This document shows, piece after piece, positions 1 to 64,000 of a DNA stretch of 64,000 nt. The DNA is taken from contig NZ_JAGQBB010000001.1 in NCBI RefSeq assembly GCF_024345415.1, forward strand, positions 124,001-188,000. Direction: 5' to 3'. Source of the stretch: Synechococcus sp. Tobar12-5m-g. GTDB taxonomy: Bacteria; Cyanobacteriota; Cyanobacteriia; PCC-6307; Cyanobiaceae. Under the pieces are notes generated by a model. That model had not been told where the DNA came from. It worked only from the letters and a program-made list of their open reading frames with translations, and ran no database searches. Position 1 is the first letter of the stretch; every line of letters starts with the position of its first letter. Both the position numbers and the translations under genes were made by a program.

Positions 1-1100
1 CGCAGCGGCCGCTGGGCCGGGGGCAGCCGGCGGGCGGCTTCCATCAGCAGCTGGAGCGGCGGCTCGGCGATGCCGTCGGCTCGGTAGAGGGCCACCAGCC
101 GCTGACCCCACTCCGCATCGGCCACAGGCAGCAGCAGCAGCTCGCTCAAATGGAGCCCAGCGCGGCTAAGCCATGGCCTGAGCTGTTGCACCACCTGGTC
201 AGGGAACACCGTTTCGCCACCGCTTTGGATCGCGCCATCCAGCCGGCCCAGCACCTGCAGCCCAGCCGGATTAAGGCGGCCGGCGTCGCCGCTGCGCCAC
301 CAGCCGTCCGGGCCTCCCAGCGGTTGCAGCCCGGAACCGTCGTCGCTCAGCCAGCCCGGGCTGAGGCGGGTTGAGCGCACCTCAATGGCGCCGGTGGCAT
401 CAAGGCGAAGCTCCACATCGGCCAGGACATGGCCGCAACCCTGCCGGCCGGCGAGGAACGCCGGCGGGGGCAGGGCCGCCACCATCGCCGCGGTTTCCGT
501 GGCTCCGTAGCAGGGGGAGAGTCGGATTCCCTCCACCCTGGCGGCTGCCGCCAGGGCTGGGGCCAGGCCAGAGCCTCCCACCCAGATCACCGCGAAGCCC
601 CGCAGCCACGCCACGCCGGCTGGATCGGCCATCAGGCGTTGGAGCTGGGTGGGCACCAGCGAGAGCAGGGCCCGCCGATCCGGCGGCAGGATCACCCGGG
701 CCGCCAGGGCACCGGGTTGACGCATCAGCTCCGCCGAGAGCCCGTGCAGCGGCACGCCCCAGAGGCGGCTGCGCACCAGGGGCAGCAGCCCGCTGACATG
801 GTGCAGCGGCAAGGGGTTCACCAGCACCGTCCCGGCAGGATCGATCCCGACGGCGCGCAGCCAGGCCCCGGTCGCTTCGGCCGACTGGCGCAGGTGCTCC
901 AGGGGCTGGAGGCACCAGCGCCGCCCGCCGCCGCTGCCGCCGCTGCCGATCAGCACGGCGGGGCCCCAATGGCGCAAGGGTTCCATGTCCACGGGCAGGG
1001 CTTTCGCCAGGGCGTCGCGTTCCTCGGGCCTTGCCAGGGCCACCACGGCCCCCTCGCCCCAGAGCCGCTCCAGTTCGACGGCCTGCTCCGCGGCTGTCAT
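1..1100 (-). CDS. menE: o-succinylbenzoate-CoA ligase, 3' end missing
   Basis: This is an acyl-adenylate-forming enzyme that activates o-succinylbenzoate to its CoA ester in the phylloquinone/menaquinone pathway. Translating the minus strand from ATG at 1100 gives MTAAEQAVELERLWGEG. Family motifs follow: PLPLHHVSGLL, SLVPTQLQRL, YGATETAAMVA (the ATP-binding TET motif) and WWRSGDAGRLNPAGLQVLGRLDG. The reading frame is still open at base 1, so the C-terminal end lies outside the window. The start codon overlaps the menC stop as ATGA, so the two are probably translationally coupled. The frame was found by direct translation and agrees with the menC-menA context. Confidence 0.9.
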   Translation of the reverse strand, partial: MTAAEQAVELERLWGEGAVVALARPEERDALAKALPVDMEPLRHWGPAVLIGSGGSGGGRRWCLQPLEHLRQSAEATGAWLRAVGIDPAGTVLVNPLPLHHVSGLLPLVRSRLWGVPLHGLSAELMRQPGALAARVILPPDRRALLSLVPTQLQRLMADPAGVAWLRGFAVIWVGGSGLAPALAAAARVEGIRLSPCYGATETAAMVAALPPPAFLAGRQGCGHVLADVELRLDATGAIEVRSTRLSPGWLSDDGSGLQPLGGPDGWWRSGDAGRLNPAGLQVLGRLDGAIQSGGETVFPDQVVQQLRPWLSRAGLHLSELLLLPVADAEWGQRLVALYRADGIAEPPLQLLMEAARRLPPAQRPL

Positions 1101-2089
1101 GCCGCCTCCCACGCAATCTCGGGATTCAAGCTGCTCAACGGGGCTTCGGGCGTCCAGCCTGGGGCCAGGCCCGGGGCCGCGGGGGTGGGGCCTTGGGCCT
1201 GCAGCGCCGCCAGGTGGTGGAGCCAGCGGCGGCCGATGCCGGTTTCGAAGGCCGTGCTGAGCATCAGCCGTGGTGTGCCGGCCTGGAGCAGGGCCAGCAG
1301 CGGCCGTGGATCGCCCTCCAGGGCCGGCCGCCGCACCTGCCAGCCGGGCCAGCTCTGGCGCAGGGCGGGGGATTGGCGCAGGGACTCATCGAGCGCCACT
1401 GGCAGCCGTGCCGCCAGTGCCTCCAAGCCGGCCTGATCCTCGGGAGCAAGCGGCTGCTCCAGCCACCCCAGGCGCAACTCGTCCGCCAGCCGATCGCCCC
1501 AGGCGGTGGCGGTGGCCCGGCTCCAGCCACCGTTGGCATCGAGCCGGAGGCGGGCCTGGGTTGGGAGCAGAAGCAGCACCTCCTCCAGCACCCTGCGCTC
1601 GAGGGCGTCGTCGAGGGAGGCCACCTTCCACTTGGCGGTGAATGGGTTGACGCTGAACGGCCCTGCGCTGGCCAGGGCCGCCTCCATCGCCGTGATCGCG
1701 GTTGGTCCCGGTGGCAGCAACACCGCCGAGGACGGTGCTGGCAGCCAGCCGCCGGCACGGGCGCCCACCAGGCCATCGGCCTCCCCCAGAGCCATGCCGA
1801 GCGCGAAACCCAGCTCCGGCAGCAAGGCCGGCAGCATCGCCTCCAGCGCCTGACGAGGCAGGGTGCTGCCGAGGGCCTCGATCGCTGCAGCCAGTTCCCC
1901 CAGCCGCTCCTGCTCCAGGGCGGCCCGGACCGGTAACGGCGCCGCCTCCCCCCAGCCGAGGGCACCCTCCCATTCCAGCCGCAGCAGCCAGCCGCGCTTT
2001 TCAGCGATGGTGCCCTGGGCGGTGACGAGCAGCCGCGCCAGTGGCAGCCGGAAGGGCCGCCAGGCCAGCCTCACCAGCGGCTCAGCCAT
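1097..2089 (-). CDS. menC: o-succinylbenzoate synthase
   Basis: This is an enolase-superfamily enzyme that dehydrates SHCHC to o-succinylbenzoate, one step before MenE. The start MAEPLVRLAWRPF at 2089 gives 330 residues, close to the family length. A longer frame reaches back to 2287 but would run deep into menA. The central LRLDANGGWS segment carries the metal-binding Asp, with further ligands expected near WLEQPL and VALDES. The K of FTAKWK and the later region fit the barrel. The gene overlaps the end of menA by 19 nt and the start of menE by 4 nt, so menA-menC-menE is one operon. Confidence 0.92.
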   Translation of the reverse strand: MAEPLVRLAWRPFRLPLARLLVTAQGTIAEKRGWLLRLEWEGALGWGEAAPLPVRAALEQERLGELAAAIEALGSTLPRQALEAMLPALLPELGFALGMALGEADGLVGARAGGWLPAPSSAVLLPPGPTAITAMEAALASAGPFSVNPFTAKWKVASLDDALERRVLEEVLLLLPTQARLRLDANGGWSRATATAWGDRLADELRLGWLEQPLAPEDQAGLEALAARLPVALDESLRQSPALRQSWPGWQVRRPALEGDPRPLLALLQAGTPRLMLSTAFETGIGRRWLHHLAALQAQGPTPAAPGLAPGWTPEAPLSSLNPEIAWEAA

Positions 2090-3036
2090 GGCCCCACCGC
2101 CAGCCCGCAGGCCAGGCCCAATCCGTTGAGGGCCTGGAACTTCAGGGCCAGGAACTTGCTGCCGGTGATCCGCTCGGGATCGTGGTGATGGTCGCGGAGC
2201 AACTGGATCAAGGCGCGGGCCGGCGGCAGGCCAACCGCCCCCAGCAGGGCGGTGAGCGGCCAGCGGCCCAGCAGCACCGGCGCCCACTGGAAGGCAACGG
2301 TGAGCGCCACGAACCAGGGCACCAAGGCCGCCGCCCCTGCCGTGCCCAGCCGCACCACCGGCGAGCGCTTGCCATGGGCTTCGTCTTCTTCCACCTGGTG
2401 GAAATGGGAGCAGAACAACACCAGGCTGGTGGCGACCGCCGGGCCGCTGCCCAGCAGCAGCGCCGCCCGCCAGGGGATCCCCCCGGCCTGCCCGGCGCCA
2501 GCCGGCGCCAGCGCCAGCAGGGCGGCGGCGGTGGCCAGGGGGCCGAAGGCCAGCCAGCAGAGCGGTTCCCCCAGGCCTCGGTAGCCCAGCCGCAGCGGCG
2601 GACCCTGGTAGGCGTAGCCGATGCCGCAGCAGGCCAGTACCAGGGCCAGCACCGCCGGGCTGCTACGGGCCGCCACCAAGCTGATCAGGGCCAAGCCCGC
2701 CAGCAGACAGCCGTTGGCCAGAAGCGCCACCCGGTCGCGGCGGCCGGTGAGGTTCACCACCGAGTGGGGCTTGCCGTCGCGGTCGACACCAGTATCGGCA
2801 TCAAAGACATCGTTGGCGAGGTTTTCCCAGGCCAGCAACAACACGGCCGCCACCAGGAAACCAACCAGCTGGTCCCAGCGCGGTGGCTGCCCCTGCCCGA
2901 TCCACCAGCCGGCCGCCAGCAGCACCGGCATCACCGCCACTGAGTACATCGGCCACTTAATCGCCGCCCTCCAAAGCTGCCGCTGGGCCGGAGCCAGGGT
3001 GGCGTAACGGCTTGCGACGACCTGGGGGTCGGACAT
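2071..3036 (-). CDS. menA: 1,4-dihydroxy-2-naphthoate prenyl/phytyltransferase
   Basis: This is an integral-membrane UbiA-family prenyltransferase that attaches the phytyl or polyprenyl tail to dihydroxynaphthoate. In cyanobacteria the product is usually phylloquinone, the A1 cofactor of photosystem I. The first Asp-rich site reads ENLANDVFDADTGVDRDGK and the second lies around HQVEEDEAHGKRSPVVRLG. About eight or nine hydrophobic helices are visible. The start MSDPQVVASRYATL at 3036 was chosen; an in-frame ATG at 3057 (MSPPALPMSD) is the alternative. It is divergent from menF, with a 73 bp gap likely to hold both promoters. Confidence 0.93.
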   Translation of the reverse strand: MSDPQVVASRYATLAPAQRQLWRAAIKWPMYSVAVMPVLLAAGWWIGQGQPPRWDQLVGFLVAAVLLLAWENLANDVFDADTGVDRDGKPHSVVNLTGRRDRVALLANGCLLAGLALISLVAARSSPAVLALVLACCGIGYAYQGPPLRLGYRGLGEPLCWLAFGPLATAAALLALAPAGAGQAGGIPWRAALLLGSGPAVATSLVLFCSHFHQVEEDEAHGKRSPVVRLGTAGAAALVPWFVALTVAFQWAPVLLGRWPLTALLGAVGLPPARALIQLLRDHHHDPERITGSKFLALKFQALNGLGLACGLAVGPWLSRW

Positions 3037-3109
3037 GGGCAGAGCGGGCGGTGACATGGGGAGGCCCCATACATTTGAGCAGCCTTCGCTTCCGGCCCAA
3101 GCCTCCGGC

Positions 3110-4522
3110 ATGGTTTCCCCCTCCTTCAGCGAGCTTCTGACCGCCGCCGCCCAGGCCGAGCGGCAGCTGGAGGAGGAGGGCGTGCTCAGCCTGGCCTTGC
3201 CCCTGGGTGATCCCGCTGCGCAGCAACAGCTCGACCCCCTGACCCTGCTGCCCCGGCTCGGTGCTGGTCAGCGCTTCCGCTTTCTCTGGGATGGGGCGCC
3301 GGGTCTGTGCCTGGCAGCCACTGGCGCCACCAACAGCCTGGAGCTGAGCGGGCCGCGCCGCTTCGAGCTGGCCCAGCGCTTCAGCGCCGTGAGCCTCAGC
3401 CGCCTGGTGTCGGAGCCCCAGGGCTGCCCGCCCCTGGGGAGGCCCCGCATCCTGCTGGCCTTCTCCTTTTTCGACAGCCCCCTGCAGGAGGGCACGGGCG
3501 TGCCGGGGGTGCAGGCGGTGCTGCCCCGCTGGCAGCTGAGTCGCCAGGGGCGCCACTGCTGGCTGCGGCTGCAGCGCACCCTCGGGGGGGCGTTCACGGC
3601 CCGGGCGGTGGCGGAGGAGTTGTGGGAGCAGGCCCGGGCCCTCGAGCAACCCGACGCCAGCTCCGGGATCGAGCCGGCCCGGCAGCGAGGTCCGAGCATC
3701 GCCAGCCGCTCCCGCTGGGAACCTGGCTACCGCCAGGCCGTGCAACGGGCGCTGGAGCTGATCGAAGGCGGTTCCCTGCGCAAGCTGGTGCTGGCCGTCA
3801 GGCAGCAGCTGCAGCTGGACCGGGCCCTCGACCCGCTCGACCTGCTCGGCCATCTGCGGGTGCACCAGCCGGGCAGCTGCCGGTTCCTTTGGCAGCAACG
3901 GGCCGGCGAGGCCCTGATCGGCGCCTCGCCGGAGCGGTTGCTGGCGGTGCGCCAGGGCCAGCTGCGCAGCGATGCCCTGGCCGGCACTGCCCCGCTCGGG
4001 GAGCCGGCCGAGGGGCTCACCGCCTCAGTCAAGGACCGCCATGAACACGCGCTGGTGGTCGAAACAATCGCCCGGGTGCTGGCCGAGGCCGGGTTGGCGC
4101 CGCGCCGTCCCCGCCATCCGCGCCTGGCTCGGCACGGCCAGCTGGTGCACCTGCACACCCCGATCACGGCGGCCCTGGGGGGGCAGCACCCTCTCGCCCT
4201 GGCGGCGGCGCTCCATCCCACCCCCGCAGTGGCGGGGTTGCCACGCCGCGAGGCGATGGCCTGGCTGCGCAGCCTGGAGGTGTTCGAGCGGGGCCATTAC
4301 GCCGCCCCGATCGGCTGGATCGACAGCGCCGGTGACGCCGAGTTGCGGGTGGCGATCCGCAGCGGCCGCCTCAAGGGCGACCAGCTGGAGCTCACCGCCG
4401 GCGCCGGCCTGGTGCGGGGCTCCCATCCGGAGCGGGAGTTGCAGGAGGTGGCCCTGAAGCTGGGGGTGCTGCAACAGCAGCTCAACCTGCCGCTCAGCCC
4501 CTCAGCAAACGCTCCATGGTGA
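3110..4522 (+). CDS. menF: isochorismate synthase
   Basis: This is a chorismate-binding enzyme that converts chorismate to isochorismate, the entry step of the quinone pathway. The protein has 470 residues from ATG at 3110 ([10 protein letters not shown]). The C-terminal half holds the family signatures: [42 protein letters not shown] and a final [17 protein letters not shown]. The N-terminal half is the variable domain typical of MenF and EntC. It is divergent from menA. Its 3' end overlaps the convergent gshB by 29 nt. Confidence 0.93.
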
Positions 4523-5507
4523 GGTCGGCCAGGGGAATGCCCCCCAGCCGCTCGATCTCCCGAACGCCGGTGGGGCTGGTCACGTTGATCTCGCTGAGGC
4601 GGCCATCGATCACATCGATGCCCACGAAGAACAGGCCGGCCTCCTGAAGGGCGGGGGCCAGCTCGGCGCAGATCACCCGCTCGACGGCCGTTAGCTCGCT
4701 GGCTTCCGGCGCGCCGCCCACGGCCAGGTTGCTTCGGAATTCTCCAGGAGCTGGCTTTCGGTTCACCGCGCCGAGCGGTTCGCCATCCACCAGCAGGATG
4801 CGCTTGTCGCCTGCGGTGACGGCCGGCAGGAACGCCTGCACCATCACCGGCAGCTGCTGCTGGTTGGTGACCAGTTCCAGCAGGGCCCGCAACCCCGGCG
4901 CGGCGGCATCGGTGCGCACCACCCCCTGGCCGGCGCGACCGCCCAGGGGCTTGAGCACCACGGCGCCGTGCAGGGCCGTGAAGGTGGCCAGTTGCTCCAC
5001 GTTGCTGGCCACCAGGGTGGGCGCCATCAGGTGGCTGAAGCGGAGGGAACCCAGCTTTTCGTTCCAGGCCAGCAGCGAGGCCGGCTTGTTGAGCACCCGC
5101 ACCCCCTGGCGCTCGGCCAGCTCCAGCAGCAAGGTGGCATAGAGAAAGGCCTCATCCACGGGCGGGTCCTTGCGCATCCACACCCGCGGGAAGTGCTTCA
5201 GGGGCAGCAGATGCGACTCACCCAGCTCCAGCCACGGCTCGGGCACCCGCCAACCGGACGGTGTGGGCTGGATGTCGGCGAGGGTGACAGGCTGGGCGCG
5301 CACCAAGGCGACAGGCCCTCTCTCCGGGGCAGACGACGACTGGCCCGCGACGGAGAGATCGGCCGGGGTGGCCACCCACACCTGTTGACCGGCCCGCTGG
5401 GCGGCCTGCATCAGGGCCACGCTGGAATCCTTGGCCGGCCGCAGCCGCTGGATCGGATCCACGATGAAGAGCTGGGACTCGAGGGCCTCGGCGGAGCCAA
5501 CCGCCAC
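4494..5507 (-). CDS. gshB: glutathione synthetase
   Basis: This is an ATP-grasp ligase that joins gamma-glutamylcysteine and glycine to make glutathione. The N-terminal [20 protein letters not shown] segment is the family start. [30 protein letters not shown] and the terminal [17 protein letters not shown] are the substrate-domain and ATP-grasp signatures. At 337 residues it has about 15-20 more at the N-terminus than the usual family length, so the true start may be slightly downstream of 5507. It follows grxC on the same strand with a 2 nt gap, which joins glutathione synthesis to glutaredoxin. Confidence 0.93.
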
Positions 5508-5509
5508 CG

Positions 5510-5785
5510 TCAGGCTCCCTGCAGCAGGGCGTCGAGCCGGCCGGCGCGCTCCAGGCCGTGGAGCTCATCGCAACCGCCGATGGCCAGATTATCGACAAAA
5601 ATCTGGGGAACGCTGGTGCGGCCCCCCGCCCGCTCGCTCATCGCGGCACGCGCCGCATTGTCGCCATCGATGGCGTACTCCTCGTAGCTCACCCCCTTGC
5701 GGTCGAGCAGGGCCTTGGCGCGGATGCAGAAGGGGCAGAAACGCCAGGTATAGATCTCGACCTTCGCCGCGGTGTTGGCTGCCAT
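5510..5785 (-). CDS. grxC: glutaredoxin 3-type
   Basis: This is a small dithiol glutaredoxin that reduces protein disulfides with glutathione. It has 91 residues from ATG at 5785 ([16 protein letters not shown]). The active site is CPFC, a variant of the common CPYC. The cis-proline TSVPQIF and the GGCDEL glutathione-binding turn are intact. Longer in-frame starts exist at 5812 and 5872 but would add non-conserved residues. It is immediately upstream of gshB, so supply and use of glutathione are likely co-transcribed. Confidence 0.9.
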
Positions 5786-5874
5786 CCCGCCGGTGCCTTG
5801 CAATCCATTCATCCTAGAAGCGGCCCGGCAACGGGCCCACTGGTAGCGTCGATCCCACTGATTCCGCCCCACCG

Positions 5875-7000
5875 GTGCTCGATCTCACCGACTTCAAACG
5901 CGACCTCTCCGAGCTCACCGACCGCCTGGGCCATGCCCAGGACTGTCTTTGACGTACCGGCCCTGAACGCCCGCCAGCAGGACCTGGAACAGCTGGCCTC
6001 CCAGAGCGGCTTCTGGGACAACCAGCAATGCGCGCAGAAACAGATGCGCCAGCTTGATGAGGTGAAGGCCCAGCTGGAACAACTGGGGGGCTGGCGGCAG
6101 GCGATTGAGGATGGCCAGGCCACCCTGGAGCTCTACGGCCTCGACCCCGACGAAGACCTGCTGGCCGAAGCCAACGACGGCCTGCAGAAGCTCAAGGCCG
6201 CCCTCGACCGCTGGGAGCTGGAACGGCTTCTGAGCGGCATCTACGACAAGGAGGGTGCCGTGATCTCGATCAACGCCGGCGCCGGCGGCACCGACGCCCA
6301 GGACTGGGCTCTGATGCTGATGCGAATGTATACCCGCTGGGCCGAGGACCACGGCATGAAGGTGTCCGTGGATGAACTCTCGGAAGGGGAGGAGGCGGGC
6401 ATCAAGAGCTGCACGATCGAGATCGACGGCCGCTACGCCTACGGCTACCTGCGCAACGAGAAGGGCACCCACCGGCTGGTGCGCATCTCGCCGTTCAACG
6501 CCAACGACAAGCGCCAGACCAGCTTCGCCGGCGTCGAGGTGATGCCCAAGCTCGACGAAGACGTCAAGCTCGACATCCCCGACAAGGACCTGGAGATCAC
6601 CACGTCCCGCTCCGGCGGCGCCGGCGGCCAGAACGTCAACAAGGTGGAAACGGCAGTGCGCATCCTGCACGTGCCCACCGGCCTGGCGGTTCGCTGCACC
6701 CAGGAGCGCTCCCAGCTCCAGAACAAGGAGAAGGCGATGGCGCTGCTGATGGCCAAGCTGATGGTGATCGCCCAGGAGCAGCGGGCCTCCGAGATCGCTG
6801 ACATCCGCGGCGACATGGTGGAGGCCGCCTGGGGCAACCAGATCCGCAATTACGTGTTCCACCCTTACCAGATGGTGAAGGATCTGCGCACGGCCGTGGA
6901 AACCACCGACGTGCAGGGGGTGATGGACGGCGACCTCGACCCGTTCATCCAGGCCCTGCTGCGCCAGGGTGTGGAGATCGCCGCCGATGGGGCCGCCTGA
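5875..7000 (+). CDS. prfB: peptide chain release factor 2, expressed by programmed +1 frameshift
   Basis: RF2 recognises UGA and UAA and triggers peptide release. The frame opens at GTG 5875 ([24 protein letters not shown]) and meets an in-frame TGA at 5950-5952. Reading resumes in the +1 frame as [12 protein letters not shown] and continues to 7000. The two parts total about 374 residues, the normal RF2 length. The main frame carries the RF2-type SPF tripeptide (VRISPFNAN) and the catalytic GGQ ([20 protein letters not shown]). A continuous frame that enters from 5558 is spurious before 5951. Expression is therefore likely to be autoregulated by RF2 level. Confidence 0.93.
5934..5953 (+). 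promoter_or_regulatory. RF2 autoregulatory +1 frameshift site
   Basis: The slippery sequence CTTTGAC occupies 5947-5953 and is preceded by an AGGA Shine-Dalgarno-like element about 4 nt upstream. This copies the classical prfB layout: SD-like stimulator, CUU in the P site and UGA-C in the A site. Slow termination at UGA when RF2 is scarce lets the ribosome slip one base and finish the protein. The sequence match is direct. Its function is inferred from the well-known prfB mechanism. Confidence 0.9.
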
Positions 7001-7017
7001 GCCCTGACCACTCCCTG

Positions 7018-7227
7018 ATGACTGACAGCAGCAGCCCCATTGATCAAGGCAGCGCCACGGCCACTGAGCCTGCGGCCAGCCCGCCGCCCAGCTTCACGAA
7101 GCTGGCGATGCGCAACATGGTGCGCAAGGGCCGCCAGAGCCTGGTTCACTTTGGCCTCACCGCCGTGGGTTTCAGCGTGGTGCTCTTTGTGCTGGCCTGG
7201 TTCGGCCGACCGAGCCTGCCCCAATGA
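7018..7227 (+). CDS. small single-pass membrane protein (DUF3285-like)
   Basis: This is a 69-residue protein with a polar Ser/Pro/Ala-rich N-terminus, a basic stretch (AMRNMVRKGRQSLVHF) and one C-terminal transmembrane helix (GLTAVGFSVVLFVLAWF). Size, layout and position between prfB and ybeY match a small conserved cyanobacterial family that I associate with DUF3285; no function is known. Its TGA stop overlaps the ybeY ATG as ATGA, so it is probably translated together with ybeY. Confidence 0.75.
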   Translation: MTDSSSPIDQGSATATEPAASPPPSFTKLAMRNMVRKGRQSLVHFGLTAVGFSVVLFVLAWFGRPSLPQ

Positions 7228-7790
7228 GCGCGCCGGTTCTCGATCTGTCCTTCACGGTGGAAGGGAGCCTGCACCCCTCCCTGCTGGGCGAAGCGGCGGC
7301 CTATGGCGATCCCCTCGCCGGGGTGGCTCTCTGGGAGGCGATTCTCAGCCGTTGGTTGATGGAGGTGGCCTCCGAGATGCCGGCCTCCCTGCGGGCGCCG
7401 TCCTACAGCCTGGGTCTCAATCTCTGCGGCGATGCCGAGATCGCCGTGTTGAATGCCGATTGGCGGCAGATTGAGGGGCCCACCGACGTGTTGGCCTTCG
7501 CCGCTGGTGACGACGGCATCGATGGGGCTCCGCCGATGCCGAGGCCCCATCCGAACGCCGACGGGCCGGGGGATGGTGATGAGGGAGAACCCCTGGAGCT
7601 GGGCGACATCGTGATCTCGTTGGAGACGGCCGCGCGTCAGGCCGCGGCGGCGGGCCTGGGCCTGGAGCGGGAGCTCACCTGGCTGGCCAGCCATGGCCTG
7701 CTTCACCTGCTGGGCTGGGATCACCCGACGGAGGCCCGCCTGGAGGCGATGCTGGCCCGCCAGGAGCAGCTGCTGACCTGTGCGCACTGA
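7224..7790 (+). CDS. ybeY: endoribonuclease YbeY
   Basis: This is a zinc-dependent endoribonuclease involved in 16S rRNA 3'-end maturation and ribosome quality control. The zinc-binding signature HxxxHxxxxxH is present as SHGLLHLLGWDH (His157, His161, His167). The preceding NADWRQIEGPTDVLAF is the family's conserved strand. Its 188 residues include an acidic, Gly/Pro-rich insertion around residues 95-125. The gene overlaps the small membrane protein upstream by 4 nt, and dgkA follows after 65 nt. Confidence 0.93.
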   Translation: MSAPVLDLSFTVEGSLHPSLLGEAAAYGDPLAGVALWEAILSRWLMEVASEMPASLRAPSYSLGLNLCGDAEIAVLNADWRQIEGPTDVLAFAAGDDGIDGAPPMPRPHPNADGPGDGDEGEPLELGDIVISLETAARQAAAAGLGLERELTWLASHGLLHLLGWDHPTEARLEAMLARQEQLLTCAH

Positions 7791-7855
7791 CGGACAATCA
7801 GGGCAGGACCGGAAACCGGCGGTAATCTCGGACGCAGGCTCGAAAGCAAGTCCGA

Positions 7856-8305
7856 ATGACATCGCTTTCCCCGTCCAATCCCGTCCCCTTGGCCAACGAC
7901 ATCCGCCCCCGGGGGCGTCGCGGCGGTTCCTGGCGCGTGGCCGGCGACCTTCCCCTCAGCCTTCGCTATGCGGCCCAGGGCCTGGCTCACGGCTTTCTCA
8001 CCCAACGCAATTTCCGCATCCATGCTGTCGTGGGTGTGCTCGTGTTCAGCCTGGGGATATGGCTGCGTCTGAGCCCCGACCGCCTGGCGGTGCTGGTTCT
8101 CACCGTTGCCGCCGTGCTGGTGTTGGAGCTGATCAACACGGCGATCGAGTCGGTGGTGGATCTGGCCATCGGCCGCCGCTTCCACCCCTTGGCACGCATC
8201 GCCAAGGACTGCGCGGCGGCGGCGGTGCTGGTGGCCGCCCTCGCCTCGTTGGCGATTGCCCTTCTCCTGCTTCTGCCGCCGCTGCTGGTGGCGCTGGGCC
8301 TTTGA
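7856..8305 (+). CDS. dgkA: diacylglycerol/undecaprenol kinase family protein
   Basis: This is a small integral-membrane lipid kinase that phosphorylates diacylglycerol or undecaprenol. It has 149 residues with about 35 extra polar residues at the N-terminus before the core. The signature ELINTAIESVVDLAIGRR lies between transmembrane helices, and three to four helices are visible. The ybeY-dgkA-trpG order is common in cyanobacteria. Which lipid it uses cannot be decided from the sequence; Gram-positive relatives use undecaprenol. Confidence 0.88.
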   Translation: MTSLSPSNPVPLANDIRPRGRRGGSWRVAGDLPLSLRYAAQGLAHGFLTQRNFRIHAVVGVLVFSLGIWLRLSPDRLAVLVLTVAAVLVLELINTAIESVVDLAIGRRFHPLARIAKDCAAAAVLVAALASLAIALLLLLPPLLVALGL

Positions 8306-8328
8306 TGGGCAGGCCCACGCCCTGATCG

Positions 8329-8925
8329 ATGCTGCTTGTTCTCGACAACTACGACAGCTTCACCTTCAACCTGGTGCAATACCTGGGTGAACTGGCGGCT
8401 GAGCATCCGCTGGCGGCTGAGCTGCGGGTGATCCGCAACGACGAGCTCAGCCTCGATCAGATCCGCGACCTTGCTCCCGCCGCCATCCTGATTTCGCCGG
8501 GGCCCGGCGATCCCGACCAGGCCGGGGTCTGCCTGGAGGTGCTGCGGGAGCTGGGCCCGGCGGTGCCGATCCTGGGCGTTTGCCTCGGCCATCAGTGCCT
8601 GGCCCAGGTGTTTGGCGGCCGGGTGGTGCGGGCGGCAGAGCTGATGCATGGCAAGACCTCGCCGGTGCTGCATGGCGGTGAAGGGGTCTTCGCCGGGCTG
8701 CCCAGTCCCCTCACCGCCACCCGCTACCACAGCCTGATCGCCGAGAGGGAGAGCCTGCCTGCCTGCCTGGAGATCACCGCCTGGCTTGCCGACGGCACGA
8801 TCATGGGCCTGCGTCACCGCCACCACCCCCTCCTGCAGGGGGTGCAGTTCCATCCCGAAAGCGTGCTCACCGAAGGCGGCCATCACCTGCTGGCCAATTT
8901 TCTCGACCAGGCGGAGCGCTGCTAG
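8329..8925 (+). CDS. trpG: anthranilate/aminodeoxychorismate synthase glutamine amidotransferase subunit
   Basis: This is a class I glutamine amidotransferase that delivers ammonia to chorismate for anthranilate or p-aminobenzoate synthesis. It starts [20 protein letters not shown]. The nucleophile elbow is [10 protein letters not shown] (Cys85), and the His/Glu pair lies in [15 protein letters not shown]. At 198 residues it is a stand-alone subunit. Only one such subunit may serve both TrpE and PabB, so trpG and pabA are both defensible names. It follows dgkA by 23 nt. Confidence 0.92.
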
Positions 8926-8966
8926 GTTCGCGCCAATCCAGGCGCCGGCAGGGCGCAACCGCGCCC

Positions 8967-9734
8967 ATGGCCCACGACGCCAAGCCTTCGGCACCCTCCA
9001 GACCCCTTGCGAAGGTCGCCGCGGTGGGCACCATCGCCGCCTTGATCACCGGCCTGGGGCTGGCCAGTCCGGGCGCCGGCCAGGCCAGCGGTGGCGTCAC
9101 GATCACCAGCTACGGCCACGGGGCGCTGCTGATCCAGGGCGGTGGGGCCACGGTGCTGCTGAATCCGTTCAAGGCGGTGGCCTGTGCCGCCGGGCTGGCA
9201 GAGCCTCGGGTGAAGGCCGATGTGGTGTTGGCCAGCAGTCGTCTGCCCGATGAGGGGGCGGCGGTGGCCAATGGCCGCCTGCTGGTCACACCGGGGTCCT
9301 ACCGGGTGGCCGGGTTGAGCCTGGAGGGCGTGTCCGTTCCCCACGACCGCTTTGGCGGCCGTCGCTTCGGCCAGGCCACGGCGTGGCGCTGGAAGCAAGG
9401 CGGCCTTGAGTTCGCCCACCTCGGCGGCACGGCAGCCAGCCTGCGGCCGGAAGATCGGGTGCTGTTCGGCCGGCCCGACGTGCTGGTGATCGGCGTGGGT
9501 GGCGGCGCCAAGGTGTACACCGGAGCCGAGGCTGCTGCGGTGGTGAAGGAGCTTCAGCCGCGCCGGGTGATCCCGGTGCAATACGTGAGCGGCAAGGCTC
9601 CGGCCCAGTGTGACCAGGGCAGCGTCCAACCGTTCCTCGATGCGATGGCAGGCACTCCGGTGCAGCGTCCCGGCCGCACGCTCAGCCTGGGCGCCCCGTT
9701 GAGTGATGCCACCTCGATCCAGGTGCTGCGGTGA
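8967..9734 (+). CDS. secreted metallo-beta-lactamase-fold protein lacking the metal motif
   Basis: This 255-residue protein has an N-terminal hydrophobic segment ending at a likely signal-peptidase site (GAGQAS) and a UlaG/RomA-type MBL fold. ITSYGHGALLIQGGGATVLLNPF matches the usual first strands. Where active members read SHxHxDH, this one reads ASSRLPDEGAA, so the zinc-binding histidines are missing. RRVIPVQYVSG matches the end of the fold. It is probably exported and may be non-catalytic. The stop overlaps the next gene's GTG start as GTGA, so the two are probably coupled. Confidence 0.75.
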   Translation: MAHDAKPSAPSRPLAKVAAVGTIAALITGLGLASPGAGQASGGVTITSYGHGALLIQGGGATVLLNPFKAVACAAGLAEPRVKADVVLASSRLPDEGAAVANGRLLVTPGSYRVAGLSLEGVSVPHDRFGGRRFGQATAWRWKQGGLEFAHLGGTAASLRPEDRVLFGRPDVLVIGVGGGAKVYTGAEAAAVVKELQPRRVIPVQYVSGKAPAQCDQGSVQPFLDAMAGTPVQRPGRTLSLGAPLSDATSIQVLR

Positions 9735-11815
9735 TCCGCAACCGCTGGTCGGAAGCTGACGCCGCTGCCGCCATCGCCCACTACGGCGCCCAGGGCATCG
9801 GCGAAGACCTGGCCCTGCGCACCTACTCGGCCCGCCTGCTCGGCGCCGACCCGGAGTTGGTGCTGCACGGTGGCGGCAACACCTCGGTGAAAACCACCGT
9901 CACCGGCCTGCTGGGCGAGACGATCCCGGTGCTGTGCGTGAAGGGCTCCGGCTGGGACCTGGCCACGATCGAGCCGCCGGGCCACCCGGCGGTGCGGCTT
10001 GAACCCCTGCGCGCCCTGCGGGCCCTGGCCGCCCTCAGCGACGAGGACATGGTTGCGGCCCAGCGCCAGAACCTGATCGATCCGGTCGCCCCCAACCCGT
10101 CGGTGGAGGCGCTGCTGCATGCCTTTTTGCCCCACACCTTCGTCGACCACACCCACGCGATCGCCCTGCTGGCCCTGGCCGACCAGCCCGATGGGGCGGC
10201 GGTCTGCCGCGAGGTGTATGGCGATCGGGTGGTGCTGGTGCCCTACGTGATGCCCGGCTTCGCTCTGGCGCTGGCGGCGGCGGCGGCCTACGAGGAGGCT
10301 GAGGCCCGTGCCCGTGCCGCCGGCGTGGAGCTCGAAGGCATGGTGCTGCTGCAGCACGGCCTGTTCTCCTTCGGCGCCACGGCGAGGCAGAGCTACGGAC
10401 GGATGATTGCGCTGGTGCGGCAGGCCGAGGAACGCATTCACCAGGCGCACAGCGCCAAACCCCAGAGCCAACCAGCGCCGGTGCCGGAGCCCGCCGATGG
10501 GGCGGCGGTGTTGCTGCCGGTGCTGCGCGGTGCACTGGGCCGGGCCGCCGAGGCGGAAGGGGCCCCGGCCCGCTGGTTGCTGGCGCTGCGCGGCACCCCC
10601 TTGGCGCTCTCGGTGGTGAACGATCCCCGCCTGGCCGACTGGGCCCGCCGCGGCGTCGCCACACCGGATCATGTGATCCGCACCAAGGCGTTCCCGCTGG
10701 TGCTGCCCGCCGATCCAGGAGCTGCCCAGATCGAGCAGGCCCTGGCCGCCTACATCGAGCGCTACAAGGACTGTTTCAGCCGTCAGAACGCCCGCGCCGG
10801 CGGCGTCAAAAAGCCACTCGATCCGCTGCCACGCCTGGTGGCGATCCCGGGTCTGGGCCTGGTCGGCATCGGCAAATCCGCCGCCGATGCGGCGGTGGTG
10901 GCGGATGTGGCCGAGGCCTGGGCCCAGACCCTGCTGGCCGCGGAAGCCGTGGGCCGCTTCGCGCCGGTGAACGAGGCCGACACCTTTGACATGGAGTACT
11001 GGAGCCTGGAGCAGGCCAAGCTCGGCAAGGGCAGCGAGAAGCCCCTGGCCCGCCAGGTGGTGCTGGTCACCGGTGGGGCGGGGGCGATCGGTGCCGCCAC
11101 CGCCCGCGCCTTCGCCGCCCAGGGGGCCGTGGTGGTGGTGCTGGATCTCGATCCGGTTGCGGCCGTCGCCACCGCCGAAGCGATCGCAGCTGGCGGTGGC
11201 GACGGCGCCCTGGGGATTGGCTGTGACCTGACCGATCCCAGCGCGGTGCGGCAGGCCTTCGCGGCGGCGTGCGCCCACTTCGGCGGCCTCGACATCGTGG
11301 TGAGCAATGCCGGCGCCGCCTGGACCGGCGCCATCGCCGATCTGCCCGACGCCGACCTGCGGGCCAGCTTCGAGCTCAACCTCTTCGCCCACCAGGCCGT
11401 GGCCCAGGCGGCGGTGGCCGCGTTCCGCGCCCAGGGCTTCGGTGGCCAGCTGCTGTTCAACGTGAGCAAGCAGGCCCTCAACCCCGGCCCCGGCTTCGGC
11501 GCCTACGGCATCGCCAAGGCTGCCTTGCTGGCCCTGATGCGCCAGTACGCCCTCGAGGGGGGCTGCGAGGGCATCCGCGCCAATGGGATCAATGCCGATC
11601 GCATCCGCTCCGGCCTGCTTGACGACGCCATGATCCGGCAACGTTCCGCGGCCCGTGGCGTCAGTGAGGCCACCTACATGGGCGGCAACCTGCTGGGTCA
11701 GGAAGTGCGCGCGGCCGATGTGGCCGACGCCTTCGTGGCCCTGGCCCGGATGGAGCGCACCACTGGCGCGTTGCTGACGGTGGATGGGGGGAATGTGGCG
11801 GCGATGGTGCGATAG
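9731..11815 (+). CDS. bifunctional class II aldolase / short-chain dehydrogenase
   Basis: This is a 694-residue fusion. Residues about 20-250 form a class II (fuculose/rhamnulose-phosphate-type) aldolase-fold domain with VLHGGGNTSVK, HTFVDHTHAIALLAL and LLQHGLFSFG, which hold the metal-binding histidines. Residues about 445-694 form a short-chain dehydrogenase with TGGAGAIG for NAD(P) binding and a YGIAK catalytic Tyr-Lys pair near residue 591. This matches the RhaD/AdhC-type fusion family that cleaves a deoxy-sugar phosphate and reduces or oxidises the aldehyde product. The substrate is unknown. The start is GTG, overlapping the upstream stop. Confidence 0.88.
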   Translation: MIRNRWSEADAAAAIAHYGAQGIGEDLALRTYSARLLGADPELVLHGGGNTSVKTTVTGLLGETIPVLCVKGSGWDLATIEPPGHPAVRLEPLRALRALAALSDEDMVAAQRQNLIDPVAPNPSVEALLHAFLPHTFVDHTHAIALLALADQPDGAAVCREVYGDRVVLVPYVMPGFALALAAAAAYEEAEARARAAGVELEGMVLLQHGLFSFGATARQSYGRMIALVRQAEERIHQAHSAKPQSQPAPVPEPADGAAVLLPVLRGALGRAAEAEGAPARWLLALRGTPLALSVVNDPRLADWARRGVATPDHVIRTKAFPLVLPADPGAAQIEQALAAYIERYKDCFSRQNARAGGVKKPLDPLPRLVAIPGLGLVGIGKSAADAAVVADVAEAWAQTLLAAEAVGRFAPVNEADTFDMEYWSLEQAKLGKGSEKPLARQVVLVTGGAGAIGAATARAFAAQGAVVVVLDLDPVAAVATAEAIAAGGGDGALGIGCDLTDPSAVRQAFAAACAHFGGLDIVVSNAGAAWTGAIADLPDADLRASFELNLFAHQAVAQAAVAAFRAQGFGGQLLFNVSKQALNPGPGFGAYGIAKAALLALMRQYALEGGCEGIRANGINADRIRSGLLDDAMIRQRSAARGVSEATYMGGNLLGQEVRAADVADAFVALARMERTTGALLTVDGGNVAAMVR

Positions 11816-12187
11816 GGGCGTTGACCGGCAGGCCAAAACTGACCAAAACGAAACGGGGGCCGTGGGACCAACCTCCACAGCGCCCCAGGCAGCCTCGACC
11901 CAGGCGGCTGTTCGGATCGAGGGCCCTTTGACTCTGATGACTTTGACTCTGGTGATTTTACCTCCGACATCGATCTCCTGATCACCGCCGAAGAGGCCTG
12001 GCTGTCCTCCCACAACAGCTTCGAGCGGCTCGACTCCCAGGGCGCGCGGTGCCGGCGGCAAGGACTGGATGACCCATGGGATCGGGCATGCTCAACGGGA
12101 GGGGCGACTGCCGCAGGGTTCTCCCTGCAGTCGACTGAACGTCCCCCGCTTCGGAGGACAACCCGGTAGCAAACCAGAACGGGGTGA
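11816..12187. other. 372-base stretch without a confident gene
   Basis: This stretch lies between the convergent aldolase/dehydrogenase and TerB-like genes. One plus-strand frame (about 11840-12169) reads as an acidic peptide (GPFDSDDFDSGDFTSD) built on a short repeated motif, but it has no ATG, GTG or TTG start. I see no terminator hairpin with a T-tract. Confidence 0.4.
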
Positions 12188-12649
12188 TTAGTCCTCCTCC
12201 AGCAGGGAGGCGTGGAGCACATCCATGGCGGTCTGCACGATCGAGGTTTCCAGCTCTTCCAGCTTGAACGCGTACGCCAGGCTGGAGAGGATGTTGCGTT
12301 CGTCGGGCTCCAGCGGCCCATCCGATCGCATGATTTCGGTGGCCACTGCGTAGGCGGTGTGGCATTGCCGCGGACTGAGTGCCGTGGCCGCTTCCAGCAT
12401 CAGGTGCTGGGGCCCCTGGGCGCGCAGATCGGCGAGAACGGAGTCCATCAATTGCACCATCTCAGTATCACTGAGCTTGGAGAAAGGAGGCCTGTAATCC
12501 AGGGCATGGCGCAGGGCACGTGATCCAGCGGGCGTGAGCACTCCGTCCCAGGAGACGGCGGCAAGCGCCACGGCGATGAACGCCCGGGTTGGATCCATGG
12601 GCGACGGCGGAGTCGCTGGAACCCCGGTGGGAGGAAGCGTGGAGGCCAT
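12188..12649 (-). CDS. TerB-like (tellurite-resistance-type) protein
   Basis: This is a helical protein of about 153 residues that resembles the TerB family. The conserved part is HTAYAVATEIMRSDGPLEPDERNILSSLAYAFKLEE, with the acidic metal-site residues of TerB-like helices (SDGPLEPDE). The start MASTLPPTGVPATPP at 12649 was chosen; a frame reaching 12709 adds a hydrophobic, unlikely N-terminus. The family is often a stress or envelope-associated accessory protein, but no specific function can be assigned. Its neighbours give no operon context. Confidence 0.75.
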   Translation of the reverse strand: MASTLPPTGVPATPPSPMDPTRAFIAVALAAVSWDGVLTPAGSRALRHALDYRPPFSKLSDTEMVQLMDSVLADLRAQGPQHLMLEAATALSPRQCHTAYAVATEIMRSDGPLEPDERNILSSLAYAFKLEELETSIVQTAMDVLHASLLEED

Positions 12650-13086
12650 GGCGCCAAGGGGGAAGCAGAGGATCGGGTAGACCGTGAGGCCCGGGGGAAG
12701 AAGGGCCACTGAGAGCCATTGAGGGCCATTGATACTTCTAGAGTCCTCTTAGGCACAGAGCAGTAACGAACGAGACGTTCTGCCGTCCGCAAGCTGACAC
12801 CCATGGGCATCGCCAGGTCTTGGGCTGTTGCAGGTTCCGCCGCTTAAGGTTGGCCCCGCTGATTCTTGGTTTCCAATCGTGGGGTTCGGTTCTTTCGATC
12901 GAATCCCCACGCCTTCGGCCCCCGGCAGCGCTCTGCCTCGAGGCGCGGCCATCTTCCCTTCGCCGAACGAAATGACCTGGTCTGGCTGGAGCAGTTGCCG
13001 ATCGCAGTGGCGGTGATTCACTGCGAGCAGGTGTCGCTTGAATCCAACGATTGTCTGTGCAAGGAAGATCGATTTCCAATGAATGA
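12650..13086. other. gap before tRNA-Thr, with a possible PAS-domain gene remnant
   Basis: No complete gene is visible. A plus-strand frame (about 12866-13105) contains ERNDLVWLEQLPIAVAVIH, which resembles the start of a PAS sensor domain. It then loses similarity and ends inside the tRNA gene, so it looks like a broken remnant rather than a gene. The similarity is judged by eye. Confidence 0.35.
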
Positions 13087-13158
<72 letters not shown>

Positions 13159-13200
13159 ATCCCTTGGAAACTAGCATCGAGCCTTGCTGTGCCCGTACCG

Positions 13201-13443
13201 ATGCCTCCCTCCTCTCCCAGGCCCCTTGACCCTGAGCTGAGGGCCCGGTTGCTGGAGGAGGCCCGCACCCCCTGGCGCGGGCTGCGGCGGGCGGCGTGGT
13301 TGGCCTTCACCGCCTCCGCCTTGATCGGACTGGCCACCATGGCGATGCGGCTGGCGGCGGGGGGTGAACTGGCCTCAGGGGATCTGCTCATCCAGAGCGG
13401 TGCCCTGCTGCTCTTCGGTCTGCTGCTCTGGCGGGATCATTGA
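13201..13443 (+). CDS. small membrane protein (DUF3493-like)
   Basis: This is an 80-residue protein from ATG at 13201 (MPPSSPRPLDPELRARLLEEARTPWRGLRRAAWLAFTAS in short pieces: PELRARLLEEA, TPWRGLRRAAW). It has two hydrophobic segments (AFTASALIGLATMAM and LLIQSGALLLFGLLLW). The RLLxEAxxPxRGLRR start followed by two helices is the pattern of DUF3493, a family of cyanobacteria and plastids linked in plants to photosystem II assembly (LPA3). Its 3' end overlaps the convergent gene below by 69 nt. Confidence 0.75.
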   Translation: MPPSSPRPLDPELRARLLEEARTPWRGLRRAAWLAFTASALIGLATMAMRLAAGGELASGDLLIQSGALLLFGLLLWRDH

Positions 13444-14076
13444 GGGATCGTCCCCCGCCCCATGGCGGTCTGCAGGGGCTTGAGGAAGAACGAGCGGATC
13501 GGGCAACAGCAGCGGCAGCCCCAGCGAGAGTCGCTCGCTGCCAGGACCATCAGCTCCGAAACCCCGTTCGGCAGCTGCCACGACAAACGCTTCGGGGCGG
13601 CTCAGCAGCCAGATGGACTGCCAGAGCTGCTCCCACTGCCACAGGCACAGCGCCAGCAGGGGCACCGTGATCAGAAGACCCGCGAGCCGTGAGCTCCCTC
13701 CGAGCGGCGAGAGGGCAGTGGCCAGCCCGGCGTAGTCGTCCATCAGCCAGACGATCGGGAGCAGAAGAAGGGCGCCCGCCCCGCCCGCCAGCTTCACCGC
13801 CAGCGGGGATTGCAGGACGTTCAGGCGGCGTTGCAGCTCCCGGCGGCCCCGCCCCGGGATCTGCACCAGCAGCAGGGACCAAACATCGGGTGGACGGCGC
13901 CAGAAGAAGACGGCGGGCAGCAGGCCACCGAGGGCCCAGCAGAGCAGCCGCTCCAGTCCGGGGAGCCGACCAGGATCCGCTCCCGCCAGCAGCAGGAAGG
14001 CCAGCAGCAGTTCGGCCGGAAGCGCCGCCAGCCCCAGCAGCTGCACCCAGAGCAGAGGCTCGCCGCGGGGGTTCAC
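13375..14076 (-). CDS. low-complexity-tail membrane protein next to infB
   Basis: This is a 233-residue membrane protein from GTG at 14076 (NPRGEPLLWVQLLGLAALPAE). It has four or so hydrophobic segments, a conserved RRPPDVWSLLLVQIPGRGRR core, and a C-terminal polar tail rich in Pro, Gln, Glu and Asp. This matches a conserved cyanobacterial family named for its low-complexity tail and often found beside infB. Function is unknown. It lies 7 nt downstream of the infB stop on the same strand, so it is probably the last gene of the rimP-infB operon. The tail-coding part overlaps the convergent DUF3493-like gene. Confidence 0.75.
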   Translation of the reverse strand: MNPRGEPLLWVQLLGLAALPAELLLAFLLLAGADPGRLPGLERLLCWALGGLLPAVFFWRRPPDVWSLLLVQIPGRGRRELQRRLNVLQSPLAVKLAGGAGALLLLPIVWLMDDYAGLATALSPLGGSSRLAGLLITVPLLALCLWQWEQLWQSIWLLSRPEAFVVAAAERGFGADGPGSERLSLGLPLLLPDPLVLPQAPADRHGAGDDPSMIPPEQQTEEQQGTALDEQIP

Positions 14077-14083
14077 GGCGCTC

Positions 14084-17000
14084 TCAGGTGGTGCTGAGGG
14101 TGCGCCGCTGGGTGACCAGCTTGTAGGCCTCGACGCGATCCCTGTCCTGCCAGTTGGCAAAGCGATCGCAGCCGATTCCGCACTCGAAGCCGGTGGCCAC
14201 CTCCTTGACGTCGTCCTTGTTGCGGCGCAGGGAGTCGAGGTCGCCCTCGAAGACCACCTGCTTGGCGCGATGCACCCGCACCTTGCAGTTGCGCTGCAGC
14301 TTGCCACTGGTGACGTAACAGCCGGCCACGGCCGTTTTGCCAATGCTGAACACCGCGCGCACCTCGGCTTCGCCCAGGGTTTCCTCCACCAGCTCCGGCT
14401 CCAGCAAGCCCTCCATGGCCAGCTGGATGTCTTCGAGCAGCTTGTAGATCACGTCGTAGTCCCGCACGTCGACGCCGGTGGCATCGGCGGCCTTCTTCGC
14501 CCCCGAGGCCATCGAGGTGTTGAAGCCCACGATCACCGCCCCGGAGGCGGCCGCCAGATCCACGTCGGTTTCGGTGATCTCGCCGGGCGCCGAAAGCAGC
14601 ACCCGCACCTGCACCTCGCCCTGGGGCAGCTGTTCGAGCGAGCCGAGGATCGCCTCCACGCTGCCCTGGACATCGGCCTTGAGGATCAAGTTGAGCTCCT
14701 TGAGCTCGCCCTCGCTGGCCTGGCCAGACATCGAGGCCAGGGACACCCGCCTTGAGGCCATCTGCTGGGCCAGTCGGGTGGAGCGGGCATCGTTGGCTCG
14801 ATCACCCACCACCGCGCGGGCGGCTTTTTCGTCGGCATAGACCTCGAATTCGTCGCCGGCGGTGGGCACTTCGCTGAAGCCAAGCGCTTCGACGGCCGAG
14901 GAGGGGCCGGCCGTCTTCACCCGTTTGCCGGTGTCATCGACCATCGCCCGCACCTTGCCGAGCACGGGGCCGGCGGCCAGCACATCCCCGGCCCGCAGTG
15001 TGCCGTTCTGGATCAGCAGCGTGGCCACCGGACCCTTCGCCTTGTCGAGGTGGGCCTCGATCACGGTGCCCTTGGCCATCCGGGCTGGATTGGCCTGGAG
15101 GTCCTCGACCTCCGAGACCAGCAGGATCATCTCCAGCAGCTTGTCGATATTCTCCCGCTTGATGGCGCTCACCGGCACCATCACCGTGTCGCCGCCCCAG
15201 TCTTCGGCGACAAGCTGCTGGTTGGAGAGTTCCTGCTTCACCCGATCGGGCTGGGCCCCCTCCTTGTCGATCTTGTTGATCGCCACCACGATCGGCACCT
15301 GGGCGGCGCGGGCGTGGCTGATCGCCTCCAGGGTCTGGGGCCGGACGCCATCATCGGCGGCCACCACCAGCACGGCCACGTCGGTGACCTTGGTGCCCCG
15401 GGCCCGCATGGCGGTGAACGCCTCGTGGCCGGGGGTGTCGAGGAAGGTGATCGTGCGGAGTTCGCCGCCGTGGGGAATGTCCACCTGGTAGGCGCCGATG
15501 TGCTGGGTGATGCCTCCGGCTTCCCCTGCCGCCACGCGGGTTTTGCGGATGGCGTCGAGCAAGCTTGTCTTGCCGTGGTCGACGTGGCCCATCACCGTAA
15601 CCACCGGAGGGCGGCGGATCAGGTGCGCCCTGTCGCTCTCCTCGATCATCTCGACCGTCTTCTTGGCGGCCTCCTGGACGTCGTCCTCAAGTACGGGAAC
15701 GCCGAATTCATCGGAGACCGTTTCGATCGTGGAGAGGTCGAGGGTCTGGGTGACAGTGGCGATGATCCCCTTGAAGAACAGGGATTTGATGATTTCCGAA
15801 CTCTCGACGGCCAGCAGGTCGGCCAGCTCCTGCACCGTGAGGTTGCCTTCCGGCACGATCAGCATTTCCGGCCGGGTGGCCTTGGCATCGCGGGCGGCGC
15901 GCAGCTCCATGGCGCGGCGGCGCTGGCGCTGGCGGGTGGTTTCCTTCTTGCGCTTGCGCATCGCCACCACCGGCTTGGCGCCGGGGGCCGCCTGCCGGGT
16001 GCGCGGCTTGACCGGACGGGCCAGGCTGGCCTGGAGGATCAGGGCCTCCTGTTCGCCGGCATAGCCGCTGGTTTCGGCGGTGAGCGCATCATCGTTGTCG
16101 CCGATGATGTGAACCTTCTGGCGCTGCTTCTGGGGCGATTTGCTCCGCAGGGCCTCGAGTTTGGCGGTGTCGTCCCATTCCGGCCGACGGGCCCGGGTGG
16201 CCGGCTGCGGTGTGCGGAAACCAGGGCGCTTGGGGGCTGAAGGGGGCGTGGCCGCGGGTCGTGGACCATCGGGAGCCGTGCCGATTCCAGCGTCGGGGCG
16301 CCTGGGGGGCGCCGCCGGTGAGCGGCTTGAAGGGTTCTGGAGCTGCATCAGCTCGCCCGGGGCCACGGGCTTGCGCATGCCCTGGGGCATTCCCCCCACC
16401 CGCACCGGTGCGCCGACTCCTGCTCGGATCGGGGCGGCGGGACCGGCGGCATCGCGACGGATCGGCTTGCCGACCAGTTCGAGCGGGCTGCGCATCTGAA
16501 TCTGCCGAACCCCTGGCGCGGCGGGGCGCTGGGGTGCGCTGCCGGGCCGCTGGCCCAGGGACGGACGGCCCGAGGGGGGCGCTGGACGGCTGCTGGTTCC
16601 GCCCGGTTGGCCGGATTGGGGGCGTCCCACCAGCTGGGGCTGGCCGTCGTTGCCGGCCGCGGCACCCACGCTGCGGATGGGGGAGCCCGGCCGCAGGGGC
16701 GGCGCGGGACGGGGCGGGGGCGTGCTGCCGCGGGGCACCGGGCGGGGACTGGTGGCGGGGCGCGGGCTGGGGGTGACGGGGGCTTCAGGCTTGCGGGTCG
16801 GCGCCGCTGCCGAAGCCTTGATCACCACCGGCTGGGCAGGAGCTGGCCGGGGTGTGGACGCGACCGGCGCGGGCCCGGGCTTGCTGGGTGCGGCATAGAC
16901 CGGTGCCGCAACCGGCCTCGGTGGCACAGTGGGGCGTGCCGGGGCCGGAGCGGGCTTTGTCGGGGCGGGCTTGGTCGGGGCGGTGGTGGCTGTCTTGACG

Positions 17001-17437
17001 ACCACCGGTGGGGCCGGCTTGACCACAACAGGCTTGACGACCACTGGCTTGACCACCACGGGCGGCGAGGGCAGCGGCTTGGCGGCGATCGGAGCGGCCT
17101 GGGGTTTGGCGAGCGGAGGGGCTGGAGCTGTCACTGCCGGTGCTGTTGCCGGTGTGGCTGGCGGGGCGGGTGCGGCGGCTTTCTGGAGGGAGAGGATCGC
17201 TTTGGCGGGCTCCGTCATGATCGGGGGGCCAGGCCGGGCAGGGGCTGTTGACCTGGTTCCCCGGCTTCCATTGGGACGGATCAGGTCGCGGATGCGGCTG
17301 GCCTCGTCGTCGCTGATCGAGCTGCTGTGGCTCTTGGCGGCAATCGACAGCTTTTCGGCGGCATCAAGCACGTCCCTGTTGTCCAGCCCAAGGTCCCGGG
17401 ACAGCTCGTAAATTCTGACTTTGCCGCTGCTGGTCAT
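14084..17437 (-). CDS. infB: translation initiation factor IF-2
   Basis: This is the GTPase that places initiator tRNA on the 30S subunit and promotes subunit joining. It has 1117 residues. The N-terminal helical domain reads [30 protein letters not shown] in pieces ([21 protein letters not shown]). A very long Pro/Ala/Val/Lys-rich linker spans residues about 75-430. The G domain starts near residue 610, with [21 protein letters not shown] and NKIDK. The C-terminal domains with [14 protein letters not shown] are complete. The long linker is common in high-GC cyanobacteria. It is downstream of rimP-nusA-ylxR. Confidence 0.97.
17016..17060 (-). repeat. three 15-bp tandem units inside infB
   Basis: Units at 17016-17030, 17031-17045 and 17046-17060 start with GGCTTGAC and differ at two or three positions. 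On the coding strand each encodes a Val-Val-Val-Lys-Pro type pentapeptide in the IF-2 linker. Further degenerate copies flank them. This is a likely slippage-prone, length-variable part of the linker. Confidence 0.8.
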
Positions 17438-17500
17438 TCAGGTCTCCGATCGGTCGGGGCAACGGGTGCCGCCGAGCCCCACGCGCGGTGCGGCCACTGT

Positions 17501-17779
17501 TCATCTTGCCTCAGAGGCTGCGGCGCTTGCTCCGTCCAGCCGCCGCTCAAGGGCGAGATAGATGGAAGCCGCAACCTCACAGCGCAGGGCCCGCTGCAGC
17601 CGCTTCTGGCGTTTGGCGTCGTCGAGGCAGGACCTGGTGGGGCAGAGGTAAGCCGAGCGACCCATGCCCTGATCCAGCACCACATCCTTTCCCTGTTTGC
17701 GAATCACCCTCCAGAGCAGGCGGCGATCCAGCAGCTGACGACAGCTGACGCAGCGCCGCAGGGTGGGAGCGGCGTTCAC
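17501..17779 (-). CDS. ylxR: YlxR family RNA-binding protein
   Basis: This is a 92-residue protein of the YlxR (DUF448) family. It contains RRCVSCRQ at the N-terminus, GRSAYLCPTRSCLDDA and the basic KRQKRLQRALR helix, which are the family's nucleic-acid-binding features. It sits between nusA and infB as in most bacteria and starts inside the nusA stop (4 nt overlap). YlxR proteins have been reported to bind nucleoid DNA or the RNase P RNA in different species. The role here is not known. Confidence 0.9.
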   Translation of the reverse strand: MNAAPTLRRCVSCRQLLDRRLLWRVIRKQGKDVVLDQGMGRSAYLCPTRSCLDDAKRQKRLQRALRCEVAASIYLALERRLDGASAAASEAR

Positions 17780-19161
17780 CGGAGCTCATCGTCGGCGGCC
17801 GGAGCCGGCGCATCGGCCGGTTCGTCTTCCCCATCGCCGGCGCCCTCGTCATAGCCCTCCTCCAGCCCATCCTCCGGCAGGGGGTAGAGCTCCCGCAGGC
17901 GGGCATCTTCCTCGGCCCTGATCGCCTGCTCAGCTTCCAGACGGGCCTCGGCCTGGGCCTGTTCCCGTTCGTCCTCCTGGCGCAAGCCGATCAGTTCAGC
18001 CGCCTTGGCGTCCTCGGCGACCTGGTCGTACTCGAGCGAGTTCTTGATGTCGAGCTTCCAGCCGGTGAGCCGGGCCGCCAGCCTCACGTTCTGGCCTTCG
18101 CGGCCGATCGCCAGGCTCAACTGATCGGGCGGCACCAGCACATGGGCGTGATGCCCCTCCGGGTCCACCAGCCGCACCATCTCCACCCGGGCGGGACTGA
18201 GCGAGTTGGCGATGTACTGGCCAGGGTCCGGCGACCAGCGAATCACGTCGATCTTCTCTCCCCGCAGCTCGTTGACCACCTGCTGAATGCGGGAGCCCCG
18301 GGCGCCGATGCAGGCCCCCACCGGGTCCACTTCCCGCTCAACGCTGTCCACCGCCACCTTGGTGCGGGGTCCCACGGATCGGGAAGGCGGGTTGGCTTCC
18401 CGCGCCACCGCCACGATCCGCACCGAACCTTCCTGGATCTCTGGCACTTCGTTTTCGAACAGGTACACCACCAGGCCCGCATTGGCCCGCGACACGAACA
18501 GCTGGGGACCGCGGCGCGCCACTTCGGACACCTCCTTGAGGAACACCTTGAAGGTGGCGTTGGCGCGGTAGTTGTCGTTGGGGAGCTGGTCGCGGCGGGG
18601 CAGTTCCGCCTCCACCTCCGGCCTGCCCAGGCCCGAGCTCACCGCCATGATCACGCTCTGGCGCTCGAAGCGGATCACCCTGGAAGTGAGCACCGGATCC
18701 TCCAGATCGGCGAACTCCTCCTGGATCATGCGGCGCTGCTGATCGCGCAGTTTCTGGGCCAGCACCTGTTTGGTGGTGGAGGCGGCCATGCGGCCGAAGT
18801 CGTCTTTCTCCGGGGTGACATCCAGCACCACCGTGTCACCGATCTGGGCGTCTTCAGCCACCTGCTGCACCTCGGCTAGGGCGATCTGGTGGTCGTCGCT
18901 TTCCACCTCCTCGACAATGATCTTGCTGGCCAGCACCCTGTAGCCCTCTTCCTCAAGATCAAGGCCGACATCAAAATTGCTGAAGTAATCCTCTTCGAAC
19001 GGGTCTTCGCTGATGCCCAGATAGAGGGTGCGGCGGTAGCGCTCGTAGCCCTTGAGCAGGGCTTCCCGCAGGGCCGCCTCCACGACCTGGGTGGGCAGCT
19101 TCTTTTCATCGCTGATGTCCTCGATCAGGTTCTGCAGACCAGGAAGAAGAACGAGGGCCAT
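17776..19161 (-). CDS. nusA: transcription elongation/termination factor NusA
   Basis: This is an RNA polymerase-binding factor that affects pausing, termination and antitermination. It has 461 residues. The N-terminal polymerase-binding domain has RRTLYLGISEDPFEEDYFSNF. It is followed by the S1 domain, then KH1 (VDPVGACIGARGSRIQQVVNELRGE in pieces: GACIGARGSRI) and KH2 (LAIGREGQNVRLAARLTGW). The C-terminal tail is acidic and low-complexity, without the acidic repeats of E. coli. It lies between rimP (49 nt upstream) and ylxR. Confidence 0.96.
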   Translation of the reverse strand: MALVLLPGLQNLIEDISDEKKLPTQVVEAALREALLKGYERYRRTLYLGISEDPFEEDYFSNFDVGLDLEEEGYRVLASKIIVEEVESDDHQIALAEVQQVAEDAQIGDTVVLDVTPEKDDFGRMAASTTKQVLAQKLRDQQRRMIQEEFADLEDPVLTSRVIRFERQSVIMAVSSGLGRPEVEAELPRRDQLPNDNYRANATFKVFLKEVSEVARRGPQLFVSRANAGLVVYLFENEVPEIQEGSVRIVAVAREANPPSRSVGPRTKVAVDSVEREVDPVGACIGARGSRIQQVVNELRGEKIDVIRWSPDPGQYIANSLSPARVEMVRLVDPEGHHAHVLVPPDQLSLAIGREGQNVRLAARLTGWKLDIKNSLEYDQVAEDAKAAELIGLRQEDEREQAQAEARLEAEQAIRAEEDARLRELYPLPEDGLEEGYDEGAGDGEDEPADAPAPAADDELR

Positions 19162-19210
19162 CGGGTCAAGGGAAGGGTGAGGGGTGGGAGGTGGGCCAGG
19201 GCTGGGATGT

Positions 19211-19678
19211 TCAGCCCTGGGGGGTGATCAGGCGCACGCTCAGCACGGCCGCCCGGGGGATCCGGCTGGTGCGGCCGTGCAGGTTGAGGCCAATGGACTG
19301 CTCGTCCCGCTCCAGCAGGAGGCCTTCGCGGGAGATCGCGTTGCCCTCGTCGTCCTGGAAGCGCACCTCCACGGGAAAACCGCGGAAACTGCGGAAGTCG
19401 CGGTCATCGAGGAGTTCCTCGCCGATGCCCGGGCTGCTGATCTCCAGAACATAGGCCTCGGGAAGCAGTGCACTGCTGTCGAGGGCGTCGCTGATCACGC
19501 CGCTGAAGCTGGCGCATTCGTCGAGGTTGACGTCAACGCCATCGGCCCGGCGAACCTGAATCAGCAGGCTGGGCGGAACGCGGTTGCTCTGAATCTGGAG
19601 GCCCACCACTGTCAGTTGGGCGGCAGCGGCCTGTTGGGCGGCCAGTTGCCTCAGGTCATCGATCAGGGGGTTGGTCAA
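19211..19678 (-). CDS. rimP: ribosome maturation factor RimP
   Basis: RimP assists late 30S subunit assembly. The conserved part is LTVVGLQIQSNR, VDVNLDECASFSGVISDALD, YVLEISSPGIGEELLDDRDF and a C-terminal SH3-like domain (GLLLERDEQSIGLNLHGRTSRIPRAAVLSVRL in pieces: IGLNLHG, IPRAAVLSVRL). A TTG start at 19678 (TNPLIDDLRQLA) gives the usual length of about 155. An ATG at 19780 would add 34 non-conserved residues. It is the first recognisable gene of the nusA-infB operon. Confidence 0.9.
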   Translation of the reverse strand: MTNPLIDDLRQLAAQQAAAAQLTVVGLQIQSNRVPPSLLIQVRRADGVDVNLDECASFSGVISDALDSSALLPEAYVLEISSPGIGEELLDDRDFRSFRGFPVEVRFQDDEGNAISREGLLLERDEQSIGLNLHGRTSRIPRAAVLSVRLITPQG

Positions 19679-19847
19679 CGGGCGGGAAGTGGAGCGGTTC
19701 GAGAAGCCCGTCCGGCTCCTGCAGAGAACTGCCCCGACCAGCCCTGAAAGAGGGAAGAACGGGTGATGCCCGCCGGGCACCCCATGAGCTTACGCGATGC
19801 GTCCTGGCGATCAGGTCGGCACCTCCTCCTCCAGTCGGGCCTTCGGC

Positions 19848-20120
19848 TCAGGGAGAGGGTGGGGAGCCGCCGCCGAAGGCCCCCAGGCTGGGGGGCTCGC
19901 CGTAGAAGTCCTCCGGCAAGCCCTGCCCCCGCAGCGTCGCGTCCTGGTTGAGGCAGCGCTGCGGTTCCCTGACGAACTGACAGACCCGCGCCCAGAGCTT
20001 GGCGCGGGTGCCGGGACCACCCTGGCTGAAGATCACCTGGTCCTGGCCCCCTGCCATCCCGCGGATCTCGACCTGACAGAGATCGCACCGCTTGAGGGTT
20101 CCGGGCGGGATCGAAGCCAT
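19848..20120 (-). CDS. conserved cyanobacterial hypothetical protein with four cysteines
   Basis: This is a 90-residue protein. The N-terminal half has CDLCQVEIRG and later WARVCQFVREPQRCLNQ, so C-x2-C plus two further Cys could form a zinc or metal site. The middle DQVIFSQGGPGTRAKLWARVCQ looks strongly structured and conserved. The tail is Gly/Pro/Ser-rich. I do not recognise a function. It is upstream of rimP on the same strand with a 170 nt gap, and divergent from the phosphodiesterase gene. Confidence 0.7.
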   Translation of the reverse strand: MASIPPGTLKRCDLCQVEIRGMAGGQDQVIFSQGGPGTRAKLWARVCQFVREPQRCLNQDATLRGQGLPEDFYGEPPSLGAFGGGSPPSP

Positions 20121-20205
20121 GGACGTGGCAGCGTTGAGGCTGGCAACTTAGGCTCTTCACCGGGGCCATGGTCCCCACTGTTGCGAGCCCTTCAAGTGCC
20201 ACCCG

Positions 20206-22262
<2,057 letters not shown>

Positions 22263-22301
22263 GCTTGCTTGCTACGGTCACGGCGTTTTGCCGAGCCCCC
22301 C

Positions 22302-23015
22302 ATGTCTGATCTGCAGGACCGCATGAAGCAGGCGGTGGCTGCCGCGGCCGTCGAGCAGATCCACGACGGCATGGTGCTGGGGCTGGGCTCCGGCTCCACC
22401 GCCGCCCTGATGATCCAGGCCCTCGGCGCCAAGCTGCGCAGCGGTGAACTCTCCGGCATCACCGGCGTCACCACGTCGTTTCAGGGGGAGGTGCTGGCGG
22501 CCGAGCTGGGCATTCCGCTCCAGAGCCTCAACGCCATCGACCACATCGACCTGGCCATCGACGGCGCCGACGAGGTGGATCCCTTCTTTCAGTTGATCAA
22601 GGGCGGCGGTGCCTGCCATGTCCAGGAGAAGCTGGTGGCCAGGCGCGCCAAACGGTTCGTGGTGGTGGTGGACAGCTCCAAGCTGGTGGAGCGGCTCAAC
22701 CTGGCCTTTCTGCTGCCGGTGGAAGTGCTGCCGGGGGCCTGGCGCCAGGTGAAGGCGGAGTTGGAGGGCATGGGGGCCGAGGTGACCCTGCGCATGGCGG
22801 TCCTCAAGGCAGGGCCGGTGGTGACCGACCAGGGCAACCTGGTGCTTGATCTCCGCTTCGCCAATGGAATCGAGGATCCCGCCAGCCTGGAGGCGCAGAT
22901 CAACAACCTGCCGGGGGTGTTGGAGAACGGCCTGTTCGTTGGCCTCACCGACCAGGTGCTGGTGGGGGAGATCGTCGATGGGGAGCCGCAGGTGCGGGAT
23001 CTTCAGAAGCGTTGA
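22302..23015 (+). CDS. rpiA: ribose-5-phosphate isomerase A
   Basis: RpiA interconverts ribose-5-phosphate and ribulose-5-phosphate in the Calvin and pentose phosphate pathways. It has 237 residues from ATG at 22302 ([13 protein letters not shown]). The signatures are [26 protein letters not shown] (catalytic Asp) and [14 protein letters not shown] (catalytic Lys/Glu region). The 3' end overlaps the convergent hisD by 71 nt. Confidence 0.96.
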
Positions 23016-24315
23016 GCCGGAGACGCACCGATTCGGCATGGCTGTGGAGCCCTTCGCTCTCGGCCAATGTGACCACGGCGGGGCCGGTGGCCTCCAGGGC
23101 CTGGCGGTTGAACTGGATCAAACTGGTGTGCCTAAGGAAGGTTTCCACCCCCAGGGCTGAGGCGAAGCGGGCGGTGCCCGCGGTCGGCAGGGTGTGGTTG
23201 GGGCCGGCCAGGTAATCGCCCACGGCTTCCGGGCTCCAGCCACCCAGGAAGATCGCACCGGCATGGTGGATGCGCTCGGCCAGGGGCTCCGGCCGCTCCA
23301 CCAGCAACTCCAGGTGCTCCGGGGCGAAGCGGTCGCTCAGGCGGGCCGCGTCCTCCAGGCTCGGGCAAACCACGATCAGGCCCCAGTCCCTCAGGGCGGC
23401 GCGGCTCACCTCGGCGCGGGGATGGCCTACCAGCTGGGCCTCGATGGCACGGGGCACCGCCTCGGCCAGAGTGGGGCTCGTGGTCAACAGGATGGCGGCC
23501 GCCAGCGGGTCGTGTTCGGCCTGGGCGAGCAGGTCGGCGGCCACCTGGTCGGGGGTGGCTGTGTGGTCGGCGATCACCAGCACCTCGCTGGGGCCCGCCA
23601 GGGAATCGATCCCCACCCGCCCATACACAGCTTTCTTTGCCAGCGTCACGTAGAGATTGCCGGGGCCGCTGATCACATCGACGGCAGGGATCGATTCCGT
23701 TCCATAGGCCAGGGCCCCGATCGCCTGGGCTCCGCCAACGCGGTACACCTCCTCCACCCCCGCCAGCTGGGCCGCCGCCAGCACCGTGGGGTCGGGCATG
23801 CCGCCGGGCCCAGGGGGCGTCACCATCACCACCCGGCCCACGCCGGCCACCTTCGCCGGGATGGCATTCATCAGCACCGTGCTGGGGTAGGCGGCCCGCC
23901 CGCCTGGGACATAAAGCCCGGCCCGCTCCACCGGCCGCCAGCGGCGACCCAGCCGCTCGCCATGCACACCCACCACGCTGATGTCCTGGGGTTTCTGGCG
24001 CTGGTGGAAATCGAGGATGCGCCGATGGGCCAACTTCAGTGCTTCCTGGAGGGGGGTGGGACAACCCGCCCAGGCGGCGGCGAGATCGTGGCGGGGGATG
24101 CGCAGGGGATCCGGTCGTACCCCATCGAAGCGCTCGGTGAGCTCCAGCAGGGCCAGGTCGCCGTCCTGTCGAACGCGGGCAAGAATGGCTTCGACCTGGC
24201 CGCTGGCCTCCTGGATTTGCCCGCTGCTGGTGCGCCCGGCGATCGCATCGAGCCGCCGGCCCGCCGCGTCGAGATCGGTGAGCACCGGCACGGTCGGCAG
24301 GGAGGTGGCGGCCAA
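22945..24315 (-). CDS. hisD: histidinol dehydrogenase
   Basis: HisD catalyses the last two steps of histidine synthesis, oxidising histidinol to histidine with two NAD. It has 456 residues. Signatures are [70 protein letters not shown] (zinc ligand His), [12 protein letters not shown] and [15 protein letters not shown]. It is complete, with a Pro/Ala-rich C-terminal tail of about 15 residues. That tail is the part antisense to the rpiA 3' end, which may explain why it is non-conserved. Confidence 0.96.
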
Positions 24316-24361
24316 GGCGTGTGGAAGGGAAAAGCGGATTTCAAGCTAGGCCCTGGACTGA

Positions 24362-24727
<366 letters not shown>

Positions 24728-24762
24728 GCGGCCCCACCAGCCCCACGGCCCCCACAACGGAC

Positions 24763-25620
24763 ATGGCAGCCCTCAGCAGCCCCAAGCAGGCCGCGGCTTC
24801 AGAGGCTCCTCCTCCGTTGCCGCAGCTGATCGACAGCCATTGCCACATCGTGTTTCGCAACTTCGAAGCCGATCTCGAGGCGGTGGCCGAGCGTTGGCGG
24901 ACGGCCGGGGTCGTGGCCCTGCTGCATTCCTGCGTGGAGCCGGGCGAGATTCCGGCGATCCGGTCCCTTGCCGACCGCTTCCCTGAGCTGCGCTATTCCG
25001 TCGGCGTTCATCCCCTGGACCCCCAGCACTGGGAAGCCGACACCGCTGCGGTGCTTCGCCGGGCAGCGCTGGACGACCCACGGGTCGTTGCAATCGGCGA
25101 ACTGGGCCTGGATCTGTTCAAGGCTTCCAACCTCGAGCAGCAACGGGCCATGCTCCAACCCCAGCTTGAGCTGGCGGTGGAACTCGACCTGCCGGTGATC
25201 ATCCATTGCCGCGATGCGGCCGAGCCGATGCTCGACCTGTTGCGCCAGTTTCAGGCTCAGGGCCGCTGTCCCCGGGGGGTGATGCACTGCTGGGGGGGAA
25301 CTCCCGAGCAGATGGAGCAGTTCCTCGCCCTGGGGCTGTTGATCAGCTTCAGCGGCACCGTCACCTTCCCGAGTGCCACCGACACCCATGCCTGCGCCCG
25401 CCAGGTGCCGGCCGATCGCTTTCTGGTCGAAACCGATTGCCCGTTTCTTGCTCCGGTTCCCCGTCGGGGCAAGCGCAACGAGCCGGCCAATGTCGTGGCC
25501 GTGGCTGAACGCCTCGCCAGTCTGCGGGGGGAATCCCTGGCCCAGGTGGCCGCCACGAGCACCGCGAATGCGGTACGCCTGTTTGGCCTTCCCAGCATGC
25601 CCATCAGCCAATGTGTATGA
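24763..25620 (+). CDS. tatD: TatD family metal-dependent hydrolase
   Basis: This is a TIM-barrel metal-dependent nuclease of the TatD family (3'-5' DNA exonuclease activity in E. coli). LIDSHCHIVF carries the first HxH site. AIGELGLDLFKA has the catalytic Glu. VIIHCRDAAEPML and GVMHCWGGTPEQMEQF carry the metal His residues, and FLVETDCPFLAPVPRRGKRNEP has the final Asp. At 285 residues it has an N-terminal extension of about 20. It precedes rpoB. Confidence 0.93.
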   Translation: MAALSSPKQAAASEAPPPLPQLIDSHCHIVFRNFEADLEAVAERWRTAGVVALLHSCVEPGEIPAIRSLADRFPELRYSVGVHPLDPQHWEADTAAVLRRAALDDPRVVAIGELGLDLFKASNLEQQRAMLQPQLELAVELDLPVIIHCRDAAEPMLDLLRQFQAQGRCPRGVMHCWGGTPEQMEQFLALGLLISFSGTVTFPSATDTHACARQVPADRFLVETDCPFLAPVPRRGKRNEPANVVAVAERLASLRGESLAQVAATSTANAVRLFGLPSMPISQCV

Positions 25621-25863
25621 TGTTTTATTGGTCTGGCAGCGCGAGAGCTCCTTTGTCGACGTCGGCAGCCTTGAACCGAGCTCCATAGAGGTGTGATCAC
25701 GGCCCAGCCTTCCTCCTTGAAAGGGGATTGCTGCTCCGTGATTTTGGCTGTCCCTCGTTGGGCAACTCCTCGTCCCGTTCGATTCCGCCGCTGACGCCAC
25801 TGCCTTTGGCACTTGCGTTTCCGGCCCCAGTTCACTCTCCCCATCCGTTCGGCAGGTCCACGC

Positions 25864-28800
25864 ATGAGCAGCGCGATCCAGGTCGCCAAGACCGTTACCT
25901 ACCTGCCCGATCTCGTGGAGGTGCAGCGGGCGAGTTTCAAATGGTTCCTGGAGAAGGGTCTGATCGAGGAGCTCGACAGCTTCTCTCCGATCACCGACTA
26001 CACCGGCAAGCTCGAACTGCACTTCGTCGGCAACGAATACCGGCTGAAGCGTCCGCGCCACGACGTCGAGGAAGCCAAGCGGCGCGACGCCACCTTCGCC
26101 TCGCAGATGTATGTCACCTGCCGGCTGGTCAACAAGGAAACCGGCGAGATCAAGGAGCAGGAGGTTTTCATCGGCGAGCTGCCGCTGATGACCGAACGGG
26201 GCACCTTCATCATCAACGGCGCCGAGCGGGTGATCGTCAACCAGATCGTGCGCAGCCCCGGCGTCTACTTCAAGGACGAGCAGGACAAGAACGGCCGCAA
26301 GACCTTCAACGCCAGCCTGATCCCCAACCGGGGCGCCTGGTTGAAGTTCGAAACCGACAAGAACGACCTGCTGCACGTTCGGGTCGACAAGACCCGCAAG
26401 ATCAATGCCCACGTCCTGATGCGGGCGATCGGGCTCTCCGACAATGACGTGCTCGACAAGCTCCGTCACCCGGAGTACTACAAGAAGTCGATTGAGGCGG
26501 CCAACGACGAAGGCATCGCCTCCGAAGACCAGGCCCTGCTGGAGCTCTACAAGAAATTGCGACCGGGCGAGCCCCCTTCCGTGAGCGGTGGCCAGCAGCT
26601 TCTGCACAGCCGCTTCTTCGATCCAAAGCGCTACGACCTGGGTCGGGTCGGTCGCTACAAGATCAACAAGAAGCTGCGGCTCACCATCCCCGATGCTACC
26701 CGCACCCTGACGGCCGAGGACGTCCTCTCCACGATCGATTACCTGATCAACCTCGAACTCGATGTGGGCGGTGCCTCCCTCGACGACATCGATCACCTCG
26801 GCAACCGCCGGGTGCGCTCGGTGGGGGAGCTTCTCCAGAACCAGGTGCGGGTTGGCCTCAACCGGCTTGAGCGGATCATCAAGGAACGGATGACCGTGGG
26901 CGAAACCGAATCGCTCACCCCGGCCCAGCTGGTGAACCCCAAGCCTTTGGTGGCGGCGATCAAGGAGTTCTTCGGCTCCAGCCAGCTCAGCCAGTTCATG
27001 GACCAGACCAATCCCCTGGCCGAGCTCACCCACAAGCGCCGCATCAGCGCCCTCGGTCCCGGTGGCCTCACCAGGGAACGGGCCGGTTTTGCCGTCCGCG
27101 ACATTCACCCATCTCACTACGGACGCATCTGTCCGATCGAAACCCCGGAAGGTCCGAATGCCGGCCTGATCGGTTCTCTGGCCACCCACGCCCGGGTGAA
27201 TGAGTACGGCTTCATCGAAACCCCCTTCTGGCGCGTCGAGGGCGGCATCGTCTTCAAGCAGGAGGATCCGATCTACCTCTCCGCCGACCTGGAGGACGAG
27301 TGCCGGGTTGCCCCGGGTGATGTGGCCACCGATGCCGAGGGCCGCATCAAGGCCGAGCTGGTGCCCGTGCGTTACCGCCAGGACTTCGAGAAGGTTCCTC
27401 CCGAGCAGGTGGACTATGTCCAGCTCTCGCCGGTTCAGGTGATCTCGGTGGCCACCTCCCTGATCCCCTTCCTCGAGCATGACGACGCCAACCGGGCCCT
27501 GATGGGCTCGAACATGCAGCGCCAGGCCGTTCCCCTGCTGCGGCCCGAGCGGCCCCTGGTGGGCACCGGCCTGGAAACCCAGGTCGCTCGCGACTCCGGC
27601 ATGGTGCCAATCACCCGGGTCAACGGCACGGTCACCTTCGTGGATGCCACCGCGATCGTGATCCGCGATGACCAGGGCACAGACCACATCCACCACCTTC
27701 AGAAGTACCAGCGCTCCAACCAGGACACCTGCCTCAACCAGCGACCGATCGTCGGTCAGGGTGACCAGGTGATCGCGGGCCAGGTTCTGGCCAATGGCTC
27801 AGCTTGCGAAGGCGGCGAGATCGCCCTGGGCCAGAACGTGTTGATCGCCTACATGCCATGGGAGGGCTACAACTACGAGGACGCGATTCTGGTGAGCGAA
27901 CGGCTCGTTCAGGAAGATCTCTACACCTCGGTGCACATTGAGAAGTATGAGATCGAAGCGCGTCAGACCAAGCTCGGGCCCGAGGAAATCACCCGAGAGA
28001 TCCCCAATGTTGCCGAAGAGAGCCTCGGCAATCTCGATGAGATGGGCATCATCCGGATCGGTGCCTACGTGGAATCGGGCGACATTCTTGTAGGCAAGGT
28101 GACGCCGAAGGGTGAATCCGACCAGCCCCCGGAAGAGAAGCTCCTGCGCGCCATCTTCGGCGAGAAGGCCCGGGACGTGCGCGACAACTCCCTGCGTGTT
28201 CCGAACACCGAACGCGGTCGGGTGGTGGATGTTCGCATCTACACCCGCGAGCAGGGTGATGAATTACCGCCTGGCGCCAACATGGTGGTGCGGGTCTACG
28301 TGGCCCAACGCCGCAAGATCCAGGTCGGCGACAAGATGGCGGGCCGCCATGGCAACAAGGGCATCATCAGTCGCATTCTTCCCCGCCAGGACATGCCCTA
28401 TCTCCCCGACGGCACTCCGATTGACATCGTGCTCAACCCCCTGGGTGTGCCTTCACGGATGAACGTGGGCCAGGTGTTCGAGTGCCTGATGGGCTGGGCT
28501 TCGTCCCACCTCGACTGCCGCGTCAAGGTGGTGCCGTTCGATGAGATGCACGGCAACGAAACCTCCAAGAACACGGTCCAGAAGTATCTGGAAGAGGCTG
28601 CTGCCCTGCCCGGCAAGGAGTGGGTCTACAACCCGGACAACCCCGGCAAGATCCAACTTGTTGATGGGCGAACCGGCGAAGCCTTCGACCAACCGGTCAC
28701 CGTCGGCTATGCCCACATCCTCAAGCTTGTCCACCTGGTGGACGACAAGATCCACGCCCGCTCCACCGGCCCCTACTCCCTGGTCACCCAGCAACCCCTG

Positions 28801-29154
28801 GGTGGCAAGGCCCAGCAGGGCGGCCAGCGCCTCGGGGAAATGGAGGTGTGGGCTCTCGAGGCCTACGGCGCCGCTTACACCCTGCAGGAATTGCTCACCG
28901 TCAAGTCTGACGACATGCAGGGCAGGAACGAGGCCCTCAACGCCATCGTCAAGGGCAAGCCGATTCCCCGCCCAGGCACCCCTGAGTCCTTCAAGGTGCT
29001 GATGCGCGAGCTCCAGTCCCTGGGGCTCGATATCGCGGTCTACACCGATGAAGGTGTTGAGGTCGACCTGATGCAGGACGTCAACCCTCGCCGCAGCACC
29101 CCCAACCGCCCCACCTATGAGTCGCTTGGCGTCGCGGATTATGACGACGATTGA
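25864..29154 (+). CDS. rpoB: DNA-directed RNA polymerase subunit beta
   Basis: This is the catalytic beta subunit. It has 1096 residues from ATG at 25864 ([20 protein letters not shown]). Clear markers include the rifampicin-region block [51 protein letters not shown], and near the C-terminus [14 protein letters not shown] and [14 protein letters not shown]. It is complete. A 243 nt leader separates it from tatD. It heads the rpoB-rpoC1-rpoC2 operon. Confidence 0.98.
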
Positions 29155-29209
29155 ACTCCCAGCCTGATCCCCTTCGTTTCACTCGACGTCCGCGCGCCTC
29201 CTTCCGCCC

Positions 29210-35258
<6,049 letters not shown>

Positions 35259-35259
<1 letters not shown>

Positions 35260-35438
35260 TGGTGGTCCCTGAACCCCTGGCGCCGCTGGAGCCGAAGCTG
35301 GTGCCCCAGCGTCGGCTCCCCCTTTTCGGCTTCCACACCCACACGGAGCGCCTGAACGGACGGTTGGCCATGCTCGGCTTCGTTGCCCTGTTGGCCATTG
35401 AGAAAACTCTCGGCCATGGGATCCTGGTGTGGCCCTGA
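35259..35438 (+). CDS. hli: high-light-inducible (one-helix chlorophyll-binding) protein
   Basis: This is a 59-residue protein. The N-terminal half is Pro-rich and polar; it is followed by [17 protein letters not shown], the ERxNGRxAMxGF chlorophyll a/b-binding signature, and one transmembrane helix ([17 protein letters not shown]). Such proteins bind chlorophyll and carotenoid during photosystem assembly or stress. The ATG overlaps the rpoC2 stop (TGATG), and its own end overlaps the rlmN start by 10 nt. Expression may therefore depend partly on the RNA polymerase operon. Confidence 0.9.
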
Positions 35439-36505
35439 GCCTGGGTCACGGCTCACCTCTGCTGGGCCAGGGGCTGGAGGCCTTGGAGGCCCTGGCGGTA
35501 TCCCAGGGGCAACCGCGCTACCGGGGCCGCCAACTGCACGACGGGATCTATGCCAAGGGGGCCCGCAGCCTCGATCAGATCAACGTCCTGCCCAAGGCCT
35601 GGCGGGAGCAATTGTCGAGGGGGGGGGGCAGCGCCGGCGGTGATCCGATCGGCCGCTCCCAGGCCCTGCGGCGCAGTGTCGCCAGGGACGGCACCACCAA
35701 ATTGCTGCTCGCCACCGCCGATGGCCTCAGCCTTGAAACCGTGGGAATCCCCAGCCGGGACCGCCTCACGGTTTGTGTCTCCAGCCAGGTGGGTTGTCCG
35801 ATGGGCTGCCGCTTCTGCGCCACCGGCAAGGGGGGGCTGCTGCGTTCGCTGGCGGTGCACGAGATCATCGACCAGGTGCTGAGCGTGCGTGAGGTGATGG
35901 AGCAGCGCCCCAGCCACGTGGTGTTCATGGGAATGGGAGAGCCCCTGCTCAACACCGAGGCGGTGCTGGATGCGATCGATTGCCTCTGCACCGATCTGGG
36001 CATGGCCCAGCGCAAGATCACCGTGAGCACGGTGGGGGTGCCCAGCAGCTTGCCGAAGCTGGCCACCCTTGCCCTCGATCGGCTCGGCCGTGCCCAGTTC
36101 ACCCTGGCCGTGAGCCTCCATGCCCCTGACCAGCAGCTGAGGGAAACCCTGATCCCCACGGCCCACGCCTATCCGATCGCCCAACTCCTCGAGGATTGCC
36201 GCGAGTACGTGGCGATCACCGGCCGGCGGATCAGCTTCGAGTACATCCTGCTGGGTGGCCTGAACGACCATCCCCGCCAGGCGGCGGCGCTGGCCCAGTT
36301 GCTGCGCGGCTTCCAGAGCCATGTGAACCTGATCGCCTACAACCCGATCGACGAGGAGGATTTCAAGCGTCCTGGCCCGGAGCGTGTGTCCGCCTTCAAG
36401 GCGGCCCTTGAGCAGCGCCACGTGGCGGTGAGCGTGCGGGCCAGCCGGGGCCTGGATGAGAATGCCGCCTGCGGCCAGCTGCGACGGCGGGTAGCGACCG
36501 GCTAG
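35429..36505 (+). CDS. rlmN: 23S rRNA/tRNA adenine-C2 methyltransferase RlmN
   Basis: This is a radical SAM enzyme that methylates A2503 of 23S rRNA and A37 of some tRNAs. It has 358 residues from GTG at 35429. The iron-sulfur cluster motif CPMGCRFC gives Cys123, Cys127 and Cys130. [12 protein letters not shown] and [11 protein letters not shown] are family motifs. The C-terminal ENAACGQLR provides the second catalytic Cys. The start codon lies within the hli gene. Confidence 0.94.
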
Positions 36506-36691
36506 ATCGGGAGCCGAGGGAGCAACACAAACGATTGCAAGGGAGCTGGCAGGGGTTGGACTGCAGTGCCCCCCCATCGTCAAGACCGAGCAGGAACGGC
36601 CTGACGATCCATGCAGCCCTTCGAAGGACCGGCTCAGAGTTGGGGGTCCCTCTAGGTGGTCTGGCAAGGTGACCATGTGCTGGCGAACACC

Positions 36692-37330
36692 ATGCCCCTG
36701 CTGGAGGTTGAGGATCTGGCCCGGCAGCTGGAGGGGCGCACGCTCTGGCAAGGCGTCGGCTTTGCACTGAACGCGGGAGATCGGCTGGGGCTGGTGGGGC
36801 CCAGCGGCGCCGGCAAGTCCCTGCTGCTGCGCCACCTGGCCTGGCTTGATCCGCTGCAGCGGGGCAGGATTCTGCTGCGGGGGCGCTCTCCAACGCACTG
36901 GACTCTGCCGGTGTATCGCTCCCGGGTCGCCTACCTGCCCCAGCGGGCGATCGCCTTCGCCGGCACGGTCGAGCACAACCTGTGCCAGGTGCTGGGCTAT
37001 GCCAGCCATCGCGGCCAGGCCTACGCCGAGCAGCGGCTCCTGGGCTGGCTGCGGCAGCTCGGCCGGGAGGCCAGTTTCCTGACCATGGCGGCCGAGCGGC
37101 TCTCTGGGGGCGAGCTGCAGCTGCTGGCCCTGCTGCGGGCGCTGCAGCTCGATCCGGAGATCCTGCTGCTGGATGAGCCCACCGCCTCCCTCGATCCAGC
37201 CAGCACCGGGCGGGTGGAGGACTTGCTGCTCCAATGGCTGGCCCAGGGCCAACGGGCCTGCCTGCTCACCAGCCACGACGCCGCCCAGATCGAGCGCTTC
37301 ACCGGCCGGCAGCTGAGCCTGACGCCATGA
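36692..37330 (+). CDS. FetA-type ABC exporter ATPase
   Basis: This is a 212-residue ABC ATPase from ATG at 36692 (MPLLEVEDLARQL). Walker A is GPSGAGKSLLL, the Q-loop is YLPQRAI, the signature is LSGGELQLLAL, and Walker B is ILLLDEPTASLD, followed by a switch His (TSHDAAQ). Its short length and pairing with a FetB-like permease match the FetAB family (iron exporter in E. coli). The substrate here is unproven. It overlaps the permease gene by 4 nt. Confidence 0.86.
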   Translation: MPLLEVEDLARQLEGRTLWQGVGFALNAGDRLGLVGPSGAGKSLLLRHLAWLDPLQRGRILLRGRSPTHWTLPVYRSRVAYLPQRAIAFAGTVEHNLCQVLGYASHRGQAYAEQRLLGWLRQLGREASFLTMAAERLSGGELQLLALLRALQLDPEILLLDEPTASLDPASTGRVEDLLLQWLAQGQRACLLTSHDAAQIERFTGRQLSLTP

Positions 37331-38130
37331 GCGCGCCGGGTGCCCTGCCGATCAGTGACGGGCGGCTGGCCCTCTCGGCCCTGCTCATCCTGGTGAACGT
37401 GCTGCTCTCGGGTCTGCTGCGGCTCGGGCTGGGGCGCTCGCTGCTGCTCGCTGCCGTGCGCATGGTGGTGCAGCTGCTGCTGGTGGGCACGGTGCTGGAG
37501 TGGCTGTTCCGCCAGCACGACCCGCTCACGATCCTGCTGCTGGGGCTGGTGATGGCCAGCATCGCCGGGGTGTCGGCGGTGCAGCGCACCCGGGCGCGGT
37601 TTGCAGGGATCTACGCCAACAGCCTGCTCTCGGTGCTGGCCTCCTCCGCCCTGGTCACCGGCCTGGCGGTGGGCGGGATCATCCGCCCCCAGCCCTGGTT
37701 TGCCCCCCAGTACCTGATCACCCTGCTGGGGATGGTGCTGGGCAACACGCTCAACGGCATCTCCCTGGCCCTGGACCGGCTGATGGAGGGTCTGACCAGC
37801 CGTCGGGAGCAGGTAGAAGCACGCTTGAGCCTGGGGGCGAGCCGCTGGGAGGCCTGCCTGGAGGTGGTGCGCGATGCCATCCGGGTGGGCATGATCCCCA
37901 CGATCAACTCCATGATGGTGATGGGGCTGGTGAGCCTCCCCGGCATGATGACCGGCCAGATCCTTCAGGGGGCCACGCCCGCCGGAGCCGTTCGCTATCA
38001 GATCGTGATCCTGTTCATGATCGCCGCCGCCACGGCCTTGGGAGTGGTGGGTGTGGTGCTGCTGGGCTATCTGCGGCTCACCAGCCGGGAGCACCAGTTG
38101 CGTCTGGACAGGCTGCGGACGAACTCCTGA
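37327..38130 (+). CDS. FetB-type ABC exporter permease (UPF0014)
   Basis: This is a 267-residue membrane protein with about seven hydrophobic segments. Conserved FetB motifs are RMVVQLLLVG, GNTLNGISLALDRL, EARLSLGASRWEA and TINSMMVMGLVSLPGMMTGQIL. It starts inside the ATPase stop codon (ATGA). In E. coli, FetAB exports iron and helps under oxidative stress. The 3' end overlaps the minus-strand lipoprotein gene by 64 nt. Confidence 0.88.
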   Translation: MSAPGALPISDGRLALSALLILVNVLLSGLLRLGLGRSLLLAAVRMVVQLLLVGTVLEWLFRQHDPLTILLLGLVMASIAGVSAVQRTRARFAGIYANSLLSVLASSALVTGLAVGGIIRPQPWFAPQYLITLLGMVLGNTLNGISLALDRLMEGLTSRREQVEARLSLGASRWEACLEVVRDAIRVGMIPTINSMMVMGLVSLPGMMTGQILQGATPAGAVRYQIVILFMIAAATALGVVGVVLLGYLRLTSREHQLRLDRLRTNS

Positions 38131-38540
38131 AGGAGGCCAGCCCCCATCGATCTGAAGGCAAGACTTTGCTTGTCGGCCCCGTGACTATCAACCTGCCACA
38201 GGTGAATCGGTGCGTGAGCATCAGCAACGCCAAGACCATCTGCAAGCAGCAGGTTGCCAACAGGTTGGGCCTCTGAACCATCCAGAGGTGGGATGCTGGC
38301 CTGGAGATCATCCTCGGTGTCCTTCTGGGAATCACCTTCCGGCTCAAGCAGCCCAAACGCCTCGGTAACTCCCACCTGCTTGACCTGATCCTCGTTACAA
38401 GCGGCGGTACCGATCCCGGCCTCTCCGTTCGCGTCGCAATCGTCAGCCAATGAGGCAGAAGTGTTGGATCCGCAGGCCGTGAGGGTCAGCATCAGGACCA
38501 AGGCCATGGTTGTGAAGATGGTGACAATCACTGACATCAA
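38067..38540 (-). CDS. putative lipoprotein of unknown function
   Basis: This is a 157-residue frame with a hydrophobic signal (VIVTIFTTMALVLMLTLTAC) and a lipobox-like LTAC, giving lipidation at about Cys23. The mature part is acidic and low in conserved features (SLADDCDANGEAG). The last 20 residues are basic and antisense to the fetB end, so the 3' part could be accidental. I do not recognise the family. The lipobox and acidic composition favour a real gene. Confidence 0.5.
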   Translation of the reverse strand: MMSVIVTIFTTMALVLMLTLTACGSNTSASLADDCDANGEAGIGTAACNEDQVKQVGVTEAFGLLEPEGDSQKDTEDDLQASIPPLDGSEAQPVGNLLLADGLGVADAHAPIHLWQVDSHGADKQSLAFRSMGAGLLQEFVRSLSRRNWCSRLVSRR

Positions 38541-38602
38541 TTCAGGGCGCGAACTATGGACAGGGCTCGAACCATGGAATGGCCATGTCGTCTCCCACAG
38601 CC

Positions 38603-39349
38603 TCAGCTGAGCACCACTTCCTGACCGGGAACCACCAGGGGCCGCCGGTGGGGGAGGTTGCCGAAGTGTTCCCGGGCGACGGCCAGCATCTGCTCGTCGC
38701 TGAGGCCGCTGTCGTCGAGAGTCTCCACCCCCACGATCCGCTCCATCAGGTCGCGTCGATGGGTTTCGAGGTAGTGCAGCAGCACCTGACGCATGTCGCT
38801 TTCCCCGGTGCCGTGGCCGAGCAGCAGCACCGCATCGGCGTCGGTCATCGCCTCGGTGATGCGGGCCAGGTAATCGGTGTCGATCGGGGCGCGCTGACCC
38901 GCCTGATCCCGGTCATGGCGATGGGTGAGGTTCTGATCCGTTCCCCAGATCCCGTGCGGACGGAGCACCGCATGCTCCACCTCCTCTCCTTCAAGCCGGA
39001 ACACGTCCGTGCGGCGATGGTCGAGGTGCAGCACGAGGCGATGGGCCTGATCACCACGGGGGGAGGGGGCATCGACCTCGGGATGGTCGGGGCTGACGCC
39101 GGCCTCCTGCAGGAAATGACGCACCCGCATCACCGCATCCGCATCCAGGTCGGGTTGACGCAGTCCAGAACCGGAGTGGATCCAGGTTTCCTGGCCGGAG
39201 GACATCCGGATCTGCAGGCGCCTGTCATCCCGTTGGCTCACCTGGGCTCCGAGCGAACGCAACAGCGCCTCCACACGGGAAGCCCGCACGCCGTGCTGCA
39301 GGGGATGGGCAAACAGGGCCTGCAGGGTCCTGATGTGGTGGCGTCGCAT
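38603..39349 (-). CDS. HicA-like N-terminal domain fused to an eRF1-like domain
   Basis: This is a 248-residue protein. Residues 1-85 resemble the HicA dsRNA-binding-fold mRNase: LFAHPLQHGVRASRVEALLRSLGAQV, then IHSGSGLRQPDLDADAVMRVRHFLQEAG in pieces. The usual catalytic GSH-H segment is replaced by QRDDRRLQI. Residues about 105-248 have LVLHLDHRRTDVFRLEG, ADAVLLLGHGTGESDMRQVLLHYLE and ERIVGVETLDD, which look like the bacterial release-factor-like (eRF1 domain 3) family. Both assignments are by eye. No HicB partner is adjacent. Confidence 0.7.
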   Translation of the reverse strand: MRRHHIRTLQALFAHPLQHGVRASRVEALLRSLGAQVSQRDDRRLQIRMSSGQETWIHSGSGLRQPDLDADAVMRVRHFLQEAGVSPDHPEVDAPSPRGDQAHRLVLHLDHRRTDVFRLEGEEVEHAVLRPHGIWGTDQNLTHRHDRDQAGQRAPIDTDYLARITEAMTDADAVLLLGHGTGESDMRQVLLHYLETHRRDLMERIVGVETLDDSGLSDEQMLAVAREHFGNLPHRRPLVVPGQEVVLS

Positions 39350-39669
39350 GGCAAGGATCGAAGGCTGATTCGACCCTATCGAGGCGGATCCTCACGGGAA
39401 GGTTCTCCGTAACGATCGAAGACGGTGACTGCCAGGAGCGATGGCCCCATGCCGCTCATCAGGCCCCTGGTGATTGAAGTGGTCGAGATGGTGAGGCGAA
39501 ACCTTCACCGGCAGAGGGGGGCGAACCTTCTGTCACTCGATGAATCAGGTGGTTCTCTGACCAACAAATGAGTTGCACCGTTTCCGGTAAACTTGTTGAA
39601 GTCTTTGCCGTCGTTTAGCTCTGGCTGATCCCAGCCTGGTGCAGTGCTGCATGCACGGAAGCGGCTGGG
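39350..39669. other. gene-free stretch with one hairpin
   Basis: This 320-base stretch lies between two divergently oriented frames. I see no conserved coding signal. The main structure is the inverted repeat at 39624-39675. Confidence 0.4.
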
Positions 39670-39675
39670 ATGAGC
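39624..39675. repeat. 13-bp imperfect inverted repeat (hairpin)
   Basis: GCTGATCCCAGCC at 39624-39636 pairs with GGCTGGGATGAGC at 39663-39675, with one mismatch. The loop holds a second short palindrome around TGCA. It overlaps the ATG of the weak frame at 39670. There is no T-tract, so it is not a classical terminator. It could be an operator, a protein-binding site or a mobile-element scar. Confidence 0.6.
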
Positions 39676-40164
39676 AAGGGGAGCCTTAGAGCCGTCCAAA
39701 GACAAGCTTATCGAGAAACACGAGGCGAACAGGCGCCTCACCACGGATTCGCCGAAATGAAACGGCCTACAAGGCAGAAACGCCGCCACCTCAACGAGGA
39801 GATAGATGTCAGGGCCATTAAAGACATTTGCATTCGCTTTCCCGGTGACGTCTACATCTTGGCTGTCTGGTTGGCAATGTCCGATCGATCAAGAAGTACC
39901 TCGACATGCCAATCGCACACTTTCTTGCGCGGCTTGGCCAGCAAGTTTGTGTACTTGTGTGCCAATAACCATCCCAATTCATTGAGCAGAGAAGATGTCA
40001 TGGCCGTTTTTCGGCGGAACGGCATCACCGGCAATCCACTGCAGCGAACGGAAGCAACGGCTAACAAAAGCCTTTCGCTTCCAGCATTCGAATCTACCGT
40101 AGGCAGCTTGGCTGCCCCTATCGCAACAATCAACGATCCAATCGGTGAACCGGAGCCTCTGTGA
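39670..40164 (+). CDS. hypothetical protein, uncertain
   Basis: This 164-residue frame has lower GC than the surrounding housekeeping genes. The middle part (ICIRFPGDVYILAVWLAMS, LASKFVYLCANNHPNSLSREDVMAVF in pieces) has plausible helices, but I recognise no family. There are opposing frames on the other strand. It may be a real accessory gene or a remnant. Confidence 0.35.
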   Translation: MSKGSLRAVQRQAYRETRGEQAPHHGFAEMKRPTRQKRRHLNEEIDVRAIKDICIRFPGDVYILAVWLAMSDRSRSTSTCQSHTFLRGLASKFVYLCANNHPNSLSREDVMAVFRRNGITGNPLQRTEATANKSLSLPAFESTVGSLAAPIATINDPIGEPEPL

Positions 40165-40484
40165 CGCAGAATTTGAAATCATCGTTTTTTTTCGGTGGCC
40201 AGGTTGCCGCCATTGTCATCTGGCTGAGGCGGTACACTGACATTTGCCGATCCAGAGGTGCAAAACGTTAAGGACGTCAAGGAATTCAGCCATTAGTGGA
40301 GATAAGTCAAGGCTTGAGTGGCGAGGCAAGGCCTTGATTGACAGTTGCAATCCTCTGCCCCCTATTGGGCGGCTCGAATAACTTAACTGCATGATCAACA
40401 ATGCTAATGGTGTCGCTGGCTCAGGCGGCTACCTGACTTTGTAAAGTGGTGTAACGTCGTTTTTCAAGCTGGGAGTCAATAGGG
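40165..40484. other. 320-base leader region before the orange carotenoid protein gene
   Basis: No gene seen. Base composition is visibly lower in GC than the housekeeping regions. This stretch should carry the promoter of the downstream gene, but I cannot fix a -10/-35 pair with confidence. Confidence 0.4.
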
Positions 40485-41447
40485 ATGTCCTTTACGATTG
40501 AGTCCGCTTTCAATATTTTTCCCGAAACGCTGGCCGCGGATGTGGTGCCAGCCACGATTGCCCGCTTTAACCAACTGGGGGTCGAAGACAAATTGGCGCT
40601 GATCTGGTTTGCCTACCTGGAAATGGGAAAGACGCTCTCAATTGCGACCCCAGACCCTGTGAATATGCAATTTGCCAGCAGCACACTTAGCCAGATCAAG
40701 CTGATGAATTTTGATGAGCAGTCGCAACTCATGCATGACCTGGCCAGTCGGACGGATCGACCCATTTGTCGCATCTACGCCACCTGGTCAGTGAATATCA
40801 AACTCGGCTTTTGGTACCAATTGGGAAAGTGGATGGAAGAAGGGATTGTTACCCCCATTCCTCAGGGTTACCAACTTTCAGCTAACTCCTCGGCTGTCCT
40901 CCAAGCAATTCGGGTGGTCGATACTGGTCAACAAATCACGATTCTCCGAAATGCAGTGGTCGATATGGGCTTTGAACCCGCGCAGCTGGGGAGCTACAGC
41001 TCGGTGGCAGAACCTTTGGTCCCACCCCAGGACAAGGCCAAGCGCACCCCAATCGCTTCGATTCCTGGTGTTGAACACACAGTGATTCTGGAGTACATGG
41101 ACAACCTGAATGCCAATGACTTTGATGCTCTGGTAAACCTTTTTGCTTCGGATGGTGCCCTGCAACCCCCCTTCCAGCGACCGATTGTCGGTCAGGAAGC
41201 CCTGCTTCGCTTTTTCCGGGAGGATTGCCAGAATTTAACATTGTTACCTGAGCGGGGCATCACGGAGCCCGACGAAGATGGTTACACCCGGATCAAGGTC
41301 ACCGGCAAGGTGCAAACTCCCTGGTTTGGCCAGGATGTGGGCATGAACGTTGCCTGGCGATTCCTCCTCAATCCAGAGAACAAGATTTTCGTTGTTGCCA
41401 TTGATTTACTCGCTTCTGCCAAGGAGTTGCTGAATCTGGCTCCTTAG
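40485..41447 (+). CDS. ocp: orange carotenoid protein
   Basis: This is a soluble, blue-light-activated carotenoid protein that quenches phycobilisome excitation. It is full length at 320 residues, with the N-terminal helical and C-terminal NTF2-like domains. Comparison with Synechocystis OCP from memory places Tyr44, Asn104, Trp110 and Arg155 at the same numbers, with C-terminal Tyr204 and Trp291 in place of Tyr201 and Trp288. The residue expected to pair with Arg155 (Glu244 there) is Asp247 here. GC is clearly lower than in neighbours, which suggests transfer. No fluorescence recovery protein or ketolase gene is adjacent. Confidence 0.95.
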   Translation: MSFTIESAFNIFPETLAADVVPATIARFNQLGVEDKLALIWFAYLEMGKTLSIATPDPVNMQFASSTLSQIKLMNFDEQSQLMHDLASRTDRPICRIYATWSVNIKLGFWYQLGKWMEEGIVTPIPQGYQLSANSSAVLQAIRVVDTGQQITILRNAVVDMGFEPAQLGSYSSVAEPLVPPQDKAKRTPIASIPGVEHTVILEYMDNLNANDFDALVNLFASDGALQPPFQRPIVGQEALLRFFREDCQNLTLLPERGITEPDEDGYTRIKVTGKVQTPWFGQDVGMNVAWRFLLNPENKIFVVAIDLLASAKELLNLAP

Positions 41448-41920
41448 GCTCTCTTCCTGCTGCAGGTCTTTGAGAAGGTGAGCGGTGAATGGTCGCTGAT
41501 GGGCACCGGTCACGATCTCCTCCAGCCGTGAAGGCTTGTCCGAAGGAGTAGCTGTTCAGGGCCGCCACGGTAGTGGCCTGACGGCCCAGGCAAAACCTTC
41601 AAAGCCGTTGAAAGGAAAGCAGTTCAGCTCCATATTGTTCACTGAAGCTGGCTTGGAGTTGCCAGAGCTCCAGCAAGGATTTCCAGATCCTGCGGAGTGG
41701 TCGATGTCAGTGCAACTGCCGATCGCCCGTACATGGGCCTCAACGGCCAACTGCTGGCTCGGAGGGAAGGGATTAGCTCATGGATCGGCTGAATACACCA
41801 TTAGACCTATAGACGAAGAGGCCTTGACGGTCAACGATGAAACCAGCTCATTGAAGGGCTTGCCTGGGACAGGGGCTGGCCTTGGGGCTGCCCGCTGGCC
41901 CAGAGGCCCTGGGCTCGCGG
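41448..41920. other. gap downstream of the orange carotenoid protein gene
   Basis: No confident gene. On the minus strand a short frame ending about 41389 reads RLEEIVTGAHQRPFTAHLL and LQQEESLRSQIQQLLG, with a GGAGGA motif ahead of a GTG. It is preceded by a stop and overlaps the end of the neighbouring gene, so it is more likely a remnant. Nothing here resembles the fluorescence recovery protein. Confidence 0.4.
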
Positions 41921-42106
41921 CTAAACCGCTTCGAGAACAGCCTCGCTGAGCTGGTGCTGGGGAACGGCAAACGGGGGTGAGCCCTGCTTGGAGAGGGGCC
42001 AGCGACGGACCCAGCAGCGGTCCCCGTCATCGTCGACGCTGAGGATTTGATAGATGGAGTCATCTTTGCCGGAGAGCCGAACAAAGGTGCCTTGCTGAAG
42101 CGTCAT
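41921..42106 (-). CDS. small SH3-like conserved protein
   Basis: This is a 61-residue protein: MTLQQGTFVRLSGKDD, then YQILSVDDDGDRCWVRRWPLS and a short tail. The alternating strands with VRLSG and CWVRRWP suggest a small beta-barrel (SH3-like) fold, seen in short cyanobacterial proteins of unknown function. A GAGGAA ribosome-binding site lies 5-10 nt ahead of the ATG at 42106. I know of no function. Confidence 0.65.
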   Translation of the reverse strand: MTLQQGTFVRLSGKDDSIYQILSVDDDGDRCWVRRWPLSKQGSPPFAVPQHQLSEAVLEAV

Positions 42107-42819
42107 GGTGAAGTTCCTCAGGAGAGGACAGTGGTGGATGTCGCCCAGGGATCCGGGCTTGATCGGCCTTCAACGTAACGGAGTATTTCGGTGAATTGAC
42201 AGGCAGTCATGGATTGGTCATCAGGTTGAGCGGTTGCTGACCAAGCCGGGTCCAAAGGCTGCCCGCGGCTGCCCTCGGGCTGGCATGAATACCCATTGCC
42301 AGCCAAAGGACGTGGGCCGACACTGTCATCATTGAACCGGAGGCTCCCTTGACGGACGACACTCCCCCCAACCAGGTGTCAGGAGCGCGCTGACGTTCTG
42401 GACCCTGCTCCAACAGTCTCGTTGAATCACCTGGTTTCCGGATTTCCATTTCTGGACAACGTTGTTGCCGATGCATCGTTTCAGGTGCCCCCGGCTCATC
42501 GAAACCAATTCTTGAACGTCAATGGCCCCAGGCGCCAACGCCAGCAAGCTCCGCCCCACAACCCAACACCCCCTCCCAGACCCGTCGCTTGAACCTTCGG
42601 CAGCCCCGCTCCCACGGCGCAGCCACCCCTAGACGCAAAGCCCGGTGACCTCGTCATCGGGCTTTGTTGTGCTGGGCATGGGCCATCGGGTCGGCCGTGG
42701 GGGCGTCGAAGCGGCTGGACCCGACGGATTCCAGCTACAACAGATCAGAAGAACCTCAAGCAGGCAACAAGGGCGCGCCCAAGCGGAACCAGCCACGGAT
42801 CGACCCTTGCATTCCCTTG
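42107..42819. other. gene-free stretch before the polyketide cluster
   Basis: About 710 bases hold no convincing coding frame. They contain a strong hairpin at 42637-42665. The three-gene cluster promoter is expected between the hairpin and 42820. Confidence 0.45.
42637..42665. terminator. terminator-like hairpin
   Basis: AAAGCCCG (42637-42644) pairs with CGGGCTTT (42658-42665), and an inner TGAC/GTCA pair extends the stem around a CTC loop. The A/T ends give short T runs on both strands, so it could act in either direction. It insulates the polyketide cluster from upstream sequence. Confidence 0.7.
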
Positions 42820-43956
42820 ATGCCCACTGTTCTGGAAGCGATCGCGGTCGCCACGCCACCGTTCAGGCGATCCCAGCAGCAGCTGGCCACGTTCATGGCC
42901 AGGATCGAGGGGGTTCCTGGCGGTCTGCGGGGCCGCATCGCCGATATCTTCAGCCGTTCGGGAATCGAGCAGCGCTACAGCTGCCTGGCTGATTTTGGCC
43001 TGGAGGCGGACGCCTTCGGCTTTTTCCCCAGCAACTGGGCGCTCTCTCCACCGCCCAGCACCGCAGCACGCAACAGGGCGTATCGCGCCTGTGCCCCTCC
43101 GCTCGCTGAGGCTGTGGCCCAGCAGGCCCTGGAGCAAGCCGCCTGCGCGGCCTCGGAGATCACCCATCTCCTGGTGGTGAGTTGCACGGGCTTCTTCGCC
43201 CCCGGACTCGACGTTCTCCTGATTCAGCGTCTGGGGTTGCCGGTGGCCACGGAGCGAACCCTGATCGGCTTCATGGGCTGCAACGCGGCGTTCCATGGCC
43301 TGAAACTGGCCCACGGGATCTGTCAGGCCAGCGGCCATGCCGGGGCCGAGGGCCAGGGCATCGTGAAGGTGCTGATGGTGTGCGTCGAGCTCTGCTCCCT
43401 GCACATCCAGATTCCTACCAGCCTGGAGGACGTGGTGACGAATGCACTGTTCGGGGATGGGGCCGCGGCCGTCGTGCTCTCGCCCGGAGATCCTCGCCCT
43501 GGCCAGCTTGCCTACCTTGATAGCGCCTGCACGATCGCCGCACACACGCTTGAGGCGATGGACTGGGAGATTGGCGACACCGGCTTTCTGATGCGTTTGT
43601 CGGCCACTGTTCCGCAACTGATCCAGCAGACCCTGCCTGATTGTCTTGGGCCGTGGCTCCGCCGCCATGGCCTGGGCCGCGACGACCTGGCGTTCTGGGC
43701 GGTCCATCCCGGCGGTCGCCTGATCCTCGATCAGGTTCAGAAGGACCTGGGGCTCTCGCCCATGGCCCTCCAAGACTCCTACGACGTTCTACGGGAGTTC
43801 GGCAACATGAGTTCCCCCACCATCCTGTTCATCCTCAAGCGCTGGATGGAGGCCGCTTCGGCCAGGCCGGGCCAGGCAGCAGGGAAGGGGCTGGCCCTGG
43901 GCTTCGGCCCTGGACTCTCGATCGAAGGCGCCCTGTTCGCCCACGCGGAGGGATGA
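42820..43956 (+). CDS. type III polyketide synthase
   Basis: This is a chalcone/stilbene-synthase-fold enzyme that extends an acyl starter with malonyl-CoA and cyclises the product. It has 378 residues from ATG at 42820 (MPTVLEAIAVATPP). The catalytic triad is Cys122 (VVSCTGFFAPGLD), His296 (WAVHPGGR) and Asn329 (EFGNMSSPT). GFMGCNAAFHGLK and NALFGDGAAAVVL are family motifs. It overlaps the methyltransferase gene by 4 nt. With the two downstream genes it matches the alkylresorcinol (hierridin-type) cluster known from Cyanobium. Confidence 0.94.
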   Translation: MPTVLEAIAVATPPFRRSQQQLATFMARIEGVPGGLRGRIADIFSRSGIEQRYSCLADFGLEADAFGFFPSNWALSPPPSTAARNRAYRACAPPLAEAVAQQALEQAACAASEITHLLVVSCTGFFAPGLDVLLIQRLGLPVATERTLIGFMGCNAAFHGLKLAHGICQASGHAGAEGQGIVKVLMVCVELCSLHIQIPTSLEDVVTNALFGDGAAAVVLSPGDPRPGQLAYLDSACTIAAHTLEAMDWEIGDTGFLMRLSATVPQLIQQTLPDCLGPWLRRHGLGRDDLAFWAVHPGGRLILDQVQKDLGLSPMALQDSYDVLREFGNMSSPTILFILKRWMEAASARPGQAAGKGLALGFGPGLSIEGALFAHAEG

Positions 43957-44741
43957 CACCCATGGACGTGAAGCTCAGGCTGTTTCCCTCCTTCCAGTCG
44001 CGCAGCGAAGAGGACGAGCTGATGGACGATTTCTCCATCACCGATCAGCGGCTCACCGGCGCCCTGGAACAGCTGCGGGTGGTGAACCAGGTTCTCGGTG
44101 GCTACAGCGCGCCGATGAAAGCGTTGAGGCCCCTGCTGCTGGAACGCCACAACGAGCCGATTCGCATTCTTGATCTGGGAACCGGCATCGCCGATTTCCC
44201 GGAATACCTGGTGCGCTGGGCTGCCAGCCAATCACCACCTTGTGCCATCAAAGTGGTGGCCGTCGATGCCAACCCGGCCACCGTGGCCCACGCCCGCCGG
44301 TCGCTGGCACAACGGCTGCCGGAGGAGTTGCAGGGGGCCATCGACGTTCAGGTGGCCGATGCGCTGGCCCTGCCCTACGGCGATGGCTCCTTCGATGTGG
44401 TGATCGCCTCGATGTTCCTGCACCATTTCGCTCACCAAAAAGCGGTGACGGTGGTGCAAGCGATGCAGCGCATCTCCCGCCGGGGAATCATCATCAACGA
44501 CCTGCAGCGCCATCCGCTCGCCTACTACGGCATCGCCGGGCTGACCCGCCTGCTGAGGGCCTCGGAAATGATGCAGAACGATGGTCCCCTTTCTGTGTTG
44601 CGGGGCTTTCAGGCCCAGGAACTCCGGAGCATCGCGGCGGACGCCGGGCTGCGGGAGGTCTCGATTCAGTGGTGCTGGGCGTTTCGTTGGCTGTTGACCA
44701 ACCTGGCTGTGGAGCACCCCGCGATGAACGCCCTCGCTTGA
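43953..44741 (+). CDS. class I SAM-dependent methyltransferase
   Basis: This is a 262-residue methyltransferase. Motif I is RILDLGTGIADFPEYL, motif II has VVAVDANPATVAHARR, and FDVVIASMFLHHF follows. The N-terminal DDFSITDQRLTGALEQLRVVN is a substrate-side extension. It likely methylates a ring hydroxyl of the polyketide product. It starts within the PKS stop codon (ATGA), and the next gene begins 3 nt after its stop. An ATG 9 nt downstream is an alternative start. Confidence 0.9.
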   Translation: MTPMDVKLRLFPSFQSRSEEDELMDDFSITDQRLTGALEQLRVVNQVLGGYSAPMKALRPLLLERHNEPIRILDLGTGIADFPEYLVRWAASQSPPCAIKVVAVDANPATVAHARRSLAQRLPEELQGAIDVQVADALALPYGDGSFDVVIASMFLHHFAHQKAVTVVQAMQRISRRGIIINDLQRHPLAYYGIAGLTRLLRASEMMQNDGPLSVLRGFQAQELRSIAADAGLREVSIQWCWAFRWLLTNLAVEHPAMNALA

Positions 44742-44743
44742 CC

Positions 44744-45880
44744 ATGCACGACGCGATCATCATCGGGGCCGGCCTGGCCGGTTGCGGCCTGGCCATCCAG
44801 CTGGCCCAGCAGGGCCAGCGGGTGCTGCTGCTGGAACAACAGCGCTATCCCACCCACAAACTCTGCGGTGAATTCCTCTCCACAGAGGTGACGGCGATCT
44901 TCGAGCGCCTCGGCATCCTTGAAGCGGTTCAGGCCGCCGGTGCGGTGCCGATTCGCCGGGCCAGCCTCACCACCTGCACGGGGGAATCGTTCCGCACCCA
45001 CCTGCCGGGGACGGCGCTGGGGCTCAGCCGCTATGCGTTGGATCGGATCCTCTGGCAGCGGGCCCTGGAGGTGGGGGCCACCTGCCTCGACCGCACGCCC
45101 GTCACAGCGATCGATGGCAACCTGGCCGAGGGTTTCACGGTGTCCACGGCCGCAGGGTTCCACCGGGCGCGGCTGGCATTCGGGGCCTACGGCAAGTGCT
45201 CACGGCTGGATCGGCAGCGGGGCCGCCGGTTCGCGGCCCGTCCCAATCCGTTCGTGGCGGTGAAGGGGCACTACACGGGCCTCAGCCTGGCGGAAACGGT
45301 GGAGCTCCATGCCTTTCCCGGCGGCTACTGCGGGCTTTCAGAGATCGAAGCGGGCGTGATCAACGTCTGCTGGATCGGCCATGGGGGCCTGATGCGATCC
45401 GCTGCCGCGGGGCTGCCCCCAACGGAGCCCTTCTCCAGGGCCGTGCTGCGCCGCAACTCCTCTCTGGCCAGCCGTTTGGAGGCCATGACCCCCGTGGCCG
45501 GAGCCTCGCAGGCCCTGGGGCAGATCAGCTTCGCCTTGAAGGGCACCTTCGACGACGACCTCTGGATGATCGGCGACACGGCCGGCATGATCGCCCCCCT
45601 CTGTGGCGATGGCATGGCGATGGCCCTGGGGTCCGCCGACCTGGCCCTGCCGATTGCCCTGGCCTTTCTGGGGGGCCACATCGAGCCGAAGCTCGTGAAA
45701 GGCCGCTACCGTCAGGGCTGGAACCGGGCCTTCCGAAGGCGGCTGCAGCTGGGCCGCTGCCTGCAGCAGGGTCTCCTCCATCCCGCGGTCGCGCGGCTGG
45801 CGGTGGGGCTTTGCGGGAGCCGCCCAGCCCTCGGTGATGCCTTGATTCGCGCCACCCGGGGGGCCGAGCGGGCCCGATGA
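44744..45880 (+). CDS. FAD-dependent oxidoreductase (geranylgeranyl reductase family)
   Basis: This is a 378-residue flavoprotein. The N-terminal dinucleotide-binding motif is AIIIGAGLAGCGLAIQLAQQG, followed by LLEQQRYPTHKLCGEF. The second FAD motif is MIGDTAGMIAPLCGDGMAMAL. Its family includes hydroxylases and reductases acting on lipophilic aromatic or isoprenoid substrates. In the cluster it probably hydroxylates the alkylresorcinol ring. The reaction is inferred from context. Confidence 0.88.
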   Translation: MHDAIIIGAGLAGCGLAIQLAQQGQRVLLLEQQRYPTHKLCGEFLSTEVTAIFERLGILEAVQAAGAVPIRRASLTTCTGESFRTHLPGTALGLSRYALDRILWQRALEVGATCLDRTPVTAIDGNLAEGFTVSTAAGFHRARLAFGAYGKCSRLDRQRGRRFAARPNPFVAVKGHYTGLSLAETVELHAFPGGYCGLSEIEAGVINVCWIGHGGLMRSAAAGLPPTEPFSRAVLRRNSSLASRLEAMTPVAGASQALGQISFALKGTFDDDLWMIGDTAGMIAPLCGDGMAMALGSADLALPIALAFLGGHIEPKLVKGRYRQGWNRAFRRRLQLGRCLQQGLLHPAVARLAVGLCGSRPALGDALIRATRGAERAR

Positions 45881-45902
45881 TGGCCCCAGAACCCGGCGCC
45901 CC

Positions 45903-47090
45903 ATGCTTCGCCTGATCCACACGGCCGACTGGCAGATCGGCAAGCCCTACGGCAAGGTCGCCGATCCACGCAAACGGTTCCTGCTCCAGGAGGAACGGCT
46001 CCGGGCCATCGAGCGGATCGCCGCGGTGGTGCGGCAGCGGCAAGCCCGTCTGGTGCTGGTGGCCGGCGACCTGTTCGACTCCCCCACCGTGGCCCCGACC
46101 GCCGTGCTCGAGGTGCTTGAAGCGATCGGCGCCATGGCGGTGCCGGTGCTGGTGATCCCCGGCAACCACGACCATGGCGCCCCCGGCACGGTGTGGCATC
46201 GCGATGACTTCCAGCGAGAGCAGGCCCGCCGCGCCCCCAACCTGCAGCTGCTGCTCCACCGCGCTCCCTGGGTGCGGGAGGAGCTCGTGATCTTGCCCTG
46301 CCCGCTGTTGCGCCAGGCCGACAGCGCCGATCCGACCGCCTGGATCGCCAGCCTTGACTGGTCGGCCCTGCCGGCGGACCGGCCGCGCCTCGTGCTCGCC
46401 CATGGCGGCATCCAGGGATTTGGTGCCCGCGACTACGACGCCGACGGCGAGGCACGGGGCGGCGCCCACAACAAGCTGGATCTGGCCCGCCTGCCCGATC
46501 TGGAAATCGACTACATCGCCCTCGGCGATTGGCACAACCTCAAGGCGGTGTCTGCCAAGGCCTGGTACCCCGGCACACCCGAACCGGATCGCTTCGACCA
46601 GGGCGAGGGCAACCAGCGGGGCCAGGTGCTCCAGGTGGAGCTGGAACGGGGCGCCCCGCCGCTGGTGGAGGCCATCCCCACCGGCCGGCTGGGCTGGCAC
46701 CAGCGCAGCGTTCGCTTCCACTCCGACGACGATCTGGAGCGACTCGCGATCGAGCTGGAGCGCCTGATCGGCGGGCGGGTGTCCCAGGACCTGCTCCAAC
46801 TCGAGGTGAGCGGCCAGCTCAGCCTCGGCGCCCACCAGCGCTACCAGGCCCTGATGGCGGGGCTTGAGGATCAGTTGCTGCGCCTCAAGCGCAAGGGCCA
46901 CTGCGACACCGCACCCCGGGCCGAGGAGCTGGCCCAGCTGGTGGAGCGCCCGGGGGACCCCCTGATCGCGGGGGTGGCAGCCCAGCTGCAGCGGCGGCTC
47001 GATCAACAGGAACAGGCCGGCGACGAGGCTTCAGCCCGCCTCACCCGCCTGGCCCTCGGCGAGCTGTTCGGTTTCGCCACACGCCCCTGA
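45903..47090 (+). CDS. SbcD/Mre11-like DNA repair exonuclease
   Basis: This is a calcineurin-type nuclease of 395 residues. Metal motifs are HTADWQIGK, VAGDLFDSP, IPGNHDHG, LAHGGIQ and ALGDWHN. The first motif has Gln where the common form has His (DxH), a variant whose effect is unknown. A capping/C-terminal region follows with weak similarity. It is coupled to the Rad50-like gene downstream, 32 nt away across a tandem repeat, so the two proteins probably form a nuclease-ATPase complex. Confidence 0.88.
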   Translation: MLRLIHTADWQIGKPYGKVADPRKRFLLQEERLRAIERIAAVVRQRQARLVLVAGDLFDSPTVAPTAVLEVLEAIGAMAVPVLVIPGNHDHGAPGTVWHRDDFQREQARRAPNLQLLLHRAPWVREELVILPCPLLRQADSADPTAWIASLDWSALPADRPRLVLAHGGIQGFGARDYDADGEARGGAHNKLDLARLPDLEIDYIALGDWHNLKAVSAKAWYPGTPEPDRFDQGEGNQRGQVLQVELERGAPPLVEAIPTGRLGWHQRSVRFHSDDDLERLAIELERLIGGRVSQDLLQLEVSGQLSLGAHQRYQALMAGLEDQLLRLKRKGHCDTAPRAEELAQLVERPGDPLIAGVAAQLQRRLDQQEQAGDEASARLTRLALGELFGFATRP

Positions 47091-47125
47091 GCCAATGCCC
47101 CTGAGCTGATGCCCCTTAGCTGATG
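47084..47125 (+). repeat. three 14-bp tandem repeats spanning the sbcD-like/rad50-like junction
   Basis: Units are CCCCTGAGCCAATG (47084-47097), CCCCTGAGCTGATG (47098-47111) and CCCCTTAGCTGATG (47112-47125). The first contains the upstream gene's stop. ATG codons at 47095 and 47109 each open a 4-codon frame (Met-Pro-Leu-Ser) that ends in a TGA overlapping the next ATG. The third unit ends in the true start at 47123. This is direct from the sequence. Confidence 0.9.
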
Positions 47126-49849
47126 CGCCTGATCCACTGCCGCCTGCGCAACGTGCGCGTCCACGCCGAGCTGAGCGTGACCTTCGGCCCGGGCATCACC
47201 CTGGTCGGCGGACCGAACGAAACGGGCAAGAGCACCCTGGTGGAAGCCCTGCACCGCGCCCTGTTCCTGAAGGCCACCGCCAGCGGAGAACCGGTTCAGG
47301 CCCTGCGCTCCCGGCTCCATGCCGGCCATCCTGAAGTGGAGATCGGCTTCGAGGCCGGCGGCGAACGCTGGACCGTGCTGAAGCGGTTCAGTGGTGCCAG
47401 TGGCACGATCAGCCTCAGCCCCGCTGGTGGCGTTCAGCTTTCCGGCCCCGCCGCCGAGGAGCGCCTCGCCCAGCTTCTGGGCTTCAGCGAGAGCCTGGGA
47501 AGCAAGCAGGCGCAGTCGGTCTTGCCCAGCCGCTGGGCCCACCTCTGGGTGATGCAGGGCCGCTCCGGTGACGACCTGCTGGGCCGCGGCGGCGCCAGTT
47601 ACGAGCTGCCGGTGCTGCTCTCCTTGCTGGAGCGGGGCGGTGGGGCGGCCCTGCAATCCGCCCTCGATCAGGCCGTGGTCGCCCGGATCGATGCGGAACT
47701 TGAAACCACCTTCACCGGCAAACGGGGCGACCTGCGGCGCAACTCCGAGCTCTGGAACGCCCGTCAGACCCTGGAGCAGGCCCAGCGCCAGCGGCTGCTG
47801 GCCGCAGATCGGCTGGCGGACTACGACGCCGCCAACGAGGAACTCGTCGAGCTGGCCGAGCGGCTCGAGCGGCTTCAGACCATCGAGCTGCCAGCCCTGA
47901 AATCGCGCCAGGACCTGCTGCGAGCCCTGGCTCTCCAGGCGAGCGAACGCAAGCCGCTGAGCCTGGAACTCCAGGCCCTCGAGGCTGCCCAGAAGGAACT
48001 GTGCGAGCTGAACGGAGCGATCGCCTCCGGCTCGGAGCGCCTCCAGGCAACGCTGCGAAGCCAGGCCGCCGCCGAGGCCACGATCACGGCGGCGGCCACG
48101 GAGCTGGCGGCGCAGCAAGCGAATCGGGAGGCGCTGGAGAGCCAGCGTCAGGTGTTGGAGCGCCGGGACCAGCAGCTGCAACGGCTGATCACCAGGGCCC
48201 GCTGCCGCACCGACCGCGACCGGGCCGCAGCGGCCCTCGCGGAGATTGAAGCCCAGGCCGCTGCCCTGGCGGAGCTGGAGCGTCGCCACCAGGACCTGCC
48301 GATCGCCAATGCCGCCCATGTGCAACGCCTGCGGGAGCTGGAGGCGGCCCAGCGGGAGGCCGGCATCCGCCAGCAGGCCCTGGCCACGGGGGTGGAGCTG
48401 GTCCGGGCCGATCAGCCGGTGTGGCTGGATGGCGAACCGCTCCAGCCCGGGGAGGAGCGCCAGCTCGGGGCCGTCGTTGAGCTGCGGGTGGGGGCGGGCG
48501 TGGCCGTGCGGATCAGCCCCGGGGGCGGCGAGGCCCTCGCCGATTGCCGCGCCGCTTTGGCGGAGGCCACGGCTCGCCTCGCCAAGGGCTATGCCTTTCT
48601 CGGCGTGGAGAGCGTGGCAGAGGCCGAAGCCCAGGCCCGGCGGCGGGAGGCGATCGAGCAACAACTGCTGGCCCTGCGCGCCACCGATCGGCGCCAGGAG
48701 CGCCTCGCCCTGGGGCGCCAGCTCGACGACTGCGTCGCCACGCTCAGCGCGATCGAAGCCGAGCTGGCCATGGTGGAGGCCAGCGAACCAGGCGAAGGAC
48801 TGGACGACCCGCAAGCCCTGGATCCATTGCGCAGCCAGTTACGGCAGAACCTGGCAGGGCTCAACATCGCGGTGCTGGCCGCCGATCAGCAACTCCGGAG
48901 CGCCGGCGCTGAACTCACCATCGCCAGGGACAGCGCGGCCAGGCAGGCCCAGGCCGTGGCCGCCCTCGAGGCCGAACTCCGCGGCAAAGGGGAACGGCAG
49001 CGGGTCCTGCGTGAGGCCCACGGCGATCCCCAGTTCCTGGCCACCAGCCTGGAGGGGCTGCACCAGCGCTGGCAGCGCTGTTCCGCCGCTGTGGAGGCGC
49101 TCGAGCGGCAGCTGGCTCCCCTTTCGGACGGCCCGATCGACGCCCAGCTCCAAGACCTGGCGGAGCAGATCCAGAGGCTTGAGCTGGACTGTCAGGGGCT
49201 GATCAGCCGCCGAGGGGCAGCCCGTCAGCGCTGCGACACGATCAGCAGCGACGATCCCCATGCGGCGCTGGAGCATGGGGAGGCGGTGCTGGAGTTGGCC
49301 AAGGCGGCCCATGACGCCCTCCAGAGCCGCAGCGAGGCAATCCAGTTGCTGAAGCAGCTGTTCAACGAGGCCCAGTCCGATCTCTCAACGCGCTATAGCG
49401 AACCGCTGGCGGGCGCGATCAGCGATTATCTCCAGCCGCTGCTTGGCGGAGGGCAGTCCTGCCGGATGCATTACGACCGGGCCAACGGATTCTGTGGTCT
49501 GCAACTGCGCCGGGGCCGGGAGTTCTACGGCTTTGGCGAACTGAGCGGCGGCATGAAGGAACAGCTGGGCCTGGCCCTGCGTCTCTCGATGGCGGATGTG
49601 CTCAAGGCTGCCCATGGGGGCTGCTTGCCACTTCTGTTCGATGACGCCTTCACCCACTCCGATTCAGAGCGGATCAGGGTGATCGAGGACATGGTGCGAA
49701 CGGCGGTGGCCCGCGGATTGCAGGTGATCCTGTTCACCTGCAATCCGCGGGCCTATGGCTGGCTTGGTGCAGAAACCGTGCAGCTCGAAGCAGTCCAAAC
49801 TGCCGAGATTCCAACCTCTCCTGGTGCTGCGTCTCCCGCCCAGGACTAG
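47123..49849 (+). CDS. Rad50/SbcC-like coiled-coil ATPase without a zinc hook
   Basis: This is a 908-residue AAA ATPase. Walker A (GGPNETGKST, residues 29-38) is at the N-terminus. Long coiled coils fill the middle. LSGGMKEQLGLALRLSM and LPLLFDDAFTHSD (signature and Walker B) are at the C-terminus. The central CxxC zinc hook of Rad50 is absent. In its place, residues about 420-470 (VWLDGEPLQPGEERQL, VAVRISPGGGEA) form a probable beta-rich globular insert. It works with the upstream nuclease, probably in DNA-end processing. Confidence 0.88.
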   Translation: MRLIHCRLRNVRVHAELSVTFGPGITLVGGPNETGKSTLVEALHRALFLKATASGEPVQALRSRLHAGHPEVEIGFEAGGERWTVLKRFSGASGTISLSPAGGVQLSGPAAEERLAQLLGFSESLGSKQAQSVLPSRWAHLWVMQGRSGDDLLGRGGASYELPVLLSLLERGGGAALQSALDQAVVARIDAELETTFTGKRGDLRRNSELWNARQTLEQAQRQRLLAADRLADYDAANEELVELAERLERLQTIELPALKSRQDLLRALALQASERKPLSLELQALEAAQKELCELNGAIASGSERLQATLRSQAAAEATITAAATELAAQQANREALESQRQVLERRDQQLQRLITRARCRTDRDRAAAALAEIEAQAAALAELERRHQDLPIANAAHVQRLRELEAAQREAGIRQQALATGVELVRADQPVWLDGEPLQPGEERQLGAVVELRVGAGVAVRISPGGGEALADCRAALAEATARLAKGYAFLGVESVAEAEAQARRREAIEQQLLALRATDRRQERLALGRQLDDCVATLSAIEAELAMVEASEPGEGLDDPQALDPLRSQLRQNLAGLNIAVLAADQQLRSAGAELTIARDSAARQAQAVAALEAELRGKGERQRVLREAHGDPQFLATSLEGLHQRWQRCSAAVEALERQLAPLSDGPIDAQLQDLAEQIQRLELDCQGLISRRGAARQRCDTISSDDPHAALEHGEAVLELAKAAHDALQSRSEAIQLLKQLFNEAQSDLSTRYSEPLAGAISDYLQPLLGGGQSCRMHYDRANGFCGLQLRRGREFYGFGELSGGMKEQLGLALRLSMADVLKAAHGGCLPLLFDDAFTHSDSERIRVIEDMVRTAVARGLQVILFTCNPRAYGWLGAETVQLEAVQTAEIPTSPGAASPAQD

Positions 49850-49887
49850 GCGAGGGTGCTGAGCAAGGGGAGGTGAGCAAGGAAAGC

Positions 49888-50259
49888 TCAATCCTCGGAA
49901 TCGTCGCTGCCGCCGGCTGGGATCAGGCGGATCTGCTTCTTGCCGAGCTTGATTTCGAACTCATCGCCGGGTTGCAGGCCCAGCAGAGCCGTGTAGGCCT
50001 TGCCGATCAGCAGGTTTCCGTTGAACTGAACCTTGGTGACAAAGCTCAGTTTGCGGCCCGCGTGGCCAACCCCATTGCCGCTGCCGAGGCCAAGGCTGAC
50101 ACCTTTGGCCTCCAGGAGCGCCTCATAGAAGGCCGTGAAATTGAGCCGCTCGCTGCCGTCTTTCTTGGTGCTCACGTAGCCGGCGGCCTTGACCAGCTCC
50201 GATTTGCCGACATCACCCAACTCTTTGACTTTGGCAAGCAGGTCAGATCCGGTGAGCAT
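49888..50259 (-). CDS. cyAbrB-type transcriptional regulator
   Basis: This is a 123-residue DNA-binding protein of the cyanobacterial AbrB family, linked in other species to nitrogen and carbon responses. The N-terminal part is LTGSDLLAKVKELGDVGKSELVKAAGYV. The C-terminal AbrB-type domain is KVQFNGNLLIGKAYTALLGLQPGDEFEI. The start at 50259 fits the family; a frame back to 50328 adds unrelated sequence. It is convergent with the Rad50-like gene, 38 nt away. Confidence 0.92.
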   Translation of the reverse strand: MLTGSDLLAKVKELGDVGKSELVKAAGYVSTKKDGSERLNFTAFYEALLEAKGVSLGLGSGNGVGHAGRKLSFVTKVQFNGNLLIGKAYTALLGLQPGDEFEIKLGKKQIRLIPAGGSDDSED

Positions 50260-50581
50260 GGAATCAATGGGGAAACTTCGTCCATAACATAGCAATGCGG
50301 CGCAATTGCTGACTAGCCCCGCAGCCACCTACGCCGCGGCGCACTCCCCATCGATCAGGGTGGTCCACGCCACCGGAACATGGGGCCAGCGGCATCAACG
50401 GCTGATCCCGGCACCGATAGGTCCGAATTCTCCAGACTGCTTGAGCCTGACCCTTCTCAGCGGCCCGGGGCGGGGTTCAAATCGGCGGCTGAATCCGCAG
50501 ACGCTGCGCATCGCCTGAAAGCCCATCTTCCTGGCCGGACAGCACAGCTTGCCCCCGCCCCAACCGGACAGGGGCGCCAGA

Positions 50582-50965
50582 ATGAACGGCCATGACGACC
50601 TCGTTCCCGTGCAGCTCGTCTATGACGGTGGATGCCCGTTCTGCCGCTCCTTCGCGGCCACCAGCGAATTGCGGGGTGGCCTGCCCGACCTGGAGATCCT
50701 TGATGGCCGCGCCGATACCCTGCTGCGCCAGAGGCTCTCCGGACAGGGGTTCAATCTGGCCGATGGGGCCATCTTGATCGAGGGTGAGCGGATCTGGCAC
50801 GGCGCCGATGCTGTGAACCGGCTGTGCGAGCAGATGCGACCCAGTGATCCCCTGCTGCGCCTGGTGACTGGGCTGTTCGCTGACAGCGGCCGCAGCCGCC
50901 GGCTTTATCCGCTGCTGCTGGTGGCCCGCCGCCTTGCCCTGGCCCTCCAGGGTCTGCGGCCCTGA
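50582..50965 (+). CDS. thiol-disulfide oxidoreductase-like DCC family protein (DUF393)
   Basis: This is a 127-residue protein from ATG at 50582 (NGHDDLVPVQLVYDGGCPFC). The YDGGCPFC motif (DxxCxxC) near the N-terminus defines the DCC family. Conserved GAILIEGERIWHGADAV and the C-terminal hydrophobic helix (LYPLLLVARRLALAL) match too. It is suggested to be redox-active; no substrate is known. It ends 3 nt before the next gene. Confidence 0.85.
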   Translation: MNGHDDLVPVQLVYDGGCPFCRSFAATSELRGGLPDLEILDGRADTLLRQRLSGQGFNLADGAILIEGERIWHGADAVNRLCEQMRPSDPLLRLVTGLFADSGRSRRLYPLLLVARRLALALQGLRP

Positions 50966-50968
50966 ACG

Positions 50969-51826
50969 ATGGATGCCTCAAGGCAGCGGGTCTTCGTGTA
51001 TGGCACGCTCAAACGCGGCGAAAGCAATCACCACTGGCTCACGGGCGCCACCTGCCTGGGGCGTCGACGCCTGGCCGGTGCTCATCTGCATGATCTGGGG
51101 GCCTACCCGCAAGCCGTTCGGGCCGAGGCAGCGGCGGCCGCTCCGTTGGATCCAACCGCCTTCCTGCATGGCGAGTTGTACGGGGTGGATGATCACGGCC
51201 TGGCCCGCCTGGATCGGCTGGAGGATGTCCCCCACGACTACGAGCGCAGCAGGGTTCGCCTCACCGATGGCGACACCGCCTGGGTCTATCTGGGGCGCCC
51301 CGAGCAGGTGAGGGGCCTGCCCCTGGTGCCCTTCGGTGACTGGGGCACCACGCCGGTGTTCAGCTACGGCTCCAACCTCTGCCCGGAGCAGCTGGGGCGG
51401 CGCTGCCCGGGGTGGGATGGCAGTGGTCTGGTGGTGCGTCTGGACGGGTGGCGCTGGGCGATCTGCAAGGTGCGGGCCGGCCGTGATGGGGAAGGGGCAG
51501 CAGGCATACGCCCTGATCCCGCCGCCCATTGCTGGGGCGTGGTGCACCACCTCGCCCCAGCCGACCGGCTGACTCTGGACAACTGCGAGGGGGTGGCCAA
51601 CGGCCACTACCGCCACCGGATCGTGTCGGTCACGTCTCGGGCGGGCGAGTGCTTCCGGGCCTCGACCTATGAACCGACATCTGCCTGGAGTGCCGAGGGC
51701 CTCGTCGCCAGCGCCGACTATGCCGGCCGCCTCCTGCGGGGTCTGGCCCACTGGCCCCTCCCACAGAGCTGGCGGCAGAAACTGGCAGGGGAACTGGGCC
51801 ACCGGGGTGCCGCGGACCCGCCTTGA
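50969..51826 (+). CDS. double gamma-glutamylcyclotransferase-fold protein
   Basis: This is a 285-residue protein with two GGCT/GGACT-like folds in tandem. The first begins VFVYGTLKRGESNHHWL and has LARLDRLEDVPHDYER. The second begins VFSYGSNLCPEQLGRRC and has LTLDNCEGVANGHYRH. Each has the YGxN/YGTL nucleotide-turn and the acidic LDxxE segment of the family, which usually cyclises gamma-glutamyl amines or peptides. Fusion of the two subtypes in one protein is less common. Which substrates they use is unknown. Confidence 0.82.
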   Translation: MDASRQRVFVYGTLKRGESNHHWLTGATCLGRRRLAGAHLHDLGAYPQAVRAEAAAAAPLDPTAFLHGELYGVDDHGLARLDRLEDVPHDYERSRVRLTDGDTAWVYLGRPEQVRGLPLVPFGDWGTTPVFSYGSNLCPEQLGRRCPGWDGSGLVVRLDGWRWAICKVRAGRDGEGAAGIRPDPAAHCWGVVHHLAPADRLTLDNCEGVANGHYRHRIVSVTSRAGECFRASTYEPTSAWSAEGLVASADYAGRLLRGLAHWPLPQSWRQKLAGELGHRGAADPP

Positions 51827-51874
51827 GGTCCAAGCCGGGCAACGGGGGGATAGTGCTGGCATCGGGTCAGACCC

Positions 51875-52333
51875 ATGGAACCGGCCGTCCTCCGATCCGC
51901 TCTGGCCGCCCAGCCCAGCCGCGCCTTCCTTGTGGATCTGGCCCTGCTGCTGGGCCTTTCCCTGGAGCTGCCGATCATCGATGCCGGCGAGCTGCTGGGG
52001 CTGATGGAGGTGGACAACGCCCAGCTGGAGCTCACCGAAGCGGGACAGCGCCTCCAGGACGCCGACGAGGAGGAGCAACAGCAGCTGTTGCGCACGCAGT
52101 TGCTGGCCCGGGTGCCCATGGTGCGGCAGCTGCAGGAGGCCCTCGACGCCAGCCCCCGGGGGGAGGTGGACGGCGACACCGTGCTGGACCGCCTCAACGA
52201 GCAGTTCACCGACCAGGAGGCCGAGGTGGTCTTCGACACCTTCATCAGCTGGACCCGCAGCTGTGGCCTGTTCCGCTACAACCGAGAGCAGGATCGCTTC
52301 AAACGGGCGGCCGCCGAGCCGCGCGAAAGCTAA
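51875..52333 (+). CDS. stand-alone AAA-associated C-terminal domain protein
   Basis: This is a 152-residue protein. The helical pattern GELLGLMEVDNAQLELTEAGQRLQDAD, LLARVPMVRQLQEAL and FTDQEAEVVFDTFISWTRSCGLFRYN (in pieces) matches the AAA-associated C-terminal domain that is normally fused to NitT/TauT-type ABC ATPases. Here it stands alone. The NitT/TauT ATPase at 58371-59141 lacks such a tail, so they might act together. That is inference. The gene is convergent with the ABC transporter (4 nt overlap). Confidence 0.75.
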   Translation: MEPAVLRSALAAQPSRAFLVDLALLLGLSLELPIIDAGELLGLMEVDNAQLELTEAGQRLQDADEEEQQQLLRTQLLARVPMVRQLQEALDASPRGEVDGDTVLDRLNEQFTDQEAEVVFDTFISWTRSCGLFRYNREQDRFKRAAAEPRES

Positions 52334-54288
52334 GCCGGCTCAATCCGCCAGCCCCCGCGGCCATCCAGCTGCAGGAGCCGTTGATGAAAGGGCCGCAGGC
52401 TGGGCCGGTGACCCACGCTGATCACGGCCATGCCCGAGCGCTCCAGTTCGCCGTAGAGGATCCGCTCGCTGTCGAGGTCCAGGGCACTGGTGGCTTCATC
52501 CAGCACCGCGAAGGGGGTGCGGGCCAGCAGCAGCCGGGCGAAGCCGAGCCGTTGCTGCTCGCCGCCGGAGAGCAGCCGAGCCCAGTCTTCGACCCCATCG
52601 AGATCCCGGTAGCGCTCGGCCAGGGGCCCCAGGCACACCCGCTCCAGCACCTGGCGCAACTCGGCGTCACGGAGCTCGGGCGCCTTCAGGGGCAGGGTGT
52701 AGATCAGCTGGTCCCGTAGGCTGCCCAGGGTCATGTAGGGCATCTGGGGCAGCACCATCCATTCGGGCGTGCGCAGGCTGCCGCCGGCGGCCGGGACGAG
52801 GCCGCAGAGCACCCGCAGCAGACTGGTCTTGCCACAGCCGCTGGGCCCGGTGATCAGCAGCCGCTCGCCGGGGCCCACCCGCAGATCGAGGCGATCAATC
52901 AGGGGCGCCCCACCGCCGGGATCGGCCACGGTGAGCTGACGCAGCAGCAGCTCCGTGCCGGCGGAGTGCCCGTCGGAGCCATCCCCTCCCTTCTGCGCCC
53001 CTGGAGCGGTGAGGGCGGTGCGCAGTTCACCGACGCGATGCAGGCTGGCAAACAGGCTGGAGAAGTCGTCGGCGCGCACGATCAGAAACGACAGGGCCAC
53101 CTGCACCTGGCTGAAAGCGATGCTGCCCACCGTGAGCTGACCGAGGGTGACTTTGCCGCTGAAGTAGGCGGTGGAGAGCACCAGGTAGGGAACGAACTGC
53201 ATCAGGAAGCCATAGAGGCCGGTTCCCTGCTCCACGAAGGCCCGCCAGCGGATCAACCGCTCCAGGTTCTGCAGCAGCCGGCTGAAGCGCCTTCCCAGAC
53301 CCCGGCTCTCTCGGCCCTCACCGCGCAGGAAGGCGATGCTCTCGGCATGGCTGCGCACGTGCATCAGGGCAAAGCGAAAATCCGCTTCGAGCGACTGCTG
53401 CCTGAAGCCCAGGCTGGCCAGCCGCCGCACCAGCTGCACGATCACGCCATTGCCCGCAACGGTGGCGATCAGCAGCGTCGCCACCAGGGCTCCGCTGATC
53501 TGGAACAGCACCAGCACATAGGCCGCCAGCGACAGCAGCGAGGTGCAGAAACCAAAGAACAGCTCCGTGGAGCTGACCACCGCCCGCTCGATGTCCTCGG
53601 CGATGCGCTGGTCAGGGTTGTCGATGCCACCGTCACTGCCACCGCCACCGCCGATCGGCGCGGCCTCCAGGCGGTAGTAGTTGTGGCCCTCCATGTAGGC
53701 CTGGGCCAGCTCGGTGGTGGCGCTGTTGCGCCAGACAAGGGCGAAACGCTGCTGGCCGTAGCCGTTGAGGTACTGAATCGGCAGGGTGATCAGGTAGACC
53801 GCCGTCAGTCCTGCCGCCGTGCCCCAGAAGCGCATGGCGCTGCGCACGTTCAGGGCCTCCATCACCGCCCCGTTGCCCTCGGTAAAGGCCACATCCACCG
53901 CCGTGGCCACCACCAGCACCAGCAGCAGCCCACTCAGGGCCAACCAGCGGCGGCGCAGGGCACGGCTCAGGGGTCGCAGCAGAGCCAGGGCCGCCAGCAA
54001 CCCCGCCGCGGCCAGGGCCAGGGCGAGCACTCCGTTGGGCTGGGGGAGGGAGAGCGTCAAGGCCGCCCGCAGGTAGGGGAAGGCCAGATCGAGCCGCTCA
54101 GGGCCCAGGGCCCACGCCAGCAGCTGGGCCGAGCTGCCGATCACCAGGGCCGACACCCCCAGAGCCAGGGCCGCCGCCGTGAGCAGGGCGGCGAAGGCCA
54201 GCAGCGGGCGGCGCTGCCCGGCCGGCAGCAGAAAAGCGAAAGCGAGCTGGCGGAACTCGCCGGCGAAGGTCTGGAGCGAAGGCCTCAT
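52330..54288 (-). CDS. SbmA/YddA-type ABC transporter, fused permease and ATPase
   Basis: This is a 652-residue half-transporter. The N-terminal half has about six or seven membrane segments and the SbmA/BacA-like block (IQYLNGYGQQRFALVWRNSATTELAQAYM in pieces: LPIQYLNGYGQQRFALVWR). The ATPase half has Walker A GPSGCGKTSLL, signature LSGGEQQRLGFARLL and Walker B AVLDEATSALD. The family includes vitamin B12 and peptide transporters; the substrate here is unknown. Its start overlaps the P-type ATPase stop (4 nt), so the two may be co-transcribed. Confidence 0.88.
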   Translation of the reverse strand: MRPSLQTFAGEFRQLAFAFLLPAGQRRPLLAFAALLTAAALALGVSALVIGSSAQLLAWALGPERLDLAFPYLRAALTLSLPQPNGVLALALAAAGLLAALALLRPLSRALRRRWLALSGLLLVLVVATAVDVAFTEGNGAVMEALNVRSAMRFWGTAAGLTAVYLITLPIQYLNGYGQQRFALVWRNSATTELAQAYMEGHNYYRLEAAPIGGGGGSDGGIDNPDQRIAEDIERAVVSSTELFFGFCTSLLSLAAYVLVLFQISGALVATLLIATVAGNGVIVQLVRRLASLGFRQQSLEADFRFALMHVRSHAESIAFLRGEGRESRGLGRRFSRLLQNLERLIRWRAFVEQGTGLYGFLMQFVPYLVLSTAYFSGKVTLGQLTVGSIAFSQVQVALSFLIVRADDFSSLFASLHRVGELRTALTAPGAQKGGDGSDGHSAGTELLLRQLTVADPGGGAPLIDRLDLRVGPGERLLITGPSGCGKTSLLRVLCGLVPAAGGSLRTPEWMVLPQMPYMTLGSLRDQLIYTLPLKAPELRDAELRQVLERVCLGPLAERYRDLDGVEDWARLLSGGEQQRLGFARLLLARTPFAVLDEATSALDLDSERILYGELERSGMAVISVGHRPSLRPFHQRLLQLDGRGGWRIEPA

Positions 54289-56876
54289 GCGTTGAGCGAA
54301 CGCCGGTAGAACCAGCCCTTCGCCGTCTCAGCCGAAAGCACATAGGCAAGCAGGATCAGGGCCAGCAGGGCCAGGAAACTCGGGGGCAGGGGAACGAAGC
54401 CGAAGGGAGCCGCCAACGGCGAATAGGGCATCAGCAAGGTCAGCAGCACCACCACCATGGTGGCGGCCACCAGCGAGCGGGAAGGCCGGCTGCGCAGCAA
54501 GAGGCCCCGGGTGCGGATCACCAGCACGATCGAGGCCGCCGAGATCACCGACTCCATGAACCAGCCGGTGCGGAACTGGGCCGCATCCGCCTTCAGCACC
54601 CAGAGCAGCACGGCGAAGGTGAGGTAGTCGAAGACCGAACTCACCAGCCCGAAGGTGAGCATGAACCGTTTGATGAAGGGAATGCTCCAGCGGCGCGGTC
54701 GATCGATCCAGTCGGGATCGACCCGGTCGCTGGCGATCGTCATCTCCGGCAGGTCGGTGAGCAGGTTGGTGAGCAGGATCTGCTTGGGAAGCAGCGGCAG
54801 GAACGGAAGCAGCAGCGACGCTCCAGCCATGGAGAACATGTTGCCGAAGTTGGCGCTGGTGGCCATGAACACGTACTTGAGCGTGTTGGCAAAGGTGCGC
54901 CGCCCCTCACGGATGCCGGCTTGGAGCACGGCCAGATCGGCCTCCAGCAGCACGATGTCGGCAGCCTCCCGGGCCACGTCCACCGCCCCCTGCACCGACA
55001 GGCTCACATCGGCGGCGTGCAGGGCCGGCGCGTCGTTGATGCCATCCCCCATGTAGCCCACCACAGGGCCGGCGCGGCGCAGGGCACGGATCAGCCGCTC
55101 CTTCTGGTTCGGCTCGATCTCGGCGAACACATCCACCTCCTGGGCCCGCACCGACAGGGCCGCCTCGTTCAACTGGTGAAGCTCGAGGCCCGTGAGCACC
55201 TCCGGGTTGCGCAGCCCGGCTTCACGGCCGATCCGGGCCGCCACCAGGGCGTTGTCGCCGGTGATCAGCTTGAGCCGCACCCCCATCCGCTCCAGTTCGA
55301 CCACCGTCTGGTGGATGCCGGGCTTGAGCGGATCGCTGAGGGCCACCAGGCCGAGGAAGGTCATGCCCGTTTCCGCCTGCCGGTCAACGACCACCGGATC
55401 CTCCGGAGCGGCGTCCTCCCAGCGGCGCACTGCCACCCCGAGCAGCCGGTATCCCTCGGCGCTGGTTTCGCCGTAGCGGCGAAGGATCTCCGGCTCCGCC
55501 GCCGCCATCGGAACGGTGGAGCCATCGGCCAGCTCGGCCCGATCGCACACTTCCAACACCTTGGTGAGGGCCCCCTTGGTGATCAGGATGGAGTGGCCTG
55601 AATGGCGGGCCAGGATGCTCTGGCGCTTGCGGCTGAAGTCGAAGGGAATCTCGTCGAGCTTGCTCCAGGCGGAGAGGTCGGTGCTGCCATCACCAACAAT
55701 CGCGGTGTCGATTGGATTGGCAAAGCCGGACTGAAAGGAGGCGTTCACGACCGCATGCAGCTGAACCCGCGCGCTGGGCTCACCATCGATGCCGCTGCAG
55801 CATTGAACCCGGGCACAGCCCTCCGTGAGGGTGCCGGTCTTGTCGGAGCAGAGGATCGACATGCTGCCGAAGTTCTCGATCGCGGCAAGCCGCTTCACGA
55901 TCACCCGCTGCTTGGCCATGCGCCGCGCCCCCTGGGCCAGGTTGACGCTGATGATCGCCGGCAGCAGCTGGGGCGTCAGCCCCACCCCCAGGGCCAGGGC
56001 AAACAGGAAGGAGTCGACGACCGGTCGTTGCAGGTAGACGTTGAGGGCAAAGATGACGAACATCATCACCAGCGTCACCTCCAGCAGCAGAGTGCCGAAC
56101 TGCCGCACGCCCCGCTCGAACTCCGTTTCCGGGCTGCGCAGGCGCAGACGGGCGGCGATCGAGCCGTAGGCCGTATCGGCACCGGTGTGCACCACCACCG
56201 CCGTACCGGTGCCACTCACCACATGGGTGCCAAAGAACAGCACGTTTCCCCGCTCCGCCGGGGACGCCGCCGCCGCCGCCTCGCCAGGATGCTTGCTGAC
56301 CGGAAAACTCTCACCGGTGAGGCTGGCCTCGTCAAGGCTGAGATCACGCTCCTCGATCAGGCGGCAATCGGCGGGGATGCCGGCCCCGGCCGAGAGCACC
56401 AGCAGGTCTCCGGGCACCAGGTCGGCCGCGGGGATGCGCTGCTCGGCCCCGTCGCGACGCACGCAGGTGGTGGTTTCCACGGTCTGGAGCAAGGTCTGCA
56501 CCGCCCGGGCCGCCCCCTGCTCCTGCCAGAAACCGAGCAGGCCGCTGATCAGCACGATCACCAGGATGATCAGACCGTCGGTGGGGGAATCCAGCAGGAA
56601 GGAGAGCGCTGCCGCCGCCGCCAGGATCAGGATGATCGGACTGACGAACTGCCGCAGCAGCAGCAGGGCGGCGCCCCCCCTTTGCGGGGGGGCCAGCAGA
56701 TTCGGCCCCCCGGCCCTGAGCCGTCGAGAGGCCTCCAGTGCCGTGAGCCCCCGGGGCCCCGTGGCCAGGTCCGCCAGCAGCAGCTCGAGCGGCTGGCTCC
56801 AGAACGGTGTGGGGGTATTTCCGGGCTTCACGGTGCGGGGTGGCCTCCACCAGGCCACGATCCTCCCCCAGGACAC
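54285..56876 (-). CDS. mgtA: magnesium-translocating P-type ATPase (MgtA type)
   Basis: This is a P3B-type ATPase of 863 residues. Conserved blocks are SLTGESFPVSKH (actuator), SDKTGTLTEG (phosphorylation Asp), KLITGDNALVAA and VGYMGDGINDAPALHAADV. Ten membrane segments are expected. MgtA/MgtB-type pumps import magnesium with the ion gradient. Other metals cannot be excluded. The promoter should lie in the 142 nt gap to the small divergent frame at 57019. Confidence 0.9.
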   Translation of the reverse strand: MSWGRIVAWWRPPRTVKPGNTPTPFWSQPLELLLADLATGPRGLTALEASRRLRAGGPNLLAPPQRGGAALLLLRQFVSPIILILAAAAALSFLLDSPTDGLIILVIVLISGLLGFWQEQGAARAVQTLLQTVETTTCVRRDGAEQRIPAADLVPGDLLVLSAGAGIPADCRLIEERDLSLDEASLTGESFPVSKHPGEAAAAASPAERGNVLFFGTHVVSGTGTAVVVHTGADTAYGSIAARLRLRSPETEFERGVRQFGTLLLEVTLVMMFVIFALNVYLQRPVVDSFLFALALGVGLTPQLLPAIISVNLAQGARRMAKQRVIVKRLAAIENFGSMSILCSDKTGTLTEGCARVQCCSGIDGEPSARVQLHAVVNASFQSGFANPIDTAIVGDGSTDLSAWSKLDEIPFDFSRKRQSILARHSGHSILITKGALTKVLEVCDRAELADGSTVPMAAAEPEILRRYGETSAEGYRLLGVAVRRWEDAAPEDPVVVDRQAETGMTFLGLVALSDPLKPGIHQTVVELERMGVRLKLITGDNALVAARIGREAGLRNPEVLTGLELHQLNEAALSVRAQEVDVFAEIEPNQKERLIRALRRAGPVVGYMGDGINDAPALHAADVSLSVQGAVDVAREAADIVLLEADLAVLQAGIREGRRTFANTLKYVFMATSANFGNMFSMAGASLLLPFLPLLPKQILLTNLLTDLPEMTIASDRVDPDWIDRPRRWSIPFIKRFMLTFGLVSSVFDYLTFAVLLWVLKADAAQFRTGWFMESVISAASIVLVIRTRGLLLRSRPSRSLVAATMVVVLLTLLMPYSPLAAPFGFVPLPPSFLALLALILLAYVLSAETAKGWFYRRSLNA

Positions 56877-57018
56877 GCTTCAGGCCAGCAAACCACTCGG
56901 GGATGAAGCAGCTGCTGGGCGGTCTTTCCCACGGGCTGAAAAGGCCGACGACCGATGCAGACCCTGGACAGAACTGTTATGGTTGATACGGAATTTCTGA
57001 GCTGATGCTCGTTCTGCC

Positions 57019-57201
57019 ATGGCCAAAGCTCCCTCCAACTCAGCTGCCCGTCAGGCTTCGCTAATCAACTCCTTGCAGCTGCGCTACGCCGCCGCCGTGG
57101 CCCACGGTGACGCCGAGGCGAAGCTGGCCCTGTTCAGGGAAGCCGCCTATCTCGACATCAGACCCGAGCTGCTGGAGCCGGCCTCGTTGGCGGCAGGCTG
57201 A
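57019..57201 (+). CDS. small hypothetical protein
   Basis: This is a 60-residue frame, helical (ASLINSLQLRYAAAVAHGDAEAKLALFREAAYLD in pieces: LINSLQLRYAAAVAHGD, AKLALFREAAYLD). It is divergent from mgtA, and its last 55 nt are antisense to the Rieske oxygenase 3' end. The composition looks like a real helical hairpin protein. I do not recognise it. Confidence 0.5.
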   Translation: MAKAPSNSAARQASLINSLQLRYAAAVAHGDAEAKLALFREAAYLDIRPELLEPASLAAG

Positions 57202-58325
57202 TCCAGGCCTGATCGCCCCAGGGCCTCCCGGTAGAACGCCTGGTGGTGCAGGATCCGACGTTCCAGCCGATGGGCCGGGCCGGGCCTGAACCCCTCGCTC
57301 CCATAGGCCCGTTGGGCCGATTCCACCAGGGCGCGGTCCTCTTCGAGGAACGCTGTCATCTCCTCCAGCTGGGACTCGGCCCCGGCCAGTGGTGGCGTCG
57401 AGCCAGCCAGGGTCAGCTCCATCCGGCAGCGATCCAGCCCTTCCGGATGGAAGCCGAGCAGGGCCGTGGTGCCATCGGGCCAGAGCAGAACGTGGTTCCA
57501 GGGGGGCACCGAGAAGGTGAGAAAGTCCCCCGCGGGTCGTTCGTCGCCGGCTGCCGGAGGGGTGAGCGGGGTGGCCAGCAGGTTGCACCAGCGCCCGAAC
57601 CCATGCCGGTAGGCGCTCACGGGGCCCTGGATGCGGTGCAGGGTGGTGGGATGGGCAATGGCGACGTGGTAGTCGTCGAGGGTGTTGTCGTGGGCGACCT
57701 TCCAGTTGCAGGCCAGGCTGAGCTGGCGGCGGCCCCAGAGCACCGCCGCCGCGCCCGGATCAGGCGGTGCTCCAGGGGCGCCGACACTCCAGCCCCCCTG
57801 CTCCCTCAGGAGATCCAGTTGTTCGGCAAGGGATGGACCCAGATCAGCGGCGACGGTCTCAGCGCCCCGCGCCGGCAGGCGCACCCAGAGGAAGGGCCCG
57901 CCCTCCGCGATCTCGATCGGGCTCAGGTCCCAGTGGCGGCGTTCGAAAGGCGCACAGAACTCCCCCTCACGGGCGGCCGCCAGCAGACGGCCATCCGGGG
58001 CGTAGGTCCAGCCGTGGTAGGGGCAGATCAGCTTGCGGCAGGGGTTCCGGGCGCTCCCCGGCGCCAGCAGGGCCACGCCCCGGTGGGGGCACTGGTTCAG
58101 GAAGACCCGCGGCCCGGCACCGGGCGGATGGGTGAGCAGCAACTCCACCCCCAGCAGCGCGCGGCTGAGCGCCGCCCCCTCGGGAAGCTCCGTCAGCAGC
58201 GCCAGCGGATGCCAGAACTGCCGCGCGTAGACATCCCGCTCCCACTGGGCAACCCGGGGGGAGACATACAGCTCGGCGCCAAGAAAGGGGGCAGCCGGGG
58301 GGGGCGTGGCCAGGGAAGTGCTCAT
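57147..58325 (-). CDS. Rieske non-heme iron oxygenase, alpha subunit
   Basis: This is a 392-residue aromatic-ring-hydroxylating-type or N-demethylating-type oxygenase. The Rieske [2Fe-2S] ligands are Cys79-His81 (NQCPHRGVALL) and Cys101-His104 (CPYHGWTY). The mononuclear iron site is His220 and His225 (DDYHVAIAH), with a C-terminal Asp near residue 334 (EEDRALVESAQ). No reductase gene is adjacent. It is the last gene of the operon, 45 nt after the ABC ATPase. The substrate is unknown; N-alkylated nitrogen compounds are plausible from context. Confidence 0.9.
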   Translation of the reverse strand: MSTSLATPPPAAPFLGAELYVSPRVAQWERDVYARQFWHPLALLTELPEGAALSRALLGVELLLTHPPGAGPRVFLNQCPHRGVALLAPGSARNPCRKLICPYHGWTYAPDGRLLAAAREGEFCAPFERRHWDLSPIEIAEGGPFLWVRLPARGAETVAADLGPSLAEQLDLLREQGGWSVGAPGAPPDPGAAAVLWGRRQLSLACNWKVAHDNTLDDYHVAIAHPTTLHRIQGPVSAYRHGFGRWCNLLATPLTPPAAGDERPAGDFLTFSVPPWNHVLLWPDGTTALLGFHPEGLDRCRMELTLAGSTPPLAGAESQLEEMTAFLEEDRALVESAQRAYGSEGFRPGPAHRLERRILHHQAFYREALGRSGLDQPAANEAGSSSSGLMSR

Positions 58326-58370
58326 GGCGCTTTGGCTTGGAGGCTCAGATGGGCTGCTCAGCCTGGGGAC

Positions 58371-59141
58371 TTAAGCCGGTACACCGGCATCGAGGCTGCG
58401 CAGGCAGCCCGCCAGCTCCTCCCGCAACTCCAGGAATGGCCTTGACACGCGCAGGTGGGCCAGGTTCGAGCGATCGAGCTGGGCGGCGACGGTGCGAATG
58501 ATCCGTCCAGGCCGCGGCGCCATGATGTGCACGCGTTGGGCCAGCAGCAGCGCCTCCTCGACGTCGTGGGTGATGAGCAGCGCCGTCAGGCCGGTGCGCT
58601 CCCAGAGCTGGTAAAGGAACTCCTGCATCGACTCACGGATCTGCAGATCCAGGGCGCCGAAGGGCTCATCCAGCAGCAGCACCTTCGGATCGGCCGCCAG
58701 GGCTCTGGCGATCGCCACGCGCTGCTGCATGCCGCCGGAGAGCTCCCGCGGCAGACGCCGCCCGGCATCCGACAGCCCCACCACCTCCAGGAAGTAGGCG
58801 GTGCGCTCGTTCACCTCCCGCTTGGGACGGCCCTGGAGTTGCATGCCGAAGGCCACGTTCTCGGCGGCGCTCAGCCAGGGGTAGAGGCTGTATTTCTGGA
58901 ACACCATGCCGCGATCGGAGCCCGGGCCCCTGACGGGCCTGCCATCGACGGTGATCGAGCCCGTGCTGGAGCGCTCCAGGCCAGCCACCAGCCGCATCAC
59001 CGTGGACTTGCCCGAGCCCGAACTGCCCACCAGGGCCACGAACTCGCCCGAGTCGAGCTCAAGATTGATGTCGTCGAGCACCAGCTTGGCCCTGGGGCCA
59101 TGGCCGAAGGTCTTGCTGACGCCGGATACCGAGAGGTGCAT
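58371..59141 (-). CDS. NitT/TauT-type ABC transporter ATPase (guanidine-type importer)
   Basis: This is a 256-residue ABC ATPase. Walker A is VGSSGSGKSTVM, the Q-loop is MVFQKYSLYPWL, the signature is LSGGMQQRVAIARALA, and Walker B is VLLLDEPFGALD, followed by LLITHDVEEALLLA. The length is that of the NitT/TauT subfamily without a C-terminal extension. It follows the permease by 16 nt and serves the importer in this operon. Confidence 0.92.
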   Translation of the reverse strand: MHLSVSGVSKTFGHGPRAKLVLDDINLELDSGEFVALVGSSGSGKSTVMRLVAGLERSSTGSITVDGRPVRGPGSDRGMVFQKYSLYPWLSAAENVAFGMQLQGRPKREVNERTAYFLEVVGLSDAGRRLPRELSGGMQQRVAIARALAADPKVLLLDEPFGALDLQIRESMQEFLYQLWERTGLTALLITHDVEEALLLAQRVHIMAPRPGRIIRTVAAQLDRSNLAHLRVSRPFLELREELAGCLRSLDAGVPA

Positions 59142-59157
59142 GGGTGAAGTGGCGGTG

Positions 59158-59979
59158 TCAGTTGGCCCAGGAGCAGGCGCGGCGCATCAGCAGCCGGAAG
59201 CCCAGATCGATCGCCAGGCCGATCAGCCCGATCACGATCAGGCCAACGAAGATCTCATCGGTGCGCAGGAAGCGCTGGGCCAGGGAAATGCGTTTGCCCA
59301 GACCCTCGTTGGCAGCCACCAGCTCCGCCACGATCACCAGATTCCAGGCCGAGGCCATGTTGATGCGATAGGCATCGATCACCTGGGGAGCGATGAAGGG
59401 CGCCACCACCTTCGTGACGATCTGGAAGCCGTGGCCCCCGAGCGTGAGGGCGGTTTCGCGGAGTTCGGAGGGCACGAACTTCACCGAATCCATGATCATC
59501 AAGGTGTTGAAGAACACGGTGCCGATGAAGATCAACAGGATCTTGGGCTCTTCCCCGAGGCCGAAGTAGATGATCAGCAGGGGGATGAAGGCGGGAGCGG
59601 GCATGTAGCGGATCAGGCCCATCAACGGCTCCAGCAGCTGACAGATCACGCGGCTGCAGCCCATGGCGATGCCGATCGGCAGCGACACCAGAGCCGAGAG
59701 GGCGAAGCCCGCCCCCACCCGGCCCACACTGGCCAGCAGGTCCTTGATCAGGATGCCGCGGGCGTACTGTTCGCTGCCCGCCTTCCAGACAGCCTCGGGG
59801 CTGGGCAGGAAGAGCTTGTCCACCAGGCCGCTGCCGGCGATCAGCTGCCAGACCAGCAGGACGGCAAGGATGCCGATCAGCCCGAGCGACCAGGGGTGGC
59901 CCAGCCAGCGGCGCCATGCTGCGGCGTCGAGAGCGTTGGCCGATCGGGCCTTGCCAGCTGTTGTTGACGTGGAGCTCAC
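59158..59979 (-). CDS. NitT/TauT-type ABC transporter permease (guanidine-type importer)
   Basis: This is a 273-residue inner-membrane permease of the binding-protein-dependent type. The EAA-like loop is VPSELRETALTLGGHGFQIV, and about six hydrophobic segments are visible (e.g. LGLIGILAVLLVWQLIAG). The gene overlaps the binding-protein gene by 4 nt and precedes the ATPase by 16 nt. The three parts form a complete importer. Confidence 0.92.
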   Translation of the reverse strand: MSSTSTTAGKARSANALDAAAWRRWLGHPWSLGLIGILAVLLVWQLIAGSGLVDKLFLPSPEAVWKAGSEQYARGILIKDLLASVGRVGAGFALSALVSLPIGIAMGCSRVICQLLEPLMGLIRYMPAPAFIPLLIIYFGLGEEPKILLIFIGTVFFNTLMIMDSVKFVPSELRETALTLGGHGFQIVTKVVAPFIAPQVIDAYRINMASAWNLVIVAELVAANEGLGKRISLAQRFLRTDEIFVGLIVIGLIGLAIDLGFRLLMRRACSWAN

Positions 59980-60992
59980 TTGGCGGCGTCCACGAAGGTG
60001 GAGTTGAGCAGTTTGCCCAGCTCGGGCTTGGTCTTGGCCAGACCCGTTTCCACCAGGAAGGCACTGATCTGCTCAGCCGCATAGGGCAGGTGCGTCATGG
60101 TGGTGCCGGGTTTGAAGTTGGTGCGGTTCTCCTCGAGGGTCTGGATCGTGGTGCCGGCGTCGTAGGCCTTGAATTCGGCTTCGCTCACGCCGGAGCGTTC
60201 AACAAGAATCGGCAGGGTGCCGGCTGGGTCGTCCTTGATGGTCTTGAGGGTGGCGAACCAGGCATCGACGATCTTCTGGATCTTCTCGGGGTTCTTGGCG
60301 ACGAACTCCGTGCGGCAAACCAGCAGGTCGCTGATCGCGCCGGGATGGTCCTTGGAGGTGCTGAGCGCCTTGCTGCCGGGGCGCTTGAGCGCCTGGGTGG
60401 TGAAGGGGGCGTAGACGCCGGCCGCATCGATCTTGCCGGCGGCGAAGGCGGCGGCAGCGGCGCCGGTTTCCAAGGGAACGAAGGTGATGTCTTTGGCGGA
60501 AAGGCCACCGTCCTTGAGCACTTTGAGCAGCAGGAAGTGGTCGACGGTGCCTTCCTCAGCGGCCACCTTCTTGCCCTTGAGGCCGGCCACGGAGGTGATC
60601 TCCTTGGCGGCGATGATCTGGTCGTTGCCGGTGGAGAAGTCGTTCTGGAGCACAACCTGCAGGTCGGCGCCACCGGCGATCGAGCTGATCGTGTCGTTCA
60701 GCGTTTGGCTGTTGCAGTCGAGCTGGCCGGCGTTGAGGGCGTTGATCGAATCGAGGTAGCCGTCGAACCACTGCATCGCCACGGGCACACCCTGGGCCTC
60801 GAAGAGTTTCTTGTCTTCGGTGACCTTCCAGGGGAACCAGCCGGGCCAGGCGCTGTAGCCAATCTTGATGGGGGTGTCCTGGCTGACGGGTTTCTGGCAA
60901 CCCACCAGCAGGCCGGCGGAGAGGGCGGCCGCCACAGCTGAGGCAACTAGGCGGTTGCGGGAGGAGCGACGGCAGAGTGGGAAGCGCTTCAT
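59976..60992 (-). CDS. ABC transporter substrate-binding lipoprotein (guanidine-type importer)
   Basis: This is a 338-residue NitT/TauT-type binding protein. The lipobox is GLLVGC with Cys32. The mature protein starts IKIGYSAWPGWFPWKVTEDKKLF, and DCNSQTLNDTISSIAGGADLQVVL follows. The GWFPW segment near the N-terminus, which would contact a small cation, resembles the binding proteins next to guanidine hydrolase genes, as I recall them. The gene is first of the transporter block, 63 nt after the glutamine synthetase gene. Confidence 0.9.
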   Translation of the reverse strand: MKRFPLCRRSSRNRLVASAVAAALSAGLLVGCQKPVSQDTPIKIGYSAWPGWFPWKVTEDKKLFEAQGVPVAMQWFDGYLDSINALNAGQLDCNSQTLNDTISSIAGGADLQVVLQNDFSTGNDQIIAAKEITSVAGLKGKKVAAEEGTVDHFLLLKVLKDGGLSAKDITFVPLETGAAAAAFAAGKIDAAGVYAPFTTQALKRPGSKALSTSKDHPGAISDLLVCRTEFVAKNPEKIQKIVDAWFATLKTIKDDPAGTLPILVERSGVSEAEFKAYDAGTTIQTLEENRTNFKPGTTMTHLPYAAEQISAFLVETGLAKTKPELGKLLNSTFVDAAK

Positions 60993-61055
60993 GTTGATAA
61001 GGGGATGAGGGGGTAGTGATGGGCGATGAACAGTGCTGGGCCGATGTGGTGTGGG

Positions 61056-62462
61056 CTAAAAGAATTCGAGATAGCGCTTGCGTTCCCATTCGGAAACGGC
61101 GCCGTGGTACGACTCCCATTCCCCGCGTTTGTAGGCGACGAAGGACTCGAACATGGCATCACCGAATACGCTTCTCGAGAGTGAATCGGCAGCAAAGGCC
61201 TCAATCGCCTCACCGAGGGTGCGCGGGAGCATGGCAATGCCACGCTCGGCTAATTGCTCAGGGCTGAGGGTGTAGGCGTTCACCAGGTTGGCGGGGCCTG
61301 GATCGAGCCCTTCGCGGATGCCTTCCAGGCCTGCCGCCAGGATCATCGCTCCCCCCAGGTAGGGATTGGCGGCACTGTCGGCGGCGCGGCATTCCACCCG
61401 ACCGCCCGGGGAAGGGATACGCAGCATGTTGGTGCGGTTGTTGTTGCCGTAGCAGATGAACACCGGCGCCCAGGTGAAGCCGCTCATCGAGCCCTGGGCC
61501 ACCAGCCGCTTGTAGCTGTTGACCGTGGGGGCGATCACGGCGCAGATCGCCGGGGCATGGCGGAGCACTCCCGCGATGAACGACTTGGCCAGATCGCTGA
61601 CGCTGGCTGGCGCGCCGGAGGGGCAGACGAACAGGTTGGCGCCGCTGCCCAGGTCCGCCAGGGACATGTTGTAGTGGGCGCCACTGCCGGTGCGGTCGCT
61701 GAAGGGCTTGGGCATGAACGAGGCCACCAGCCCATGGGGGCGCACGATCTCCTTGGCCATCAGCCGGAAGAAGGTGAGCCGGTCGGCCATGGTGAGCACG
61801 TCGGCGTAGTCGAAGTCGATCTCGAACTGGCCGGGGCCGTCCTCGTGATCGAAGGAGTAAACTCCCCAGCCGAGGCCATTCATGGCGCTCAACAGTTCAT
61901 CGAGCCACTCCAGGTTGTCGAGCAGCCCCACCACGTCATAGGCGGGCTTGTCGAGCACATCACGCTCGCTGTAGGGCGCGAGCTGGCCATCGGGGCCCTG
62001 GCGCAGCACGAAGAACTCGGTTTCGATCCCCAGGTTGAAGCGGTAACCCATGGCGGCGGCCTGGGCGCGGACGCGGTTCAAGATGTTGCGGCTGCAGGCC
62101 TCGAACGGGGCGCCGTTGAGCTGGAGGTTGCTGGCCAGCCAGGCCACATCCGGCTTCCAGGGCAGCACCGTGGCGCTGGCGGGGTCGGGCACGGCGGCCA
62201 CCTCGTCGTCGCTCACCTCCTGGGGGACGCCATCGAGGGCGGCGCCCGTGAACAACTCGGAGCCGCGCAGCATCTGGCCCAGGTGGGCGAGGGGTACGGC
62301 CTTGGCCTTGCTGACGCCGTGCAGGTCGACGAAGGAGGCGAGGGCGTAGCGCACACCCTTGGCGGCCAGCTGGGCCTTGAGATCGGTCGCGCCGCTGCTG
62401 CCCGTCACTGGAGTGCTGGCCGTTGGGTGGGCGGCCATGGGATCGGAGATGGACAAGCTCAT
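61056..62462 (-). CDS. glnT: type III glutamine synthetase-like glutamate-amine ligase
   Basis: This is a 468-residue GS-fold enzyme of the group called type III glutamate-ammonia ligase. Active-site motifs are [51 protein letters not shown] and [15 protein letters not shown]. It may make glutamine or gamma-glutamyl-amides such as gamma-glutamylmethylamide. Here it may assimilate ammonium released in the operon. Its start overlaps the hypB-like stop (ATGA), and it is 63 nt from the binding-protein gene. Confidence 0.9.
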
Positions 62463-63223
62463 CGGGTCACCAGGGCGGGGAAGGGGATGTCGTTGATGGC
62501 TTGCGTCGTTGGTTCAGTGGTTGGTTCAGAGGCTGGTTCGCTGGCGGTGCGCACTGCCGCCACCTGCTCCAGCAGCCACTGGTGCCAGGCGCCAAGGCCC
62601 TCACCGCTGCTGGCGGAGAGCAGGAACACCTGGGCCCGGGGATTCACCTGTTGCACGTGCTCCACGAAGCGTTCCACCTGCACGGGAAGGTAAGGGAGCA
62701 GATCGATCTTGGTGATCAGCACGCAGTCCGCCTCGCGAAACATCACCGGGTACTTGAGCGGCTTGTCCTCGCCCTCGGTGACGCTGAGCAGGGCCACCTT
62801 GAGGTGCTCACCCACCTCGAACTCGGCCGGGCAGACCAGGTTGCCCACGTTTTCCACCCAGAGCAGATCCAGCGAGGCCGGATCGAGGCGCTGCTGGAGC
62901 AGCTTGAGGCCACCGCTCACCATCGAGGCATCCAGGTGGCAGGCGCGGCCGGTGGTGATCGGCACCACCGGCACCCCCACCGCCTCCAAGCGCTGGGCGT
63001 CCAGATGGGTGGTCATGTCGCCCTCGAGCACGGCCATCTCCAACTGGGGGGCAAGGGCGGTGATCGTGCGCTCCAGCAGGGAGGTCTTGCCGGCGCCGGG
63101 GCTGCTCATCACGTTCAGGCAGAGCAGGCGCCAGGCATCGAAGTGCTCGCGGTTGTGCTCGGCCCGGTGCTGGTTGGCGGCCAGCAGGTTGATTCCGAGC
63201 GTGTCGCTGAGGGGCATGTGCAT
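62459..63223 (-). CDS. HypB-like nickel-insertion GTPase (GhaB type)
   Basis: This is a 254-residue G3E-type GTPase from ATG at 63223 ([19 protein letters not shown]). The P-loop is [12 protein letters not shown], the metal site is [11 protein letters not shown] (Cys-His pair), and [13 protein letters not shown] and [10 protein letters not shown] follow. The N-terminal CxxCGC nickel site of hydrogenase HypB is absent, and the C-terminus has a Ser/Thr/Pro tail. Location beside a ureohydrolase points to nickel insertion into that enzyme rather than a hydrogenase. Confidence 0.9.
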
Positions 63224-63227
63224 GGGA

Positions 63228-63659
63228 TCAGGGCGCTGAGGACAGGGCTGGGGTAGGGACTGCGATGAGGGCCGCGGCCTGGGGCGCCTCAGGCGAGGTT
63301 GCGTCGTGGAGCTGGTAGTCGATCGAGCGGATCCGCAGCTCACGTCCGGAGACGATCTCCTCCATCGGGTGATCGCAGCAGGGGGAGCGGTAGGCGTTCC
63401 CCTGGTCGGGGTCGTAGATCGCTTCGCAGCGCAGGCAGCGGGCCCGCAGCGGGATCGATTCGATCCGCAGTTCCGACCCCTCCAGCCAGCTGCCCCGCAC
63501 TCCGGTGCCGTAGGTGAACACCAGCGCTTCGGGCTCCACACAAGTGAAGGTGCCCACTTGCAGGTGCACCACTCTCACCTCAGGTTCCTGGGGCCGATGC
63601 TGTCCTTTCCATTCATTGAGGGAGAGCAGCAGGCACCTGGTCATGTCGACTTCATGCAT
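63228..63659 (-). CDS. HypA-like nickel chaperone (GhaA type)
   Basis: This is a 143-residue protein. It begins MHEVDM, giving the nickel-binding Met-His-Glu N-terminus of HypA. The zinc site is [13 protein letters not shown] and SPCCDHP, and [10 protein letters not shown] is conserved. The C-terminal 25 residues are an Ala/Pro-rich extension. It starts 3 nt after the ureohydrolase stop, and hypB follows 4 nt later, so the three are clearly co-expressed. No hydrogenase genes are nearby. Confidence 0.9.
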
Positions 63660-63662
63660 GGC

Positions 63663-64000
63663 TCACCGCCACTTCTGATCGACGGCCATGTTGCAAGCCT
63701 CATGGAGCCAGGGCGGTTTCGCCTTGCGGGGCAGCTGGCCGCTGACCACCAGATGGGCCATCACATCGCAGATCACCCGGGTCGCCATCAAGGAGGTCAT
63801 GTCGCTGACGTCGTAGGGGGGGGACACCTCCACCACCTCAAGGCCGCAAACCGGCACGTTGCGCACGATCAGCTCCAGCAGCTTGAGGGCTTCGCGGGGC
63901 AGCAGGCCGCCCGGTTCGGGCCAGCCGGTGCCGGGCACGAAGCCGGCGTCGATGCAGTCGATGTCGAAGGAGATGTACACACAATCGGTGCCGTCGGTGG
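63663..64000 (-). CDS. gdmH: ureohydrolase, probable nickel-dependent guanidine hydrolase, 5' part missing
   Basis: This is the C-terminal part of an arginase/agmatinase-fold enzyme; the frame is open past base 64000. YISFDIDCIDAGFVPGTGWPEPGG carries the metal-binding Asp pair (read as SFDIDCID, PGTGWPEPGG). LEVVEVSPPYDVSD holds the conserved Glu region. Agmatinases usually read DPAFAPGTGTPEPGG here. The CIDAGFVPGTGW variant plus adjacent HypA/HypB-like genes matches the guanidine hydrolase GdmH group, which cleaves guanidine to urea and ammonia. Agmatinase remains the alternative. Confidence 0.8.
   Translation of the reverse strand, partial: TDGTDCVYISFDIDCIDAGFVPGTGWPEPGGLLPREALKLLELIVRNVPVCGLEVVEVSPPYDVSDMTSLMATRVICDVMAHLVVSGQLPRKAKPPWLHEACNMAVDQKWR

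Follow-up and report, generated by a model that had tools for sequence, protein, structure and literature searches.

Three forward genes in the window (the whole stretch of DNA that was analysed, 64,000 nucleotides) form one operon encoding, in this order, a type III polyketide synthase (PKS), a SAM-dependent methyltransferase and an FAD-dependent oxidoreductase. The features of the locus are as follows:

42637 to 42665, no strand assigned: terminator-like hairpin 154 nt upstream of the PKS start (folding energy, exact inverted repeat)
42820 to 43956, forward strand: probable alkylresorcinol synthase, a HidC-like type III polyketide synthase of the PKS-first lineage, 378 aa (Pfam, active-site residues, trees)
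43953 to 44741, forward strand: class I SAM-dependent methyltransferase (HidA-like), 262 aa (Pfam, structure model, fold neighbours, tree)
44744 to 45880, forward strand: FAD-dependent oxidoreductase (HidB-like), probable ring hydroxylase, 378 aa (Pfam, structure model, fold, tree)

Each of the three proteins matches Pfam families at scores above the curated cut-offs, and the genes for PKS, methyltransferase and oxidoreductase are found together again in other genomes, so that their grouping is not due to chance. Open reading frames, Pfam and this recurrence confirm the three-gene cluster that an earlier note had placed here from the letters of the DNA. The stop-start coupling described in that note applies to the PKS/methyltransferase junction, a 4-nt ATGA overlap that is kept in Synechococcus SynAce01 and in the MAG bin.51, but not to the methyltransferase/oxidoreductase junction, which is a 2-nt gap with no overlap. 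The methyltransferase may, however, start at 43962 instead of 43953, at an in-frame ATG 9 nt further on for which a GGAGG is better spaced. The hairpin AAAGCCCGGTGACCTCGTCATCGGGCTTT at 42637-42665 (-27 kcal/mol, z -4.9) is an exact inverted repeat, AAAGCCC...GGGCTTT; the pattern was absent from shuffled versions of the window, and the genome contains six sites of this type. The hairpin, which had been proposed to insulate the operon, is therefore real, but insulation is only plausible, and unproven, since it lies 154 nt from the PKS start and lacks the five T in eight of a simple terminator rule. On the downstream side no insulation is visible and the transcript may run on, because a gene for SbcD starts 22 nt past the oxidoreductase stop. 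Around the operon, a simple scan found no sigma-70-like promoter and no Rfam elements were detected. The GC content of the operon is 67.0%, equal to that of the window, so that its base composition does not look foreign, and no match pointing to viral carriage of the PKS was obtained.

The PKS matches PF00195 (70.9 bits) and PF02797 (91.1 bits) against a cut-off of 27, and these chalcone/stilbene synthase domains, together with a Cys-His-Asn catalytic triad (Cys154, His296 and Asn329), mark it as a type III enzyme. Phe211 corresponds to the gatekeeper Phe215 of chalcone synthase (CHS). Residues were numbered against a CHS segment; an independent check is provided by Trp249 and Met258, which are nine residues apart, as are position 284 and Met293 of ArsC. 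In the Azotobacter enzymes ArsB and ArsC, Trp leads to resorcinols and Gly to pyrones (ArsB Trp281/ArsC Gly284), with Met nine residues on (PMC6274091, a review). The window PKS has the alkylresorcinol synthase residues, with Trp at the ArsB Trp281 position and Met nine on, and both are common to nearly all PKSs compared, including the usual hid-type PKSs of the family. We infer, with good support from these residues, that the PKS product is a resorcinol. Long-chain alkylpyrones, modified as such by the tailoring genes, are an improbable product: by sequence, the second-ranked solved structure is that of the pyrone synthase PKS18, but Trp occupies the position that is Gly in ArsC, with Met nine on, and the tailoring genes are of the aromatic-ring type. 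In the trees, which included no characterised pyrone or chalcone synthase, the PKS clusters with PKSs of the same operon kind, so that, as far as this comparison reaches, it does not group with such synthases. The Trp/Met pair and the grouping by operon type thus support the earlier proposal of an alkylresorcinol-type PKS accompanied by a putative ring hydroxylase and a methyltransferase.

The oxidoreductase matches PF01494 and PF01266 above cut-off. It is GG-red-SF/QhpG-like, under both cut-offs, and reaches the cut-off of no NCBIfam model, hydroxylases included; for the geranylgeranyl reductase family TIGR02032 it scores 91.5 bits against a cut-off of 158.8. The structure model (pLDDT 85) matches flavin halogenases and PHBH-type hydroxylases over its whole length (Z 29-34), the best matches being the halogenases ChlB4, PltA, Bmp2 and Mpy16, with PHBH-type hydroxylases scoring nearly as high. 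These top matches, and the chlorination of hierridin C by an unknown enzyme (PMC8086630), would suit chlorination of the resorcinol by a flavin-dependent halogenase. Nevertheless, this role was rejected despite the halogenase-type best folds and is very improbable indeed, since the WxWxIP halogenase motif is missing in all 45 operon oxidoreductases examined (that of the window and 44 relatives) and the hydroxylases are nearly equal in score. In six Bacteroidota operons (L058, L059, L067, L069, L083 and L095), the gene after the PKS-methyltransferase pair encodes a ~540-aa aromatic monooxygenase of PRK06184-like type, a type established by scanning one member and assigned to the five others by tree grouping; other Bacteroidota operons (L062, L064) retain the oxidoreductase type of the window. 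The swapping of an aromatic monooxygenase into the same slot argues for ring hydroxylation, and the window oxidoreductase is a probable ring hydroxylase, a phenol-hydroxylase-like flavoenzyme by its modelled fold. When a Gimesia oxidoreductase was co-expressed, no hydroxylation was observed (PMC10896814).

The methyltransferase has matches to PF13649 and PF08241 above cut-off and is PRK06202-like, but under the cut-off of that model. The fold neighbours of its structure model (pLDDT 90) comprise both C- and O-methyltransferases: the top match is the C-methyltransferase Coq5, CouO and NovO are also listed, and O-methyltransferases such as DnrK appear as well. A reading of O-methylation from the fold was dropped because of this mixture, and the two modes cannot be told apart from sequence. 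Of the tailoring logic put forward in the earlier note, in which resorcinol formation, ring hydroxylation and O-methylation lead to a methoxylated long-chain alkylphenol or quinone, the resorcinol-type PKS, the putative hydroxylase and the methyltransferase stand, but the fold does not support O-methylation over C-methylation. It is quite possible, if somewhat the less expected outcome, that the enzyme C-methylates the ring, the product then being a methylated alkyl-hydroquinone or quinone with a plastoquinone-like head group and not a methoxylated phenol; the best fold match and the listing of CouO and NovO speak for this, as does a related Gimesia enzyme that appears to C-methylate, whereas HidA O-methylates (PMC10896814) and DnrK-like enzymes are among the neighbours.

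The operon is likely to represent a PKS-first lineage (hidC-hidA-hidB order) that makes a tailored alkylresorcinol. Shown directly are the presence of the three genes and their grouping, which is conserved, the residues of the active site, and a lineage distinct from the usual hid-type operon of the family. The PKS would load a long-chain acyl thioester, add three malonyl units and, as the active-site residues and relatives suggest, close the tetraketide by C2-C7 aldol condensation to give a 5-alkylresorcinol, the ring of which would be hydroxylated by the FAD enzyme and methylated by the methyltransferase. The predicted product is a hierridin-like methoxylated or methylated alkyl-hydroquinone, which could oxidise to a quinone. 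A Planctomycetota operon, likened here by description, has the same gene content, and PKSs taken from planctomycete operons that share both tailoring genes produced pentadecyl- and heptadecylresorcinols (C15/C17) in C. glutamicum (PMC10896814); the gene order of that operon is as in hidABC and unlike that of the window.

In hidABC of Cyanobium sp. LEGE 06113, a type III PKS, a methyltransferase and an FAD oxidoreductase likewise lie in one operon (Costa et al. 2019, as described in PMC8086630 and PMC10896814), and HidC and the window PKS are alike in having Met at the CHS Phe265 position. The LEGE 06113 order is methyltransferase-oxidoreductase-PKS (PMC8086630), whereas the PKS comes first in the window. 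Both gene orders have already been described, A-B-C being the commoner, so the window operon belongs to a known kind; its PKS-methyltransferase-oxidoreductase order is that of cyanobacterial hidC-hidA-hidB hierridin-like clusters, which are without an assigned product (Larsen et al. 2021, PMC8086630). The window shares the gene content of hidABC but not its order, and its PKS lies outside the clade of the hid-type PKSs of the family. The srsA-srsB-srsC genes of Streptomyces griseus encode a PKS, a methyltransferase and a flavin hydroxylase in that order and make phenolic lipids, an arrangement that is, by description, window-like. SrsA belongs to a different type III PKS clade, 2.22 (PMC8086630).

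A PKS hit was obtained in 69 of 201 sampled genomes of the family, and in the surroundings that were read, where the neighbours were on hand, the methyltransferase-oxidoreductase-PKS order and low identity were seen in all but the window and two genomes of the same genus. No second type III PKS or usual-order hid copy was found in the window genome. Operons of family members in which the order is that published for hidABC stand in for the LEGE 06113 hid genes; their proteins share ~41-46% (PKS), 33% (methyltransferase) and 27% (oxidoreductase) identity with the window proteins, and the corresponding values for SynAce01 are 66, 72 and 69%. In all three trees the window proteins group with those of SynAce01, bin.51 and Thermosynechococcaceae MS004, and then with cyanobacteria outside the family, in which the PKS is first wherever the whole operon is on hand. 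A single clade of window-type and family PKSs was rejected (AU test, p-AU 0.005); joining the whole cyanobacterial PKS set of the window with that of the family was not (p-AU 0.094). The suggested identity with the Cyanobium hid cluster is thus not supported, in view of the gene order, the clade in all three trees and the low identities. An ordinary, vertically inherited picocyanobacterial hidABC that was only rearranged, and that makes hierridin B itself, would have the same three gene families, the gatekeeper residues of the usual hid-type PKSs of the family and a host whose GTDB family includes many carriers, all of which are seen. That explanation is nonetheless unlikely, given the rejected monophyly of the family PKSs, the placing of all three proteins in another clade and the presence of a usual-order operon at a different locus in the same-genus genome G083. 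Judged by its trees and gene order, the window operon is of a lineage separate from, and rarer than, the usual marine picocyanobacterial hierridin operon, and the simplest reading of its relationships is that it reached the genus as a unit from another cyanobacterial lineage, or shares an origin with one.

Within the genus, three of the four genomes carry the operon at the same locus. In SynAce01 and bin.51, genes for AbrB-like, DCC1-like and GGACT proteins lie a few kb past the operon, as in the window, and from these shared downstream genes the operon looks to have been inherited at one place. In the window the gene for SbcD and a downstream SbcC-like gene (45903-49849) separate the operon from the AbrB-like gene; in SynAce01 and bin.51 the homologues of SbcD (~50% identity) and of the SbcC-like gene sit elsewhere. 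The fourth genome, G083, has its usual-order hid copy at positions 5208-8227 of locus L034, with an in-frame TAA in the PKS and an oxidoreductase frame that looks broken, which may reflect decay or an assembly fault.

In 16 of the 69 PKS-bearing family genomes, from six genera, a gene for an orange carotenoid protein (OCP) and the PKS gene are less than 10 kb apart, and this nearness is seen with both operon lineages (the window; loci L042 and L157-L163). In gene maps, which covered at least one genome of each genus, the neighbours differ between genera, so that OCP and the PKS probably came to lie together on separate occasions. For six of 17 genera, an estimate under uniform placement comes to ~1e-9, but it takes no account of relatedness or of integration hot spots and was calculated only once the pattern had been noticed. 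OCP was not mentioned in the hierridin papers found by literature search. It is a speculative, rather doubtful proposal that hierridin-type lipids are functionally tied to OCP photoprotection in picocyanobacteria, the two operon lineages having settled beside OCP for a shared light or oxidative stress response. Within its genus, only the window genome has OCP beside the operon, SynAce01 and bin.51 having none there. At 52%, the GC content of the window OCP gene (40485-41447) is below the 67% of the window, and the genome has a second OCP copy; with the lack of an OCP gene at this place in SynAce01 and bin.51, these features suggest that the window copy may be a recent arrival. No gene is recognisable in the ~1.2 kb that separates OCP from the hairpin (41448-42636), and the small open reading frames scanned between OCP and the PKS gave no Pfam match.

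For annotation, these findings caution that gene content alone is insufficient to call a cluster a Cyanobium-type hierridin operon. That the family holds a second operon lineage of separate derivation, in a genus with one member whose only copy is of the usual order and looks broken, suggests a benefit from the product, and the repeated nearness of OCP offers a testable lead to what that benefit may be.
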